Positions 1 to 64,000 of a stretch of DNA of 64,000 bases are shown in pieces. The position numbers and the translations under genes were made by a program. How positions within the stretch are numbered: the first letter of the stretch is position 1; each line of letters begins with the position of its first letter. The notes under the pieces were generated by a model that was not told the DNA's origin, ran no database searches, and saw nothing but the letters and a program-made list of their open reading frames with translations. The stretch is from Methylotenera sp. (GTDB taxonomy: Bacteria; Pseudomonadota; Gammaproteobacteria; Burkholderiales; Methylophilaceae), in assembly GCF_029945705.1 (NCBI RefSeq), contig NZ_JAQSDC010000036.1, positions 1 to 64,000 of the forward strand. Reading direction: 5' to 3'.

Positions 1-309
1 TAGCCACACATAGTCTCAGTTTGCAAAATTATGGTGGATTTTTAGAGATGCCCAAAAGTCTATCAGCGCATATTAAATGCTAAAAGCCATGAAATTATTC
101 TAGAGATTTTTAACGAACCAATAGCTGAGAACGAATTTTCTAATTGGTCAATGGGGTTCTGTTACGCCCCAATCAGTGTTATACAAAAATTATCTCAAGA
201 AAAATGGTTAAACGACTCAATGAGTTTGCAAACTAAAAAATACAAATCTCACGGTTTAGAAATGTTAAAAACGTTTTGGAACAGCATGAACGCGAACCCA
301 GCCATTTAA
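1..309 (+). pseudogene. Decayed BLUF-domain gene, C-terminal remnant
   Basis: Reading from about position 46 to the TAA at 307-309 gives about 87 codons that resemble the second half of a BLUF (blue-light sensing, FAD-binding) domain. The segment FSNWSMGF corresponds to FANWTMGY of the intact BLUF protein at 15285-15767, and YQRILNAKSHEI matches its LYEKISKDKRHH stretch. The reading frame is closed by a TAG at 43-45. The preceding BLUF-like residues (YGGFLEM) lie in another frame (about positions 30-50), so a frameshift and probably a small deletion separate the two parts. The rest of the N-terminus lies outside the window. I infer a broken paralogue; a sequencing error is the alternative. 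Confidence 0.6.
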
Positions 310-420
310 AAGTCGCCCATGTTAAAACTGTATCGCACGGGCATTAAAACGGCTCACGCATCACCATGATATTAAAACAAGTTTACAAGGCATTTGCACG
401 AACCAATTTAAAAATCAAAA

Positions 421-448
421 TGGATTCCCGCGTACGCGAGAATGACGG
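421..448. repeat. Single dRS3-like repeat arm
   Basis: The arm fits the pattern ATTCCC-N8-GGGAAT with one mismatch, flanked by TGG and GACGG, as in the paired copies at 3841, 10236 and 12714. Here only one arm is present. The pattern is the one described for dRS3 repeats of Neisseria. Confidence 0.7.
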
Positions 449-520
449 GGTTTGCGAGGTTTTTAGATTTAACAAGCAACGGTGAAAATTCAACGCTTTA
501 ACGCTTTTAAACTTAAATCT

Positions 521-702
521 CCTGCTACCGCGCCTGTTTTGCTGTGTTTCATGGGAGTTTTCGGCAAGCGGCTGTTTGAGCCAAATGATTTTTTTGGCGA
601 GTTTCCGCTTGACGCCCATGAAGCACTGCAAAACAGGAATCAAGCGGTAGGGAGTAGCTTTTTCTTTGGTTACTTTCTTTTGGCTAAACAAAAGAAAGTA
701 AC
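521..702. repeat. Palindromic repeat plus perfect hairpin
   Basis: Bases 533-555 and 615-637 are inverted copies (21 of 23 matching), and CTACCGC at 524-530 matches GCGGTAG at 644-650 on the outer side, so the whole block can fold back on itself. Immediately after it, 669-682 and 689-702 form a perfect 14-bp stem with a 6-base loop (arm GTTACTTTCTTTTG). This kind of sequence is common between genes in many proteobacteria and is often misannotated as protein. Confidence 0.65.
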
Positions 703-795
703 TCGCCAGTCGCGCGAGAGCGACTTCTTACATACGGTGCGATGCCTTTTTGTTATTGCACCCTGCGCTTGCTAATAGCAAAATCTAAACTAAGC

Positions 796-2468
<1,673 letters not shown>

Positions 2469-2473
2469 TTATA

Positions 2474-2575
2474 CTCCCTCCCCATTTTAAGGGAGAGGGT
2501 TGGGGTGGGGGTAAAACGGTGAAACTTATCATGTTCTACCCCCATCCTAGCCTTCCCCCTTGAATGGGGAAGGAC
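2474..2575. repeat. Inverted pair of G/C-run intergenic repeats
   Basis: The left half (2474-2517) and right half (2533-2575) are inverted copies with several mismatches. Each half starts with a short hairpin of the type CTCCCTCCCCATTTTAAGGG and ends in a G-rich run. The pair fills most of the gap between trpC and hemB. On either strand it could form a large stem-loop and limit readthrough, which is an inference. This repeat type is common in proteobacterial intergenic DNA. Confidence 0.65.
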
Positions 2576-2585
2576 TCTCTTATAA

Positions 2586-3374
2586 TTATCCAAATACTCT
2601 AGCTAGCTCGGCACCTGGGTCTGGTTGACGCATAAACGCTTCGCCCACTAAGAACGCATGCACATCGTTATCGCGCATTAACTTCACGTCTTCTGGGGTA
2701 AAAATACCCGATTCAGTGACCACAAAGCGGTCTTCTGGCAACACTTTTAATAAGTCTAAAGTCGTTTGCAGTGTTACATCAAAAGTGCGCAGATTACGAT
2801 TATTGATGCCAATTAAAGGAGTATCTAACTGCAAAGCGAGTTCAAGCTCATCAGCATCGTGCACTTCTACCAACACTGCCATGCCTAAATCATGTGCGAG
2901 TTGTTCTAAAGCGCGCATTTGCTTAACTTCAAGCGCGGCTACAATCAGCAAAATACAATCTGCTCCCATTGACCGTGCTTCAAATACTTGGTATGGGTCT
3001 ATCATAAAGTCTTTACGCAAAACTGGCAGCTTGCATGCTTTACGTGCTTGTTTTAAATAATCTGCGCTGCCTTGAAAATACTCAACGTCAGTAAGCACTG
3101 ACAAACACGCCGCGCCGCCTTTTTCATAGCTTTTAGCGATTTCGGCAGGATTAAAATCTTCACGAATAATGCCTTTTGAGGGGCTGGCTTTTTTAATTTC
3201 AGCAATCACCGCAGGTTTGTTAGCACTAACTTTTTTAAAGATGCTTCCCACAAAATCACGCGGATCGCCTTGCGCTTCGGCCTGCTTTTGCAGCTCGGCC
3301 AAGCTTACAAGGCCTTTGCTAGCTTCAACCTCTTCACGTTTAGTGGCTAAAATTTTGTTTAATATATCACTCAT
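2586..3374 (-). CDS. trpC: Indole-3-glycerol phosphate synthase
   Basis: It converts carboxyphenylamino-deoxyribulose phosphate to indole-3-glycerol phosphate in tryptophan synthesis. The 262-residue single-domain TIM barrel has the expected active-site segments: [11 protein letters not shown] at residues 58-68, LRKDFMID at 119-126, [21 protein letters not shown] and the phosphate-binding [12 protein letters not shown]. There is no fused PRAI (TrpF) domain, unlike the enterobacterial enzyme. Its start overlaps the end of the upstream DUF3465 lipoprotein gene by eight bases, so the two are probably translated together. trpD, trpG and trpE lie further upstream on the same strand. Confidence 0.97.
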
Positions 3375-3819
3375 ATTTTTTTCCGTTATGTTCTAACCAA
3401 CCAGCCGCATGATTGCCGCGTGGGTCTTTATGTGTCCAATGCACTGTGCCGCCCTTAGGGGTGTAAATGTACTCACCTTTAAAGCTCACTGTATCGCCCT
3501 CGTGAAGATCATCCACACGTTGTGCCAAATCAATATTATGTGCGATTAAAATCGTAATGTCGTCACTGACTTTCAGCAAAAACTTTTGGTGCTGTAAGCC
3601 CTTAGTGTCATCTTTTAACACCTTAACTACAATGCCACTGCCTTGTACTTGCGGTAGATTGCGATGCGCGCTGTAGGCTTCAACAATTGCGCCAGCATCC
3701 ATATTAGCAGATGAAGCAACTGGTATTGACTCAAGCGATTGTGGGTTATTTGGTGCGTGGCAAGCGGAAAAACTTAGTGCTAACCAAATTGCTAATAATA
3801 TTAAAAACTGCTTTTTCAT
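3367..3819 (-). CDS. DUF3465 family lipoprotein
   Basis: A 150-residue protein with a lipoprotein signal: MKKQF, a hydrophobic core, then a lipobox FSAC at about residue 20. The remainder resembles the DUF3465 family: [45 protein letters not shown] and the closing [20 protein letters not shown]. These proteins look like small beta-barrel periplasmic domains; no activity is established that I know of. It sits between trpD and trpC and overlaps the trpC start, so it is co-transcribed with tryptophan genes although it has no obvious link to the pathway. The start is supported by MKK followed directly by the signal core. Confidence 0.85.
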
Positions 3820-3840
3820 TGCATTATTTCCCTTTTGCTG

Positions 3841-3917
3841 TCATTCCCGTGAAAACGGGAATCCATTTTGACTTTGGTATTTAAACCTAACATGGATTCC
3901 CGTTTTCACGGGAATGA
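3841..3917. repeat. dRS3-like repeat pair
   Basis: Two perfect inverted 26-base arms (3841-3866 and 3892-3917) each fit ATTCCC-N8-GGGAAT, with the variable core GTGAAAAC in one and its complement in the other. The pair lies between trpD and the DUF3465 gene on the minus strand and could act as a stem-loop inside the trp transcript. Confidence 0.8.
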
Positions 3918-3953
3918 CGGATAGTAAATAATTTTAAGTTTTTCGCAAAAGCA

Positions 3954-4985
3954 TTAAGCTGCTCTCAACGCATTTAATTTAGCTAGCGCTAACCCACTAT
4001 CAATCACGTCACGCGCTTTATTGATGCCACTTTGCAAGCTATCTACAACGCCAGCCACATAAATGGCAGCACCTGCATTTAATAAAACAATGTCACGAGC
4101 AGCGCCTTGCTTACCGTCTAGAACCTCTAAAATCATCGCTTTTGATTCTTCAGCGTTTTTCACTTGTATGGTGTTTAAGTCATGTATTGGCATATCAAAC
4201 TGGTTGGGGTTAATGGTGTATTGATTAATTGCACCGTCTTTTAACTCGGCCACATAAGTGTCACCAGTAAACGAAATTTCATCCATACCGTCAGCGCCGT
4301 GCACAACCATGACGTGCGTGCTGCCTAAGCGTTGCAATACTTGCGCAAGTAGCAGTGTAAGGTCTTTATGAAACACTCCCATCACTTGCCGTTTAGCGCC
4401 CGCAGGGTTAGTCATCGGGCCAAGCAAGTTGAACAGGGTGCGAATACCCATCTCACGACGTACAGGCGCGGCGTGCTTCATGGCGCTATGATGATTGGGG
4501 GCGAACATAAAACCAATGCCAATGCTATCCACGCACTTAGCCACTTGTTCGGGTGTTAAGTTAACGTTCACACCTAAAACTTCCAACACATCTGCACTGC
4601 CACAAGTGGACGAAACAGAACGTCCACCATGTTTGGCTACTTTTGCACCCGCCGCTGCGGCGACAAAAGCACACACCGTTGATACGTTAAAGGTTTGAAT
4701 GCCATCGCCACCTGTGCCGCAAGTATCAATCAAGTGGCTTGTGTCGTTAATTGTGACTTTAGTTGAAAGGTCACGCATGACTTTAGCGGCGGCAGAGATT
4801 TCATCCACCGTTTCGCCTTTCATGCGTAAGCCCATCAGCAGGCTAGAAATTTGCACCGCAGTTAACTCGCCAGACATCATCATCCGCATGATTTCTAGCA
4901 TTTGCGCATGGGTAAAGTGCTTGCGATCCAGTAGTTGCTGCAAGGCTTCTTTGAAGGTGATATCGATTGTCTGTCCTTCAGCCAT
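3954..4985 (-). CDS. trpD: Anthranilate phosphoribosyltransferase
   Basis: It transfers the phosphoribosyl group of PRPP to anthranilate. The 343-residue protein shows the PRPP/Mg site DTCGTGGDGIQTFN (GTGGDG at residues 90-95), KHGGRSVSS at 118-126, and the anthranilate-site stretch MFAPNHHSAMKH followed by RTLFNLLGPMTNPA. I take the ATG at 4985, whose A is shared with the trpG stop codon (TGATG); a GTG one codon upstream is the alternative. It follows trpG without a gap and precedes a repeat pair and the DUF3465-trpC pair. Confidence 0.96.
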   Translation of the reverse strand: MAEGQTIDITFKEALQQLLDRKHFTHAQMLEIMRMMMSGELTAVQISSLLMGLRMKGETVDEISAAAKVMRDLSTKVTINDTSHLIDTCGTGGDGIQTFNVSTVCAFVAAAAGAKVAKHGGRSVSSTCGSADVLEVLGVNVNLTPEQVAKCVDSIGIGFMFAPNHHSAMKHAAPVRREMGIRTLFNLLGPMTNPAGAKRQVMGVFHKDLTLLLAQVLQRLGSTHVMVVHGADGMDEISFTGDTYVAELKDGAINQYTINPNQFDMPIHDLNTIQVKNAEESKAMILEVLDGKQGAARDIVLLNAGAAIYVAGVVDSLQSGINKARDVIDSGLALAKLNALRAA

Positions 4986-5551
4986 CACTTTTCCTTCAAG
5001 AAGTTATCCAGCAACTCGTGGCCGTATTCCGTGAGGATAGACTCTGGGTGGAATTGCACGCCTTCTACCCGCAAAGTTTTATGACGCACGCCCATAATTT
5101 CGCCATCGTCAGTCCATGCGGTGATTTCTAGGCAATCGGGTATGGTTTCTTTTTCTATCACAAGCGAATGGTAACGCGTTGCGGTGTAAGGGTTAGGCAG
5201 GTCTTTAAACACGCCAATATTTTTATGATGTATCAATGAAGTTTTACCATGCATCAAAGTTTTAGCTTTGATAATGCACCCGCCAAAAGCTTGACCGATA
5301 CTTTGGTGCCCTAAACAAACACCTAGCAATGGAATTTTGCCTGCGAATTCTTTAATGAGTGGCACACTAATACCCGCCTCATTTGGCGTGCATGGGCCAG
5401 GTGAAATAACGATATGGTCAGGTTTAAGTGAGGCGACCTTTGCTAAATCAATTTCATCATTGCGATACACCTGAACGTCTTGCCCTAACTCGCCCAAATA
5501 CTGCACCAAGTTATAAGTGAAGGAGTCGTAATTATCTATCATAAGTAACAT
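4985..5551 (-). CDS. trpG: Anthranilate synthase component II (glutamine amidotransferase)
   Basis: This subunit releases ammonia from glutamine for the TrpE active site. The 188-residue class I amidotransferase has the nucleophile C79 in [17 protein letters not shown], the oxyanion region [12 protein letters not shown] and the His-Glu pair in [13 protein letters not shown]. It may also serve aminodeoxychorismate synthase (PabA role), as in many proteobacteria with a single copy; that is inference. It is separated from trpE by one base and overlaps trpD by one base, so the three are one translational unit. Confidence 0.96.
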
Positions 5552-5552
5552 A

Positions 5553-7061
5553 TTAATTCCCTGCTTTCGGTGCCGCTTCTAGGTTCGAGTCTAAACCGGC
5601 TTGGACTAATTCAGCCGCACGTAGCACTGCTTTGGCTTTGTTCTGGGTTTCTTCCCACTCCGAGAGTGGCACGGAATCCGCCACGATGCCAGCACCCGCT
5701 TGCACGTAGAGCATCTTATTTTTAATCACGCCAGTTCTAATGGCAATTGCCACATCCATGTCACCATTAAAGCCCAAATAACCCACCGCACCAGCATATA
5801 TGCCGCGTTTGCTTGGTTCTAGCTCATCAATAATTTCCATTGCGCGTACTTTTGGCGCACCGCTTACCGTACCTGCAGGGAATGTTGCTTTAATCACATC
5901 AATCGCGTCCATGCCAGCTTTGAGCTTGCCTTCTACGTTGCTAACGATATGCATCACGTGTGAATAGCGCTCGATCATCATATTGTCGGTAACTTTTACA
6001 CTACCAGTTTGCGCAACGCGACCGACATCGTTACGGCCTAAATCCATTAGTTGCACATGCTCTGCACGCTCTTTAGGGTCGGCTAACAGTTCTACCGCAA
6101 GCGCTAAATCTTGCTCACGGGTTTTGCCGCGCGGACGCGTACCTGCAATCGGTCTTGCCGTGACAGTACCATTTTCTAAACGCACTAAAATCTCAGGGGA
6201 AGCGCCGACCACATGGTGATCGCCCATATCGTAATAGAACATATAAGGTGATGGATTTAAGCTGCGTAAAGCACGATATAAACTTAATGGCGGCGCGGTA
6301 AATTTTTGCGACATGCGTTGTGACAACACCACTTGCATAATGTCGCCATCTAAAATGTATTGTTGGGCTTTTTTAACCGCGGCTTTGAAATTATCTTCAC
6401 CAAACTCTGAAACGGCTACTGAAGATTCTGATGGACTTGATTGTGGAATCGTTACATTTTTTCGCAACATTTTACCTAGTTCATTCAAGCGATTGAGCGC
6501 TGTCTCGTAAGCATTTTCTTGATCAGTATTGGCGTAAACAATGAAATATAGCTTGCTGCTTAGGTTATCAACAACGGCAATTTCTTCAGATACCATGAGC
6601 AACACATCAGGCACATTAATCGCATCTGGCTTTTGCACGCCAGCTAAACGTTTTTCAATATAGCGCACAGTTTCATAGCCGAAATAGCCTGCCAAGCCAC
6701 CAGTAAAACGCGGCAAACCTTCATAAGGCGGCGTTTTGTAGCGCGCTTGAAAGCTTTTAACAAAGTCTAATGGGTTGGTATTTTCGACTGTTTCAACCAC
6801 GACATTATTTTCGAGCACTTGTACTTGATTATCGTGCGCTACGATACGTATTTTAGCTGGCAAGCCAATAATCGAGTAGCGGCCAAAACGCTCGCCGCCT
6901 TGTACGGATTCAAGTAGATATGAAAAAGGTTGATTGGCTAATTTCAGATACAGCGACAAAGGCGTATCTAAATCAGCAAAGGTTTCCAGCACTAGCGGGA
7001 TGCGGTTAAATCCTTTTGCTGCTAGAGCATCGAATGCTGTTTTGTTAATTGTGGTAAACAT
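5553..7061 (-). CDS. trpE: Anthranilate synthase component I
   Basis: It makes anthranilate from chorismate with ammonia supplied by TrpG, the committed step of tryptophan synthesis. The 502-residue protein has an N-terminal domain with [18 protein letters not shown], the motif linked to tryptophan feedback inhibition, and a C-terminal chorismate-binding domain with [52 protein letters not shown] and [19 protein letters not shown]. It begins the trpEGD unit. The 183-base gap upstream contains a short ORF with two Trp codons inside a strong hairpin, a possible control site. Confidence 0.97.
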
Positions 7062-7153
7062 GATGTAAAAATCTTTCTAATAATTTTCTAATATTTGCGA
7101 CTTCACTTTTGCGGTTTTGCTCGACCGCATTGGCTACATTTCGCCTGTTGGTT

Positions 7154-7194
7154 GCTGGCAAGGTCGGCTCAGCTTCGCCAAGAGCCACGCCAGC
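7154..7194 (-). promoter_or_regulatory. Hairpin over the Trp codons of the trpE leader
   Basis: On the minus strand GCTGGC (7194-7189) and GGCTC (7186-7182) pair with GAGCC (7170-7166) and GCCAGC (7159-7154), giving an 11-bp interrupted stem. The descending arm contains both Trp codons of the candidate leader peptide, so a ribosome stalled there would disrupt it. A second small hairpin (TGCGGT/ACCGCA) follows, but no T-run terminator is seen, so control would not be classical termination. Confidence 0.4.
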
Positions 7195-7222
7195 TTAGAA
7201 AATCATTTTCAAAAGTCATCAT
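7169..7222 (-). CDS. Candidate trp leader peptide
   Basis: A 17-codon ORF (ATG at 7222, TGA at 7171-7169) in the gap upstream of trpE encodes MMTFENDFLSWRGSWRS. Two of its last seven codons are Trp, set in the order W-R-G-S-W-R-S. Trp-rich leader peptides ahead of trpE are known in several proteobacteria and couple charged tRNA-Trp supply to operon expression. The ORF ends 107 bases before the trpE start, and its 3' half is in the arm of a strong hairpin. The ribosome binding site is weak and no terminator was found, so this is a candidate only. Confidence 0.4.
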   Translation of the reverse strand: MMTFENDFLSWRGSWRS

Positions 7223-7244
7223 ATTTATTCTGTTCGTTAAGCAA

Positions 7245-7937
7245 TTAAGCCAAAAGTGTTACTAAATCTTGTGAAACTAATTCGGTTAAGTCGGCAATCA
7301 TTGCATCGACTTTAGACTCGTCAATTAACCGTCCCTGATTATAACCGTAAGGCACGGTAACAATAAAGCAACCTGCCGCATGGGCCGCTGCAATATCAGT
7401 TTCTGAGTCGCCGACTAACATCGCCTCAAAAGTATGAACGTCTAGCTTTGCGCAAATATGCTGCAATTGCATAGGGTTAGGTTTCTTTTTTGGCAAACTA
7501 TCGCCAGACACTACTATCTCGAAAAAATCTGCCAAACCGCTTTTTTGCAACAACGGCAAAGTGAATTTTTCTGGTTTATTAGTCACACAAGCCAGCTTCA
7601 AGCCTTTATCACGCAAGGCCTGCAGGCCTTCCACTACGCCATCATACGGCTTACTATTGCTTACATTATTTGCATAATGAGAAAAAAACGACTTCTCAGC
7701 TTGAGCAAATAACGCCGCATCAGGTTCATCGTTCAAGCGACTAATCTCCAACTGGCTATTCAAGCAGCGCTTAATCAGTACAGCAGCGCCTTCACCTATA
7801 TAACTTTCAACTTGCTTCTCAGGCAGCGCTGGCCGATTTAAATCAGCCAGCATTGAGTTGATTGCCGATGCGATTTCTGGCGCACTGTGGACTAGTGTGC
7901 CGTCGAGATCTAGCATGACGGCTTTTACTTTAAACAT
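7245..7937 (-). CDS. gph: Phosphoglycolate phosphatase (HAD family)
   Basis: It hydrolyses 2-phosphoglycolate, a by-product of DNA repair or of oxygenase side reactions, to glycolate. The 230-residue HAD hydrolase has motif I DLDGTLVHS near the start with the nucleophile and acid aspartates, motif II at CVTNKPEKF, the lysine of KKKPNP and motif III at MLVGDSETDIAAA. It follows rpe on the same strand and precedes the trp genes, the rpe-gph-trpE order common in proteobacteria. The start fits the usual position just ahead of motif I. Confidence 0.92.
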   Translation of the reverse strand: MFKVKAVMLDLDGTLVHSAPEIASAINSMLADLNRPALPEKQVESYIGEGAAVLIKRCLNSQLEISRLNDEPDAALFAQAEKSFFSHYANNVSNSKPYDGVVEGLQALRDKGLKLACVTNKPEKFTLPLLQKSGLADFFEIVVSGDSLPKKKPNPMQLQHICAKLDVHTFEAMLVGDSETDIAAAHAAGCFIVTVPYGYNQGRLIDESKVDAMIADLTELVSQDLVTLLA

Positions 7938-7973
7938 GGGCAGTCAACTTAAATGCTAAAGATAATTGAGCTT

Positions 7974-8681
7974 TTAAACAGTGGCCAATGCCGCGCGCAT
8001 TTCGCCCACTACAGTGTTGTAACGGTTTTTATCGCTATCGTTACCTTTTGTGAAAATCGCGCTACCCGCTACAAATGTATCAGCACCTGCACGAGCGATT
8101 TCAGCGATATTTTGCGCATTTACGCCACCATCTACCTCTAACCAAATTTGACGGCCTGTTTTTTCGTAGTAAGCATCAATTCTAGCGCGAGCTAATTTCA
8201 ATTTTTCCAATGTTTCTGGAATGAATTTTTGACCACCAAAGCCAGGGTTCACTGACATCAATAAAATCATATCGACTTTATCCATCACGTGGTCTAAGTA
8301 GCTTAATGAAGTTGCTGGGTTAAATACCAAGCCTGATTTACAGCCCAAGTCACGTACCATTGCCAAGCTGCGGTCGATATGATCAGAAGCTTCTGGGTGA
8401 AATGTAATGATGTTCGCGCCCGCTTTAGCAAAGTCAGGAATGATACGATCCACTGGTTTTACCATTAAATGCACATCAATCAATGCGCCGGCTTTTTGCG
8501 AAATTTCACGAATCGCATCACAAACTAAAGGACCAATCGTCAAGTTAGGCACGTAGTGATTATCCATCACATCGAAATGCACCAAATCTGTACCGGATGT
8601 GATCACATCTTCAATTTCTTGACCTAATTTAGCAAAGTTTGCAGAAAGAATACTAGGGGCAATTCTAAAAGTTTTATCCAT
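7974..8681 (-). CDS. rpe: Ribulose-phosphate 3-epimerase
   Basis: It interconverts ribulose 5-phosphate and xylulose 5-phosphate in the pentose phosphate pathway and, in ribulose monophosphate methylotrophs, in formaldehyde assimilation. The ATG at 8681 gives 235 residues starting [16 protein letters not shown], the family norm; a longer reading from a TTG at 8702 adds seven residues without parallel. The metal and catalytic segments are [30 protein letters not shown] and LEVDGGVN. It is divergent from hemA, and the gap between them holds an inverted-repeat element. Confidence 0.95.
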
Positions 8682-8796
8682 GACGAAAATCCAAAAGTCC
8701 AAAAAATTAAGTAATAAGTCGTTATTTTAACGCGATTTTACACTTTTTGGATATGTGCCTTGCTTAACATAAGCCAATACATCAAAATTACGCTTC

Positions 8797-8944
8797 TAAG
8801 GATACTTGTATCAATACAAGTTTCTAAATGAGACAAGGCGCTAGCAAAAAATAATGACGTGGCATATAGATTGATATGTAAGGAATTATTTTTGGTCAGC
8901 AACGCAGTATAATGACGAAAATTGTATTGATACAAGCATCCTTA
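8797..8944. repeat. MITE-like inverted-repeat element at the hemA start
   Basis: Bases 8797-8819 and 8922-8944 are terminal inverted repeats matching at 22 of 23 positions. Each contains the inner palindrome TTGTAT-(2)-ATACAA. The interior has further complementary A/T-rich arms (CAAAAAATAAT near 8844, ATTATTTTTG near 8885). No transposase is encoded. The right end includes the A of the hemA ATG. A TATAAT lies inside the element at 8908-8913, which may give hemA its promoter. Confidence 0.7.
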
Positions 8945-10203
8945 TGCAGCTATATGTAATCGGCGTCAATCACACGACCGCACCCGTTCAGATTCGAGAA
9001 AATGTCGCTTTTACCAGCGAACATCTAGGTAGCGCCTTGCGTGAGCTCACCTCGCACGATGCGACTGAAGCGGCGATTCTATCTACATGCAACCGTACAG
9101 AACTCTATTGCAGCGCAGAAAATCCCGAAAAACCACTGCAATGGCTATCGCAATACCATAAGCTAGATAGCTCCATTATTCAGCCTTACATTTACACACT
9201 ACCCAATGATGAAGCGGTAAAACATGCGTTCAGAGTCGCATCAGGGCTTGATAGCATGGTGTTAGGCGAAGCACAGATTTTGGGACAATTTAAGCAGTCT
9301 GTTAAAATCGCTCAAGATGCAGGCACACTTGGCACTTTATTACACAAGCTATTTCAACGCACGTTTGAAGTGGCAAAAGAAGTGCGCACTAACACAGACA
9401 TTGGTGCAAACTCCATTTCAATGTCCGCGGCTGCAGTCAAGCTGGCTCAACGTATTTTTGGCGACATCAGCCAGCAAAAAGTGTTGTTTATTGGCGCAGG
9501 CGAAATGATAGAGCTATGTGCCGACCACTTTGCCGCACAAAAACCTAAAAGCATCATGGTCGCCAACCGAACCCTAGAACGCGGTACGGCTTTGGCAGAG
9601 AAAATTTCTGCGCAAGGTATTAAAGCGCAAGCAATCTTGCTAAACGATCTGCCTGAACGCTTTGCCGAATTTGATATTGTGATTACCAGCACGGCCAGCC
9701 AATTGCCAATTGTAGGTTTAGGTATGGTAGAAAGCGCGATTAAAGCCCGTCGCCATCGTCCAATTTTCATGGTCGATTTAGCCGTACCACGCGACATTGA
9801 AGCAGAAGTTGCACAGCTAGATGACGTATTCTTATATACCGTTGATGACCTTGCGCAAGTGGTGACTGATGGCATGGCGAACCGTCAAGAAGCGGCTGTG
9901 GATGCTGAAGTAATTGTGACCGCACGCGTGGAAAATTTTATGCAGTGGATGAAGAAGCGCGATGCCGTGCCAACCATAAAAGCATTGCGCGACCAAGCAG
10001 AAGCCACTCGTCAAATGGAGTTAGAAAAGGCAATCAAGCTCATTCAAAAAGGTGAAAGCGCAGAAAAAGTCTTAGAAGCACTAAGTAATGCGCTCACCAA
10101 CAAATTCTTACACGCGCCAAGCCATGCGTTGAATCGAGCGCATGGGGATGAGCATGCCAAGCTGGAAGATGTCATTAAACAGCTCTATCTAACTAAAAGT
10201 TAG
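8944..10203 (+). CDS. hemA: Glutamyl-tRNA reductase
   Basis: It reduces glutamyl-tRNA to glutamate-1-semialdehyde with NADPH, the first step of the C5 tetrapyrrole pathway. The 419-residue protein has the family start [15 protein letters not shown], the catalytic C49 in [11 protein letters not shown], the stretch [16 protein letters not shown], and the nucleotide-binding [13 protein letters not shown]. The ATG at 8944 is fixed by the conserved N-terminus, yet no Shine-Dalgarno sequence is visible because the terminal repeat of a MITE-like element ends exactly here. It is followed by prfA and prmC, the usual hemA-prfA-prmC order. Confidence 0.97.
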
Positions 10204-10508
10204 CCACCTTAAATGCCTAATACATACTTAAATTACCGTCATTTCCGCGCAGGCGGGAATCTAGTCGATGTGAATTTCAGTATTACATGCTTCTACAACT
10301 AGGCATGACCGCCATCTAAACTGGATTCCCGCCTACGCGGGAATGACGGATTTTTGATAGATTTACTCAAAGCAACGCGTAAAACTGATGCATGCAAAGC
10401 GCTCTAACTAGATCTCGCCATACTCAGAATGACAGAGTTTGAAGCATTTAGGGTTAAAATAGCCCAAATCGAAATCCACCATAAAAACATATTACAAAGA
10501 ATCACCCT
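10204..10508. other. Gap between hemA and prfA
   Basis: This 305-base gap contains a dRS3-like repeat pair (10236-10349) and about 150 bases of plain DNA before prfA. No ORF of note is seen. The repeat may form a stem-loop between hemA and prfA in a shared transcript. Confidence 0.6.
10236..10349. repeat. dRS3-like repeat pair
   Basis: Inverted 29-base arms at 10236-10264 and 10321-10349 match at 26 positions and follow ATTCCC-N8-GGGAAT with one mismatch in the left arm. The variable cores are GCGCAGGC and the near-complement GCCTACGC. The arms are 56 bases apart, the widest separation among the close-arm copies in this window. Confidence 0.75.
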
Positions 10509-11591
10509 ATGAAACCTAGCATGATTAGAAAACTCGCCACATTGAGCGAGCGTTTAGAAGAAATCAATCGCCTCATGAGTTCTGAGGGCGTGACTAACAA
10601 TATGGACAATTATAGAAAACTCACTCAAGAACATGCGGAAATCACGCCGATTGTTGAGCAATATCATCTGTATGAGCAAGCTGAGGCTGATATGGCTGAA
10701 GCACAAAAAATGTTGAGCGACCCTGACATGAAAGAGTTTGCTCAAGAAGAAATTGAAGCTGGAAAAGAAAAATCGGAGCAAGTTGAAAAAGCACTGCAAT
10801 TACTACTTTTGCCAAAAGATCCTAATGATGATAAAAACCTGTTTTTAGAGATTCGCGCAGGTACAGGCGGCGATGAATCTGGCTTGTTTTGTGGCGACCT
10901 GTTTAGAATGTATTCTAGATACGCAGAAAAACAAAAGTGGAAAGTCGACATCATGTCTGCCAACGAAAGTGAAGTGGGCGGCTACAAAGAAATTATTGTC
11001 AAAATTGAAGGCTATGGCGCGTACTCCAAACTCAAATTTGAGTCAGGCGGACACCGCGTACAACGTGTGCCAGATACCGAAACACAAGGTCGCATTCATA
11101 CCAGCGCCTGCACGGTAGCGGTGCTGCCAGAAGCAGATGAAGTTAGCGATGTAGTCATCAACCCTGCCGATATTCGCATTGATACTTACCGCGCCAGTGG
11201 TGCGGGTGGTCAGCACATTAACAAAACCGACTCCGCAGTACGTATTACCCATGCGCCTACAGGTATCGTGGTGGAATGCCAAGAAGGTCGCAGTCAGCAC
11301 GCCAACAAAGCACAAGCCATGGCCGTACTCGCCGCACGTATTAAAGCTAAACAAGTGGATGAACAAAATAGCAAAATAGCCAGTGAGCGTAAAAGTTTAA
11401 TTGGTTCAGGCGACCGCTCAGAACGCATCCGCACTTACAACTACCCGCAAGGCCGCATTACCGACCATCGTATTAACCTGACACTGTATAAAATTGATGC
11501 GATTACCGAAGGTGATATGGATGAATTGATTGGTGCATTAGCGGCCGAGCATCAGGCTGATTTGTTGGCAAGCTTGGGTGAGGATAACTAA
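10509..11591 (+). CDS. prfA: Peptide chain release factor 1
   Basis: It recognises UAA and UAG stop codons on the ribosome and triggers peptide release. The 360-residue length is normal. The GGQ motif that reaches the peptidyl transferase centre is at residues 233-235 ([20 protein letters not shown]). Its glutamine is the methylation target of PrmC, encoded two genes downstream. The N-terminal part is the usual helical domain, and [14 protein letters not shown] marks the start of the central domain. The start ATG has the conserved [18 protein letters not shown] beginning. Confidence 0.97.
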
Positions 11592-11602
11592 GGAATATTG
11601 CT

Positions 11603-12307
11603 ATGCTTGATAGCCTGTACGGAAAAACTTTTCTAATTCTAGGTAGTCAATTAGGATTGACTTGGTTAGTAAGTCTAGCGGCTATATCTATATTCCGAAA
11701 TCTCTTTTGGTCACAAACCAGCTGGGTTTCAGGCTCAATTGATGTTAATGGAACCTTAGACTTGGAACTCGACTGGGAGGTAATAAAACCTTATTTCTAT
11801 AGTCTGCTTGTAGTAGATATACTTGTATTTTTAGCACTACTTTTTCACGGCACATCTAATCCAATTATAGGAATACCTCTTTTTTACCTATGGTCAATTA
11901 TTACAGGTATTGAACTAGCTTTGTGTCTCATCGATGTAGATGAAAACCTTGGTGGGCAGATACTTGGATTAACTGCGCTTATCACCTTCGCTGCTGGACT
12001 TATTGGTGCAAAGTCAGGTATAGACTTTTCATTTCTTGGTAAGGGGCTATTTATATCCTTACTACTATTAATCGTTTTTGGCTTAATCCGCATATTTTTT
12101 TCTATTCCGCGCTGGATTCAGCGTATGGGCGCCCTTGCTGGAGTGGTTATTTTTACTGGATATTTATTGTACGATTTTCAGCGACTTAGTTTATTAAATG
12201 AAAATATAGCCTCGAATAGCTGGTCAACTGCAATTAGAGTTTCGATAAGCATCTATCTAGACATTATTAATCTTTTTTTAGATTTACTAGACTTAATAAG
12301 CAAGTAG
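11603..12307 (+). CDS. BAX inhibitor-1 like membrane protein
   Basis: A 234-residue protein with about seven hydrophobic segments (roughly residues 10-30, 68-85, 88-110, 118-135, 145-165, 172-190 and 210-230). The C-terminal part VVIFTGYLLYDFQRL followed by a charged loop and SIYLDIINLFLDLLDLI is the signature of the BI-1/YccA (UPF0005) family, which includes pH-sensitive calcium leak channels. The N-terminal half is poorly conserved and has an extra polar loop (residues 40-62). It starts 11 bases after prfA, with AAGGA upstream, and lies between prfA and prmC, which are normally adjacent. AT-rich codon use suggests later insertion. Confidence 0.75.
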   Translation: MLDSLYGKTFLILGSQLGLTWLVSLAAISIFRNLFWSQTSWVSGSIDVNGTLDLELDWEVIKPYFYSLLVVDILVFLALLFHGTSNPIIGIPLFYLWSIITGIELALCLIDVDENLGGQILGLTALITFAAGLIGAKSGIDFSFLGKGLFISLLLLIVFGLIRIFFSIPRWIQRMGALAGVVIFTGYLLYDFQRLSLLNENIASNSWSTAIRVSISIYLDIINLFLDLLDLISK

Positions 12308-12380
12308 AACTCGTAGGTCAGAATACGCATAGCTATTGACGCCCTACAAAACCTAAAACCAAGCTGTTATCATCGCGTTA

Positions 12381-13355
12381 ATGATAAACCCACAAACCGT
12401 TAAAAATACCCTGACTTCTGCCGCCGCACTTTTAAATAATGATGAGGCTACGCTAGAAGCGCAATTACTCTTACAACACGTGTTAAATGTAAACCGTGCA
12501 TGGCTGATTGCGCATTCGGACGATGCCCTACAAGCCAATACTCTAGCGACTTTTGAGGCGTTACTTAAAAGAAGATTAAGCGGCGAACCGATTGCTTATA
12601 TTTTAGGCGTTCGTGAGTTTTACGGTTTAGATTTAATGGTAACGCCTGATACCTTGATTCCACGCCCTGATACTGAAACGCTGGTGGAGGCTGCACTGGA
12701 TAAAATTAATAGTCCGTCATTCCCGCGAAAGCGGGAATCCATTGGCATTTCAGAAGGTCAAATTCTTAAAGTGGATTCCCGCTTTCGCGGGCATGACGGT
12801 GCAGAAAATAGTGATGCTGATTTATCTGGATTGAGTGTTCTAGACCTCGGCACTGGCACTGGTGCTATCGCACTAGCCATTGCTAAAAACCGTCCGCAAG
12901 CTTTTGTAACAGCGGTAGATGCCTCCGAAGCCGCTTTAGAAGTTGCAAAAAAAAATGCTCAAAATCTCAACATCCCTAACGTGCAATTTATTTTAAGCAA
13001 TTGGTTTGATGCATTTTCAACTGAAAAATTTGACCTTATAGTAAGTAACCCGCCCTACATCGAGCAAGATGATGCGCATTTAAACCAAGGAGACTTACGC
13101 TTTGAACCGATGAGCGCATTAGCTTCTGGTGTGGATGGTTTAGATGATATTCGCCAAATTGTGAGCAACTGTCTAGTTTACTTAAAACCACAAGGCTGGC
13201 TGATGTTGGAGCATGGCTATAATCAGGCGTTACAGGTTGCAGATTTAATGGCAGATGCGGGTTTAACTAATATTGAAACGATTAAAGATTTAGGTAACAA
13301 TGACCGCGTGACTATTGGTAAAAATCCTTTAATTGTTAGTACACATTGGGATTAG
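12381..13355 (+). CDS. prmC: Release factor glutamine methyltransferase with in-frame repeat insertion
   Basis: It methylates the GGQ glutamine of release factors 1 and 2 using S-adenosylmethionine. An N-terminal helical domain (residues 1-80) precedes the Rossmann domain, with the SAM motif LDLGTGTGAIALA at 154-166 and the catalytic NPPYI at 223-227. At 324 residues it is about 35 to 45 longer than usual. The excess is residues 112-140, encoded by a dRS3-like repeat pair (12714-12799) that stays open in this frame and reads SPSFPRKRES then DSRFRGHDG. The insert lies in the linker between IPRPDTETLVEAAL and the SAM motif, a surface position, so activity is probably kept. Confidence 0.95.
   Translation: MINPQTVKNTLTSAAALLNNDEATLEAQLLLQHVLNVNRAWLIAHSDDALQANTLATFEALLKRRLSGEPIAYILGVREFYGLDLMVTPDTLIPRPDTETLVEAALDKINSPSFPRKRESIGISEGQILKVDSRFRGHDGAENSDADLSGLSVLDLGTGTGAIALAIAKNRPQAFVTAVDASEAALEVAKKNAQNLNIPNVQFILSNWFDAFSTEKFDLIVSNPPYIEQDDAHLNQGDLRFEPMSALASGVDGLDDIRQIVSNCLVYLKPQGWLMLEHGYNQALQVADLMADAGLTNIETIKDLGNNDRVTIGKNPLIVSTHWD
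12714..12799. repeat. dRS3-like repeat pair inside prmC
   Basis: Inverted 28-base arms (12714-12741 and 12772-12799) match at 27 positions, with the core GCGAAAGC in one and its complement in the other. The copy is inside the prmC reading frame and is translated without a stop. It is the same repeat family as the copies at 421, 3841 and 10236. Confidence 0.9.
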
Positions 13356-13435
13356 TACTGAAATTAACAGCTCGACTAACACTTTGATAGAAATTTTTTT
13401 TAATAAAATAATCAATAAAAAATTAGAGAATAATA

Positions 13436-14602
13436 ATGATAAACAATATTCGCCTCGCCATTCGTAACGATTTAGAAGCCCCTGCCGAAACGCGCACATT
13501 TGGCTCTGGTTGGCTCAGCGGCGTTGCGGCTTTAGTGATTGGGATTGCTGGTTTATTTTTAATGCTGAGTTCGCAATACTCTGCATTTTTCTCGACCAAA
13601 GAGCTTGGTGGTTTATACAAACTGCCTTATTTAAATTTAATCATCCAAATACTATTGGGCATTGGCTATGCCTTAGCTTGCGTCAACATGATGCTAAGAC
13701 GTAACAGAGTGCTTGGTTTTAGCGCGATAGCTGTGGTATTTCTAGCCACGATTATTGGTGAAATGAGTTCTGGCGCGCTTGGCGTCACGGATACAACTGG
13801 CGCAGATCCAAATGCAACGCACTTAGCCTCGCTTGGTTTAGATTGGTTTGTGTTGAATATACTATTCACAGGCTTGCTTTTTGTGCCATTAGAAAAAATA
13901 TTCGGCCGCCTTAATCAACCACTTTTCAGAACTGAATGGCGTGAAGATTTATTCTATTTCTTGCTAGGCAGCTTACTAGTACAAAGCTTGGCATTCCTCA
14001 CACTGGCACCTTCTATGACAATTTTGCAGCACACTAGCAATTGGGCTGAATTTAGGCAGATGATGGCAAGTCAGCCATTATGGCTACAAGTAATTGAAAT
14101 CATGTTTCTCACTGATTTTGTGCAATATTGGTTTCATCGCGCATTCCACCAAATCCCATTCCTATGGGGTTTTCATGCGGTGCATCACTCGGCTAAATAT
14201 ATGGATTGGCTGGCGGGTTCGCGCATGCATATCGTCGAAATTGTTGGCTTGCGTTCTATGACGATTATTCCTATGTATGCGCTAGGTTTTGCTGAAAACG
14301 CGCTGCATATTTATATTTTTCTAGTGTATCTCAATGCCACCTTTATTCACGCCAACGTGCGTTTTAATGTGGAATGGCTTAAACCTTTCATCGTCACGCC
14401 GCGCTTTCACCACTGGCATCATGGCATTGAAAAAGAAGCAATAGATGTGAATTTTTCTATTCACTTTCCACTGATTGATCGATTATTTGGCACTTATTAT
14501 ATGCCGCCAAAACAATGGCCTAGCGGCTACGGAGTGGGCGGACACCCAGTGCCAAATGGTTATTGGCAGCAGTTTTGCTATCCATTTAAACGCAAAGTCT
14601 AA
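13436..14602 (+). CDS. Sterol desaturase/fatty acid hydroxylase family membrane protein
   Basis: A 388-residue integral membrane protein with hydrophobic segments at about 28-47, 65-85, 94-110, 134-155, 175-200 and 280-305. The C-terminal half holds the three histidine clusters of the diiron fatty acid hydroxylase superfamily: WFHRAFHQ, FHAVHHSAKYMDW and FHHWHHG. These bind two irons and use oxygen to hydroxylate or desaturate a lipid. The substrate cannot be told; carotenoid, sterol or fatty acid are all known in the family. The first 170 residues are an extra membrane domain. The gene has its own upstream gap and is convergent with the next gene, with a shared terminator. Confidence 0.85.
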   Translation: MINNIRLAIRNDLEAPAETRTFGSGWLSGVAALVIGIAGLFLMLSSQYSAFFSTKELGGLYKLPYLNLIIQILLGIGYALACVNMMLRRNRVLGFSAIAVVFLATIIGEMSSGALGVTDTTGADPNATHLASLGLDWFVLNILFTGLLFVPLEKIFGRLNQPLFRTEWREDLFYFLLGSLLVQSLAFLTLAPSMTILQHTSNWAEFRQMMASQPLWLQVIEIMFLTDFVQYWFHRAFHQIPFLWGFHAVHHSAKYMDWLAGSRMHIVEIVGLRSMTIIPMYALGFAENALHIYIFLVYLNATFIHANVRFNVEWLKPFIVTPRFHHWHHGIEKEAIDVNFSIHFPLIDRLFGTYYMPPKQWPSGYGVGGHPVPNGYWQQFCYPFKRKV

Positions 14603-14640
14603 ATTGACGGGCGGTAACAAAAGCCCTCAATTTAGGTTTT
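14599..14640. terminator. Bidirectional terminator
   Basis: CTAAATTGA (14599-14607) pairs with TCAATTTAG (14627-14635), and GGGC with GCCC inside. The stem lies between two convergent genes and includes the stop codon of the upstream one. A short TTTT follows on the plus strand. Confidence 0.6.
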
Positions 14641-15164
14641 CAGTATAGGTTTTTCAGTTGCACATAATTATCGGCTGATGCCATTAAACCTGCGATTTCT
14701 TCTTGTGTTAATGCGCGGATTTTCTTAGCAGGGCGACCCACATATAAATAGCCGCTTTCCAACACTTTACCTTCTGGCACAAGGCTACCCGCGGCTAGCA
14801 ATACGTTCTTTTGCACCACGGCTTTGTCCATTACGATACTGCCCATACCAATCAAACAAGCGTCTTCAATGGTACAGCCATGCAAAATCACCGTATGCCC
14901 TATCGTGACATTATCGCCAATGATTAAGGGTGAGCCTTGCGGATCAGCGCTAGATTTGTGGTTTACATGCAGCATGCTTAAATCTTGGATATTGGTATTT
15001 TTGCCAATGCGGATAAAATTCACATCACCGCGTATCACTGCACTAGGCCACACTGAGCTATTTTCGCCTATGCTCACTTCACCAATAATGGTAGCGGATT
15101 CGTGCACATAGGCGTTGTTGGCCAATTGCGGTGTTTGATTCTGGAATGTTTGAATGTTTCGCAC
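14640..15164 (-). CDS. Gamma carbonic anhydrase-like hexapeptide protein
   Basis: A left-handed beta-helix protein of about 174 residues with repeated hexapeptides (IIGEVSIGENSSVW, AVIRGDVNFIRIG, NTNIQDLSMLHV, LIIGDNVTIGHTVILHGC, CLIGMGSIVMDKAVV). The histidine ligands H (MLHV), H (IGHTVILHG) fit the zinc site of the gamma carbonic anhydrase/YrdA group, found in many bacteria without proven hydratase activity. I prefer the GTG at 15164, which has GAGA six bases upstream and gives MRNIQTF; a TTG at 15176 is possible. It is convergent with the desaturase-like gene. Confidence 0.85.
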   Translation of the reverse strand: MRNIQTFQNQTPQLANNAYVHESATIIGEVSIGENSSVWPSAVIRGDVNFIRIGKNTNIQDLSMLHVNHKSSADPQGSPLIIGDNVTIGHTVILHGCTIEDACLIGMGSIVMDKAVVQKNVLLAAGSLVPEGKVLESGYLYVGRPAKKIRALTQEEIAGLMASADNYVQLKNLY

Positions 15165-15284
15165 GATTGATCTCAATTAAAAATAAATTCATCTAAAGCC
15201 TAAAGTGCGGTGTTTATTTGCCGTAAACGCTAATGAGGCTCAAAAGGCCGATACTTTAATTTAACCTTTATAAAGGATAAAACG

Positions 15285-15767
15285 ATGATTTCAGAGAATA
15301 ATTCTCTCTCACTTTTAGCTTATACCAGTATAGCTAACCATTACATGTCACACCAAGAATTGATTGATTTACTTGCCGTATGTCGTGAAAATAACAGTCA
15401 TGCAGATGTAACTGGCATGCTGCTTTACTTAGAGGGTTGTTTTTTTCAGGTATTAGAAGGCGAGCACGATAAAATTGAGGCGCTTTATGAAAAAATTTCT
15501 AAAGACAAGCGACACCATAGTGTGATGAAGCTGACTTTTGAGCCACTAGTTGAAAGAGGCTTTGCGAATTGGACGATGGGCTACCAGAGCGTCACTAGGG
15601 AGGAGTTGGCAGAAATTACGGGGCTCACTGACTTCTTAGATACTGAAAATACTGGCTTTCATGGCATGGAAACGACACGCGCACTCAAACTGATTGAATG
15701 CTTTCGCGATGGACGGTGGATTCGCAAAGATTTAACGCAATATAAGCCTATTAGCATAGGCGCTTAA
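15285..15767 (+). CDS. BLUF-domain blue-light receptor protein
   Basis: A 160-residue protein with an N-terminal BLUF domain (residues about 8-100). The flavin-contacting tyrosine is Y13 (LLAYTS), the asparagine is N36 or N37, and the glutamine is Q55 in FFQVLEG; W96 and M98 (FANWTMGY) complete the usual set. BLUF proteins bind FAD and change hydrogen bonding on blue light. The 60-residue C-terminal tail has no recognised output domain, so it may act through a protein partner, as other short BLUF proteins do. AAAGGA lies eight bases before the ATG. A degraded relative is at the left edge of the window. Confidence 0.9.
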   Translation: MISENNSLSLLAYTSIANHYMSHQELIDLLAVCRENNSHADVTGMLLYLEGCFFQVLEGEHDKIEALYEKISKDKRHHSVMKLTFEPLVERGFANWTMGYQSVTREELAEITGLTDFLDTENTGFHGMETTRALKLIECFRDGRWIRKDLTQYKPISIGA

Positions 15768-15820
15768 TACGTAGCTGCTTAATATGTGGCGGCTTAAAAC
15801 AGACCTCGAGATTGAGCAAT

Positions 15821-15856
15821 GTGATATTTATCAAACGCCATAGTATAATTGGCGCA
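15821..15856 (+). promoter_or_regulatory. metX promoter with start site at the ATG
   Basis: GTGATA (15821-15826, four of six matches to TTGACA), a 17-base spacer and a perfect TATAAT (15844-15849). The -10 box ends six bases before the metX ATG (15856), so transcription should begin at or next to the start codon. No Shine-Dalgarno is visible. Confidence 0.55.
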
Positions 15857-17010
15857 TGTCAGAAAATAACAATACCACAGGCTCAGTAGGGATCGTTGCT
15901 CCTCAAACCGCACATTTCAATACACTACTCACGCTTAAAAGCGGAGCTGTACTACCTGAACTTGACCTCGTTTACGAAACCTACGGCACGTTAAATGCAG
16001 ATAAATCAAACGCGGTTTTAATCTGCCATGCGCTTTCTGGCACGCATCACGTAGCTGGAAAATATACTGAAAATGATAAATATCCAGGTTGGTGGGACAA
16101 TTTAGTTGGCCCGAACAAGCCTTTAGACACGAATAAATTTTTCGTCATTGGACTCAACAACCTTGGTGGCTGTCACGGCAGCACTGGGCCAGTCAGCATC
16201 AATCCTGAGACCAATCAACAATGGGGTTCACAATTTCCTATCGTGACAGTTGAAGATTGGGTTAAGTCTCAAGCGTTATTAGCGGATTACTTAGGTATTG
16301 AGCAATTAGCTGCAGTCATTGGCGGTAGCCTTGGTGGTATGCAAGCCCTGCAATGGACTATTGCTTACCCAGAGCGTGTACGTCATGCTTTGGTCATCGC
16401 CTCTGCACCCAACCTTACGGCACAAAACATAGCGTTTAACGAAGTGGCTCGCCAAGCCATTATTACTGACCCTGAATTTCATGGTGGCGATTATTACGCA
16501 CACAATGTATTACCACGCCGCGGCCTACGAATCGCGCGTATGCTTGGTCACATTACCTATTTAAGTGACGATGCGATGGGCGCTAAATTTGGTCGTAAAC
16601 TTAAAGGTGACATTAAATACAGTTTTGATGCTGAGTTTGAAATGGAGTCATACCTGCGTTATCAAGGTGATAAATTTGCGGGTGAGTTTGATGCCAACAC
16701 TTATCTGCGCATGACGCGGGCTTTAGATTATTACGACCCTGCGCTCAATTTCGATGGTGATTTAAGCGCCGCTTTAAACAAAGTCACTGCAAAATTCTTA
16801 GTGGTTTCTTTTACCAGTGATTGGCGCTTCTCACCTGCGCGCTCACGTGAAATTGTAAAAGCACTGCTCGACAACGAACGCACGGTCAGTTATGCAGAAG
16901 TCACCGCTGCGCATGGTCATGATGCATTCTTAATGCCAGACGCGCATTACCACAACATTTTGCGCGCTTATTTAAATAGTATTGAAGTTGGTATTCACCA
17001 TGCAAAATAA
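15856..17010 (+). CDS. metX: Homoserine O-acyltransferase (MetX)
   Basis: It acylates homoserine (succinyl or acetyl donor) at the entry of methionine synthesis. The 384-residue alpha/beta hydrolase has the nucleophile S158 in [14 protein letters not shown], an aspartate in FTSDWRFSP and a histidine in [10 protein letters not shown]. Betaproteobacterial MetX proteins next to metW have often been found to use succinyl-CoA; which donor is used here cannot be read with certainty. metW overlaps its 3' end by 11 bases. A TATAAT lies six bases before the ATG, suggesting a leaderless transcript. metH at the right edge serves the last step of the pathway. Confidence 0.95.
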
Positions 17011-17632
17011 TGTAAATATTACAAATTCAACGCAAGAGTTCAGACAAGACTTTGCAATTATCTCTGGCTGGGTGAAGTTTGGCTCAAAAGTGCTCGATTT
17101 AGGCTGTGGCGATGGTGCATTATTACAATTTTTACGTAGCGGCTTGGAAGTAAAAGGTTACGGCGTAGAAAAAGATGATGCCAATTGGTTGGCATGTATG
17201 AATAATGGCGTCAATGTTATTCAAATGGATTTGGAAGATGGGTTGTCAGGCTTTGAGTGCCAATCCTTTGATACAGTCATTCTGTCGCAAACACTGCAAG
17301 CCATGCACAATACAGAACGAATTGTGTTGGAGATGTTACGTGTTGGTCGCGAAGTGATTGTCACTTTTCCTAACTTTGGCTATTGGCGCAACCGCATACA
17401 GATTCTCACGGGCAATATGCCTGTGTCTAAAATATTGCCATATCAGTGGTTTGATACGCCTAACGTACACCTTTGCACGATTAATGATTTTGACCAATTT
17501 TGTAAAAATCACAAAATTTCAGTGCTAGAGCGCAAAGTGATTACTGATGGCAATCAAATAGATTTTATGCCTAACTTCTTAGGCAATTTGGCTATTTATC
17601 GCTTGAAAGCTAATTACTTGAAGGCCAATTGA
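17000..17632 (+). CDS. metW: Methionine biosynthesis protein MetW
   Basis: A 210-residue class I methyltransferase-fold protein encoded directly after metX, the constant arrangement of this family. The SAM-type motif [15 protein letters not shown] is at residues 31-45. Later segments include [12 protein letters not shown] and [18 protein letters not shown], both typical of MetW. MetW has been reported to work with MetX in homoserine acylation; the exact reaction is not settled. I chose the ATG at 17000 (MQNNVN), which overlaps the metX stop by 11 bases, over a TTG at 16982. Confidence 0.93.
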
Positions 17633-18912
17633 TAGTGCAGCAAAACGCCGCTCAGCCGAGCATCTGGCAATCGATTTTCACTAAAAGAATGTTGGCCTGC
17701 GTGTTCTTGGGCTTTACGTCTGGCTTGCCTTTATATTTGCTTTTGCAACTACTACCTGCGTGGTTACGCTCTGAAGGCATGAATCTCAAAACGATTGCCG
17801 CATTTGCATTTATACAACTGCCATACTCATGGAAGTTTGTATGGGCGCCACTGATGGATCGATACAACCTTATTCCACCGCTTGGTCGCAGACGCAGTTG
17901 GATGCTCATTACGCAAGTCGCACTTTTTATTAGCATGGTGGCTTACGGCTTTTATGAGCCAAAGCTCAGCATCACTACTATTGCTGTTATTTCAACGCTG
18001 ATTGCGTTTTTCTCCGCCAGCCAAGACATAGTGATTGATGCTTTTAGGCGCGAAATTTTAAGCGACCATGAGTTAGGGCTTGGTAATAGCATCCATGTGA
18101 ACGCATACCGAATTGCAGGTTTAGTGCCAGGTTCACTTGGGCTGATTTTGGCAGACCACTTGCCTTGGTCATCTGTGTTTTGGATTGTTGCGCTGTTTAT
18201 GTTGCCGGGCATTATCATGACTCTGGTGATCAAAGAATCGAATAAGATTGCTGCGCCAAAAACACTGTACGCCTCAGTAGTTGAGCCCTTTCATGAATTT
18301 ATTACGCGCCAAGGCTGGCAAAGCGCGTTATTAATTTTGGTATTTATTTTGCTCTACAAACTAGGCGACAGCATGGCAACCGCCCTTGCCACGCCATTTT
18401 ATTTAGACATGCATTTTACAAAAAGTGACATTGGCGCCATTGCAAAAGGCAGTGGCTTAGTCTTGCAAATTGCAGGCGCTTTTGTGGGCGGCTTGTGGAT
18501 GCTAAAACTAGGAATAAATCGAGCCTTGTGGGTGTTTGGTATTGCACAAGCTGTGACTATTTTAGGCTTTGCTTGGCTAGCCCACGCAGGGCCTTTTGAT
18601 GTCATTGGTGCAGCTGAACGCAGCATGCTTGCTATTGTGATTGGTGCAGAAGCCTTTGGCGTCGGCTTAGGCACCGCCGCATATGTGGCCTATATGGCGC
18701 GCGAAACTAACCCCATTTATACCGCCACGCAACTCGCTTTATTTACCAGCTTATCTGCCGTACCACGCTCAGTGTTTAACGCACTAACAGGCGGCATGGT
18801 AGAAAATTTAGGGTGGGAGAATTTCTTTTATGTTTGTACATTCTTAGCTATTCCTGGCATGGTACTTTTGTTAAAAGTAGCGCCTTGGCAAGCGGCTAAA
18901 GTAAATGATTAG
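17629..18912 (+). CDS. ampG: AmpG-type muropeptide transporter (MFS)
   Basis: A 427-residue inner membrane protein with about 12 hydrophobic segments. The start of the core, VFLGFTSGLPLYLLLQLLPAWLRSEG, then PYSWKFVWAPLMDRY and GRRRSWM, matches AmpG, which imports GlcNAc-anhydroMurNAc peptides for recycling. mpl, which reuses the freed tripeptide, is also in this window. It follows metW with a four-base TTGA overlap. The start may be the TTG at 17629 or the GTG at 17635; AAGG at 17621-17624 would serve either. A degenerate repeat pair follows the gene. Confidence 0.9.
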   Translation: MIVQQNAAQPSIWQSIFTKRMLACVFLGFTSGLPLYLLLQLLPAWLRSEGMNLKTIAAFAFIQLPYSWKFVWAPLMDRYNLIPPLGRRRSWMLITQVALFISMVAYGFYEPKLSITTIAVISTLIAFFSASQDIVIDAFRREILSDHELGLGNSIHVNAYRIAGLVPGSLGLILADHLPWSSVFWIVALFMLPGIIMTLVIKESNKIAAPKTLYASVVEPFHEFITRQGWQSALLILVFILLYKLGDSMATALATPFYLDMHFTKSDIGAIAKGSGLVLQIAGAFVGGLWMLKLGINRALWVFGIAQAVTILGFAWLAHAGPFDVIGAAERSMLAIVIGAEAFGVGLGTAAYVAYMARETNPIYTATQLALFTSLSAVPRSVFNALTGGMVENLGWENFFYVCTFLAIPGMVLLLKVAPWQAAKVND

Positions 18913-18913
18913 T

Positions 18914-19028
18914 CCTTCATTCCGTGCTTACCACGGAATCCAGCGGTATATTATCCAATTGTAAGTAATACCTCAAGTTAGCAAGCCTTGCTGAAGACAC
19001 TTGATTCCGACCTGCGTTGGAATGACGG
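18914..19028. repeat. Degenerate dRS3-like repeat pair
   Basis: The left arm ATTCCGTGCTTACCACGGAA and the right arm ATTCCGACCTGCGTTGGAAT keep the ATTCC/GGAAT ends and the flanking TCATTCC and GGAATGACGG, but the variable cores differ from each other, unlike the other pairs in the window. It fills most of the gap between ampG and the DUF1223 gene. Confidence 0.6.
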
Positions 19029-19100
19029 TATAAAAAATTTTGTAAGTTTTCTGCGATAACTCCGACCAACTCCTAGTAATCACAAAAAAGGAGTTTGACC

Positions 19101-19871
19101 ATGCGCCTTATCACCAAAGTAGCATTCACTTTAAGCTTAGTTAACCTTGTCTGCCAGCCCGCAATCGCTGCAGAATGTAGCGCCAAAAGCGGCGCAGCAA
19201 CAGTACCCTTACTCGAGCTATATACCTCAGAAGGTTGCAGCAGCTGCCCACCAGCAGATAAGTGGTTAAGTGATTTAAAGCCAGACACTAAAAAAATCAT
19301 TCCGCTCGCTTTTCACGTAGATTATTGGGATTACATAGGCTGGAAAGATAGATTCTCTAAGGCAGAATACTCCGATCGTCAACGTAGAACTGCCGCGTTT
19401 GCAGGCGCTGGTTTTGTCTATACCCCGCAATTTGTATTAAGCGGTCGTGACATGAAAGGCGCAGATACCTCGCGTTTAAACCAAGCGGTTTCTGCCAGCC
19501 AAAAACTAGCCTCGCGTGCCAATTTAAGTCTTGATGCAATGACACAGGCGAACGGTGAAATCACACTCAAAGCCACTGCACAGGCGGTTAACCCCGCAGA
19601 CATTAACAATGCAGATATTTTTGTGGCAATCTATGAAAACAAATTAGTCAGCCAAGTGAATGCAGGTGAAAACAACGGCCGCGAGCTAAAACATGATTAC
19701 GTGGTGCGTGATTTATTAGGCGCTTATCAACTGAGTAATAAAAATGAGTTTGCAAAAACCATAACCTTAAAACCTGAGTGGAAAGGCAGACAAGCAGGCG
19801 CTGTGATATTTGTGCAAAATTCAAAAAATGGTGAGATTTTGCAAAGCTTACAGTTGCCATTTTGTAGCTAA
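19101..19871 (+). CDS. Secreted DUF1223 thioredoxin-like protein
   Basis: A 256-residue protein with a signal peptide (MRLITKVAFTLSLVNLVCQPAIAA). The mature part begins with VPLLELYTSEGCSSCPPADKWL, a thioredoxin-fold start with a C-x-x-C pair (CSSC), followed by LAFHVDYWDYIGWKDRF and GFVYTPQFVLSG with a cis-proline-like TPQ. This is the DUF1223 family; a periplasmic redox role is likely by fold but not established. The ATG at 19101 has AAAAAAGGAG seven bases upstream; a TTG two codons earlier is less likely. It stands alone with its own ribosome binding site. Confidence 0.88.
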   Translation: MRLITKVAFTLSLVNLVCQPAIAAECSAKSGAATVPLLELYTSEGCSSCPPADKWLSDLKPDTKKIIPLAFHVDYWDYIGWKDRFSKAEYSDRQRRTAAFAGAGFVYTPQFVLSGRDMKGADTSRLNQAVSASQKLASRANLSLDAMTQANGEITLKATAQAVNPADINNADIFVAIYENKLVSQVNAGENNGRELKHDYVVRDLLGAYQLSNKNEFAKTITLKPEWKGRQAGAVIFVQNSKNGEILQSLQLPFCS

Positions 19872-19970
19872 ATTTAGAGCAATCAACTAGCTCATCAAAA
19901 TTTGAGGTGAGCAAAAATTGATACCAATTTAAGATAGAATATGGCTCTACCCTTAATATAGTAACGTTAC

Positions 19971-20831
19971 GTGAACACCGAGCACCCTCAAAAAGGCATT
20001 TTATTCATCTGTGCCGCCGTGTTTCTCTTTGCAAGTAGTGATGCACTCTCAAAATACCTCACCAATTTTTACCCTGTGGTGATGGTGCTATGGGTGAGGT
20101 ATGTGGTGCATGTTTCACTAATGTTAGTCGCATTAAGGCCACCATCATTAAAGTCATTAATCGCCACTCAAAATCCCAAGCTACAGATTATTCGTGGCTT
20201 ATGCATGGTGAACACCAACTTAATGTTTATCAGTGCCTTACACTATATTCCACTAGCGGAAGGCACCGCGATTATTTACCTCAGTCCGTTAATAGTCACG
20301 GCGTTGTCGGCTCCACTTTTAGGTGAGCACATTGCACGTATACAGTGGATTGCGGTAGCCATCGGCTTTATCGGCGTGTTATTCATCGTACGCCCTGGTG
20401 GCAGCATGTTCCACCCAGTCGCTTTGCTGGCCTTAGGTGCTGCTCTCTCGTTCAGCGTGTATCAAATCATTACCAGAAAACTTAACTTTACTGACAGCTC
20501 AAGTACCACAAACTTTATCAGCGGACTAGTGAGCACCTTGGTCACTAGCTTGTTGCTGCCTTTTTTCTGGAAAACACCCTCCCTATATTTTGCATTATTG
20601 ATGGTGATATTAGGTGTATCCGCACTCGTCAGCCACTTATGGATGACCAAAGCCTACCAATACGCAAAACCCTCCACACTTGCGCCTTTTTCATACATGC
20701 AGCTATTATTTGCAGGCTTAATCGGCTATGTCTTTTTTAACCAATTACCAGATTTCTTAGGATTGATTGGCATGCTGGTGATTGTGGCGGGCGGGTTGGT
20801 GGTGTTTAGTAAAATTAGTTACAAAAAATAA
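19971..20831 (+). CDS. EamA/DMT-family transporter
   Basis: A 286-residue inner membrane protein with ten hydrophobic segments arranged as two EamA repeats. The first repeat starts ILFICAAVFLFASSDALSKYL and ends near FIVRPGG; the second starts at VALLALGAALSFSVYQIITRK and ends at VIVAGGLVVFSK. The family moves metabolites such as amino acids or nucleosides out of or into the cell; the substrate here is unknown. The start is a GTG at 19971. It is convergent with the bufferin-like locus. Confidence 0.88.
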   Translation: MNTEHPQKGILFICAAVFLFASSDALSKYLTNFYPVVMVLWVRYVVHVSLMLVALRPPSLKSLIATQNPKLQIIRGLCMVNTNLMFISALHYIPLAEGTAIIYLSPLIVTALSAPLLGEHIARIQWIAVAIGFIGVLFIVRPGGSMFHPVALLALGAALSFSVYQIITRKLNFTDSSSTTNFISGLVSTLVTSLLLPFFWKTPSLYFALLMVILGVSALVSHLWMTKAYQYAKPSTLAPFSYMQLLFAGLIGYVFFNQLPDFLGLIGMLVIVAGGLVVFSKISYKK

Positions 20832-20909
20832 GGTAGAAAAAGCTGTGCTATCTAGCCTAAGCACAACAAGCACTCAGCATACTCAAAAAAGGGGAAATTA
20901 AGCGTTTAG

Positions 20910-21704
20910 CTATGATGCAAACTTAATTAAGGTGACCTTACAAATTAGCCCATTTTCTAACCAGCCAGCTAGATATTGTGCCGCAGTTGCCATGGCTTGC
21001 TCCTCATCCATTTCAACTTCCAGGTTAGCGCAAATTTCTCCAAAGGTTGCTCCCATCACCGCCATATTTAAGGCAATAACTTCCATTTCTGTTGTCAGCC
21101 TAAATTGTGAATTGAAATTCTTTCGCCAAATGAGCCATGATTGATAAGTGCTTTCTTGCGCTGGCTTTGGTGGCATTTCTTCTACTTCGAGCGCTTGCCA
21201 AATCGGTATTGTGTTCCAACGGGTACGGACGAATTTGATGGCGGGTTGAAATTTAAAACTTAGCGCATCCCAGTTTTCTGGCGGAATGGCGGAAAGTTCT
21301 TGCAGACTTAATTCCGGAACATCTTCCGCATCAAAAGCAAGTGATAGCGCCGATTCAAAATCCGCCATCTCAGCGGCGACAGGGTGCTGCGCTAATGTAG
21401 TGAGTAAGTACTCGCGCATCTCACTACCATACCAGCGTAAGTTTCTATAAGTAGAAGGGTAAGCAGTAATATATTCACGGGCAATCTTATTAAACAACAC
21501 GTCGCCTAACAAGGCTTTTAGCTGAGGGTAAGCAGTAGCGAGCGCTTCTATAATGCGAAGTCGATAGGCATCGTGGTAAATACTAAGGCGCTTTTTCGCA
21601 CCTACTTTGTTGTCGTCAATCATCGCTTTTATGAAACTTGAGCTTTTAACATCATCTAATAAATAGGCCTGAAAATCAGCTTGAAGTTTAGCTAGTTGGG
21701 TCAT
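20910..21704 (-). CDS. bufC: DUF2063 partner protein of the MNIO enzyme (BufC/HvfC type)
   Basis: A 264-residue protein. The N-terminal part carries the DUF2063 putative DNA-binding domain signature: LAKLQADFQAYLL, RLSIYHDAYRLRIIEALATAYPQLKALLGD and FNKIAREYITAYPSTYRNLRWYG. In characterised MNIO/RiPP systems this protein pairs with the DUF692 enzyme and helps present the precursor peptide; the DNA-binding label is historical. Its start overlaps the DUF692 gene by four bases (ATGA), so the two are made together. It ends the operon and is convergent with the EamA gene. Confidence 0.88.
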   Translation of the reverse strand: MTQLAKLQADFQAYLLDDVKSSSFIKAMIDDNKVGAKKRLSIYHDAYRLRIIEALATAYPQLKALLGDVLFNKIAREYITAYPSTYRNLRWYGSEMREYLLTTLAQHPVAAEMADFESALSLAFDAEDVPELSLQELSAIPPENWDALSFKFQPAIKFVRTRWNTIPIWQALEVEEMPPKPAQESTYQSWLIWRKNFNSQFRLTTEMEVIALNMAVMGATFGEICANLEVEMDEEQAMATAAQYLAGWLENGLICKVTLIKFAS

Positions 21705-22537
21705 GCTGCTGCTCTGAGTACGTTGGCTGATAGGTCACGTGCGATTTGCAGCTCTTGCACTAGTACATCTAATTCTGGAATGTTGTCATCACGCTCTATC
21801 ATGGTAGAAACGTCTCCAATTTTAGAAATTGCGTAGCCATATAACTCCCACACTGGATCTATGATGGGCGCATCATGAGTATCAATAATATAATCGCCAT
21901 TATTTTGATGCCCAGCTAAATGTATTTGCTGGACTCTCTGTTGAGGAATGCCGTCAATAAATGCTTTTGCGTCAAATTGATGGTTGTAGCTGCTGACGTA
22001 AATATTGTTGACGTCTAATAACAATAGGCAATCGGCTTGCTCACAAATGAGAGAGATGAACTCCCACTCACTCATGTTGGAATCTACATAACTCGCGTAG
22101 CTAGAAACATTTTCCAGTAAAATTTGGCGGCCTAGATAATCTTGCACAATCTTCACACGCTCGGCTACGTGTTTGGCGGTTTCTTCGGTGTAAGGTAATG
22201 GCAATAAGTCATGAATGTTTTGACCGTGTATGCCAGTCCAGCATAGATGGTCAGAAATCCATGCGGGCTGAATTCTATCGGCTAGTTTTTTTAAGTCTTT
22301 TAAATACGTTAGGTCGAATGGCTCTGTAGAACCAATTGATAGTGATACCCCGTGCATCACCACTGGATAATCTGCACGAATACGGTCTAAAAAATTAAGC
22401 GGCAAACCGCCTGGTATCATGTAATTTTCAGAGAGTGCTTCAAACCAATCCACCTGCGGCTTGGTGTCTAAAATAGCATTGTAGTGCTCTGTTCGTAAGC
22501 CAAGACCAAAACCTAAAGCGGGTAAATTGTTACGCAT
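21701..22537 (-). CDS. bufB: DUF692 multinuclear non-heme iron oxygenase (BufB/HvfB type)
   Basis: A 278-residue TIM-barrel enzyme of the MNIO family, which modifies cysteines of ribosomal precursor peptides using two or three iron ions and oxygen. Likely metal ligands are visible: H62 (VMHGVSLS), H97 (ISDHLCW), E142 and N143 (LLENVSSY), D175 (LLLDVNNIYV), H206 and H210 (IHLAGH), H221 (DTHD) and E248 (MIERDD). The segment GFGLGLRTEHYNAIL at the start is also typical. The upstream gene encodes a Cys-repeat precursor and the downstream gene its DUF2063 partner. The product bond (for example thiooxazole) is inferred from relatives, not visible here. Confidence 0.92.
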   Translation of the reverse strand: MRNNLPALGFGLGLRTEHYNAILDTKPQVDWFEALSENYMIPGGLPLNFLDRIRADYPVVMHGVSLSIGSTEPFDLTYLKDLKKLADRIQPAWISDHLCWTGIHGQNIHDLLPLPYTEETAKHVAERVKIVQDYLGRQILLENVSSYASYVDSNMSEWEFISLICEQADCLLLLDVNNIYVSSYNHQFDAKAFIDGIPQQRVQQIHLAGHQNNGDYIIDTHDAPIIDPVWELYGYAISKIGDVSTMIERDDNIPELDVLVQELQIARDLSANVLRAAA

Positions 22538-22576
22538 ATTGATCTCAAATAGTCACGTAATTTATAAATAGCAAAT

Positions 22577-22607
22577 TGAGCATGGCATGCCACCATCACC
22601 ATGCTCA
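22577..22607 (-). promoter_or_regulatory. Hairpin between precursor and modifying-enzyme genes
   Basis: TGAGCATGG (22577-22585) and CCATGCTCA (22599-22607) form a perfect 9-bp stem with a 13-base loop, just after the precursor stop on the minus strand, followed by ATTTGCTATTTATAAA. It could partly stop transcription or protect the precursor mRNA, so that more precursor than enzyme is made; this is inference. Confidence 0.45.
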
Positions 22608-22616
22608 GCTCGACTA

Positions 22617-22967
22617 CTAAACTAAATGACCGCCTTTAGCATCACAATCAGCGCCTGTTAAAGCTAAGTGACCCTGACCCTTACACTCGTTTTGACCCTT
22701 GCATGCGTTTGCAGCAGTTTTGCATGAGCCTTGGCCTTTACAAGCATTGGCTGCAGTTTTACAAGAATTATGCCCTTTGCATGCATTGCCAGCAGTTTTA
22801 CAATCGCTAGTGCCTTTACATGAGTTTACGCCTACACATGCGCCCACTGTGCTATTAGCCGCTGTATTAGTGCCTGCGCCGGTTGCTGCACAGCCTGCTA
22901 AGATAAGTGCCGCGGCGCCAATCGCCAATAGTGCACCGCGACGAGTTTTTGATGTTTCAATAGACAT
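22617..22967 (-). CDS. Bufferin-like RiPP precursor, Cys-repeat lipoprotein
   Basis: A 116-residue protein. The ATG at 22967 has GGAAGGA upstream; a longer ORF to 23051 is not needed. Residues 1-26 form a signal sequence (KTRR, hydrophobic core) with a lipobox LAGC at C26, so it is probably a membrane-anchored periplasmic lipoprotein. The core has cysteines at 44, 50, 56, 63, 69, 76, 82, 89 and 95 (spacing 6,6,7,6,7,6,7,6), made of 13-residue repeats such as CKTAANACKGQGS. The C-terminus ALTGADCDAKGGHLV resembles the end of DUF2282/BufA proteins. It is the likely substrate of the adjacent DUF692 enzyme. Known relatives bind copper after cysteine modification; the metal here is unproven. Confidence 0.85.
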   Translation of the reverse strand: MSIETSKTRRGALLAIGAAALILAGCAATGAGTNTAANSTVGACVGVNSCKGTSDCKTAGNACKGHNSCKTAANACKGQGSCKTAANACKGQNECKGQGHLALTGADCDAKGGHLV

Positions 22968-23179
22968 GATGATTCCTTCCAAATTGATGATAAAAAGCTT
23001 CCATCTCAAGTTTTCTAGACTTCTGAATTTATTGAAGCCTAACAAAATCAATTAGAAACGTAGCGTATTTAATTACGTGAGATTGCATAATTTAGATGCA
23101 TCATGCGCCACACTCAATTTAGTCGTAGTGAATAATCAGTCCTTACAAAATAATTCAAAAAAATTTATATCCTCAGTTG

Positions 23180-23968
23180 CTATGCTAAATACTCAATAAT
23201 TAAAGGCGCATGATCGCTAAAGCGCTCAGCTTTATAAATACTGGTTGAAACCGCTTTTGCCGCAGTTGCTGGCGTAGCAATTTGATAATCAATACGCCAA
23301 CCAACATTTTTCGCCCAAGCCTGTCCGCGGTTGCTCCACCATGTATAGCTTTCATCTGTGGTATCGGGGTGTAGGGTTCGGTAAACATCCACCCAGCCCA
23401 CCTCATCAAATAACGTAGTTAGCCAAGTGCGTTCTTCTGGCAAAAATCCTGAGTTTTTCTTGTTGCCTTTGTAGTTTTTAAGGTCAGCCTCTTTGTGTGC
23501 GATGTTCCAATCGCCACAAACAATGACTTCACGACCACTACTTATCAGCGCTTGCATGTGCAACATAAAGCGCGTCATGACGCTAAATTTGAAGGCTTGG
23601 CGCTCCTCTCCGCTAGAGCCGCTTGGTAAATACAGCGAAATTACGCTTAAATTACCAAACTGGCATTCTAAATAACGGCCTTCGCTATCAATATCTTGCA
23701 CGTCATTATTAGAGCCGCCTAAACCTTCAATCACGGCATCTGGCTTGGTTTTACAATAAATACCAACGCCGCTGTAGCCTTTTTTCTCAGCATAATGAAA
23801 ATAGCCGTAATAACCAGCAGGGTTAAGCATTTCTGGTGTCATATCGGCTTCTTGTGCTTTAATTTCTTGCATACAAACGACGTCAGCATTTTGTGTTTGC
23901 AGCCAAGTTTGTACGCCTTTATTTGTTGCGGAGCGTATGCCATTCAGGTTTAGCGATATAATCTTCAA
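23180..23968 (-). CDS. xthA: Exodeoxyribonuclease III
   Basis: An AP endonuclease and 3'-5' exonuclease of base-excision repair. The 262-residue protein has the endonuclease/exonuclease/phosphatase fold motifs: LNLNGIRSA at the start, CMQEIKAQ, GYSGVGIYCK, ISLYLPSGSSGEERQAFK, VCGDWNIAHKEADLKN and the C-terminal WRIDYQIAT and FSDHAPLIIEY. The start is a TTG at 23968 with AAGGA upstream; no ATG is available before the conserved N-terminus. It is divergent from pyrE, with a gap of 31 bases, and lies upstream of the bufferin locus on the same strand. Confidence 0.95.
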   Translation of the reverse strand: MKIISLNLNGIRSATNKGVQTWLQTQNADVVCMQEIKAQEADMTPEMLNPAGYYGYFHYAEKKGYSGVGIYCKTKPDAVIEGLGGSNNDVQDIDSEGRYLECQFGNLSVISLYLPSGSSGEERQAFKFSVMTRFMLHMQALISSGREVIVCGDWNIAHKEADLKNYKGNKKNSGFLPEERTWLTTLFDEVGWVDVYRTLHPDTTDESYTWWSNRGQAWAKNVGWRIDYQIATPATAAKAVSTSIYKAERFSDHAPLIIEYLA

Positions 23969-23999
23969 AACTTAATTCCTTAATATAATTATCTAGAAC

Positions 24000-24674
24000 A
24001 TGAGCACGAAACATACAATTGAGCAGTCTGACCAATTCAGACAAGAGTTTATCGCATTTGCCATTAAAAAAGAGGTTTTACGCTTTGGTGAATTTACAAC
24101 TAAAGCGGGTCGCCTAAGCCCCTATTTTTTTAATGCCGGTTTGTTTAATGATGGCGAAAGTTTGATGAAACTTGGCGAATTTTATGCGGCCGCCATTAAA
24201 AATTCGGGCATAGAGTTTGATATGCTTTTTGGCCCAGCTTACAAAGGTATTACGCTAGCGGCAAGTATTGCCATTGCATTTGCCAAAGATGGTCACAATG
24301 TGCCATACGCTTACAATCGTAAAGAAGCCAAAGATCATGGCGAAGGCGGTGTGATTGTTGGAAGCCCACTAAAAGGTCGGGTTCTTATCATCGATGACGT
24401 AATTTCGGCAGGCACGTCAGTGAGGGAGTCTGTTGACCTTATTCGCCAGAATGGCGCTATTGCTTGCGGCGTGGCTATTGCCATAGACAGGCAAGAAAAG
24501 GGTTTGGGCGAGCTATCAGCGGTGCAAGAAGTCATTAAAAATAATGAAATACCAGTCTGTGCAATCGCTAATTTGAATGACTTATTGACCTATCTAGAGA
24601 ATCAAAATGATATGGCACAAAATTTGCTACTGGATAAAGTCATGTCGTATCGCCAAATGTATGGCGTTATTTAA
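24000..24674 (+). CDS. pyrE: Orotate phosphoribosyltransferase
   Basis: It joins orotate to PRPP to give orotidine monophosphate in pyrimidine synthesis. The 224-residue protein shows FGEFTTKAGRLSPYFFNAGLF near the N-terminus, the lysine loop AYNRKEAKDHGEGGVIVG and the PRPP-binding motif VLIIDDVISAGTS at about residues 128-140. It is divergent from xthA, a pairing common in proteobacteria. The ATG at 24000 is the first in the frame and gives the usual length. Confidence 0.96.
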   Translation: MSTKHTIEQSDQFRQEFIAFAIKKEVLRFGEFTTKAGRLSPYFFNAGLFNDGESLMKLGEFYAAAIKNSGIEFDMLFGPAYKGITLAASIAIAFAKDGHNVPYAYNRKEAKDHGEGGVIVGSPLKGRVLIIDDVISAGTSVRESVDLIRQNGAIACGVAIAIDRQEKGLGELSAVQEVIKNNEIPVCAIANLNDLLTYLENQNDMAQNLLLDKVMSYRQMYGVI

Positions 24675-24746
24675 TTAATTTAAGGTTGAAAACAGCGCCT
24701 TAAGAATTGGTCAAAAATGGTGAGAAAGAAGCTTTAACTTTATAAA

Positions 24747-25388
24747 ATGAGACCGTTAGCTGAAATTAACTCACTTTGTGCCGACAAGGCTAGACTTGAT
24801 TATTCGAGTTCAGCCTTATTTGCTTTGTTTTTTTCTGGCTTACTGATACTGACTAGCTATTCGCATCTGGCGCATGCAGATGGCAGCAAAATCGTGAAAT
24901 GGAAAGACGCAAGTGGCGTCACTCATTATGGCGACAAGATGCCAGCGCAAGAATCAGGTCGTAGTAATAGTGTGTTAAATAATCACGGTACCGTAATTAA
25001 AACAAATGAATCTTTTAACCCTAAAGATAACACTCAAGAAGCCGAAAAACTTTCAACAGAACAACAAAGGCAAGACAAGGCTTTGTTAGCGTCTTATTCC
25101 TCTGTAGAAGAAATTGATATGGCGGAAAAACGTAACTTAAAGAGTGACGAAACGGCTTTACTCACTTTAAATCAAAATCAAGAAGAAACTAAAAAGTTAC
25201 TGGCGAATATTTACGCGAAATTTTCTGGAAAAAAAATGCCCAGTCAAGCCGCAGAAGATGCTCAGAATTATCAAAACCAAATGATAAAAACAAAATCACA
25301 AATTGTTGCCGTGCAAAATAGTATTGCTCAAACAAAAACTCGTTTTAATCAATATCGATCTAGGTATGTTGAGCTAAAACCACAATAA
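24747..25388 (+). CDS. DUF4124 domain-containing envelope protein
   Basis: A 213-residue protein. Residues 1-44 end in a hydrophobic segment and a possible cleavage after HAHA-like AHA (LAHADG). The DUF4124 domain follows at about residues 46-66: KIVKWKDASGVTHYGDKMP, the form typical of the family. The remainder is hydrophilic and rich in Gln, Lys and Glu, likely coiled-coil (residues 90-205). The family is periplasmic and of unknown function. The signal region is long, so the true start may be at a later codon. A terminator for the opposite-strand gatCAB genes lies downstream. Confidence 0.8.
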   Translation: MRPLAEINSLCADKARLDYSSSALFALFFSGLLILTSYSHLAHADGSKIVKWKDASGVTHYGDKMPAQESGRSNSVLNNHGTVIKTNESFNPKDNTQEAEKLSTEQQRQDKALLASYSSVEEIDMAEKRNLKSDETALLTLNQNQEETKKLLANIYAKFSGKKMPSQAAEDAQNYQNQMIKTKSQIVAVQNSIAQTKTRFNQYRSRYVELKPQ

Positions 25389-25420
25389 AGCGCACGTAAA
25401 AAAACAACCATAAGCTTCTA

Positions 25421-25464
25421 ATAAAAAAGCCGCCAATGCCCGAAACTTTCTCGTCACTGGCGGC
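25421..25464 (-). terminator. Rho-independent terminator of gatCAB
   Basis: GCCGCCA (25429-25435) pairs with TGGCGGC (25458-25464). Read on the minus strand the stem is followed by six T residues (25428-25423), 39 bases after the gatB stop. Confidence 0.8.
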
Positions 25465-25502
25465 AATTTACTTTATAGCCACTGAATTTTTAACTTACAG
25501 GT

Positions 25503-26990
25503 CTAGCTTAGCTTTTTCTTCAAAATGTCGTTCACTTGCGCTGGGTTGGCTTTACCTTTTGAGGCTTTCATGGCTTGCCCTACTAAAGCATTAAACGCTT
25601 TTTCTTTACCCGCTTTAAACTCTTCAACCATGGCAGCATTTGCGGCTAAGACTTCGTCAATAATCGCTTCAATTGCGCCGCTGTCGGACTCTTGTTTTAG
25701 GCCTTTTGCCGCGATAATTTCATCAATGAAAGATAAGCTAGCTGTTATCGTAACTGTACTAATAGCGCTTGCAGAAAGACTTGTCCACATTTCCTCAAAA
25801 GCCACTTTAGCGCCATTATTAGCCAGCGTTCCATCTTGCAAGCGTTTCAATAGGCTAGCTAAAGCCAACGATGATATATTAGATTTAGAAATATCTATAC
25901 CAGTCTCATTTAGCTTTGCTGTCAAAGCCCCCATAATCCAGTTAGCCGCTTGTTTTGCATCAGCACCTGCATCAACGGTTGCGACAAAATAATTGGCTAA
26001 ATCTCGTGAGGTGGTCAGCGCGTTTGCATCGTAGCTAGACAATGCATATTGCGCTTCAAAGCGTGCTTTCATCGCTTCTGGCAACTCTGGCATCTTTGCT
26101 CTTACCGCATCTTTATCTGCCTCTGAAATGACTAATGGTAATAAATCTGGGTCTGGAAAATAACGGTAATCGTTCGCCTCTTCTTTGCTACGCATAGCTT
26201 TGGTTTCGCCCGTATCTGGGTTAAATAGCACAGTAGCTTGTTGGATTGTTCCACCATCTTCTAGCGTTTCGATTTGCCAACGTGTTTCATACTCAATGGC
26301 TTGCGTCATGAATTTGAATGAGTTCAGGTTTTTAATCTCGCGGCGCGTACCTAGCTTTTCTGTGCCTTTAGGGCGCACAGATACGTTGACATCACAGCGG
26401 AAACTACCTTCTTGCATATTGCCATCGCAAATGCCTATCCATTGCACCAGTTCGTGCAATTTTTTGGCATACGCCACAGCTTCAGCCGCAGAGCGCATAT
26501 CTGGCTCAGTCACGATTTCTAACAAGGGCGTACCCGCGCGGTTTAAATCAATACCACTCATGCCTTCAACAGCACCATGGACAGACTTACCAGCATCTTC
26601 TTCCAAATGCGCGCGCGTGATATTCACCACTTTTTCATACGCTGCATTTTTACCTACCGCAGGCACTTGCATGGTGACCGCGCCTTTGCCAACCACAGGC
26701 AACTCAAACTGACTGATTTGATAACCTTTTGGTAAGTCAGGGTAAAAATAATTTTTACGTGCAAATACAGAGCGCGGCGCAATATGGGCATTAATCGCTA
26801 GGCCGAATTTAATAGCACACTGCACGGCTTCCTTATTCAACACTGGCAACACACCTGGCAAGGCAATACTCACTTCACAAGCCTGCGTATTAGGCTCTGC
26901 ACCATACTTAATGGATGCACCAGAAAAAATCTTAGTATTTGTTTTTAGTTGGGTGTGAGTTTCTAGCCCAATGACGACTTCCCATTCCAT
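25503..26990 (-). CDS. gatB: Aspartyl/glutamyl-tRNA amidotransferase subunit B
   Basis: Kinase/transamidase subunit that, with GatA and GatC, converts misacylated Glu-tRNA-Gln or Asp-tRNA-Asn to the amide form. The 495-residue protein has the catalytic-domain segments [55 protein letters not shown] and [14 protein letters not shown]. The C-terminal tail is the helical tRNA-binding region, ending with [17 protein letters not shown]. It begins three bases after gatA ends and closes the gatCAB operon. Confidence 0.96.
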
Positions 26991-26993
26991 GCT

Positions 26994-28463
26994 TTACTCC
27001 AAACCTGCTGGCATACGGGTATGCCAATCTGTCACTTGTTGATATTGATGCGCCACATTCAACATACGTGCCTCATCAAAATAATTACCGATAATTTGCA
27101 AACCAACGGGCAACGATACACCATCGTCACTTTGGGCAAACCCAGCAGGTATACTCATGCCCGGCAATCCAGCTAAATTAGTAGAGATGGTATATATATC
27201 TTGCAGGTACATGGCGACTGGATCATCCACTTTTTCACCTGCTTTAAACGCAGTGGATGGCGCAGCTGGTCCCATAATCACATCGCATTTTTTGAAAGCT
27301 TCAACAAAGTCTTGCGCGATTAAACGGCGAATTTGTTGGGCTTTTAAATAGTAAGCATCATAATAACCTGCGCTTAACACATAAGTACCAATCAAGATAC
27401 GGCGCTTCACTTCCGCGCCAAAACCTTCAGCGCGACTCTTGTTATACATGTCCATCAAATCAGTGTACTCAGCAGCGCGATGGCCATAGCGCACACCGTC
27501 GTAGCGCGACAAGTTACTTGAAGCTTCAGCGGGTGCCAACACATAATAAACAGGAATCGATAAGCCAGTATTAGGTAATGAAATATCAATAATTTCAGCA
27601 CCCAATTTTTTGTATTCGGCAATCGCCGCTTCAATCACTTTGCCTACATCGGCATCTAAACCTTCGGAGAAATATTCTTTTGGCAGACCAACTTTTAAGC
27701 CTTGTAACGGCTTGGCTAAATCGCGGGTGTAATCTTCTTTTTCACGATTCAAGCTAGTTGAATCGCGCTCATCAAAACCTGCCATCACATTCATCATCAG
27801 CGCGCAGTCTTCTGCACTTTTTGCCATTGGGCCCGCTTGGTCTAATGATGATGCAAAGGCAATCATACCGAAGCGTGACACTGCGCCATAAGTTGGTTTT
27901 AACCCAGTAAAGCCACACAATGAAGCTGGTTGACGAATTGAACCACCAGTGTCTGTACCTGTTGCAGCTGCACACAGTCTTGCAGCTACCGCCGCTGCGC
28001 TACCGCCGCTGCTGCCGCCTGGCACACGGTCAAAACTCCAAGGGTTTTTTACACCACCGAAATAAGAAGTTTCATTCGATGAACCCATCGCGAACTCATC
28101 CATATTGGTTTTGCCTAAATTCACCGCACCTGCAGCATCAAACTGGGTGATGATATGCGCATCGTATGGTGCAATAAAATTGGCAAGCATTTTAGAACCG
28201 CAAGTGGTCTGCCAGCCTTTTGCACAAAAAATGTCTTTTTGCGCGATTGGTATACCCGTTAACGGGGCGACATTGCCAGCAGCGATGCGCGCATCGGCTG
28301 CTTTGGCCTGTGCCAAGGTTTTGGTTTCGTCTAGAGAAATATAGGCATTAATACTGGGGTTGTATTGCTGAATTCTATCTAGAAAAGTTTGTGTCAATTC
28401 AACACTAGAAATTTTCTTCGCTTGGAGCATCTCGCCCAGCTGTTTTAGGCTGCTGTTAATCAT
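26994..28463 (-). CDS. gatA: Aspartyl/glutamyl-tRNA amidotransferase subunit A
   Basis: The glutamine-hydrolysing subunit of the GatCAB complex. It is an amidase-signature enzyme of 489 residues with the Ser-cisSer-Lys triad: lysine in [11 protein letters not shown], and both serines in [17 protein letters not shown] and [18 protein letters not shown] chose the ATG at 28463 ([13 protein letters not shown]); a TTG two codons upstream is the alternative. It lies between gatC and gatB on the minus strand. Confidence 0.96.
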
Positions 28464-28499
28464 ATTCAAGTCTTATTTTAAAGTCTTATATTTAAGTGT

Positions 28500-28814
28500 T
28501 TACTCAATTACTTTAGGTACCAGATACAAACCACCTGCTACCGCTGGCTCTGCTGAGCCATTGCCAAGTGCAGGTGCGTTTTTCTGAAATTCTTCGCGCA
28601 GATTCGCTTTAGTGACGACATCGTCACGCAAACGCTGGCTTAAATCTTGAGAATGCGACATAGGCTCAATACCCGTGGTATCTACAGCTTGCATTTGCTC
28701 AATCAGACTAAGGATCCCTGTCAGCTTAGTGAGCGTAGCCGCGGCGTCACTTTCGCTCACTTCAATGCGCGCTAAATGTGCAACTTTTTTGATGTCTTCA
28801 ATGCTTAATGCCAT
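28500..28814 (-). CDS. gatC: Aspartyl/glutamyl-tRNA amidotransferase subunit C
   Basis: A 104-residue subunit that wraps around GatA and stabilises the complex. The start [21 protein letters not shown] and the segment [22 protein letters not shown] are characteristic. It is the first gene of the gatCAB operon, divergent from mreB across 211 bases, an order common in betaproteobacteria. Confidence 0.95.
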
Positions 28815-28907
28815 GTTTCATTAACCCGAAATTTAGTTAGACTATTTTAATGTTCAAAATGAGTCACTTGTTATGACTTCTCTTTGTAATTAAGTTGCAA
28901 TCACATC

Positions 28908-28936
28908 TTAATTTTCAACGTAATATGCGGTATTAT
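28908..28936 (+). promoter_or_regulatory. Possible mreB promoter
   Basis: TTAATT (28908-28913), a 17-base spacer and TATTAT (28931-28936) in the gap between gatC and mreB. The -35 match is weak (three of six). The start site would be about 85 bases before the mreB ATG. Confidence 0.3.
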
Positions 28937-28971
28937 ACCTGCAATTTACTGACGTCTTAATTGCGCTTTAA

Positions 28972-30069
<1,098 letters not shown>

Positions 30070-30100
30070 TAACGACTGAATAGCCTGCGTGATGAAGTAA

Positions 30101-30127
30101 ATTTAGGCCGTGCTACACGGCCTAAAT
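30101..30127 (+). terminator. Hairpin between mreB and mreC
   Basis: ATTTAGGCCGTG and CACGGCCTAAAT form a perfect 12-bp stem with a 3-base loop. It is followed by CATATAAGAAG without a T-run, so it is more likely a partial terminator or an mRNA-stabilising end for mreB than a full stop. Confidence 0.5.
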
Positions 30128-30180
30128 CATATAAGAAGTTAAACTTCTACCTTAAAGAGAAATTGAATATCGCTTAACCA

Positions 30181-31266
30181 ATGGCACTCCGCTTTAATCA
30201 CAGACTCGAGCAACAATCCGCCCCAGCATTTTTTGTGCGCGGTCCAAGTCCGCTTGCGCGCTTGGCTTTTTTCTCAGCGCTTTCGCTAGCATTAATGGCG
30301 GCGGATTCTCGCTTTGAATATCTCAACAGCGTGCGCCAGAATCTACAAGCGCTATTGCACCCTTTGCAACTACTGGCCAATGCGCCATCAAGGCTTTATC
30401 GCGATACTACTGAATACTTTTCAACGCATGAGTATTTACTGAGCGAAAATCGAAAATTAAAACAAAACGCACTTAAGCAAGCGGTAGAACTGCAAAAGCT
30501 CAATACACTTGAACTTGAAAACAATAACCTTCGCCAATTGTTACAAACCAACAAATCAATCGTTGAGACCAGTGTAGCGGCTGAAATTATGCACGTAGGG
30601 CGCGATTTATTTACTAAGAAAATCATCGTGAATCGTGGTGCATCCCATAACATCGCAGCAGGCGAAGCTGTGGTGGATGCGACAGGTGTGATTGGTCAAG
30701 TGACGCGTATTTACCCACTGAGCAGCGAGGTCACGCTCATTACAGATAAATCATTAGCCATTCCAATACAAGTCGAACGTAATGGTTTGCGTGCGATTGC
30801 ATTTGGGCATGGCCGCGACAATACCTTGGATTTACCATACCTACCAACCAATGTAGACATTCAACGTGGCGACAAATTAGTGACATCAGGCATCGATGGA
30901 GTTTATCCCGCAGGGCTAGCTGTTGCAACTGTTTCGCAGATTGAAATTACACCAGACTCACCATTTGCACGCATTATTTGCGTACCGACGGGTGGCGTAG
31001 AAAATCATAAACAAGTACTTTTAGTTAGCATTCCACACGCAGTAGCCCCTGTTGAAACCGAGATAATTACGCTAATCAAACCAGATGCAAAAAACAAAAA
31101 ATCTGAAATTAAACCCATACCGATAAAACCAATAGTAGCTAAACCTGAAATGACAAAACCTGCTGCAATTAAAGTTGAACCAGCCAAGCCAAAACTTGCA
31201 TCAGAAACAAAGCCAATATTAGCCACCCCTCCCAACAACACGAGCAAGCCACATGCCGCCGAGTAA
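30181..31266 (+). CDS. mreC: Rod shape-determining protein MreC
   Basis: A bitopic inner membrane protein that links MreB to the periplasmic wall-synthesis enzymes. The 361-residue protein has one membrane segment near residues 22-42, a coiled coil (about 75-120, LSENRKLKQNALKQ onward) and the beta-rich MreC domain (MHVGRDLFTKKIIVNRGAS, VVDATGVIGQVTRIYP, LVTSGIDGVYPAGLAVATV). After about residue 298 comes a tail rich in Lys and Pro (KPIPIKPIVAKPEMTKP). It overlaps mreD by 14 bases. Confidence 0.95.
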   Translation: MALRFNHRLEQQSAPAFFVRGPSPLARLAFFSALSLALMAADSRFEYLNSVRQNLQALLHPLQLLANAPSRLYRDTTEYFSTHEYLLSENRKLKQNALKQAVELQKLNTLELENNNLRQLLQTNKSIVETSVAAEIMHVGRDLFTKKIIVNRGASHNIAAGEAVVDATGVIGQVTRIYPLSSEVTLITDKSLAIPIQVERNGLRAIAFGHGRDNTLDLPYLPTNVDIQRGDKLVTSGIDGVYPAGLAVATVSQIEITPDSPFARIICVPTGGVENHKQVLLVSIPHAVAPVETEIITLIKPDAKNKKSEIKPIPIKPIVAKPEMTKPAAIKVEPAKPKLASETKPILATPPNNTSKPHAAE

Positions 31267-31732
31267 GCTCAAATCTATCTACCTATCGCTAATAATAGCG
31301 TTCGTTTTTCTACTGCTACCATGGTCTGGATTTGCACTGAAAATACGTCCAGATTTTATATTGTTGGCCATTATTTTTTGGTTAATACGTGCGCCTAATT
31401 TATGTAATGTAGGCACAGCTTGGTTTTTAGGTCTTTTTGTAGATTTAGCCACGGGTGGAATATTTGGCCAATTTGCTTTGGCTTATACTATTACGGCCTT
31501 TTTTGCGGTGACCTATCAGCGCCGCCTAGTATTGTTTAATCATACGCAGCAATTATTTTATGTATTTTTGCTATTGATGATTTCGCAGATTGTATTGCTC
31601 ATCATTAAGACATTCTCTGGTGCAGATGCTTTAGGTTGGAGTTATTTCTTACCAAGTATTCTTGGCGTTTTATTATGGAGAGTTGCTGTCATTTTTGGCT
31701 TGAATACGGGCGGTCGCTCGCGTGGGACTTAA
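31253..31732 (+). CDS. mreD: Rod shape-determining protein MreD
   Basis: A small integral membrane protein of the elongasome, 159 residues, with five or six hydrophobic segments. The start is in LKSIYLSLIIAFVFLLLPW; typical segments are IRPDFILLAIIFWLIRAP and FLGLFVDLATGGIFGQFALAY. It begins inside the mreC 3' end (14-base overlap) and precedes mrdA by 24 bases, in the usual order. Confidence 0.93.
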   Translation: MPPSKLKSIYLSLIIAFVFLLLPWSGFALKIRPDFILLAIIFWLIRAPNLCNVGTAWFLGLFVDLATGGIFGQFALAYTITAFFAVTYQRRLVLFNHTQQLFYVFLLLMISQIVLLIIKTFSGADALGWSYFLPSILGVLLWRVAVIFGLNTGGRSRGT

Positions 31733-31756
31733 CAATCTCATGGCTGGCATTTAACT

Positions 31757-33712
31757 ATGCGCGCTGAACTGAAGAACTTTCAGCACGAACAATATTACTT
31801 TAAGCTGAGATTAGGCTTCACAGGTTTTGTTGTAATAGCGCTATTTGGCGTGCTAGCGCTACGTTTCTCTTATTTGCAAATCAAGCAATATAAACACTAT
31901 CAAACGTTGGCTGAAAATAATCGCATTTCACTCGTGCCAATTGTGCCTAACCGTGGTTTGATTCTAGATAAGAATGGCGTGGTCCTTGCCCATAACTTTT
32001 TCGTCTACACTTTAGAAATCACCCCATCCAAGGTAGATGATCTGGAAAAAACTATTTCCGAAGTCAGTAAGTTGGTAGAAGTCAGCTCATTAGACCGAAA
32101 GCGCTTTAACAAACTTAGAGAAGAAAGCCGCAATTTTGAAAGTGTACCTATTCGTACGCACTTAAATGAAGTTGAAGCTGCCAGTTTTGCGGTTAACCAC
32201 TATCGATTCCCAGGAGTGGAAATCAAGTCGCGATTATTTAGGCACTACCCACTAGGCAAGCTAGGCGCGCACATGGTGGGGTACATAGGACGCATCAACG
32301 ATAAAGATTTAGAGAGTCTTGAAAAAAATGGCGATCTTTCTAACTACAAAGGCTCTGACCATGTAGGCAAAAGCGGCATAGAGCAGTTTTATGAACGCCA
32401 ACTGCATGGCACCACAGGGTTTCAACAAGTAGAAATTGATGCTGATGGTCGTGCAGTGCGAGTATTATCAAGCACACCACCTGTGCCTGGCAGCAACCTT
32501 GTTTTAACGATTGATAGCAAAATTCAAGAGATTGCTGAAACTGCTTTTGGTGAACATCGCGGTGCATTAGTCGCCATTAACCCAAAAACGGGTGAAGTAC
32601 TGAGCTACGTTAGCCAGCCGACTTTTGACCCCAATATGTTTGTAGATGGCATTGATGTGGAAAATTGGAGGCTACTCAATGACTCTTTAGATAAGCCACT
32701 GATTAATCGACCCATACGCGGCATTTATCCGCCAGGCTCTACTTTCAAGCCCTTTGTTGCAATGGCTGGGCTAGAAAATGACAAACGCGTTCCACCTTTT
32801 AGCATCAGCGATCCCGGTTACTTTACTTTAGCCAATAGTGTGCATAAATATAGAGACTGGAAACCCACAGGTCACGGCATGGTAGACATGCAGCGCGCCA
32901 TCACAATATCTTGTGACACTTTTTTCTATGGTCTAGCATTGGAATTAGGGATTGATAAACTGACAGACTTTGTCAGACACTTTAACTTTGGCAGGAAAAC
33001 TGGCATAGACATTCAAGGTGAAAATGCAGGGCTATTACCAACACCAGAGTGGAAAATGCGGCGCTTTAAACAGCCTTGGTATCAGGGCGAGACCGTCATA
33101 GTTGGTATCGGTCAAGGCTACACCTTGGTGACACCTTTGCAGCTAGCGCAAGCCACGGCGACATTGGCAAACAATGGTGTGGCTATGAAACCGCATTTAG
33201 TCGCAAAGATTCAAAAAGCCATTAGCAATGAAACGCAAACGCTACCATTAGTCGTGCAAGATACTATTCCACTAAAACCTGAAAATATTGATATTGTTAA
33301 ACGTGGCATGATTGCGGTAACGCAACCTGGCGGTACCGCAGCCGCCGTGGGTGCAAATGCGCCATATGCCATTGCTGCAAAAACAGGTACAGCTCAAGTG
33401 ATTGGTATCAAACAAAATGCAAAATATAATGCTAGTAGCATTGATGAACGCCATCGCGACCATGCTTTATTTATAGCCTACGCTCCAGCTGAAGACCCGA
33501 CAATCGCGATTGCGGTCATTGTAGAAAATGGTAATCACGGCGGCACCACAGCAGGACCAATCGCCAGAAAAGTAATGGATTACTATCTATTAGGTAAAAT
33601 ACCTGTGCCTGAACAAGCCAAGGATGATAAAAAAGTACCGACAAAACCACCTAATAATGCATTAGGTGCAGCGGCAACTCAACCAGTGCCAGAAGAAGAA
33701 TTGCATGATTAG
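31757..33712 (+). CDS. mrdA: Penicillin-binding protein 2 (elongasome transpeptidase)
   Basis: A class B PBP that crosslinks peptidoglycan during cell elongation with RodA. The 651-residue protein has a short cytoplasmic start, a membrane segment (about 20-40), the PBP dimer domain (VPNRGLILDKNGVVLAHN) and the transpeptidase domain with S328-T-F-K331 (YPPGSTFKPFVA), the SxN-type motif SCD (TISCDTFFYG) and KTG (AAKTGTAQVIG). The C-terminal tail is Lys/Pro-rich. The rodA start overlaps its end by eight bases. Confidence 0.97.
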   Translation: MRAELKNFQHEQYYFKLRLGFTGFVVIALFGVLALRFSYLQIKQYKHYQTLAENNRISLVPIVPNRGLILDKNGVVLAHNFFVYTLEITPSKVDDLEKTISEVSKLVEVSSLDRKRFNKLREESRNFESVPIRTHLNEVEAASFAVNHYRFPGVEIKSRLFRHYPLGKLGAHMVGYIGRINDKDLESLEKNGDLSNYKGSDHVGKSGIEQFYERQLHGTTGFQQVEIDADGRAVRVLSSTPPVPGSNLVLTIDSKIQEIAETAFGEHRGALVAINPKTGEVLSYVSQPTFDPNMFVDGIDVENWRLLNDSLDKPLINRPIRGIYPPGSTFKPFVAMAGLENDKRVPPFSISDPGYFTLANSVHKYRDWKPTGHGMVDMQRAITISCDTFFYGLALELGIDKLTDFVRHFNFGRKTGIDIQGENAGLLPTPEWKMRRFKQPWYQGETVIVGIGQGYTLVTPLQLAQATATLANNGVAMKPHLVAKIQKAISNETQTLPLVVQDTIPLKPENIDIVKRGMIAVTQPGGTAAAVGANAPYAIAAKTGTAQVIGIKQNAKYNASSIDERHRDHALFIAYAPAEDPTIAIAVIVENGNHGGTTAGPIARKVMDYYLLGKIPVPEQAKDDKKVPTKPPNNALGAAATQPVPEEELHD

Positions 33713-34799
33713 TAAACTGTTAAAGCAATTTCTCAAACACATCGACCCATTCCTCATGGTGTGTTTGTTTTTCACCTTAATGGTAGGTTTATTCGTGCTG
33801 TATAGCGCATCTGGGCAAAGTGTTGCTCGCATATACGGGCAAGGCATTAACATCGTGGTTGCCTTAAGCTTTATGTGGATAGCAGCCAATATTGCGCCAA
33901 ACCAACTAGAGCGTGTTGCACTTCCACTTTATATTTTTGGCGTACTGCTATTAATCGCAGTCGCACTATTTGGCTCGATTAGTCACGGTGCACAGCGCTG
34001 GCTTAACCTAGGTTTTACTAAAATTCAACCGTCTGAAATTATGCGAATTGCCATGCCAATGATGCTTGCTTGGTATTTTTCTAAGCAAGAAGGTAAACCT
34101 AAAATGGCCGATTTTGCCATAGGCGGTTTATTATTATTAGTACCTGTCGCTTTAATTATGAAACAGCCTGATTTAGGCACATCATTGCTGATTACTGCAT
34201 CAGGCTTTTATGTGTTATTTTTAGCGGGATTAAGCTGGAGATTACTATTGGGTAGCGCAGTATTATTTGCCGCATCTACGCCAATTTTGTGGTCGATGTT
34301 GCATGATTATCAACGTAAGCGTATCGAAATTTTACTAGACCCTACACAAGACCCACTTGGCGCTGGTTACCATACCATACAAGCTATTATTGCAATTGGC
34401 TCAGGAGGCACCGCGGGTAAAGGCTGGCTAAACGGCACGCAAGCTCAGTTAGACTTTTTACCAGAACGTACAACTGACTTTATTTTTGCTGTATTCGGTG
34501 AAGAGTTCGGATTATTAGGTAATTTATTGCTCCTGCTATTATTTACTTTGATTATTCTACGTGGATTAGTCATTGCATCTCAGGCGCAGAGCACTTTTGC
34601 AAGGCTATTAGCAGGTAGCATCACGCTTACCTTTTTTACTTATGCATTTGTGAATATGGGCATGGTGAGCGGCATTTTACCCGTGGTAGGTGTACCATTG
34701 CCGTTAATTAGCTATGGTGGAACTTCCATGGTAACGCTATGCCTTAGCTTAGGCATTTTAATGAGCATACATACCCACAAAAAATTGGTAGCCACTTAA
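33705..34799 (+). CDS. rodA: Peptidoglycan glycosyltransferase RodA
   Basis: A SEDS-family glycan polymerase of the elongasome that works with PBP2. The ATG at 33705 (MISKLLKQFLKHIDPF) gives 364 residues and overlaps mrdA by eight bases; an upstream in-frame TTG is not needed. About ten membrane segments are seen. Typical motifs are LYSASGQS, WLNLGFTKIQPSEIMRIAMP, KQPDLGTSLLI, YQRKRIEILLDPTQDPLG and FLPERTTDFIFAVFGEEFG. Confidence 0.96.
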   Translation: MISKLLKQFLKHIDPFLMVCLFFTLMVGLFVLYSASGQSVARIYGQGINIVVALSFMWIAANIAPNQLERVALPLYIFGVLLLIAVALFGSISHGAQRWLNLGFTKIQPSEIMRIAMPMMLAWYFSKQEGKPKMADFAIGGLLLLVPVALIMKQPDLGTSLLITASGFYVLFLAGLSWRLLLGSAVLFAASTPILWSMLHDYQRKRIEILLDPTQDPLGAGYHTIQAIIAIGSGGTAGKGWLNGTQAQLDFLPERTTDFIFAVFGEEFGLLGNLLLLLLFTLIILRGLVIASQAQSTFARLLAGSITLTFFTYAFVNMGMVSGILPVVGVPLPLISYGGTSMVTLCLSLGILMSIHTHKKLVAT

Positions 34800-35860
34800 T
34801 GAATTTCAATATTTCAAACCATCAATTGATGCGTTCTCCCTTATTAATACTGGTAATTACCGCACTGTTGGCGGCTTGCGGACAGAATCCGCCGCTCAAA
34901 TCTGCCACTAAAGCGCCTACCGCTTCTACACCAACAAAACAAACACCAACCTCACCGAACAACGAATCAAGCAATAAACCAGCAACAACACCTGAACCTA
35001 AACCAGGCTCAGGCGGCTATTACCTCGATGATGGTCCAGGTGAAAATGCCCCAGCGAATATAGATAGCATTCCGGGTGCTACATTAAAAACGGAGCAGCC
35101 TTACAAACGTTCAAATAAGCCATACTTGGCATTGGGTCAGCAATACACGCCCATGACTAGCTACGTGCCTTATAAAAAACAAGGCATTGCTTCTTGGTAT
35201 GGTAAACGCTTCCATGGCAAAAAAACTTCAACAGGTGAAGTGTATGACATGTACGCCATGACTGCCGCACATACTGTCTGGCCGATTCCTAGCTACGCAA
35301 AGGTCACTAACACAGCCAATGGTCGCTCCGTCATCGTGCGCATTAATGATAGAGGGCCATTTAAACGGGATCGTCTTATCGATTTATCTTACGCTGCCGC
35401 TTATCAATTGCGCTTAATTAAACAAGGCAGTGGCTTGGTTGAAGTAGAAACGATAGATACGAGCCCTGAGGCTTTGCGTAAAATTTCGACTGATGCACCA
35501 ATACAAACAGCTGCCGCGCCTCAGAATCTATCTTCTGAAAGCACACCGCCAAGCAATGTCTCCCCTATGGCTCAAAATGCTGCGATTGAAGCAGCGCCTG
35601 CAATAACGACAACTGCTACCAGCACACTAAGCTCACAATTCTATGTTCAGGTAGGTGCTTTTAAGAATGAAGCGAATGGTGATCTATTACAGAAAAAAAT
35701 CCAAAGTTTAGATCTGGGCGAAAATGTAGGGGTAGCTAACGTGTATAATAGTGGTCTGTATCGCGTAAAACTTGGGCCATATACCAGTAAATCTGAAGCC
35801 GACGTTTCGGCTGCAAACATCCGCAGACAATTAAACATTGCCGCACGTGTCACTAATTAA
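34799..35860 (+). CDS. rlpA: RlpA lipoprotein (lytic transglycosylase with SPOR domain)
   Basis: A septal or envelope lipoprotein of 353 residues; RlpA of Pseudomonas cleaves denuded glycan strands. A lipobox LLAACG is at about residue 22-27, followed by a Thr/Pro/Lys-rich linker. The double-psi beta-barrel domain is at about residues 125-215 (GIASWYGKRFHGKKTSTGE, MTAAHTVWPIPSYAKV, VRINDRGPFKRDRLIDLS), with the catalytic-type aspartate in NDRGP. A SPOR domain that binds denuded glycans ends the protein (FYVQVGAFKNEANGDLL, YRVKLGPYTSKSEAD). Its ATG overlaps the rodA stop (TAATG). Confidence 0.93.
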   Translation: MNFNISNHQLMRSPLLILVITALLAACGQNPPLKSATKAPTASTPTKQTPTSPNNESSNKPATTPEPKPGSGGYYLDDGPGENAPANIDSIPGATLKTEQPYKRSNKPYLALGQQYTPMTSYVPYKKQGIASWYGKRFHGKKTSTGEVYDMYAMTAAHTVWPIPSYAKVTNTANGRSVIVRINDRGPFKRDRLIDLSYAAAYQLRLIKQGSGLVEVETIDTSPEALRKISTDAPIQTAAAPQNLSSESTPPSNVSPMAQNAAIEAAPAITTTATSTLSSQFYVQVGAFKNEANGDLLQKKIQSLDLGENVGVANVYNSGLYRVKLGPYTSKSEADVSAANIRRQLNIAARVTN

Positions 35861-35887
35861 TCAATCAAATCATCAAAACATAATTAC

Positions 35888-37060
35888 ATGCAAAAACTGA
35901 CTTCAACTCCATTAAAAAATATTTTATGTGCTTTTGTGCTTAGCACAACTGCGCTGGCTCTTTCTTCAGTAGCTCAGGCTGAAAGTGCGCAAATTGCGCC
36001 GCCACCAAACCTGGCGGTTAAGGCCTATTTACTTAAAGATTTTAATAGCAACTATGTGATCGCGTCACAAAATAGCAGTATGCGTATTGAGCCTGCGTCA
36101 CTGACTAAAATCATGACTGCATATTTAAGCTTTAAAGCACTTAAAAATGGACACCTATCACTGACACAGACGCTACCAGTCAGCGAAAAAGCTTGGAAAG
36201 TTGAAGGTTCAAAAATGTTTATTGAACCTAACAAACCTGTCACTGTAGACGAACTTTTACACGGAATGATTATTCAATCCGGCAATGACTCCTCTATCGC
36301 ACTAGCAGAAGGTATTGCAGGGACTGAGCCACAGTTTGCAGATATGATGAACAAAGAAGCCGCAAGATTGGGCATGAAAAATACGCATTATATGAATGCA
36401 ACAGGCTTACCAGATGCTCAGCACTTCACTACAGCTGACGATTTGGCTACGCTTGCTACCGCACTGATACGTGACTTCCCAGACCAATATCAGCGTTTAT
36501 ATTCAATAAAAGAATATACCTATAACAAAATCACTCAGCCTAATCGCAATCGCTTATTATGGTCAGACCCTAATGTGGACGGCATGAAAACTGGCCATAC
36601 TGAAACTGCAGGTTTTTGTTTAATTGCATCAGCAAAACGAGATGGTATTCGTCGAATTTCTGTAGTGCTAGGTGCGCCAACAGATTCGGCACGAGCAAGC
36701 GAAAGCCAAAAACTACTTAATTATGGTTTCCAATACTTTGATTCAAAATTAATCTACAAACAAGGACAAAGTATTAACCAGCTTAAAGTATGGAAAGGTG
36801 CTGAAAATCAAGTAGCTTCAACCGTCGCTAACGATTTGTATGTAACTGTTCCAAAGGGTGACTATGCGAACGTTAAAGCGGTTATGTCTAGCACTCAACC
36901 GTTGATTGCACCCATTAAAAAAGGTCAAGTAATCGGCACTGTGAAATTCACACTCAATGGCAAAACAATAGAAGAGCGCAGTTTAGTTGCCGCAAAATCT
37001 ATTGATGGCGCAGGTATTTTAGGGCGCGCTTGGGATTCAATTAAACTATTAATGCAATAA
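35888..37060 (+). CDS. dacA: D-alanyl-D-alanine carboxypeptidase (PBP5/6 type)
   Basis: A periplasmic enzyme that removes the terminal D-alanine of peptidoglycan pentapeptides. The 390-residue protein has a signal peptide ending near AQAES (residue 30-31), the S71-L-T-K74 motif, S131-G-N133 (IIQSGNDSS) and the KTG of DGMKTGHTETAG. The C-terminal PBP5 domain (about 285-375) ends with an amphipathic stretch, GRAWDSIKLLMQ, that can dock to the membrane. The gene follows rlpA, and ybeD-lipB-lipA follow, the usual dacA-ybeD-lipB order. Confidence 0.95.
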   Translation: MQKLTSTPLKNILCAFVLSTTALALSSVAQAESAQIAPPPNLAVKAYLLKDFNSNYVIASQNSSMRIEPASLTKIMTAYLSFKALKNGHLSLTQTLPVSEKAWKVEGSKMFIEPNKPVTVDELLHGMIIQSGNDSSIALAEGIAGTEPQFADMMNKEAARLGMKNTHYMNATGLPDAQHFTTADDLATLATALIRDFPDQYQRLYSIKEYTYNKITQPNRNRLLWSDPNVDGMKTGHTETAGFCLIASAKRDGIRRISVVLGAPTDSARASESQKLLNYGFQYFDSKLIYKQGQSINQLKVWKGAENQVASTVANDLYVTVPKGDYANVKAVMSSTQPLIAPIKKGQVIGTVKFTLNGKTIEERSLVAAKSIDGAGILGRAWDSIKLLMQ

Positions 37061-37091
37061 GTATTACTGCAAATTTACTAGGCTAAACACC

Positions 37092-37373
37092 ATGGCTGAT
37101 ATAGAACCTCACACCGCCCCCCCATTAATTGACTTCCCAAGTGACTTTCCAATTAAAGTCATGGGGAAGACGGAGAGCCAGTTTCCCGAGACTGTGATTT
37201 TGCTTATCCAAACAATAGTACCGACGTTCAACCCTGAAAATATTGAATCTAGGATAAGCTCTTCTGGTAAATATACCAGTCTCACCTGCACTGTGCATGT
37301 CGAGTCACAAGTGCAATTAGACGATATTTATCGTTTAATCAGTGCACACCCTTTAGTAAAATTTGCGCTTTAA
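37092..37373 (+). CDS. ybeD: YbeD family (DUF493) regulatory-fold protein
   Basis: A 93-residue ACT-like fold protein, DUF493. The core IDFPSDFPIKVMGKTESQF and the C-terminal YTSLTCTVHVESQVQLDDIYRLI match the family. It lies between dacA and lipB, as in E. coli, and may have a role in lipoate metabolism or its control; the function is not established. Confidence 0.9.
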   Translation: MADIEPHTAPPLIDFPSDFPIKVMGKTESQFPETVILLIQTIVPTFNPENIESRISSSGKYTSLTCTVHVESQVQLDDIYRLISAHPLVKFAL

Positions 37374-37417
37374 AACTATCACATCATTTTTAAAGTAATT
37401 TCACCAGACTAAAACCA

Positions 37418-38071
37418 ATGACTGTGCAGCCACCTTTCTTAATCAGGCAGCTAGGGCTTACTGATTTTGAAGCTACTTGGCATGCCATGCAAAAGTTTAC
37501 CGCAGAACGCACCGCAAACACGCCAGATGAGCTTTGGTTGACTGAGCATTCGGTCGTGTATACGTTGGGGCTGAATCGTAAAAATGTGCGTTTACCCGTT
37601 CGAAATAATATTCCTTTGGTGCCAACTGACCGAGGTGGAAAAATCACTTATCACGGGCCTGGTCAGCTGATTATTTACGTGCTGTTTGACTTAAAACGTG
37701 GCAATCTAAACATCCGTAAACTGGTGAGTTTGCTCGAAAACTCTGTCATAGAACTACTCAACAATTTTGGCAAACAGGCCGTCTCAAAAGCTGATGCGCC
37801 AGGTGTATATGTTGAAGAGGCCAAAATAGCAGCGCTTGGATTACGCATCAAAAATAATTGCTGTTATCATGGCTTAAGTTTAAATATAAACATGGACTTA
37901 TCGCCGTTCGATGCCATTGACCCATGTGGCTACGTGGGCTTAAAAGTCACGCAAACTAAAGCATTAGGCATCAACGCCAATGTAGAAACCATCAGTGAGT
38001 TGTTACTGAACATACTCATGACAAATCTTGGCTCACAAAATAATTTAGTAAATGGAAATACAAATGACTGA
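37418..38071 (+). CDS. lipB: Octanoyltransferase
   Basis: It moves octanoyl groups from acyl carrier protein to lipoyl domains of dehydrogenases and the glycine cleavage H protein. The 217-residue protein has [16 protein letters not shown], the [19 protein letters not shown] loop, the lysine in [12 protein letters not shown] and the catalytic cysteine in [13 protein letters not shown]. LipB and LipA genes overlap by eight bases, so both lipoate steps are translated together. Confidence 0.95.
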
Positions 38072-39029
38072 CGTAAATACGTTAAATATTAAAATATCAA
38101 AAATAGCTGGTGTAAAAGAAATTGATAGTGCGAAAACCTCACGCATTCCTATCAAAATTATTCCAATGCCTATGCTGCGCAAGCCTGAGTGGATACGCAT
38201 GAAAGCGCCTGATTCAGCACGCTACCAAGAAATTAAAAAGATTCTACGAGAGAATAATCTTCATACAGTATGTGAAGAAGCCAGTTGCCCAAATATCGGC
38301 GAATGCTTTAGTGGCGGTACTGCCACCTTTATGATTCTAGGTGACATTTGTACTCGCCGCTGCCCATTTTGTGATGTTGCACACGGCAAACCTCTGCCAC
38401 CTGACGTAAATGAACCAGAGAACTTAGCGCGCACGATTGCACAAATGAAACTCAAGTACGTGGTGATTACTAGTGTGGATCGCGATGACTTAAAAGATGG
38501 CGGCGCGCAACACTTTGTAGATTGCATACAGGCTGTGCGTGCGCAATCACCCAATATTAAAATTGAGATCCTCGTTCCAGATTTTCGTGGTCGTTTAGAT
38601 GTTGCGATGGAAATTCTGCGAAATGCGCCACCTGATGTGATGAATCACAATCTTGAGACCATTCCTCGCCTGTATAAACAAGCAAGACCAGGTTCAGACT
38701 ATCAAAATTCATTACAGCTATTAAAAACCTTTGGCGAAATGTACCCAGAAGTCCCAACAAAATCGGGCTTAATGTTGGGTTTGGGTGAGACTGACGAAGA
38801 AATTTTAGAGGTCATGGCAGACTTACGTGCGCACAACGTCAGTATGCTAACCTTAGGTCAATACTTACAGCCTAGCGTGCATCACTTGCCTGTCATGCGC
38901 TATGTAGAACCTGCATCATTTGAAAAATTAAAAGAAAAAGCTGATGTGATGGGCTTTAATAATACGGCTAGTGGCCCCATGGTAAGAAGCAGTTATCACG
39001 CGGACGTTCAAGCACATGAAGTCATTTAA
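38064..39029 (+). CDS. lipA: Lipoyl synthase
   Basis: A radical SAM enzyme that inserts two sulfurs into protein-bound octanoyl groups. It holds two 4Fe-4S clusters: the auxiliary site [12 protein letters not shown] and the radical SAM site [10 protein letters not shown]. The terminal segment [12 protein letters not shown] contains the conserved RSSY serine ligand. I chose the ATG at 38064, with GGAA upstream (321 residues); an ATG at 38052 adds four residues. It overlaps the lipB stop by eight bases. Confidence 0.97.
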
Positions 39030-39101
39030 AAAGGCATACAAAAGCCTGTTCAAACGTCGCGATGATAAAGTAGCCTAAACTAGATACCGAAAAGAGATTC
39101 T

Positions 39102-40397
39102 ATGGTTCCACACTTAACAACCGCGCTTAACGGCCCTTTACTCAGCTTAGAAAAAAGCATGCTCGATGCCATGCCAAAAATCGAACATTGGTTTCGCTCG
39201 CAATGGCTGGAGTATTCCTCACCGTTTTATGCCAGTGTAGATTTACGCAACTCAGGCTTTAAATTAGCCCCTGTCGATACCAACTTATTCCCTGGTGGCT
39301 TTAACAACCTTAATCCTGATTTCCTACCACTAAGCGTTCAAGCAGCGATGGTAGCGGTTGAGAAAGTCTGTCCAGAAGCGCATCGACTACTCATCATCCC
39401 TGAAAACCATACACGCAACACTTACTACCTACGCAATGTGGTTGAGCTTGTGAATATCATGAAACAAGCAGGTCTTGATGTAAGAGTTGGCTCTATTTCG
39501 CCTGAAATTACAGAACCTACCAAGTTAGAAACTCATGATGGCCATACGCTATTATTAGAACCCGTTGTTCGTGTAGGCAACCGCATTAAACTCGTCAACA
39601 ATGAGCTTGGCGACTTTGATAGCTGTGCGATTTTGCTTAACAATGACCTATCTGCAGGTATTCCTGCCATTCTTGAAAATCTTGAACAGAATTTAATCCC
39701 ACCGCTACACGCAGGCTGGAGCACGCGCCGTAAATCACAACACTTTTCTGCCTACAATCGTGTGGCAAGCGAGTTCTCTGCGCTACTTGGCATTGATGAG
39801 TGGTTATTAAACCCATATTTTGACACCTGTGGTGAAATTGATTTCCATGCGCGGACTGGTGAAGAGTGTCTGGCGCTTAAAGTAGAAGAGTTATTGGCAA
39901 AAATCAAAATTAAATACGCTCAATACGGTGTAACTCAAGAGCCATTTGTCATTGTAAAAGCCGATGCTGGTACTTACGGCATGGGCATTATGACGGTGAA
40001 GTCACCCGATGATGTACGAGATTTAAATCGTAAAGCTCGTAATAAAATGTCTGTGGTAAAAGAAGGTTTGCAAGTTTCAGAGGTGATTATTCAAGAAGGC
40101 GTTTATACGTTTGAGAGCATTAATGATGCTGTTGCAGAACCTGTGGTGTACATGATGGACCACTTTGTGATTGGTGGATTCTACCGTGTACATACAGGTC
40201 GTGGTGTGGATGAAAATCTCAATGCACCCGGTTCACAATTTGTACCATTAGCTTTTGAAAAACCTTGTAGCATGCCAGATTACGCAGGTGCGCCAGATGC
40301 TGCACCTAACCGCTTTTATGCTTACGGCGTTGTGGCGCGTTTGGCCTTATTAGCCGCCGCCATTGAGTTGCAAGAACAAGATCCGCTCAACCAGTAA
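39102..40397 (+). CDS. gshA: Glutamate-cysteine ligase (Thiobacillus type)
   Basis: It joins glutamate and cysteine, the first step of glutathione synthesis. The 431-residue protein belongs to the gshA family first seen in Acidithiobacillus, which differs from the E. coli enzyme: SSPFYASVDLRNSGFKLAPVDTN, FPGGFNNL, and the ATP-grasp-like KADAGTYGMGIMTVKS. The gene pair with gshB is the usual context. In methylotrophs glutathione also takes part in formaldehyde handling; that role is inference here. Confidence 0.9.
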   Translation: MVPHLTTALNGPLLSLEKSMLDAMPKIEHWFRSQWLEYSSPFYASVDLRNSGFKLAPVDTNLFPGGFNNLNPDFLPLSVQAAMVAVEKVCPEAHRLLIIPENHTRNTYYLRNVVELVNIMKQAGLDVRVGSISPEITEPTKLETHDGHTLLLEPVVRVGNRIKLVNNELGDFDSCAILLNNDLSAGIPAILENLEQNLIPPLHAGWSTRRKSQHFSAYNRVASEFSALLGIDEWLLNPYFDTCGEIDFHARTGEECLALKVEELLAKIKIKYAQYGVTQEPFVIVKADAGTYGMGIMTVKSPDDVRDLNRKARNKMSVVKEGLQVSEVIIQEGVYTFESINDAVAEPVVYMMDHFVIGGFYRVHTGRGVDENLNAPGSQFVPLAFEKPCSMPDYAGAPDAAPNRFYAYGVVARLALLAAAIELQEQDPLNQ

Positions 40398-40422
40398 AGC
40401 ATGTGACTATGAGTATACAAAC

Positions 40423-41373
40423 ATGAAATTCAACTTCATTCTCGACCCGTTAGAGAGCCTCAAAAGTGCCAAAGATACTAGCTTAGCCATCATGCGAGAG
40501 GCAAGCATGCGCGGACATGAGTTGTTTGTCAGCATGCAGCATGAGCTATTTTTACGTGGTGCAACAGCAAGGATTAGTGCGAAAAAATTCACTTTTACTG
40601 AACAAATCTACACACTTGAAGAGGCTATAGAATATGCACCCGCAGACTTTGATGGCATTATCATGCGCAAAGACCCGCCATTTGATAATGAATATCTATA
40701 CAGCACTTATTTACTTGAAATAGCCGCTAATCAGGGTGCAAAAATTTATAACAATCCAAGTGCAATTCGTAGTTGGAATGAAAAACTATCCGTTACCCGT
40801 TTTCCGCAATTTGCACCTGAGTTTTTAGTCACCGCTAATAATGGTTTAATCAGGGAGTTTTTAAATACTCACCAAGATATAGTCGTTAAACCGCTTGATG
40901 GCATGGGTGGCAGTAGCATATTTAGGTTAAATTTGACTGACCCCAATATCAGTGTGATACTAGAAATCATTACCGACTTTGGCAGCCGCACGATTATGGC
41001 ACAGCGTTATTTACCAGCAATTTTGCAAGGCGATAAACGTATCATCTTGATTGATGGCATTCCTTTGCCCTATTCATTAGCACGCATTCCAAAAGCTGGT
41101 GAAACGCGTGGTAACTTGGCCGCAGGCGGCACAGGGGTTGCACAGTTACTAAGTGAACGTGATTTAGAAATCGCCACAACAGTAGGTAAGGTACTTAAAG
41201 CTGAAGGTTTTCTTTTAGTGGGTTTAGACGTAATTGGCGAGCATTTAACTGAAATTAATGTCACTAGCCCCACAGGCATGGTTGAAATCGCCAAGCAAAC
41301 TAGCCACTTAACTGAGCCGTGCAACCCCGCTAGCATCATGGTGGACGCTTTGGAGCGGCATGCCGCATTTTAA
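40423..41373 (+). CDS. gshB: Glutathione synthetase
   Basis: An ATP-grasp ligase adding glycine to gamma-glutamylcysteine. The ATG at 40423 (MKFNFILDPLESLKSAKDTS) gives 316 residues, the family size; a longer ORF from 40363 overlaps the gshA end and is not needed. Key segments are IMRKDPPFDNEYLYSTYLLE, VVKPLDGMGGSSIFRL, ILIDGIPLPYSLARIP and GLDVIGEHLTEINVTSPTG, with the Mg-binding glutamate and asparagine in the last. The stop codon abuts the apbE start. Confidence 0.95.
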   Translation: MKFNFILDPLESLKSAKDTSLAIMREASMRGHELFVSMQHELFLRGATARISAKKFTFTEQIYTLEEAIEYAPADFDGIIMRKDPPFDNEYLYSTYLLEIAANQGAKIYNNPSAIRSWNEKLSVTRFPQFAPEFLVTANNGLIREFLNTHQDIVVKPLDGMGGSSIFRLNLTDPNISVILEIITDFGSRTIMAQRYLPAILQGDKRIILIDGIPLPYSLARIPKAGETRGNLAAGGTGVAQLLSERDLEIATTVGKVLKAEGFLLVGLDVIGEHLTEINVTSPTGMVEIAKQTSHLTEPCNPASIMVDALERHAAF

Positions 41374-42453
41374 ATGCGCAAACCAAAAATTATCATTGCA
41401 CTAGTTGCCTCCCTCGCATTTGGCGCTTATCTGCTCGCGCGCGAAGAGCCGCTTTACCACACGCAAAGTTATGTTTTTGGCACTTTAGTCGACATTAGTA
41501 TTTATGGTGAAAATGCAGAGCGCGCAAGTTCACTTTCCAACCATATATTGCAAAACTTCCAAAGTCTGCATAACCGCTTACACGCATGGAAACCAACCGC
41601 TGAAGGCAAGCCAAGCGAGTTAGGTCAACTTAATTCGACATTTGAGCGCGGTCGAATGCTGAAAAATGTTAGCCCCGACCTAATAGCCATGCTAGCTGAC
41701 GCAAAAGCGCTATCGATTAAATCACATGGTTTATTTAACCCCGCGATAGGCCATTTAATTGGCACTTGGGGCTTTCAGCGCGATGAATTTACTGCTGTGG
41801 ATATTAATGACAGAATAATCAAAAAACTCGTCAAATCAGACCCAAGTATGAGTGACATCGTACTTGAAAACAATACGGCTTATAGTAAGAATTCAGCGGT
41901 AAAGCTTGACTTAGGCGGCTATGCAAAAGGCTATGCACTTGACCTTGCAGCTCAATATTTACGCAAACAGCATGTGAATAATGCACTGATTAACATAGGT
42001 GGCAACATTATTGCGATAGGCAAACATGGCGACAAGCCTTGGCGAGTAGGGATACAGCACCCCCGAGCGCCCACAGCCATTGCCACCATCGATTTACCCG
42101 ATGGCTGGGCGGTAGGTACTTCTGGTGATTACCAACGCTATTTCATGCTAAATGGTAAGCGTTACTGCCATATCATAGATCCTCGTACAGGATATCCAAC
42201 TCAACACACGCAATCAGTCACATTACTCGTGCCGCCACAACCAGCTAATCAAACGCAAGCAGGTGTATTGTCGGATGTGGCATCAAAACCTATTTTTATT
42301 GAGTCACCTCAAAACAGAAGCAAAGCAGCACAAGAGTTAGGTGTAGAAAACTATATGGTGATTGATGATCAAGCCAATATTTTTGTTTCTAAGAGTATGG
42401 TGACAAAACTCAATTGGCTAAGCCCTAATGTTAAATTTACCACGCTGCAATAA
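41374..42453 (+). CDS. apbE: FAD:protein FMN transferase (ApbE)
   Basis: It attaches FMN to a threonine of extracytoplasmic or membrane flavoproteins such as NqrC, RnfG or FMN-bind proteins. The 359-residue protein has an N-terminal hydrophobic anchor (about residues 5-21) with no lipobox, TQSYVFGTLVDISIYGE, the VKLDLGGYAKGYALDLAAQYL segment, ALINIGGNIIAIGK, and the metal-site GTSGDYQRYF, HIIDPRTGYPT. It directly follows gshB and overlaps the NusG-II gene by 26 bases. No FMN-bind target is encoded in the window. Confidence 0.93.
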   Translation: MRKPKIIIALVASLAFGAYLLAREEPLYHTQSYVFGTLVDISIYGENAERASSLSNHILQNFQSLHNRLHAWKPTAEGKPSELGQLNSTFERGRMLKNVSPDLIAMLADAKALSIKSHGLFNPAIGHLIGTWGFQRDEFTAVDINDRIIKKLVKSDPSMSDIVLENNTAYSKNSAVKLDLGGYAKGYALDLAAQYLRKQHVNNALINIGGNIIAIGKHGDKPWRVGIQHPRAPTAIATIDLPDGWAVGTSGDYQRYFMLNGKRYCHIIDPRTGYPTQHTQSVTLLVPPQPANQTQAGVLSDVASKPIFIESPQNRSKAAQELGVENYMVIDDQANIFVSKSMVTKLNWLSPNVKFTTLQ

Positions 42454-42844
42454 CTTAATCTCGCAACTTAAATGCCTTACTCAAGAACTTCTGGCTGGTG
42501 ACTGGTTGGTGCTGATAGTCAGCACCTTATGTGTCATTTATTTATTTCAAACCTTGTGGACTAATGAACATGCTACCAAAGTCCAAATCAGGTTAGGTGA
42601 TCAAGTTTACGCAACCTACAGCCTAAACCAACAACGCGAAATTTATGTACATGGGAAATTAGGTGATGCAACCATCAGCATCGCACAAGGCAAAGCAAGG
42701 TTTGCGAAATCACCCTGTCATACGCAATACTGCGTGCATCAAGGCTGGTTAACTCACGCAGGACAAGCCGCAATTTGCCTACCAAACCAAATTAGTTTGG
42801 AGTTACTTGGTGAGAAAAAACCTTACGACACGCTTAATTATTAG
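42428..42844 (+). CDS. NusG domain II membrane protein
   Basis: A 138-residue protein with one membrane segment (about 24-42, DWLVLIVSTLCVIYLFQTLW) and a NusG-II type beta domain outside: VQIRLGDQVYATYSLNQQ, GDATISIAQGKARFAKSPC, and HQGWLTHAGQAAICLPNQI. The fold is shared with the second domain of NusG but is found as a separate periplasmic module near apbE and electron-transfer genes in many bacteria. Function is unproven. It starts inside the apbE 3' end. Confidence 0.85.
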   Translation: MLNLPRCNNLISQLKCLTQELLAGDWLVLIVSTLCVIYLFQTLWTNEHATKVQIRLGDQVYATYSLNQQREIYVHGKLGDATISIAQGKARFAKSPCHTQYCVHQGWLTHAGQAAICLPNQISLELLGEKKPYDTLNY

Positions 42845-42865
42845 CTCCAATACAGAGCAGCCACA

Positions 42866-43369
42866 TTGAAAATCACGCAGATTCAGACCACTGAAGAAGA
42901 CCACCGCATCGCTAAACTTGCAGCAATTGCAATTGTTTTGCATATGGTTGAAGCGGTTATTCCATCACCACTACCTGGTGTAAAACCTGGCATCGCTAAT
43001 ATAGTCACTTTATATGTGTTATACCAATATGGCTTTGCAACAGCAGCGTGGGTAAGCATTTTGCGTGTATTTGCCAGCAGCTTGTTACTCGGGCAGTTCT
43101 TATCCCCCACATTCGTACTAAGCTTAAGTGGCGCTTTATTAAGCCTATGTGTTTTATGGCTAGCGATGCACTTACCAAAGCGATGGTTTAGTCCAATCTC
43201 TTTAAGTATATTTGCAGCATTCGCACATATAGCAGGGCAGTTAATTGTTGTGCACTTATGGTTAATTCCAAATGCTGGGGTAAGTTATTTGATTCCTATC
43301 TTTGCTGTTGCGGCTTTATTTTTTGGCTTGATTAACGGTCTAATTACTCAGAGTCTTATTGAAAGTTAG
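42866..43369 (+). CDS. Gx transporter family protein (HepPP synthase component I-like)
   Basis: A 167-residue integral membrane protein with about five hydrophobic segments. It carries the family's conserved proline-glycine stretch VEAVIPSPLPGVKPGIANIV, followed by RVFASSLLLGQFLSPTFVLSLSG. The family is annotated both as Gx transporter and as heptaprenyl diphosphate synthase component I; neither activity is proven. The start is a TTG at 42866 with a weak ribosome site. It is the third gene of the apbE set. Confidence 0.82.
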   Translation: MKITQIQTTEEDHRIAKLAAIAIVLHMVEAVIPSPLPGVKPGIANIVTLYVLYQYGFATAAWVSILRVFASSLLLGQFLSPTFVLSLSGALLSLCVLWLAMHLPKRWFSPISLSIFAAFAHIAGQLIVVHLWLIPNAGVSYLIPIFAVAALFFGLINGLITQSLIES

Positions 43370-43379
43370 GAAGCTAGAA

Positions 43380-44024
43380 TTACTTATTTTCTAAAGTAAT
43401 ATCAATATAGCTATCTACTGCGACACCATTTTTTTTAGCTGGGATAAACGTTAGATTTTTAACTTGCTCCTCGACTTGAGAGTAGAAAAGTTGAGAGTCT
43501 CTATCCTTATTGAGGTTGACCACTCGGTCTACAATACCATTTTTACTAATAAAAACTCTTAACTGATAAACCTCTAATAGTTTACTTCCACTTAACATTG
43601 TTGGTTGTTCTATCCCGTGTATGGGAATTGCACTCATATCAACTTCACTAGATTTGTAATACTGTTTATTCGTAAGTTTATCTCCAGAATTAGAAGTATT
43701 TACCGTTGCATTATTTAACGGTAGACCATGCTCTATTATTTCAGGTTCTAACTGCACCTCTTGACTACGTTCGAACTGAGCATGTGTTTCTTCTTTATTT
43801 CTATCATGACCTGTAAGCTCTAACTCATTTTGTATAGATTGTGGTTTAGGCTGACTCAAAACTAAAAACCCAACTTGAAGTACGTCCGTACTCAAGTTGG
43901 GAGCTGTTAATTCAGCTTTTATATTATATTTAGATAAGTTACAGTTAATAAATTTTAAGTTCAAGACTAGAGCAACATGCATTAAAGCAGAGACAACTAA
44001 AGCAGTAAGTATCTTATCATTCAT
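43380..44024 (-). CDS. TonB C-terminal-like protein of the pil cluster
   Basis: A 214-residue protein with one N-terminal membrane segment (about 5-25, ILTALVVSALMHVALVLNL), a hydrophilic linker and a C-terminal TonB-like domain (YQLRVFISKNGIVDRVVNLN, QVKNLTFIPAKKNGVAVDSYIDITLE). This domain usually contacts outer-membrane proteins; the N-terminal S-x-x-x-H of TonB (SALMH) is present. I chose the ATG at 44024 over a TTG one codon upstream. It starts 22 bases after pilY1 on the same strand. Pilus clusters do not normally include such a gene, so a role in pilus assembly is only possible. Confidence 0.7.
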   Translation of the reverse strand: MNDKILTALVVSALMHVALVLNLKFINCNLSKYNIKAELTAPNLSTDVLQVGFLVLSQPKPQSIQNELELTGHDRNKEETHAQFERSQEVQLEPEIIEHGLPLNNATVNTSNSGDKLTNKQYYKSSEVDMSAIPIHGIEQPTMLSGSKLLEVYQLRVFISKNGIVDRVVNLNKDRDSQLFYSQVEEQVKNLTFIPAKKNGVAVDSYIDITLENK

Positions 44025-44046
44025 CAAGCAATTTAATGTTATTTAA

Positions 44047-47000
44047 CTAATCAGATGAAGGAAGCTCTCGCCAATTTAGCAACTTGAATCCTGTTCCACT
44101 AGGCTGATTAATATCGATTTTCGTACCCTTACCAGTGTCATCACCTACCACAATGCCAGTGCTGTTTGGATTACCGTCCTCTCTCTCTGGAACTAATACT
44201 GAACCTCTCCCTGGACGCTTGATTGTATCTACGATTGAGCTACCACTTAAAATAACAGATTTACCCCCACCGTAAGTAAATGCATATACTTTGTAGAATC
44301 CTGACGGACTACATGCATCTCCACCTAAAGAGTTTGCAATGAATGCCACAACACCCGCAGAACTTACCATATCAATATTCACTCTATATGTTGAACCACT
44401 TTCACTACCTAAATCAATATAGTAACCCATCGGCTTTGTATTATCAGCAACTACACCAGTGGTAGCAAGCGTAGTTGTATTATCTACCATTTGGCTTCTG
44501 GTCACTGGGTATGAACCGTTAGCTGGCAATGTGCTAGAACTAAATGGTTGAGTCTGATTACCATCCAAAATAGCATAGAAAGATTGAGCTTGAGTATTAT
44601 TCACATCACTATCAGCTAGAATACGACCTGTACCTACAAAAACATAACGCTTTGAAGTACTCTGATCAATTTCGATAAGAGGAGGAGTGGTAATTGGTTG
44701 ACTCAAACCAAAAGCCGCTATCTTAGTTGGTGCTGGAATCGCACCAGTGCCAGATAAATCTAAACGCCAAACATTACCCAGAGCATCGCCTGCATAAGCA
44801 GCATCAGCCAATCCATTCCTATAGTCGCTCACAAATGCATTAGCATTTGCCAAGCCAGCATCGTTTGTCGTATCACCTTCTCCAGTTGAAATGCTTTCTA
44901 GTAAGGCGCCAGTTTTAGGATTTACTAAGAAAAAATAACCCTTACCATCTGTATTGTTATATCCAGAAGTTAATATTGCAGTCCAGCCATATTTTGCTGT
45001 TTTAACTACAACGGCCCTACCAAAGGTATAGCCCATATCTTTATGGGTAAACTCCCACAAAACTTTTGTCCTTAAACTAGCTTCGCTGGTAATGCCTGCG
45101 GGATTAGTTACATCCAATGCATAATATGCATTACCCCCCTTTCCTAAACCGCCAATTAACACTGAGTGCCAATCGCCAGTACATGCCGTATTTACGCCAG
45201 AACATGAAAAGTCTAAGTCATTAATTGCTGGTGTAGCATCTACAAAATATCTATGCTCATATGCAGGATTAGCAAGCACACCTATGCCATTATCATTAGG
45301 CGTATTCGTCGGACCTTTAATGACTGCATTTGGTACATAAGCAAATAACTCATCACCCCCAGTAGGCACGCCATTAAATGCATGTAACATACCATCGTTA
45401 GCGCCTACATAAGCTACAGTTGAGCGATTTGTATTTGCCAATTTAAATGCTACATATCCTGGATTAAATTCCTCTGTATACGGAGCGCGTGGTTTCCCAA
45501 TTGCAACCACTTTTGAGTTAACTATATCGCCCAGCACACTTGTACGTACTCTAAAGCTTTTTGTACCTGACGAACCTGTATTGCTTGCATCGCCACGCAG
45601 AAAATCAACTGCACTAGCCTGGTCGGTAGTCACAGCTGAAAAATTTGATAACAAACTCGTTAAATTTGCTGATCTAAATGGAGTCCCTGTACAAGTTTGA
45701 GTGCCTGAAGTACCTGAAACACATGTTGATGTGGCGATTTTTCTAGCCGTACTCCAGCCTGTACCTATCACTTGTGCATCTAACTTATCTGAAGCATTCC
45801 AAGCGAAAGTTTCAACTGGGACACCGCTAGCGAATGTTACTGTGTTGCCTACCACATTTCCTGTCCAAGCATCAGCCTTGTAACCTGTAGCAAAACTCAT
45901 ACTTCCGGCTGAAATACTAGGATTAGTTACGGCAAAAGTATTCGAAGAGCCAGACAGCTTACTTAAAATATCCGCAAATGCTTTATCCAAACCAGCAATC
46001 ATAACCGCTGGGTTATTTGCTCGATAGTAATTATCTGGGTCGCCATCATTATTCTTATCCCAAGTGGTGACGGCTGGCATTAGTGTGGCTGCGTTATAAG
46101 GATCAAAAGTACTTGGTACATCAAAACCACCAAATTTAGCTGCTAGATAAAATTGGTTAAAACGATTACCACCATCATTTCTAAAACCACTTTCCAACAC
46201 ATCTAACCAGTAAGTTGTGACAGTTTGTTTGCCTGCGAAGTCAGGGCGAATATCACGTGTATGTAAATCATAAGCTATACCTGCCATATAGTAACGAGCA
46301 TTTCCAGCGCCTGTATTAAAGTTACTTAACGGTGCGGGGGTGCCTTGCAATACACCAACTCTATTAGTTGCAGTCGCTGCATTTAGGTTATTAACTAATG
46401 CCGTTGCGGCCGCCGACATATCTCCGTTGCCTAAGTCTGCTGTTACTTCTGCTGGCAATGCAGGTTCATCAGCTCCCCGAGAAGTGCTTCCTGGTACGTT
46501 AGCGTCATTCCAAGTATTGGTATCGCCAATACCAATAATAAAATTGGCTTGACATGAATACTTAATAGGGTCGTTCCATGCAGTTATGACTGGGAACCCA
46601 TCAATCATAGCTGGGGTCAATCCGCTGGTGTAACTTGCCACATTACCTTTATTTCGATAATAGCGACTTGCCGTGTAAAACAACTCACTCACAGAGTCGT
46701 AAGTTTTATAAGTACCCGCAGTCAATCCAAATTTATTCAAATAATTAATTACACCACTATTAGCCACACCACTCGCTGCAGCATCTACTGGGTCAGGATT
46801 AGTGTTAAATATGCCTGTTGCAGCGTCCCATTCAGAGTTCGGGTTAATTGTATCAACTCCACCAGGAACAGCCACCAAAGGACCTACAGGCGCCATTTTG
46901 GCTCGCAATACTCCACCATCTCTAAGTTTATTGCCATCATTAAGATAACCGAATGCTGCAAAATTAAGTTTTTTTGAGTTTTTCTGAATTTGCCCTGTTG

Positions 47001-47736
47001 GCTTGTAATTTCCACCATACTGCGTACAGTTATCCTCTAGCAATCCTGCAACACACACATTTGCTCGAGCATAAAATTCATAGAGATTAGCACTTGGTGG
47101 GGCAATGGGTATAACAGCAACTGCAGTAGTACCTATTTCTACACCTGCATTACTTAAATTACCATTTTGGGTAATTCTAAATTTTTTGCCTAATCCATTA
47201 ATCCTTAAATTTATAGATGTCCAAGTAAAAGGTGTGTATAAATTGGCGTTGGCAGCAATTGATGGGCTATTAACCCCCCCGCCTTGTCCTGACGCATAAG
47301 CTTTTTCTAGGACTGTCAAACCGGCAGTATCAACACTTCTATATCCACCTGACAAAGCTTTTCTTAAGGGGTCTATGGTCTGGGTTAATGCATAGTTAAG
47401 AAAATTACCACTCCATGCTGTATTTGCTGGGCATTGATGATTGACTGCATTAGCAACTCTAGGTTGAAAGTAACGTAGCTCTACGTTCACATCACCTTTA
47501 TAGTCATAGCATTTTTTGTTATCAAAATAGCCAATGTAGTCAATTGCATTGCTATACGCCCCCTGATACGCTGACCCCAACGCAGTAGGAAACTCTGCAG
47601 AAATGGTGATAGCCACATTCCCCTGAACAGAATTTCCAGTTAATATCGGCTTATCGGCTAGATCAGTTGCAGCCATTGAGAGCAATGGTAGAGTCAAAGT
47701 AGAGAGTGCAAATAATTTTTTAATGTGTTTAAACAT
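44047..47736 (-). CDS. pilY1: Type IV pilus tip-associated protein PilY1
   Basis: A large secreted adhesin and pilus assembly factor that sits at the pilus tip with the minor pilins. The 1229-residue protein has a signal peptide (MFKHIKKLFALSTLTLPLLSMA) and a C-terminal PilC/PilY beta-propeller (about residues 700-1190; RTSVLGDIVNSKVVAIG, AYVGANDGMLHAFNG, HSVLIGGLGKGGNAYYALDV). An EF-hand-like loop D-x-N-x-D-G-x-x-D (DKNNDGDPD) is at about 557-566; the propeller loop at about 971-978 reads DYRNGLAD and lacks the usual acidic residues. It is cotranscribed with pilX and pilW. Confidence 0.93.
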   Translation of the reverse strand: MFKHIKKLFALSTLTLPLLSMAATDLADKPILTGNSVQGNVAITISAEFPTALGSAYQGAYSNAIDYIGYFDNKKCYDYKGDVNVELRYFQPRVANAVNHQCPANTAWSGNFLNYALTQTIDPLRKALSGGYRSVDTAGLTVLEKAYASGQGGGVNSPSIAANANLYTPFTWTSINLRINGLGKKFRITQNGNLSNAGVEIGTTAVAVIPIAPPSANLYEFYARANVCVAGLLEDNCTQYGGNYKPTGQIQKNSKKLNFAAFGYLNDGNKLRDGGVLRAKMAPVGPLVAVPGGVDTINPNSEWDAATGIFNTNPDPVDAAASGVANSGVINYLNKFGLTAGTYKTYDSVSELFYTASRYYRNKGNVASYTSGLTPAMIDGFPVITAWNDPIKYSCQANFIIGIGDTNTWNDANVPGSTSRGADEPALPAEVTADLGNGDMSAAATALVNNLNAATATNRVGVLQGTPAPLSNFNTGAGNARYYMAGIAYDLHTRDIRPDFAGKQTVTTYWLDVLESGFRNDGGNRFNQFYLAAKFGGFDVPSTFDPYNAATLMPAVTTWDKNNDGDPDNYYRANNPAVMIAGLDKAFADILSKLSGSSNTFAVTNPSISAGSMSFATGYKADAWTGNVVGNTVTFASGVPVETFAWNASDKLDAQVIGTGWSTARKIATSTCVSGTSGTQTCTGTPFRSANLTSLLSNFSAVTTDQASAVDFLRGDASNTGSSGTKSFRVRTSVLGDIVNSKVVAIGKPRAPYTEEFNPGYVAFKLANTNRSTVAYVGANDGMLHAFNGVPTGGDELFAYVPNAVIKGPTNTPNDNGIGVLANPAYEHRYFVDATPAINDLDFSCSGVNTACTGDWHSVLIGGLGKGGNAYYALDVTNPAGITSEASLRTKVLWEFTHKDMGYTFGRAVVVKTAKYGWTAILTSGYNNTDGKGYFFLVNPKTGALLESISTGEGDTTNDAGLANANAFVSDYRNGLADAAYAGDALGNVWRLDLSGTGAIPAPTKIAAFGLSQPITTPPLIEIDQSTSKRYVFVGTGRILADSDVNNTQAQSFYAILDGNQTQPFSSSTLPANGSYPVTRSQMVDNTTTLATTGVVADNTKPMGYYIDLGSESGSTYRVNIDMVSSAGVVAFIANSLGGDACSPSGFYKVYAFTYGGGKSVILSGSSIVDTIKRPGRGSVLVPEREDGNPNSTGIVVGDDTGKGTKIDINQPSGTGFKLLNWRELPSSD

Positions 47737-47757
47737 AAGATTCTCGATATAAACTAA

Positions 47758-48366
47758 TTAAATAGTAAATGTTGATTGCATAAATGCTTCTGTATTTTTA
47801 GGACCTGTCGCGCGGATGCTAATACGATATATCACACCATCCGTTCCAGAAAGTTTATCTGGCATTTGAAGATTACCTCCTCCAGGGTCCGTATTAGCGG
47901 CACTAATTGTACAATTGGAAATTGAAATTGCACCTGTGGCCAGACACATGCGATCTATGACATAACGAATAGTTACGCCTGCACTGCTATAAGCTATATT
48001 GTTATTGGGCATCGTGCTGTCAAAGGTTGTTGTGTTTAATAATACGTTTGGAATACCTAAAGAGTTACCTGGTTGAATTGTTGCGTAATAGTTGTTACTA
48101 CTTATGCTATCAACCTCTCTAGCAGAAATAATATTCAAAGCACCTGTCGTGAATTGAGCTTTGATTTCAGGTATGCTTCTTTCAGCTTGATTTACCACAT
48201 CTCTTTTAAACGCCAAACTACCTGAAATTAAAAGATTTGTGTCAGTAGAACGAATTAAAGCAACACTTGCAATCAGCATAATTACTAAAGCAACTAGAGT
48301 AATAAAAAGCACTACTCCGGATTGCCTTCTAGCACTTGATAAATTGATTTTTTGTGAATTAGTCAT
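47758..48366 (-). CDS. pilX: Type IV pilus minor protein PilX
   Basis: A 202-residue minor pilin-like protein. The N-terminus ends its leader at RRQSG, followed by VVLFITLVALVIMLIASVALIRS, the hydrophobic helix of PilX proteins, which lack the usual Phe-Thr-Leu-Ile-Glu. The mature domain is poorly conserved and contains a Cys pair (CLATGAISISNC). It is encoded between pilW and pilY1, matching the fimU-pilV-pilW-pilX-pilY1 order. Confidence 0.88.
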   Translation of the reverse strand: MTNSQKINLSSARRQSGVVLFITLVALVIMLIASVALIRSTDTNLLISGSLAFKRDVVNQAERSIPEIKAQFTTGALNIISAREVDSISSNNYYATIQPGNSLGIPNVLLNTTTFDSTMPNNNIAYSSAGVTIRYVIDRMCLATGAISISNCTISAANTDPGGGNLQMPDKLSGTDGVIYRISIRATGPKNTEAFMQSTFTI

Positions 48367-48390
48367 GGTTTAGTTTTAAATGTAGTTTAG

Positions 48391-49566
48391 CTATTTCAAC
48401 ATCAAAGAATTACGTAATGGAATCACAGCTTCAAACGAACGATATCGGTAAGTTGTGGGATTTAAATTTACGGTAATAGGCAATGTTGTGTCACTAAATA
48501 GTTGTAATGTTGAAGCACTCACCGCTTGGCGCTCTAGCAAAGGGGTGCGCATTACAACGCCTATCTTTATTGCTTTAATTCTTTTTAAGGTTGCAGCTGC
48601 TGCTAGTGTGCCAGTTAACAAATTGGCAGCCGAGAATGTTCCTGTAGGTGCAACCCACGTTAATGAGGAGCTTGCCGGGATTGTGTCAACACCATATAGT
48701 GCATGTAGTTGATAAACACTATCTACATACACGCTAGGATTAGGAGATGCAGCAACTGCACTAGTTTGCCTAGCTTGCATTAGGTCATATCTCATTAAAG
48801 TATTATTTGCGCCAACTGCAAACATGTTTAGATTCGGTGATTGGCCCAAATTTATCGCCTGAGAGGTTGCTGTAAAGTCAGAAGCTGATCGAGAGTTTAC
48901 GGTCGCGCTATAGTAACTACCCCCCAATGTCACATTACTACCGCCAGCAGCCGGGATAAAAGTTGATGCTACTTGCTGTACTAAGCAGGGCAAAATACTT
49001 GTTCCTGCATCTGCAAGTAGCAATACATCATTTGGGCGAATACCCGCCTGATTGACCAATTTAAGTGTAGCTGTAGTAGCTAAAGATGAAAAACCAGTTG
49101 GAGCCTCTCCTAGTCCAGCGTTCCCTGACATGGCAATAATGACATCTCCACCAGCACCTGCTGCACCATCATAAATAATCACCGGAGCAACCCTAATCGC
49201 CGAACCCACTGAAGCAAATGGTGCCGGAAAAGTAGTTGCAGGGGTTAGCTGACCACCACTCAACGCCATATCAAGTAGGCAGCCGAAAGTGTAATCCGCA
49301 CCAACTTTATCACCACCGCTAGTAAATCCACTACCAGCGCTTCTGATTTGTTTGTCTAATTGATAGATAGCATAACTACCAGCTTGGTTAACATCATTTA
49401 ATGAGGTGGTAGTTCTTTTTCTACCTTCATTTACATTCAAAACATTATAAACAACAAGTGACATGAGCAAGCCTATCACCAGACCAACCATAAGCTCGAC
49501 TAAAGAGAACCCTTGCTGCTTAGATGCGTGCCGCTGTATCAAATGAGTGTTAAAAAAGATTTTCAT
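48391..49566 (-). CDS. pilW: Type IV pilus assembly protein PilW
   Basis: A minor pilin of 391 residues with a type III leader ending in KQQG, then FSLVELMVGLVIGLLMSLVV, including the Glu5 typical of pilins. The large globular domain contains stretches such as NVNEGRKRTTTSLNDVNQAGSYAIYQLDKQIRSAGSG, written here only by positions about 47-83. It belongs to the priming minor pilins that start pilus assembly. It follows pilV by 58 bases. Confidence 0.9.
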   Translation of the reverse strand: MKIFFNTHLIQRHASKQQGFSLVELMVGLVIGLLMSLVVYNVLNVNEGRKRTTTSLNDVNQAGSYAIYQLDKQIRSAGSGFTSGGDKVGADYTFGCLLDMALSGGQLTPATTFPAPFASVGSAIRVAPVIIYDGAAGAGGDVIIAMSGNAGLGEAPTGFSSLATTATLKLVNQAGIRPNDVLLLADAGTSILPCLVQQVASTFIPAAGGSNVTLGGSYYSATVNSRSASDFTATSQAINLGQSPNLNMFAVGANNTLMRYDLMQARQTSAVAASPNPSVYVDSVYQLHALYGVDTIPASSSLTWVAPTGTFSAANLLTGTLAAAATLKRIKAIKIGVVMRTPLLERQAVSASTLQLFSDTTLPITVNLNPTTYRYRSFEAVIPLRNSLMLK

Positions 49567-49624
49567 TTAACTAAATCCCTAAGCTTTTGCTTTGTCACAA
49601 TTTTGTAAAAAATTTCAGTAGACA

Positions 49625-50059
49625 TTATTGTACAAACACACTAGTTTCGTACTTATTTAAGTTGTCTGTACTGAGCTTTGTAGGCGCCTTCCATGTGATG
49701 GTAACTGTGGCCACACCCGTGGCGTCAGAAACTACATTGCCAGTTGCTGGATAAGTGGCATTCGACAATATTGAATTCTGAACTTTTGCTTTCCAAGTCA
49801 CAATGTCACCCGATATCGCGGTTGAAGCGACTGTGCTTGTTTTCTTTGCCCACATTTGTGAGACCATATCATTAGCTAAAATAGATGCAATCGCTCTATC
49901 TTGAGAACTCATTGAGTTTTGAGCAGCTATCGTCTGCATCCCAACCAAACCAAGCACACCAAAAGCAAAAAGTAGGATGGAAATAAGCACCTCTAATAGA
50001 ACTGCACCTGAATTATTTTTCCCTAAATTGCGATACTTATTATTCATATCAACACCCAT
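49625..50059 (-). CDS. pilV: Type IV pilus minor protein PilV
   Basis: A 144-residue minor pilin. The leader ends at NNSG, followed by AVLLEVLISILLFAFGVLGLVG, with Glu at position 5 of the mature part. The ATG at 50059 overlaps fimT by 11 bases; an ATG at 50047 (MNNKYRN) would begin just after its stop. Its place between fimT and pilW fits the usual cluster. Confidence 0.88.
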   Translation of the reverse strand: MGVDMNNKYRNLGKNNSGAVLLEVLISILLFAFGVLGLVGMQTIAAQNSMSSQDRAIASILANDMVSQMWAKKTSTVASTAISGDIVTWKAKVQNSILSNATYPATGNVVSDATGVATVTITWKAPTKLSTDNLNKYETSVFVQ

Positions 50060-50591
50060 CTGCTGCAGTTGCTATAATTTTAGCTGGATCACACATCCTG
50101 ACACTACCAGCGCTGGTAACCACTACTCGCAAAGGCCTTGTCCCTTTAGCATTTGAAACATTAAAATTAACCAGACTTGCGCTATTAACAAGCCTTCCTA
50201 TGGAATTGAATCGTATTTCTGCAACATCTGCATTCACAACTACAGAGCCACCCTCACCATTTAAAACAGCCCCCTGCAAATATCCATTCGCATCTGCTTG
50301 AGTGGGTACAACAACTCGAATCCCCCAATTACTACCTGGTGAAGTAGCTACCGAAACCGCTGAAGGTTGAACATTAGTAACAAAAAAAGCGACCTGACGG
50401 CCTTTATTTACCGCTTCAGTTTGTGCTAAACGAATACCATTTTGTAATGACTCAGCGATTGTTCTAGTTTTAGAATCTTGAATCCAAGTATTAAAGCTTG
50501 GAATTGCGAATGCCGCGATTAAACCAAATACAGTTACTGCTACCATTAACTCAATTAAAGTAAAACCCAAATTATATTTATTAGTTTTCAT
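50049..50591 (-). CDS. fimT: Minor pilin FimT/FimU (GspH family)
   Basis: A 180-residue minor pilin with a leader ending at YNLG, then FTLIELMVAVTVFGLIAAFA. The GspH/FimT domain follows, with LQNGIRLAQTEAVNKGRQVAFFV and EIRFNSIGRLVN. It helps prime type IV pilus assembly. It lies between pilE and pilV on the minus strand. Confidence 0.9.
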   Translation of the reverse strand: MKTNKYNLGFTLIELMVAVTVFGLIAAFAIPSFNTWIQDSKTRTIAESLQNGIRLAQTEAVNKGRQVAFFVTNVQPSAVSVATSPGSNWGIRVVVPTQADANGYLQGAVLNGEGGSVVVNADVAEIRFNSIGRLVNSASLVNFNVSNAKGTRPLRVVVTSAGSVRMCDPAKIIATAADGC

Positions 50592-50615
50592 ATTATTCTT
50601 AGGTTTCGCAAAGTA

Positions 50616-51083
50616 TTAACAAGTAGCACCTTTTTTCGTTAACCAACAATTTGCAGGTGCCGTCCCCCATCCAGACTTCACTGAAGTTGTAGCTTGAGTG
50701 TTAGCCTGATTGATCGTGTATGCAAAATTAGCCACAATGCCACTACCTGTAGCAGTAATTGTATAAGTAGTCGCAGTTAAATTAGAGCATGCAAAGCTAA
50801 ACTTACCTGCATTAGCTATTGCCGCACATGGAGAAGTAAAACCACCTACTGTTTGATAATCGCGATTATCTTGGAAATGTTGTTCCATTCTAGCTCTTGT
50901 CGCCATAAGCGTGCTTGTTGCATCTGGCAAACTTGCTCGTATGACGTAATCTGTATATTGAGGTATAGCAATAGCAGCTAAAATACCTATGATAGCTACG
51001 GTAATCATCACCTCAATTAGTGTAAAACCAGATTCACAACGAATAGCTGATCTTTTAGGTTGAATCTTTTCTTTAAGACACAT
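50616..51083 (-). CDS. pilE: Type IV pilin (PilE-like)
   Basis: A 155-residue pilin with a long leader of about 19 residues ending in CESG, then FTLIEVMITVAIIGILAAIA. The mature domain has the alpha-1 spine, IPQYTDYVIRASLPDATSTL, and a C-terminal disulfide region (CWLTKKGATC). In Pseudomonas-type clusters pilE comes after pilY1; here it is first. It is the promoter-proximal gene of the pil cluster, with a 216-base gap to lptM. Confidence 0.9.
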   Translation of the reverse strand: MCLKEKIQPKRSAIRCESGFTLIEVMITVAIIGILAAIAIPQYTDYVIRASLPDATSTLMATRARMEQHFQDNRDYQTVGGFTSPCAAIANAGKFSFACSNLTATTYTITATGSGIVANFAYTINQANTQATTSVKSGWGTAPANCWLTKKGATC

Positions 51084-51299
51084 CTTATTTCCCCTTTTTA
51101 CTTAAAGCTATCATCCTTATTTGCCTGGTCAATGTCTAGCTCTAACCGACAATCGGCATGCGGTAATGGATAGACGGCAATTAATTTGATTAAAATGCAT
51201 TTCAATCGGGATGTAACACCAAGTGCAAAATCATGAAATATGACTATGCAAACCTTTATGTTAAAATTTAATTACTATTTAATAGCCTCAATAAAATTA

Positions 51300-51428
51300 A
51301 TGAAAAAAAATACTGTCAATATACTACTGTTATTATCCGTGTGCTTTGCAATGAATGCCTGCGGCACTAAAGGTCCGTTGTATATTCCTGAACAGGAGTA
51401 CCCCCAAGCAGCCCAAGCAAATAAATGA
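51300..51428 (+). CDS. lptM: Small lipoprotein LptM (YifL type)
   Basis: A 42-residue lipoprotein: MKKNTVNILLLLSVCFAMN, lipobox MNAC and then CGTKGPLYIP, the LptM signature. In E. coli LptM helps LptD mature, assisting lipopolysaccharide transport. It is placed just before lysA, the usual arrangement. The ATG at 51300 is chosen over upstream in-frame ATGs because it gives the standard MKK start. Confidence 0.9.
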   Translation: MKKNTVNILLLLSVCFAMNACGTKGPLYIPEQEYPQAAQANK

Positions 51429-51476
51429 CTTAGTTTTATTTTCTATTCACTTCCAACATAATTAATAAGCCAACCC

Positions 51477-52727
51477 GTGAACTCTTTTACACTCAAAAAT
51501 AATACGCTACACATTGAAAACGTAGCACTATCCAGCATTGCAGATGAATTTAGTACGCCTTGCTATGTCTATTCAAAATCTGCGCTGACTAGGGCTTTTG
51601 AAAGCTTTAGTGCAGGCTTTAAAGGCAGTGACCACCTGGTATGCTTTGCGGTAAAAGCAAACCCTAGCTTAGCAATTTTAAATTTGTTTGCTAAGCTAGG
51701 TGCTGGTTTTGATATTGTTTCTGGTGGCGAGCTTGCGCGTGTTTTAGCTGCAGGTGGTAATCCTAAAAAAATCGTATTTTCTGGCGTGGGAAAAACGGAA
51801 GCGGAAATGCAAGCTGCGCTTAACGCTGGTATTTTTTGCTTCAATGTTGAATCTGCCAGTGAGTTGCAGCGTTTGAATGATGTGGCGAGCTTTATGGGTA
51901 AAGTTGCACCAATCTCGCTACGCGTAAACCCTAATGTGGATGCAAAGACACATCCTTACATTTCAACTGGTTTAAAAAATAATAAATTTGGTGTTGCTTA
52001 TGAGGATGCATTAGATATCTATTTGCAAGCCTCAAAAATGAGTAACCTCGCCATTCATGGCGTGGATTGTCATATAGGCTCACAAATTACCGAGTTATCA
52101 CCATTTTTAGATGCTTTTGACCGCGTATTAGCACTAGTCGATGCGTTGGCACAAAACGGCATAGTCATTCAGCACATTGATGCGGGTGGTGGTATTGGTA
52201 TTTGTTATAACGATGAAACACCTCCTGAGTTCAACGTATTTGCCGCAGCTATGCGCGCGAAGCTTGGTAACCGTAATGTCAAACTAGTCTTTGAACCTGG
52301 TCGCGCTTTAGTGGGGAATGCAGGAGTACTACTGACTAAAGTTGAGTATTTAAAACACACTGAGTCAAAAAATTTCGCAATCGTAGATGCAGCTATGAAC
52401 GACTTAATGCGCCCAGCTTTATACGATGCTTATCATGATATTAAAGCTGTACAGCCAAGAGAAGATGGTACAGAAGCACTCACCTACGAAATCGTTGGCC
52501 CTGTATGTGAAAGCGGTGACTTTCTTGGCCACGATAGAACGCTTGCACTAGTTGAGGGCGACGTGCTCGCCATTATGTCAGCAGGCGCTTATGGCATGAG
52601 CATGTCTAGCAATTACAACACTAGGCCTCGTGCGGCTGAAGTCATGGTTGATGGCGACCAATGCCACTTGATTAGAAAACGCGAACAGATTGCGGACTTA
52701 TTTGCACTAGAACAGTGCCTGCCATAA
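51477..52727 (+). CDS. lysA: Diaminopimelate decarboxylase
   Basis: A PLP enzyme that makes lysine from meso-diaminopimelate. The 416-residue protein has the PLP lysine in CFAVKANPSLAIL, the phosphate loop GGGIG (IDAGGGIGICY), CHIGSQI and the substrate-side VCESGDFLGHDR and YGMSMSSNYN. The start is GTG at 51477. Lysine and its precursor diaminopimelate also feed peptidoglycan, the theme of many genes nearby. Confidence 0.96.
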   Translation: MNSFTLKNNTLHIENVALSSIADEFSTPCYVYSKSALTRAFESFSAGFKGSDHLVCFAVKANPSLAILNLFAKLGAGFDIVSGGELARVLAAGGNPKKIVFSGVGKTEAEMQAALNAGIFCFNVESASELQRLNDVASFMGKVAPISLRVNPNVDAKTHPYISTGLKNNKFGVAYEDALDIYLQASKMSNLAIHGVDCHIGSQITELSPFLDAFDRVLALVDALAQNGIVIQHIDAGGGIGICYNDETPPEFNVFAAAMRAKLGNRNVKLVFEPGRALVGNAGVLLTKVEYLKHTESKNFAIVDAAMNDLMRPALYDAYHDIKAVQPREDGTEALTYEIVGPVCESGDFLGHDRTLALVEGDVLAIMSAGAYGMSMSSNYNTRPRAAEVMVDGDQCHLIRKREQIADLFALEQCLP

Positions 52728-52769
52728 CCCTAAACGACTATTTATGTTGCACAAGCTATTCTCTGGGTG

Positions 52770-52812
52770 TAAATTTATGTTTAAGAGTATTCAACTCTTA
52801 AACATAAATTTA
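52770..52812. other. Perfect AT-rich hairpin after lysA
   Basis: Arms 52770-52787 and 52795-52812 pair perfectly over 18 bases with a 7-base loop (arm TAAATTTATGTTTAAGAG). No T-run follows on the plus strand. It could end the lysA transcript weakly, or be a processing or binding site ahead of the small gene. Confidence 0.7.
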
Positions 52813-52840
52813 AAAACAGTTGCTTAGAATAGGGGAAAGT

Positions 52841-52987
52841 ATGAAAAAAGTTCTTTTAGTTTTATCAGCACTATTTGCATTTGGCGCCATTTCTGCATAC
52901 GCAGATGAAGCGTTACCTGAAATTGCTCCAGTTGATGAAGCGGCAGTTCCACCGCTTGATGCACCAGCGGCAGATGATAATAAATAG
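52841..52987 (+). CDS. Small acidic secreted protein
   Basis: A 48-residue protein not part of any family I recognise. MKKVLLVLSALFAFGAISAYA is a signal peptide with cleavage after AYA; the mature part, 27 residues, is rich in Ala, Pro, Asp and Glu (DEALPEIAPVDEAAVPP) and ends with ADDNK. AGGGGAA lies four bases before the ATG. A strong terminator follows, and an 18-bp hairpin precedes the gene. These signals support a real small gene. Confidence 0.65.
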   Translation: MKKVLLVLSALFAFGAISAYADEALPEIAPVDEAAVPPLDAPAADDNK

Positions 52988-53009
52988 TTAAGCAAGCTGT
53001 TTTAAAATC

Positions 53010-53041
53010 AAAAAGCGAAGCATCACCTGCTTCGCTTTTTT
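53010..53041. terminator. Bidirectional terminator
   Basis: AAAAAGCGAAGCA and TGCTTCGCTTTTT form a perfect 13-bp stem with a 5-base loop, with T residues after it on the plus strand and A residues before it. It serves the small gene and the convergent purU. Confidence 0.9.
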
Positions 53042-53066
53042 ATTGTTTTTACTTTAGATTGAATGC

Positions 53067-53951
53067 TTAGTCAAAAATCACAGTTTTATTCGCATACAAC
53101 AAAATACGATTTTCAATATGCCAGCGCACAGCTTTGGATAATACGATACGCTCTAAATCTCGGCCTTTTTGAATCAAATCTTCAACTTGATCACGGTGCG
53201 AAATACGGTCAATATCTTGTTCGATAATTGGTCCTTCATCTAACACTTCAGTCACATAATGGCCTGTGGCGCCTATCAACTTAACGCCGCGTTCAAATGC
53301 ACGATGATAAGGCCGCGCGCCGATAAATGCTGGCAAGAATGAATGATGGATATTAATAATTTGTTTAGGGTAGCGCGCTACAAAATCAGGCGACAATATT
53401 TGCATATAGCGTGCTAATACGATTAAATCAATTTCATATTGATCAAACAGGGCAAATTGCTGCGCTTCAGCTTCCGGCTTATTGTCTTTTCTAACTTCAA
53501 TATAGTGAAAATCAACGCCGTAAAACTTAGCTAAGGCTTCGGTATCCCTATGATTACTAATAATCAATGGAATATCACATAACAACTCACCACTTTTATG
53601 ACGGTGCAACAAATCAGCTAAACAATGGTCATATTGCGACACCATAATGGCAACGCGTAACGGTTTTTGTGAAAGTTTTAGCTGCCACTCCATGCTGAAG
53701 CGTTTTGCAATCTCAGTAAAGTGCTGCTCGAAGTCTGCTGGCAAAAGGCTAAAGCCTGCCAAATCCCACTCAACGCGCATGAGAAAAAGATTATTCTCTG
53801 CATCTTGATGCTGATCAGCGTGCAAAATATTGGCATTATGCTGATATAGAAAATCAGCGATGGCAGCAACAATCCCTTTGCTATCTGGGCAGGTAATTAA
53901 TAGTGTTGCCGTATTTTTAGCGGCAGTGGTTTTTACAGCAATATTATTCAT
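53067..53951 (-). CDS. purU: Formyltetrahydrofolate deformylase
   Basis: It hydrolyses 10-formyl-tetrahydrofolate to formate and tetrahydrofolate, balancing one-carbon pools. The 294-residue protein has an N-terminal ACT domain (LLITCPDSKGIVAAIADFL) and a C-terminal formyltransferase domain with IISNHRD, INIHHSFLPAFIGARPYHRAF and GATGHYVTEVLDEGPII, holding the active-site histidine and aspartate. In methylotrophs it may release formate for oxidation. It is divergent from ispH. Confidence 0.95.
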   Translation of the reverse strand: MNNIAVKTTAAKNTATLLITCPDSKGIVAAIADFLYQHNANILHADQHQDAENNLFLMRVEWDLAGFSLLPADFEQHFTEIAKRFSMEWQLKLSQKPLRVAIMVSQYDHCLADLLHRHKSGELLCDIPLIISNHRDTEALAKFYGVDFHYIEVRKDNKPEAEAQQFALFDQYEIDLIVLARYMQILSPDFVARYPKQIINIHHSFLPAFIGARPYHRAFERGVKLIGATGHYVTEVLDEGPIIEQDIDRISHRDQVEDLIQKGRDLERIVLSKAVRWHIENRILLYANKTVIFD

Positions 53952-54040
53952 ATTTCAGCATGCTTGAATTTTAAGCGCACCCTTATTTAGGTTAATATGT
54001 GCATTATACCTTAAGTGAATTTAATGATTAAAAAGTGTGT

Positions 54041-55018
54041 ATGACAGATATCGATTCCAAAAACCAAATTTCAGCAGATGTAGTATTAGCAAACCCGCGT
54101 GGCTTTTGTGCAGGGGTTGATCGCGCGATTATTATTGTTGAACAAGCTCTCGAAAAATTTGGTGCGCCTATTTATGTTCGGCATGAGGTCGTCCACAATA
54201 AATTTGTGGTGGACGAACTTCGTAGCAAAGGCGCTGTGTTTGTTGAAGAGTTGGACGAAATTCCAACGGGTAGCACCGTCATTTTCAGTGCGCATGGTGT
54301 TTCAAAAGCCGTTCGTGCTGAGGCGGAATCTCGCGGGTTAAGCGCTTTTGATGCGACCTGCCCACTTGTGACGAAAGTACATATTGAAGTGGCTAAAATG
54401 CGCGCCGCCAATATGGAAATTGTGATGATTGGTCATAAAGGTCACCCTGAGGTCGAAGGCACTATGGGACAAGTGGAAGGTAGTGCTGGCATTTATTTAG
54501 TAGAAACGCCCGAAGACGTTGCTAATTTAACGGTTAAAAATCCATTAATGTTGGCTTACGTCACACAAACGACTCTGTCCATTGACGATGCATCTCTAGT
54601 CATAAACGCACTAAAAACTAAATTTCCAGAGATTAATGCGCCAAAAAGCGATGATATTTGCTATGCCACGCAAAATCGTCAAGATGCAGTAAAAATCATG
54701 GCAAGAGATTGTGATTTGGTGATTATTGTTGGTTCACCTAATAGCTCCAACTCAAACCGCTTACGTGAAGTGGCTGAGCATCAGGGGGTTGAAGCCTATA
54801 TGATAGATAATGCCAGTTACTTAAAAGCAGAATGGCTTGTAGGCAAGAAAAAAATCGGCGTTTCCGCTGGCGCTTCCGCACCTGAAGTGCTGGTGAATGA
54901 AGTGATTGCTAAGTTGCAACAACTAGGCGCAAGTAACGTACAAGAATTACAAGGTGTGATTGAAAGTGTTGTATTCCAGCTACCTAAAAATTTAGTGCAC
55001 GCACAGAAAACCCAATAA
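54041..55018 (+). CDS. ispH: 4-hydroxy-3-methylbut-2-enyl diphosphate reductase
   Basis: The last enzyme of the MEP isoprenoid pathway, with a 4Fe-4S cluster. The three cluster cysteines are visible at C23 ([13 protein letters not shown]), in [11 protein letters not shown] and in [13 protein letters not shown]. The ATG at 54041 gives 325 residues; a GTG two codons upstream is the alternative. nudB follows after 31 bases. Confidence 0.97.
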
Positions 55019-55049
55019 CAAGCTACGCAACAAGCTGCTTTTATTCAAT

Positions 55050-55496
55050 ATGTTTAAAACCCCTATTTCCGCCTTGGTGCTGATTCACACTAAAGACTTG
55101 CAAGTACTCATTATGGAACGGGCGGATAAAGTAGGCTATTGGCAATCTGTCACTGGCAGCTTGGAGCAAGGTGAAACGCCAAGGCAAGCAGCGATTCGTG
55201 AGGTACAAGAAGAGACCGGCTTAAACGCAACTCAATTTGATTTGCAAGATTGGCAAGCCTCTAATGTATATGAAATTTATCCACATTGGCGGCATCGCTA
55301 TGCGCCAGACGTGACTCACAACACTGAACACTTATTCGGTTTAGAACTTCCTTCACAGTTAGCTATCAAACTAGCACCCGATGAACACTTGCGCTATGAA
55401 TGGGTTGACTGGCGAAAAGCTGCAAAACGCGTTTTTTCGTGGACGAATGTAGACGCATTAAGTAAATTAGGTGAACGACACGGCTTAAAGTTGTAA
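55050..55496 (+). CDS. nudB: Dihydroneopterin triphosphate diphosphatase (NudB)
   Basis: A Nudix hydrolase that removes pyrophosphate from dihydroneopterin triphosphate in folate synthesis. The 148-residue protein has the Nudix box G-x5-E-x7-REVQEETGL (GSLEQGETPRQAAIREVQEE) at about residues 36-55. The start VLIHTKDLQVLIMERADKVGYWQS matches NudB. Folate synthesis also serves the tetrahydrofolate cycle of purU. Confidence 0.88.
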   Translation: MFKTPISALVLIHTKDLQVLIMERADKVGYWQSVTGSLEQGETPRQAAIREVQEETGLNATQFDLQDWQASNVYEIYPHWRHRYAPDVTHNTEHLFGLELPSQLAIKLAPDEHLRYEWVDWRKAAKRVFSWTNVDALSKLGERHGLKL

Positions 55497-55536
55497 ACTA
55501 TCACATTGAATTAATTGCCTTATTAAGTAAAAAATC

Positions 55537-56661
55537 ATGCAAACAGACACTATTAGCACCGAAAGTAAAAGCATTCCTATTAAGTTTGAGCGCTTTCAAG
55601 CGAGCGAAGACGCTGACTGTCAGCGCCGAATTATTGCCGCTAAAGAAAAGTTAGGTAAGCGCTTGGTGATTCTTGGTCACCATTACCAAAATGAAACTGT
55701 CTATCGCCATGCCGATTTCACAGGCGACTCACTAAAATTATCACGCTATTGCGAAACTTTAGATGCGGAATATATCGTGTTTTTAGGCGTACACTTTATG
55801 GCAGAAGTCGCTGACATTCTAAGCCGCCCAGACCAGATTGCTATTCTGCCAGACCTTGCAGCAGGCTGCTCTATGGCAGATATGGCAAACCTTGCCAAAG
55901 TTGAGCGCAGCTATCGCGAGCTAAGTAAAGTACTAGATTTTGATGAAACGATTACACCCGTCACTTACATTAACTCGGCCGCAGACCTGAAAGCGTTTTG
56001 TGGCGAGCATGGTGGCATTGTTTGCACCAGCACCAATGCGCCTAAAATCTTAGAGTGGAGTTTTAAGCAACGCGAAAAAGTATTGTTCTTCCCAGACCAA
56101 AATCTAGGTAGATGGTCAGGCTACAAAATGGGCATACCCCTTGATGAAATGCCGATTTGGGATCCAGATCAACCGATGGGTGGTTTGACTGAAGAGCAGA
56201 TCAAAAAAGCGAAAATCCTGCTATGGAAAGGCCATTGCGCGGTGCATCAAATGTTCCGCCTACAGAATATTACCAAATTTCGTGCTGACCACCCTGATGG
56301 CATTGTGATTTCTCACCCTGAAGCACCATTTGAGGTATGCCAAAACTCTGATTATGTAGGCTCGACTGAATACATTCTCAAAACGGTTTCTGACGCACCC
56401 GCCAATACTAAATGGTTGGTTGGTACTGAACTAAACTTAGTGAATCGCTTAGCTGACCAAATGAAACCGCAAGGAAAGTTAGTGCAGTTTATGAGCCATG
56501 TTGTTTGTGAGTGCTCAACAATGGCTCGAATAGACCCTCAGCACTTGGCTTGGGTGCTGGAAAACTTGGTAGATGGTAATGTAGTAAATCAAATTAAGGT
56601 TCCCGCGCATGAAGCTAAACTTGCCAAATTAACGCTTGATAGAATGTTAGCGGCTTCTTAG
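55537..56661 (+). CDS. nadA: Quinolinate synthase
   Basis: It makes quinolinate from iminoaspartate and dihydroxyacetone phosphate, in NAD synthesis. The 374-residue protein has ILGHHYQNETVYRHADFTGDS, a cysteine in DLAAGCSMADM, another in GGIVCTSTNAPKILEW and a third in CECSTMARIDP, ligands of the 4Fe-4S cluster. It shares one base with the next gene (TAGTG). nadB and nadC are not in the window. Confidence 0.95.
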   Translation: MQTDTISTESKSIPIKFERFQASEDADCQRRIIAAKEKLGKRLVILGHHYQNETVYRHADFTGDSLKLSRYCETLDAEYIVFLGVHFMAEVADILSRPDQIAILPDLAAGCSMADMANLAKVERSYRELSKVLDFDETITPVTYINSAADLKAFCGEHGGIVCTSTNAPKILEWSFKQREKVLFFPDQNLGRWSGYKMGIPLDEMPIWDPDQPMGGLTEEQIKKAKILLWKGHCAVHQMFRLQNITKFRADHPDGIVISHPEAPFEVCQNSDYVGSTEYILKTVSDAPANTKWLVGTELNLVNRLADQMKPQGKLVQFMSHVVCECSTMARIDPQHLAWVLENLVDGNVVNQIKVPAHEAKLAKLTLDRMLAAS

Positions 56662-57098
56662 TGGCTGAATGCGCCTTATGTGTTGCTACACCCCACGTCA
56701 TCCTCTGGCAAGATGATTTCTGTCGTGTAGTGTTACTTAATGACGCTGATTATCCCGCCTATTGTCGCGTAGAGTTAATCGAACACATTAAAGAAATGAC
56801 AGACCTAGCACCATCAAAGCGTGCCCGCGTGATGAAGACAGTGTTTGCAGTAGAGACGGCACTTAGAGAGATGTTTAATCCAGATAAAATCAACTTAGCC
56901 AGCTTGGGCAATAAAACACCGCATGTGCATTGGCATGTGATTCCACGGTTTGAAAATGACAAACATTTTCCAAACTCTCACTGGGGTGACGCTGTGCGTG
57001 ATGGCAACGTTATTGCGCTTGATGAAGCTACAATTAAAAAGTTAGCGGAAAAAGTCAGCACACTCATCAACTGTGCATTAGACTCAACAGCTGCTTAA
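56661..57098 (+). CDS. HIT family hydrolase
   Basis: A 145-residue histidine-triad protein that hydrolyses or transfers nucleotides. The triad is HVHWHVIPRF near residue 92. The GTG at 56661 shares its G with the nadA stop codon, so it is translationally coupled. The substrate cannot be told from sequence. Its end is convergent with the ferredoxin gene, three bases away. Confidence 0.88.
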   Translation: MAECALCVATPHVILWQDDFCRVVLLNDADYPAYCRVELIEHIKEMTDLAPSKRARVMKTVFAVETALREMFNPDKINLASLGNKTPHVHWHVIPRFENDKHFPNSHWGDAVRDGNVIALDEATIKKLAEKVSTLINCALDSTAA

Positions 57099-57100
57099 AC

Positions 57101-57412
57101 CTAAATCGCAAGACGCTCCACCACTTTGCCATTGATTAAATGGCTTTCAATAATTTCATCTATGTCTTCATTATCGACAAAAGTGTACCAAATCGCTTGC
57201 GGGTAAATTACCAACAAAGGCCCTTCACCACAGCGGTCCAAGCAACCAGCGCGATTAATACGCACTTTGCCTTGACCACTTAACTTCAATTTTTTGACAC
57301 GCGACTTCATATGGTCAAATGCTGCCTCTGCCCCTTTATCCATACAACAAGCCGCACCGTCAGCACGTTGATTGAGGCAGAAAAATACGTGGTGTTCAAA
57401 ATAGTTGGTCAT
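57101..57412 (-). CDS. 2Fe-2S thioredoxin-like ferredoxin
   Basis: A 103-residue protein with four cysteines in the pattern of the thioredoxin-like 2Fe-2S ferredoxins (Shethna type): CLNQRADGAACC near the start and GCLDRCGEGPLLVIYP further on. I chose the ATG at 57412 (MTNYFEHHVFFC); a GTG six codons upstream is the alternative. The family passes electrons in varied reactions; the partner here is unknown. It is followed on the minus strand by an intergenic element and tonB upstream. Confidence 0.85.
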   Translation of the reverse strand: MTNYFEHHVFFCLNQRADGAACCMDKGAEAAFDHMKSRVKKLKLSGQGKVRINRAGCLDRCGEGPLLVIYPQAIWYTFVDNEDIDEIIESHLINGKVVERLAI

Positions 57413-57454
57413 TTTAAAAAAATTTCTCACTCAAAATATAATGATTACCTAATT

Positions 57455-57559
57455 AATTCTGCTTCAAAATTGTAATAATCAAGAAAGAGAGCCGCAGACA
57501 GTACGATTAGTACGGCAAGGTGAATCTGACGCCAAGTATTGCAATTTTCAAGCAGAATT
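57455..57559. repeat. MITE-like inverted-repeat element at the tonB stop
   Basis: Terminal inverted repeats of 18 bases (57455-57472 and 57542-57559, 17 matching) with matches continuing inwards. The centre has a small hairpin, GTAC-GATTA-GTAC. The right end reaches into the tonB stop codon. The interior resembles parts of the hemA element (GCC.. and GACGCCAAGTATT beside CAACGCAGTAT). No transposase is encoded. Confidence 0.6.
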
Positions 57560-58548
57560 TACTCCGTAGCTAGACTATCTTCTTTAGTAAACGTCCAAGT
57601 ACGCGTAATACTCACAATATCCACTTCTTTGTGCATATCATCGGGAAATCTAGAGTACGGTGCTGCGAGTTCTACAATGTGCTTGGCGGCTTCATCCAAC
57701 ACCTTATGACCTGAGCTACGATTGATTTCAATCGACTCAATCGAGCCATCGGCTTTAATCGACACGGTCAATTGCAATTGACCGTACATTTTCAGATTTT
57801 TAGCCGCTTCTGGATAATTTAGATTGCCTACTTTTTCTACCTTTTGACGCCATGATTCCACATAAAGTGCATCTCTGTATTTTTGCGCTCTGGCGCCGAT
57901 AAATTTACGCTTTGGACGCTTTTGGTAGTCATCTTGCTGTTTAGCAATCAGCGCTTCTAACCTATCCATTTCTAATGCTGCGGCGGTTAAATCGCTCATA
58001 TTTAGCTTTTTATTTGGGTTTTCTTGGTTACCCATATCAGCTTCTTTTGCAGCAGCTTTTTGTACTGGTGCGGAGTCTACTTTTTGGTTTGACTGCAATT
58101 GCGTCATTAACTCTTGCGCTTGCTTTTCTAACTCCGCGACATGCTTTTGCTCTTTTGTTTCTGCTGCGGTCATTTTTGCCGCTTTTTTGCCTGCTTTTAC
58201 TTCAGCCACTGGCTTCAATGTAAACTCAGATTTTTGCAACTTAATAGCAGGTAATGCAGATTTCATTTTGCGATTTTGGTCAGTATTACCACCGCGATCT
58301 AAATCGGCTTGTGCCAATACATCGGCTTTATCTGGCTTAGTGAGCGTTTTAGCATTCACCAGCATCACTTCTAGTGTAGGTAATTTATCTTTGAATTTTT
58401 TAAGTTCAGGTTCGAAGTGAATGCTTAATATGACAGCGTGTACCAACAGTGAAATCCAAATAGCCATAGCCATCACGCTCATCGTTTGTACCTTAACGAT
58501 AAGTGAATCTACCATGCCCGTTTGTTTTTTCTTTATGGGTTGAGCCAA
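57559..58548 (-). CDS. tonB: TonB-family energy transducer
   Basis: A 329-residue protein that transmits the proton-motive force from ExbBD to outer-membrane transporters. It has an N-terminal membrane segment (about 25-45, with SLLVH carrying the S-x-x-x-H pattern), a Lys/Ala/Gln-rich linker with coiled-coil stretches, and a C-terminal TonB domain (WRQKVEKVGNLNYPEAAKN, LQLTVSIKADGSIESIEINRS). The start could be the TTG at 58548 or the ATG at 58515 (MVDSLIVKV). ExbB and ExbD are not in the window. A MITE-like element follows the stop. Confidence 0.88.
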   Translation of the reverse strand: MAQPIKKKQTGMVDSLIVKVQTMSVMAMAIWISLLVHAVILSIHFEPELKKFKDKLPTLEVMLVNAKTLTKPDKADVLAQADLDRGGNTDQNRKMKSALPAIKLQKSEFTLKPVAEVKAGKKAAKMTAAETKEQKHVAELEKQAQELMTQLQSNQKVDSAPVQKAAAKEADMGNQENPNKKLNMSDLTAAALEMDRLEALIAKQQDDYQKRPKRKFIGARAQKYRDALYVESWRQKVEKVGNLNYPEAAKNLKMYGQLQLTVSIKADGSIESIEINRSSGHKVLDEAAKHIVELAAPYSRFPDDMHKEVDIVSITRTWTFTKEDSLATE

Positions 58549-58597
58549 GTTCTAATCTACCAAAATCTACAATTGAGATATCTATAATGTGAATAGC

Positions 58598-59995
58598 TTA
58601 CTTAATGGCATCCAATATTTTTTGATGGACGCCACCAAAGCCGCCATTACTCATGACTAATACATAATCACCTGGTTTTGTGACCTTAGCAATGGCTGCC
58701 ACCATCATATTTAAATCTTCATACACGGAAGCTTTGTCTTTTATGCTGGATAAGGCCTCGACCGCATCCCAACCTAAGTTTGCACCATAACAGAATACCA
58801 AATCAGCCTCTTTCAAACTGGCTGGTAAGGCACTTTTCATCACGCCTAACTTCATGGTATTAGAGCGCGGCTCTAATACGGCTAATATTCGCGCTTTACC
58901 CACTTTACTGCGCAAGCCTGCAACAGTGGTTTCAATTGCCGTTGGATGATGTGCAAAATCATCATAGACGGTAATGTCGTTCACCACGCCTTTGATTTCC
59001 ATGCGGCGCTTCACATTTTTAAATTCACTCAACGCTTCAATCGCGATACAAGGCGCAACACCAACATGGCGCGCAGCGGCAATCACAGCAAGTGCATTCA
59101 TTCGGTTATGCTCGCCGAGGATATCCCAGCTTAAATTACCCTGACGTTCACCTTTAAAGACCACATCAAAACGACCTTGTGCATCGACATTTTGAATTTC
59201 CCAGCCGTCATTCGCTTTTAATTCATCAGTACCAAAATACTCTAGGTTACTCCAGCAGCCTTTATCAATCACGCGCTGCAAGCTTTCCTGCTTGTTGCTT
59301 ACCACTAAACCTTGTTGCGGAACAGTACGCACCAAATGATGGAATTGTTTTTCAATCGCCGCTAAATCGTCAAAAATATCCGCATGGTCAAATTCAAGGT
59401 TATTCAGCACCGCTGTACGTGGGCGGTAATGAACAAATTTAGAGCGTTTATCGAAGAAAGCCGTATCGTACTCATCGGCTTCAATCACAAAGAATGGCGA
59501 TGTGCTCTTGTTATCCTGCTTGCTTTTCGATAAAGCAGGCGTTTGCGGCAAACGCGCAGAAACGCCAAAATTCTCAGGCACGCCACCTATCAAAAAGCCT
59601 GGCGCTAGACCTGCATATTCCAACACCCAAGCTAACATGGAGCTGGTTGTGGTTTTACCATGCGTACCTGCCACAGCAAGTACCCACTTACCTTGCAACA
59701 CATTCTCCGCTAGCCATTGTGGGCCAGAAATATAAGGCAAACCTTGATTTAAAATCTCTTCCATTAAGGGATTACCACGTGAAACCACGTTACCAATCAC
59801 ATAAATATCAGGATTCAGCTTGGTTTGCTCAGGCGAAAAACCTTCAATCAGCTCAATACCTTGCGCCTCAAGCTGCGTGCTCATCGGCGGATAAACGTTC
59901 GCATCACAACCTGTGACGCGATGCCCCTCCTGCTTTGCCAGCACCGCAATGCCGCCCATGAATGTACCGCAAATACCTAAAATGTGAATATGCAT
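58598..59995 (-). CDS. mpl: UDP-N-acetylmuramate:tripeptide ligase (Mpl)
   Basis: It reattaches the L-Ala-gamma-D-Glu-meso-Dap tripeptide, freed by wall turnover, to UDP-MurNAc. The 465-residue Mur ligase has HILGICGTFMGGIAVLA at the start, the P-loop AGTHGKTTTSSMLAWVLE, FVIEADEYDTAFFDKRSKF and the C-terminal YDDFAHHPTAIETTVAGLR. It complements AmpG for cell-wall recycling. The upstream membrane-protein gene abuts it directly. Confidence 0.95.
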   Translation of the reverse strand: MHIHILGICGTFMGGIAVLAKQEGHRVTGCDANVYPPMSTQLEAQGIELIEGFSPEQTKLNPDIYVIGNVVSRGNPLMEEILNQGLPYISGPQWLAENVLQGKWVLAVAGTHGKTTTSSMLAWVLEYAGLAPGFLIGGVPENFGVSARLPQTPALSKSKQDNKSTSPFFVIEADEYDTAFFDKRSKFVHYRPRTAVLNNLEFDHADIFDDLAAIEKQFHHLVRTVPQQGLVVSNKQESLQRVIDKGCWSNLEYFGTDELKANDGWEIQNVDAQGRFDVVFKGERQGNLSWDILGEHNRMNALAVIAAARHVGVAPCIAIEALSEFKNVKRRMEIKGVVNDITVYDDFAHHPTAIETTVAGLRSKVGKARILAVLEPRSNTMKLGVMKSALPASLKEADLVFCYGANLGWDAVEALSSIKDKASVYEDLNMMVAAIAKVTKPGDYVLVMSNGGFGGVHQKILDAIK

Positions 59996-60616
59996 CTACT
60001 TAGTAGTCCAATAAGGTTCTTCATTAAATTCTCTCAAATAAACTTCTCTATCATTTCTTATTAAGTTTTTAGCTCCGTCTATATTAAGGTGCTTTACATT
60101 TACTTCAAAGAAACCTCGTACGCTTGCAGTCACCCAGAAAAACTCCCCATAGCTATTTTTACAAACTCTATCTATATGTAAATCATAAAGATTTCCTCTG
60201 ATATTAGCGGGCATATCTAAATGCAATATTATTTTTGCCGTTTTAGCGTCAAAACTGTATTTAACATCTTGATTGTCGAGCTTAAGCTCACAATATATGG
60301 CGTCAGCCTGCGCAGTAAATTTATTTAATTTTGGTCGATTAAAAATATATTCTTGTACCAAAATCATTAAAGCTACTAAGATTAAAAAAAACAATGAATA
60401 CGCCATACTAGCCCTTGTTTTTACCTGCATATAAACAAAGAGAAATACAATAGGAGAAAAAACCATGAAGAGATATATGACATCTTGTTTTCTTCGTTCT
60501 TTTCTTTTTGAAGTTGGCGTGTTGCCAAATTTAAGTCCGAATCCTAAAACTACTCCGAGATAAGTAATAAAACATACAAAGCCTATCAAGAAATTAAGTA
60601 AAGATACTGTATGCAA
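59996..60616 (-). CDS. Membrane protein of unknown function
   Basis: A 206-residue protein that I do not recognise. Residues about 5-28, 48-66 and 73-93 are hydrophobic, so three membrane segments are likely; the rest (about 100-206) is a soluble domain with LDNQDVKYSFDAKTAKIIL and VRGFFEVNVKHLNIDGAKN. The TTG start at 60616 has GGGG upstream. It sits between metH and mpl with no gap to mpl and a 3-base gap to metH. AT-rich codon use differs from both neighbours. Confidence 0.7.
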   Translation of the reverse strand: MHTVSLLNFLIGFVCFITYLGVVLGFGLKFGNTPTSKRKERRKQDVIYLFMVFSPIVFLFVYMQVKTRASMAYSLFFLILVALMILVQEYIFNRPKLNKFTAQADAIYCELKLDNQDVKYSFDAKTAKIILHLDMPANIRGNLYDLHIDRVCKNSYGEFFWVTASVRGFFEVNVKHLNIDGAKNLIRNDREVYLREFNEEPYWTTK

Positions 60617-60619
60617 TTT

Positions 60620-63600
60620 CTACCCCAAATTTGGCGCCAACCAGCGCTCTAAATACTCTTTAGGCAAGTTTCTACGTTTTGCCATATCTTCTAATTGATC
60701 TGCGCCAATTTTATCTACACTGAAATATTTGGCATCTTTGTGCGCTAAATAAAAGCCTGAAACGGCGGCGGCGGGCTGCATAGCGAATGATTCCGTTAGC
60801 GTCATGCTGATTTCATCGCATTGCAACAGCTTGAACATATCAGGTTTTACCGTATGGTCTGGGCAAGCTGGGTAACCTGGCGCGGGTCGGATGCCTTGAT
60901 ATTGCTCTTTAATCAGCGCATCGACACCTAATTTTTCATCCGCAGCATAAGCCCAGAAGTCTGTACGAACACGTTCATGCATATATTCAGCGAAAGCTTC
61001 AGCCAACCTATCTGCTAAAGATTTGAACATAATGCCACTGTAGTCGTCATGCGCATCAATAAATCGTTTTTCGATTTTCTCTATGCCTAAACCTGCGGTA
61101 ACTGCAAATAAGCCAACATAATCAGCAACACCTTTAGGGGCTACAAAATCACTTAAGCATTGGTTGGGGCGCGGCACGCCATCAATCACTGGTTTAACGC
61201 TTTGCTGGCGCATACCGTAGTAAGTGAATGCCACTTGATTGCGTGTTTCATCTGTATAGATTTCAATATCATCGTCATTCACAGTATTAGCAGGCATGAT
61301 GGCAATCACGCCGTTTGCGCTTAACCAACGACCATCAATGATTTTTTTCAGCATGGCTTGCGCTTCGGCGAACACTTTAGTGGCAGCTTCGCCGACTACG
61401 TGATCACTCAAAATCGCGGGGTAAGCACCAGCCAAGTCCCAAGTTTGGAAGAAAGGTCCCCAATCGATGTATTTGGCAATAAGGCTTAAATCAATGTTTT
61501 TAAATACACGTCGGCCAATAAATTTCGGTTTAACTGGGGCATATTCATCTGCAAAACTCAAAGCCATTTTGTTTTTACGCGCATCTGCAAGCGTGAGTAA
61601 AGGGACACCTTTTTTATTGGCGTGTTGCATGCGTGCTTTTTCGTAATCAGCTTGAATTTCAGCTAAATAGGCGCCGCGTGTTTCTGGTGTAAGCAGATTT
61701 TGCATGACTGAAACTGAACGTGAGGCATCTGGCACATAGACAATTGGGCCATCGTAATGTGGCGCAATTTTCACTGCGGTATGCGCGCGTGAGGTAGTAG
61801 CGCCACCGATTAATAGCGGCATTTGCATGTCTTTAAAATACGGGTCACGCTGCATTTCTCTGGCGATGTAGGTCATTTCTTCTAAGCTTGGCGTAATCAA
61901 ACCGCTCAAGCCAATAATATCGGCATTCTCAGCTTTTGCCATGGCTAGAATCTCAGCGGCTGGCACCATTACGCCCATGTTAACCACTTCAAAGTTATTG
62001 CACTGCAACACCACTGAGACAATGTTTTTGCCAATATCGTGTACATCGCCCTTAACGGTGGCGATGACCATTTTGCCTTTAGGCTTGGCGACGATCCCTG
62101 TGCGCTCTTCATCGGCCGCTTTTTCAGCCTCAATAAACGGTATTAAATGCGCTACCGCTTGCTTCATCACACGAGCGGATTTCACAACTTGCGGCAAGAA
62201 CATTTTGCCTTGCCCAAATAAATCGCCCACCACGTTCATGCCCGACATGAGCGGACCTTCAATCACGTGAATAGGTCTGCCGCCACTGGCTTCAACCGCT
62301 GCGCGCGCCTCTTCAGTATCTTCTACAATAAATTCAGTAATGCCGTGCACCATGGCGTGCGCTAACCTTTTTTCAACTGGCACTGGGTTTTCTGGCGTGC
62401 CGCGCCACTCGAGCGTTGCGGCTTCTTTTTTACCGCCCGCCACCAATGATCCTGCTATTTCAATCAAGCGTTCTGTAGGCGCAAGTAGATTGTCAGGGTC
62501 AGTGATGCGGTTAAGCACCACATCTTCTACGCGTTCTTTTAACTCTGGCGCAAGGTCATCATAAACACCCATCATGCCTGCATTGACAATGCCCATGGTC
62601 ATGCCCGCTTTAATAGCGTGGTATAAAAACACGGTATGAATCGCCTCACGCGCAGGGTCGTTGCCGCGGAAGCTAAAGCTCACATTCGACACGCCGCCTG
62701 AAATTTTGGCATGTGGCAGATTCTGCTTAATCCAACGCGTCGCTTCAATAAAATCTACCGCGTAATTGTTGTGTTCTTCAATACCCGTAGCAATGGCGAA
62801 AATATTCGGGTCAAAAATAATATCTTCTGGCGGAAAGTTCATGCCTACTAATAAATCATAAGCACGCTTACAGATTTCAATTTTACGGGCGTAAGTATCG
62901 GCTTGGCCTTTTTCATCAAACGCCATCACAATGACTGCGGCGCCGTAACGGCGACACAGTTTAGCTTGGCGCAAAAATTCCGCTTCGCCTTCTTTCATCG
63001 AGATTGAATTCACAATAGACTTGCCTTGCACGCACTTTAAACCTGCTTCAATCACAGACCATTTACTTGAGTCGATCATAATTGGCACACGTGCAATATC
63101 AGGCTCACTGGCGATTAAATTCAAGAAATGCGTCATGGCTTTAACGGCGTCCAGCATGCCTTCATCCATGTTGATGTCGATGACTTGCGCGCCATTTTCT
63201 ACTTGCTGACGTGCCACACTCAGCGCTTCTTCATATTGCTCATTGATAATCATGCGCGCAAAGGCTTTAGAACCAGTCACGTTGGTACGCTCACCAACGT
63301 TCACGAATAAAGAATTCTCATCTATTACAAATGGCTCTAACCCAGCCAAACGCGTATTAGGTACGATGCTTGGTATTTGGCGTGGCGGAATGTCTTTAAT
63401 GGCTTGATAAATTGCCGCAATATGCGGTGGCGTTGTGCCACAGCAACCACCCGCAATGTTTACAAAACCGCTGGTTGCGAATTCTTTGATAAGGCTTGAA
63501 GTCACGTCTGGCGTTTCATCAAAGCCCGTATCTGACATTGGATTCGGCAAGCCAGCATTTGGATAAATACAGACAAAAGTATCAGCAATCTTTGAAAGCT

Positions 63601-64000
63601 CTTCAGCATAAGGGCGCATTAAGGTTGCACCCAATGCACAATTTAAACCAATAGTGATTGGCTTGGCATGGCGTACTGAATTCCAAAAAGCAGTCACCGT
63701 TTGACCTGATAAAATACGACCTGATGCATCCGTGACGGTACCTGAAATCATAATCGGCCAAGTTTTACCTTGCTCTTCAAAAAACGAATCTATGGCAAAT
63801 AGCGCGGCTTTACAGTTAAGCGTGTCGAATATGGTTTCGACCATTAAGATATCTGAGCCGCCTTCGACCAAGGCTCGCGCTTGCTCTAAGTAAGCGTTTA
63901 CCAACTGGTCAAAACTCACATTACGTGCGGCAGGGTCATTTACATCTGGCGAAATGCTGGCAGTTTTAGGGGTTGGCCCCAGCGTACCCGCGACAAAGCG
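60620..64000 (-). CDS. metH: Cobalamin-dependent methionine synthase, partial
   Basis: It methylates homocysteine with methyltetrahydrofolate through methylcobalamin. The gene enters from the right edge, so the first residues of the homocysteine domain are missing; 1126 codons are seen. Order: homocysteine domain with zinc cysteines in GLNCALGA and [11 protein letters not shown], the pterin domain ([28 protein letters not shown]), the cobalamin domain with the DxHxxG motif in [15 protein letters not shown], and the activation domain ([29 protein letters not shown]). A possible cobalamin riboswitch would lie outside the window. It serves the methionine pathway begun by metX. Confidence 0.97.

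Follow-up and report, generated by a model that had tools for sequence, protein, structure and literature searches.

A 64,000-nucleotide stretch of Methylotenera sp. DNA (the window) carries, as judged from its sequence, a true bufferin operon of the known BufA2 family, with a ten-cysteine precursor variant that has a lipobox. We consider it quite likely that this BufA2-type operon is induced under stress by an ECF sigma factor acting in trans, and that its product is a lipid-anchored, multi-site copper chelator. The most surprising result is a putative promoter embedded in the candidate sigma gene, and we think it fairly likely that in many Burkholderiales families this ECF sigma gene holds its own target promoter in region 4 codons; active sigma would then directly induce its anti-sigma factor along with an operon for a metallophore RiPP, and not itself, forming a built-in shut-off loop, and in trans would drive bufferins extended by two-cysteine steps as well as the MsrPQ, DUF1223 and Dsb genes. 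The account is built on computation of the gene families, the lipobox, the number of modules, the conservation of the motif and the genes in the regulon.

The bufferin operon and its ten-cysteine precursor

The genes and sequence elements of the locus are as follows.

22617..22967, minus strand: bufA2 precursor gene, 116 residues (NF050166, 107.5 bits, cut-off 60)
22644..22838, minus strand: ten-cysteine core, residues 44-108, C-x5-C-x5-C-(x6-C-x5-C)3-x12-C, C26 not counted
22683..22799, minus strand: three 13-residue (39-nt) modules KTAxNACKGxxxC, residues 57-95, repeating in tandem with a period of 39
22560..22620, minus strand: hairpin between bufA2 and bufB (-24.5 kcal/mol, z -4.42, a stability reached by 0 of 200 shuffles)
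21701..22537, minus strand: bufB, MNIO (DUF692) gene, 278 residues (NF050167, 387 bits, cut-off 310)
20910..21704, minus strand: bufC, DUF2063 partner gene, 264 residues (PF09836, 78.1 bits)
19101..19871, plus strand: DUF1223 secreted protein gene, 256 residues (PF06764, 214 bits), convergent with the buf operon

The original prediction described three adjacent minus-strand genes with a four-nucleotide overlap of bufB and bufC, both of which are correct, and the curated models (BufA2, BufB and PF09836) agree with its assignment of a bufferin-type locus of precursor, MNIO enzyme and DUF2063 partner in the order bufABC. BufB also matches Pfam DUF692 (PF05114) at 372.7 bits, and BufC reaches 37.9 bits on the HvfC model, under its cut-off of 142. 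A Pfam HMM search gives no DUF2282 match at E≤1, which rules out a DUF2282 (Buf1) bufferin; the precursor is thus unlike the DUF2282 type as had been claimed, but it is an ordinary match to BufA2, the other large bufferin family.

The signal sequence of the precursor ends in a lipobox, LAGC, at C26; lipoboxes were called by pattern in the window and in the survey described below, and lipidation of C26 is a prediction. A lipoprotein with a repetitive cysteine core had been proposed as a distinguishing feature, and the lipobox and the repeats are both present, but as a distinction it was already known, about 16% of Buf2 precursors having lipoprotein signals (PMC12452194) and a subset of bufferins being predicted to be lipidated (preprint PMC12636315). 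Because the Buf2 family and its lipoprotein signals are published in these sources, the non-DUF2282 type and the lipobox are both already known.

The number of cysteines is where the precursor departs from the description in the main text of PMC12452194, which gives six conserved cysteines for 90% of Buf2 precursors and twelve, by domain duplication, for the remainder, as against ten in the window core; other numbers may be listed in the supplements of that report. Since the precursor passes the curated model, the ten-cysteine form is a variant inside the BufA2 family and not excluded from it. A six-cysteine bufferin has one 13-residue module, and the window precursor corresponds to a six-cysteine core with two extra modules, the three 39-nt units sharing 67-74% DNA identity. 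An AlphaFold model of the precursor is of low confidence (pLDDT 53.9) and was set aside.

We surveyed BufA2 in four overlapping sets of 187, 369, 399 and 398 genomes, reading the DNA wherever the match was over the cut-off. Among 204 distinct precursors, 186 have six cysteines (40 of these with a lipobox by pattern), five have two six-cysteine cores, eleven have ten cysteines, one has twelve by modules and one is cut by a contig end. Ten proteins under the BufA2 cut-off (L107-L112 and L196-L199) were dropped before this tally, as were three without the spacing pattern, including L250, which is over the cut-off at 61.3 bits; entries of seven or eleven cysteines are contig-end or repeat-rich cases. 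Ten of the eleven ten-cysteine precursors, that of the window included, are from Methylophilaceae and have a lipobox; L249, from another family, is without one. Five eight-cysteine forms occur in Sphingopyxis-like and Bdellovibrio-like genomes among 82 proteins from named genomes, a query-biased set that partly overlaps the main survey and for which 80 of 199 relatives were kept. Core spacing among BufA2 precursors changes in fixed steps, and module number provides a concrete handle on how bufferin capacity evolves, by modules added in register. We also observed tandem pairs of six-cysteine precursor genes, of which just one encodes a lipobox, ahead of a single bufBC in relatives (L010, L013, L014 and L015). 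An attempt to date the ten-cysteine form on a BufB tree was abandoned, the label changing four times on the best tree; a single clade of eight Methylophilaceae rows (L008 left out) is not rejected (p-AU 0.385).

All ten cysteines are invariant across eleven aligned ten-cysteine proteins and strict conservation extends to few residues besides, as would be expected if the precursor were a plain cysteine-rich metal-binding lipoprotein with its extra modules unmodified. We regard this as very unlikely: bufB and bufC lie directly behind the ten-cysteine bufA2 in the window and in most of the ten-cysteine loci read (L006, L007, L097 and L098 have neither gene in the stretch read), and all eight central cysteines of the window precursor are followed by lysine. 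Several relatives have alanine in place of lysine after one to three of the central cysteines.

The reading that we favor, a modified bufferin, is consistent with the features of the enzyme. BufB aligns with 3bww (E 6.9e-47), and the metal ligands that had been predicted have their residues at the expected places in that alignment: H62, H97, E142, D175, H206, D219, H221 and E248, with D250 as the catalytic aspartate, on what we take to be the MNIO ligand list. Asp251 adjoins the catalytic Asp250, and by a simple pattern an aspartate stands at the equivalent place in 163 of 176 BufB-like proteins, several of the other 13 being misreads of the pattern. An AlphaFold model in PMC13097082 has an aspartate beside the catalytic base contacting the lysine of Cys-Lys substrates; because the lysines behind the central cysteines and D250-D251 of BufB fit that model, we predict, by analogy with Buf1, eight thiooxazoles and one outer disulfide in the mature precursor. 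Modification of Buf2 itself is in print in preliminary form only (PMC12452194). BufC by itself matches no solved structure, and a profile of 41 BufC relatives reaches 3dee, a DUF2063-RRE protein, with a whole-sequence E of 2.2e-4, the best stretch being C-terminal and weak on its own (i-E 0.039); PF22106 is matched in seven of the 41 relatives and is absent from the window BufC.

A promoter-like motif and its probable regulon in Methylophilaceae

Upstream of bufA2, and before the convergent DUF1223 gene, we find the following elements.

23119..23147, minus strand: promoter-like site TGTAAGG-N15-CGACTAA, lying 152 nt upstream of the start codon of bufA2
22968..23113, minus strand: predicted 146-nt bufA2 leader starting at 23113 and carrying a hairpin close to the 5′ end (from the purine rule and hairpin survey given below)
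19041..19069, plus strand: degenerate promoter-like copy TGTAAGT-N15-CGACCAA before DUF1223, with two mismatches

The exact motif has a single match in the window and none in 100 shuffles, and most of the Methylophilaceae bufA2 upstream regions read contain TTGTAAGG-N15-C(C/G)GACTAA; among the side cases, the ten-cysteine bufA2 of L006 is also without the promoter-like motif. The original prediction was right on the class of locus, while most of the differences that it claimed are known, and it overlooked the ten-cysteine module number, this motif, and the motif-sharing DUF1223 gene beyond bufC. Its statement that no regulator or DoxX gene is adjacent is literally correct, but the conserved motif suggests a sigma factor acting in trans, and doxX carries the motif in relatives.

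Across the family the exact motif is present in 57 of 187 genomes, with 102 sites and six control hits as counted from the search table. The spacer is 15 in 94 of 100 distinct sites and 16 in the other six, 14 having also been allowed. The first genes behind these 100 sites, grouped by sequence clustering with representatives checked by Pfam and NCBIfam, are MsrP (32), BufA2 (15), DUF1223 (15) and DoxX (10), followed by thioredoxin with a DsbD-like partner, a BufA2-like variant, sigma-internal sites and cytochrome b (3 each), DsbC (2), MsrA (1) and MsrB (1); the remaining sites precede other or unknown genes, apart from one that has no open frame. The BufA2-like precursor variant lies between the motif and an MNIO gene at L331, L332 and L333 (28.8 bits for L331, cut-off 60). 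Four of the 23 genomes with BufA2 over the cut-off are without the exact motif. The window's own genome has three matches to a shorter pattern, located upstream of bufA2, of msrP and of a gene for DsbC, with one control hit. It is probable that the bufA2 operon belongs to an envelope-stress regulon, which would tie Buf2 bufferins, whose clusters are sigma-free in print, to envelope oxidation and suggest when they are made.

Conservation outside the pattern extends to A-rich stretches on its upstream side and to a purine that follows the -10 by six bases in 86 of the 91 sites compared; this purine is the basis for placing the predicted bufA2 start at 23113. A hairpin within the first 40 nt is present in 13 of 15 bufA2 leaders as against 6.7 expected, with no such excess for msrP (7 of 32, 7.1 expected), DUF1223 (4 of 14, 3.5 expected) or doxX (1 of 10, 2.6 expected). 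This leader hairpin and the one between bufA2 and bufB might raise the precursor over the enzyme. When nine loci were searched for a known RNA family in the leader, the matches up to E 1 numbered two; each scored below the gathering threshold and lay outside the leaders.

The degenerate copy before DUF1223 would be unremarkable alone, the window having eight sites with three or fewer mismatches where 4.4 are expected. However, DUF1223 is convergent past bufC in ten of 13 related loci, and a motif site precedes it in seven of those ten; because the same gene is convergent and carries sites in relatives, the site in the window is credible, and DUF1223 is probably in the same regulon as the buf operon. 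These observations point to DUF1223 as a partner function of the bufferin system; we found no paper in the literature that links DUF1223 with an ECF sigma factor. We also note that an EamA (DMT) transporter gene sits between DUF1223 and bufC (19971-20831, plus strand), and that the H. influenzae RpoE2 regulon includes a DMT transporter gene (PMC7907618).

The composition of the regulon raises the question of whether shielding against hypochlorite and similar oxidants is the main role of the product and metal binding a lesser one, since the regulon repairs methionine and disulfides and does not export copper. The commonest genes behind the motif, msrP, DUF1223 and doxX, are not copper pumps, but copper can itself damage periplasmic thiols and methionines. 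A response to hypochlorite is described for the RpoE2 genes of H. influenzae, among them a DoxX-DUF692-DUF2063 operon (PMC7907618), whereas the bufferins studied so far bind copper and aid growth in excess copper (PMC12452194). We therefore consider a primary role as oxidant shield unlikely, and take copper chelation as the preferred reading in what follows.

The candidate sigma factor and the site embedded in its gene

The second MNIO locus of the genome, on another contig (C40, from 18812; L002/L289), comprises genes for an ECF sigma factor, a zf-HC2 anti-sigma factor, an HvfA-like precursor with EGSCS repeats (25.6 bits on HvfA, cut-off 95), HvfB (393.6 bits) and HvfC. This C40-type sigma is matched in 100 of 187 family genomes, a few of the matches being paralogues or pieces, and in 54 of the 57 genomes with the motif, the three exceptions being 72-89% complete; 46 of the 100 are without the exact motif, and related genomes are not independent. 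In at least two other genomes (G616 and G576) it shares a strand with BufA2 at a distance of no more than about 500 nt, which tempers the report of Buf2 clusters without sigma genes (PMC12452194). Neisseria sigma-E, which governs msrA/msrB and its own operon, uses a promoter with a -35 of GTMAGBWTT, a -10 of CGTCTAAH, a spacer of 12-13 and transcription starting six nt further on (PMC2893595); our motif agrees with this promoter in the -35, spacer and start point and differs by one base in the -10, and a zf-HC2 anti-sigma stands beside the C40 sigma. It is likely, given these correspondences, that the C40-type ECF sigma reads the bufA2 motif. NrsF was considered as the anti-sigma factor and was found in none of 15 genomes.

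No motif site was found directly before or just after the sigma gene, the best matches at 30 loci having four to six mismatches. Within the gene, codons 158-167 in region 4 read TGT AAG G.. (N15).CG ACC AA, a near-copy of the motif that we followed at loci L347-L376, L418-L457 and L460-L486. A start from this site in the window's own genome would be about 72 nt before the anti-sigma gene. Among 61 Methylophilaceae orthologues (≥58% identity) 59 differ from the motif at a single position and the other two at two positions, the embedded -10 usually being CGACCAA.

Such a copy could reflect constraint on the protein, with another sigma factor reading the bufA2 motif. The sigma peptide CKELxI(T/S)xTN is indeed conserved, two of nine paralogues (<50% identity) are likewise within one mismatch, and there is the lack of a site directly before the gene. 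The paralogue set shows little effect as a whole (5.11 mismatches against 5.66 simulated). But the synonymous bases of the C40-type genes are fixed: the 54 orthologues with the RiPP motif downstream average 1.02 mismatches, compared with 2.81 in synonymous simulation (sd 0.13, lowest 2.33 in 1000), the other seven average 1.14 against 2.80, and 27 sigma genes from other families average 1.30 against 3.38 (sd 0.18, lowest 2.78), four of them being perfect. A test independent of the motif gives the same picture, codons 158, 159 and 165 being the top three for third-base conservation both among the 166 columns of 63 aligned Methylophilaceae rows and among the 168 columns of 28 rows under 58% identity (the 27 genes from other families and one Methylophilaceae paralogue, L440), where the remaining codons of the site rank from 34 to 100. 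At codon 165 the third-base G is kept despite a varying residue. The window's own genome has, moreover, only one match to the C40 sigma at E≤1e-10. Protein constraint together with a different sigma factor is therefore quite unlikely, and an embedded promoter is the reading that we prefer. We found no earlier report of a promoter embedded in a sigma gene in the open-access literature, and if it is true, a promoter that constrains the synonymous codons of a sigma gene in many families would provide a clear instance of coding and regulation overlapping.

A proposed route to the product and comparison with known systems

From the computed features we infer the chemistry, metal, lipidation, promoter activity and sigma identity of the following scheme. 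Periplasmic oxidative or copper stress would be the trigger, upon which the C40 ECF sigma would transcribe bufA2BC along with DUF1223, msrPQ and dsbC. BufB and BufC would oxidise the eight Cys-Lys cysteines, probably to thiooxazoles, and the first and last core cysteines would pair. The signal sequence would export the precursor peptide, C26 would be lipidated, and the product on the membrane would be a copper chelator in which Cys-Lys sites are about twice as many as in a six-cysteine bufferin.

The predicted regulon resembles three that have been described. In H. influenzae the RpoE2 regulon takes in msrAB and a DoxX-DUF692-DUF2063 operon (PMC7907618), while that of Caulobacter sigma-F covers DUF692-DUF2063 operons, DoxX and YedY (PMC3511200); with that of Neisseria sigma-E these are small regulons that join DUF692-DUF2063 operons and DoxX with methionine sulfoxide reductases or YedY, and their promoter layout is similar to the one here (PMC2893595, PMC3240639, PMC7907618, PMC3511200). 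Unlike them, the bufferin operon here is distant from the sigma gene, DUF1223 is included, there is a site within the sigma coding sequence, and NrsF is absent from the 15 genomes searched.

The operon itself shares with the Buf2/BufA2 bufferins of PMC12452194 the BufA2 model, the order bufABC, a Sec signal, a Cys-Lys core and an optional lipobox, and differs from those published there in its ten cysteines from repeated two-cysteine modules and its promoter-linked regulon. A lipobox ahead of a modified core is also seen in the DAG-RiPPs, for which lipidation is shown for DybA and NedA, and not for any BufA2 (PMC12636315), whereas here it is predicted. Finally, the HvfABC oxazolin-type locus of the same genome has in common with the bufferin operon an MNIO enzyme, a DUF2063 partner and an exported cysteine-repeat precursor, but its precursor motif is EGSCS-like and its enzyme belongs to the HvfB family.
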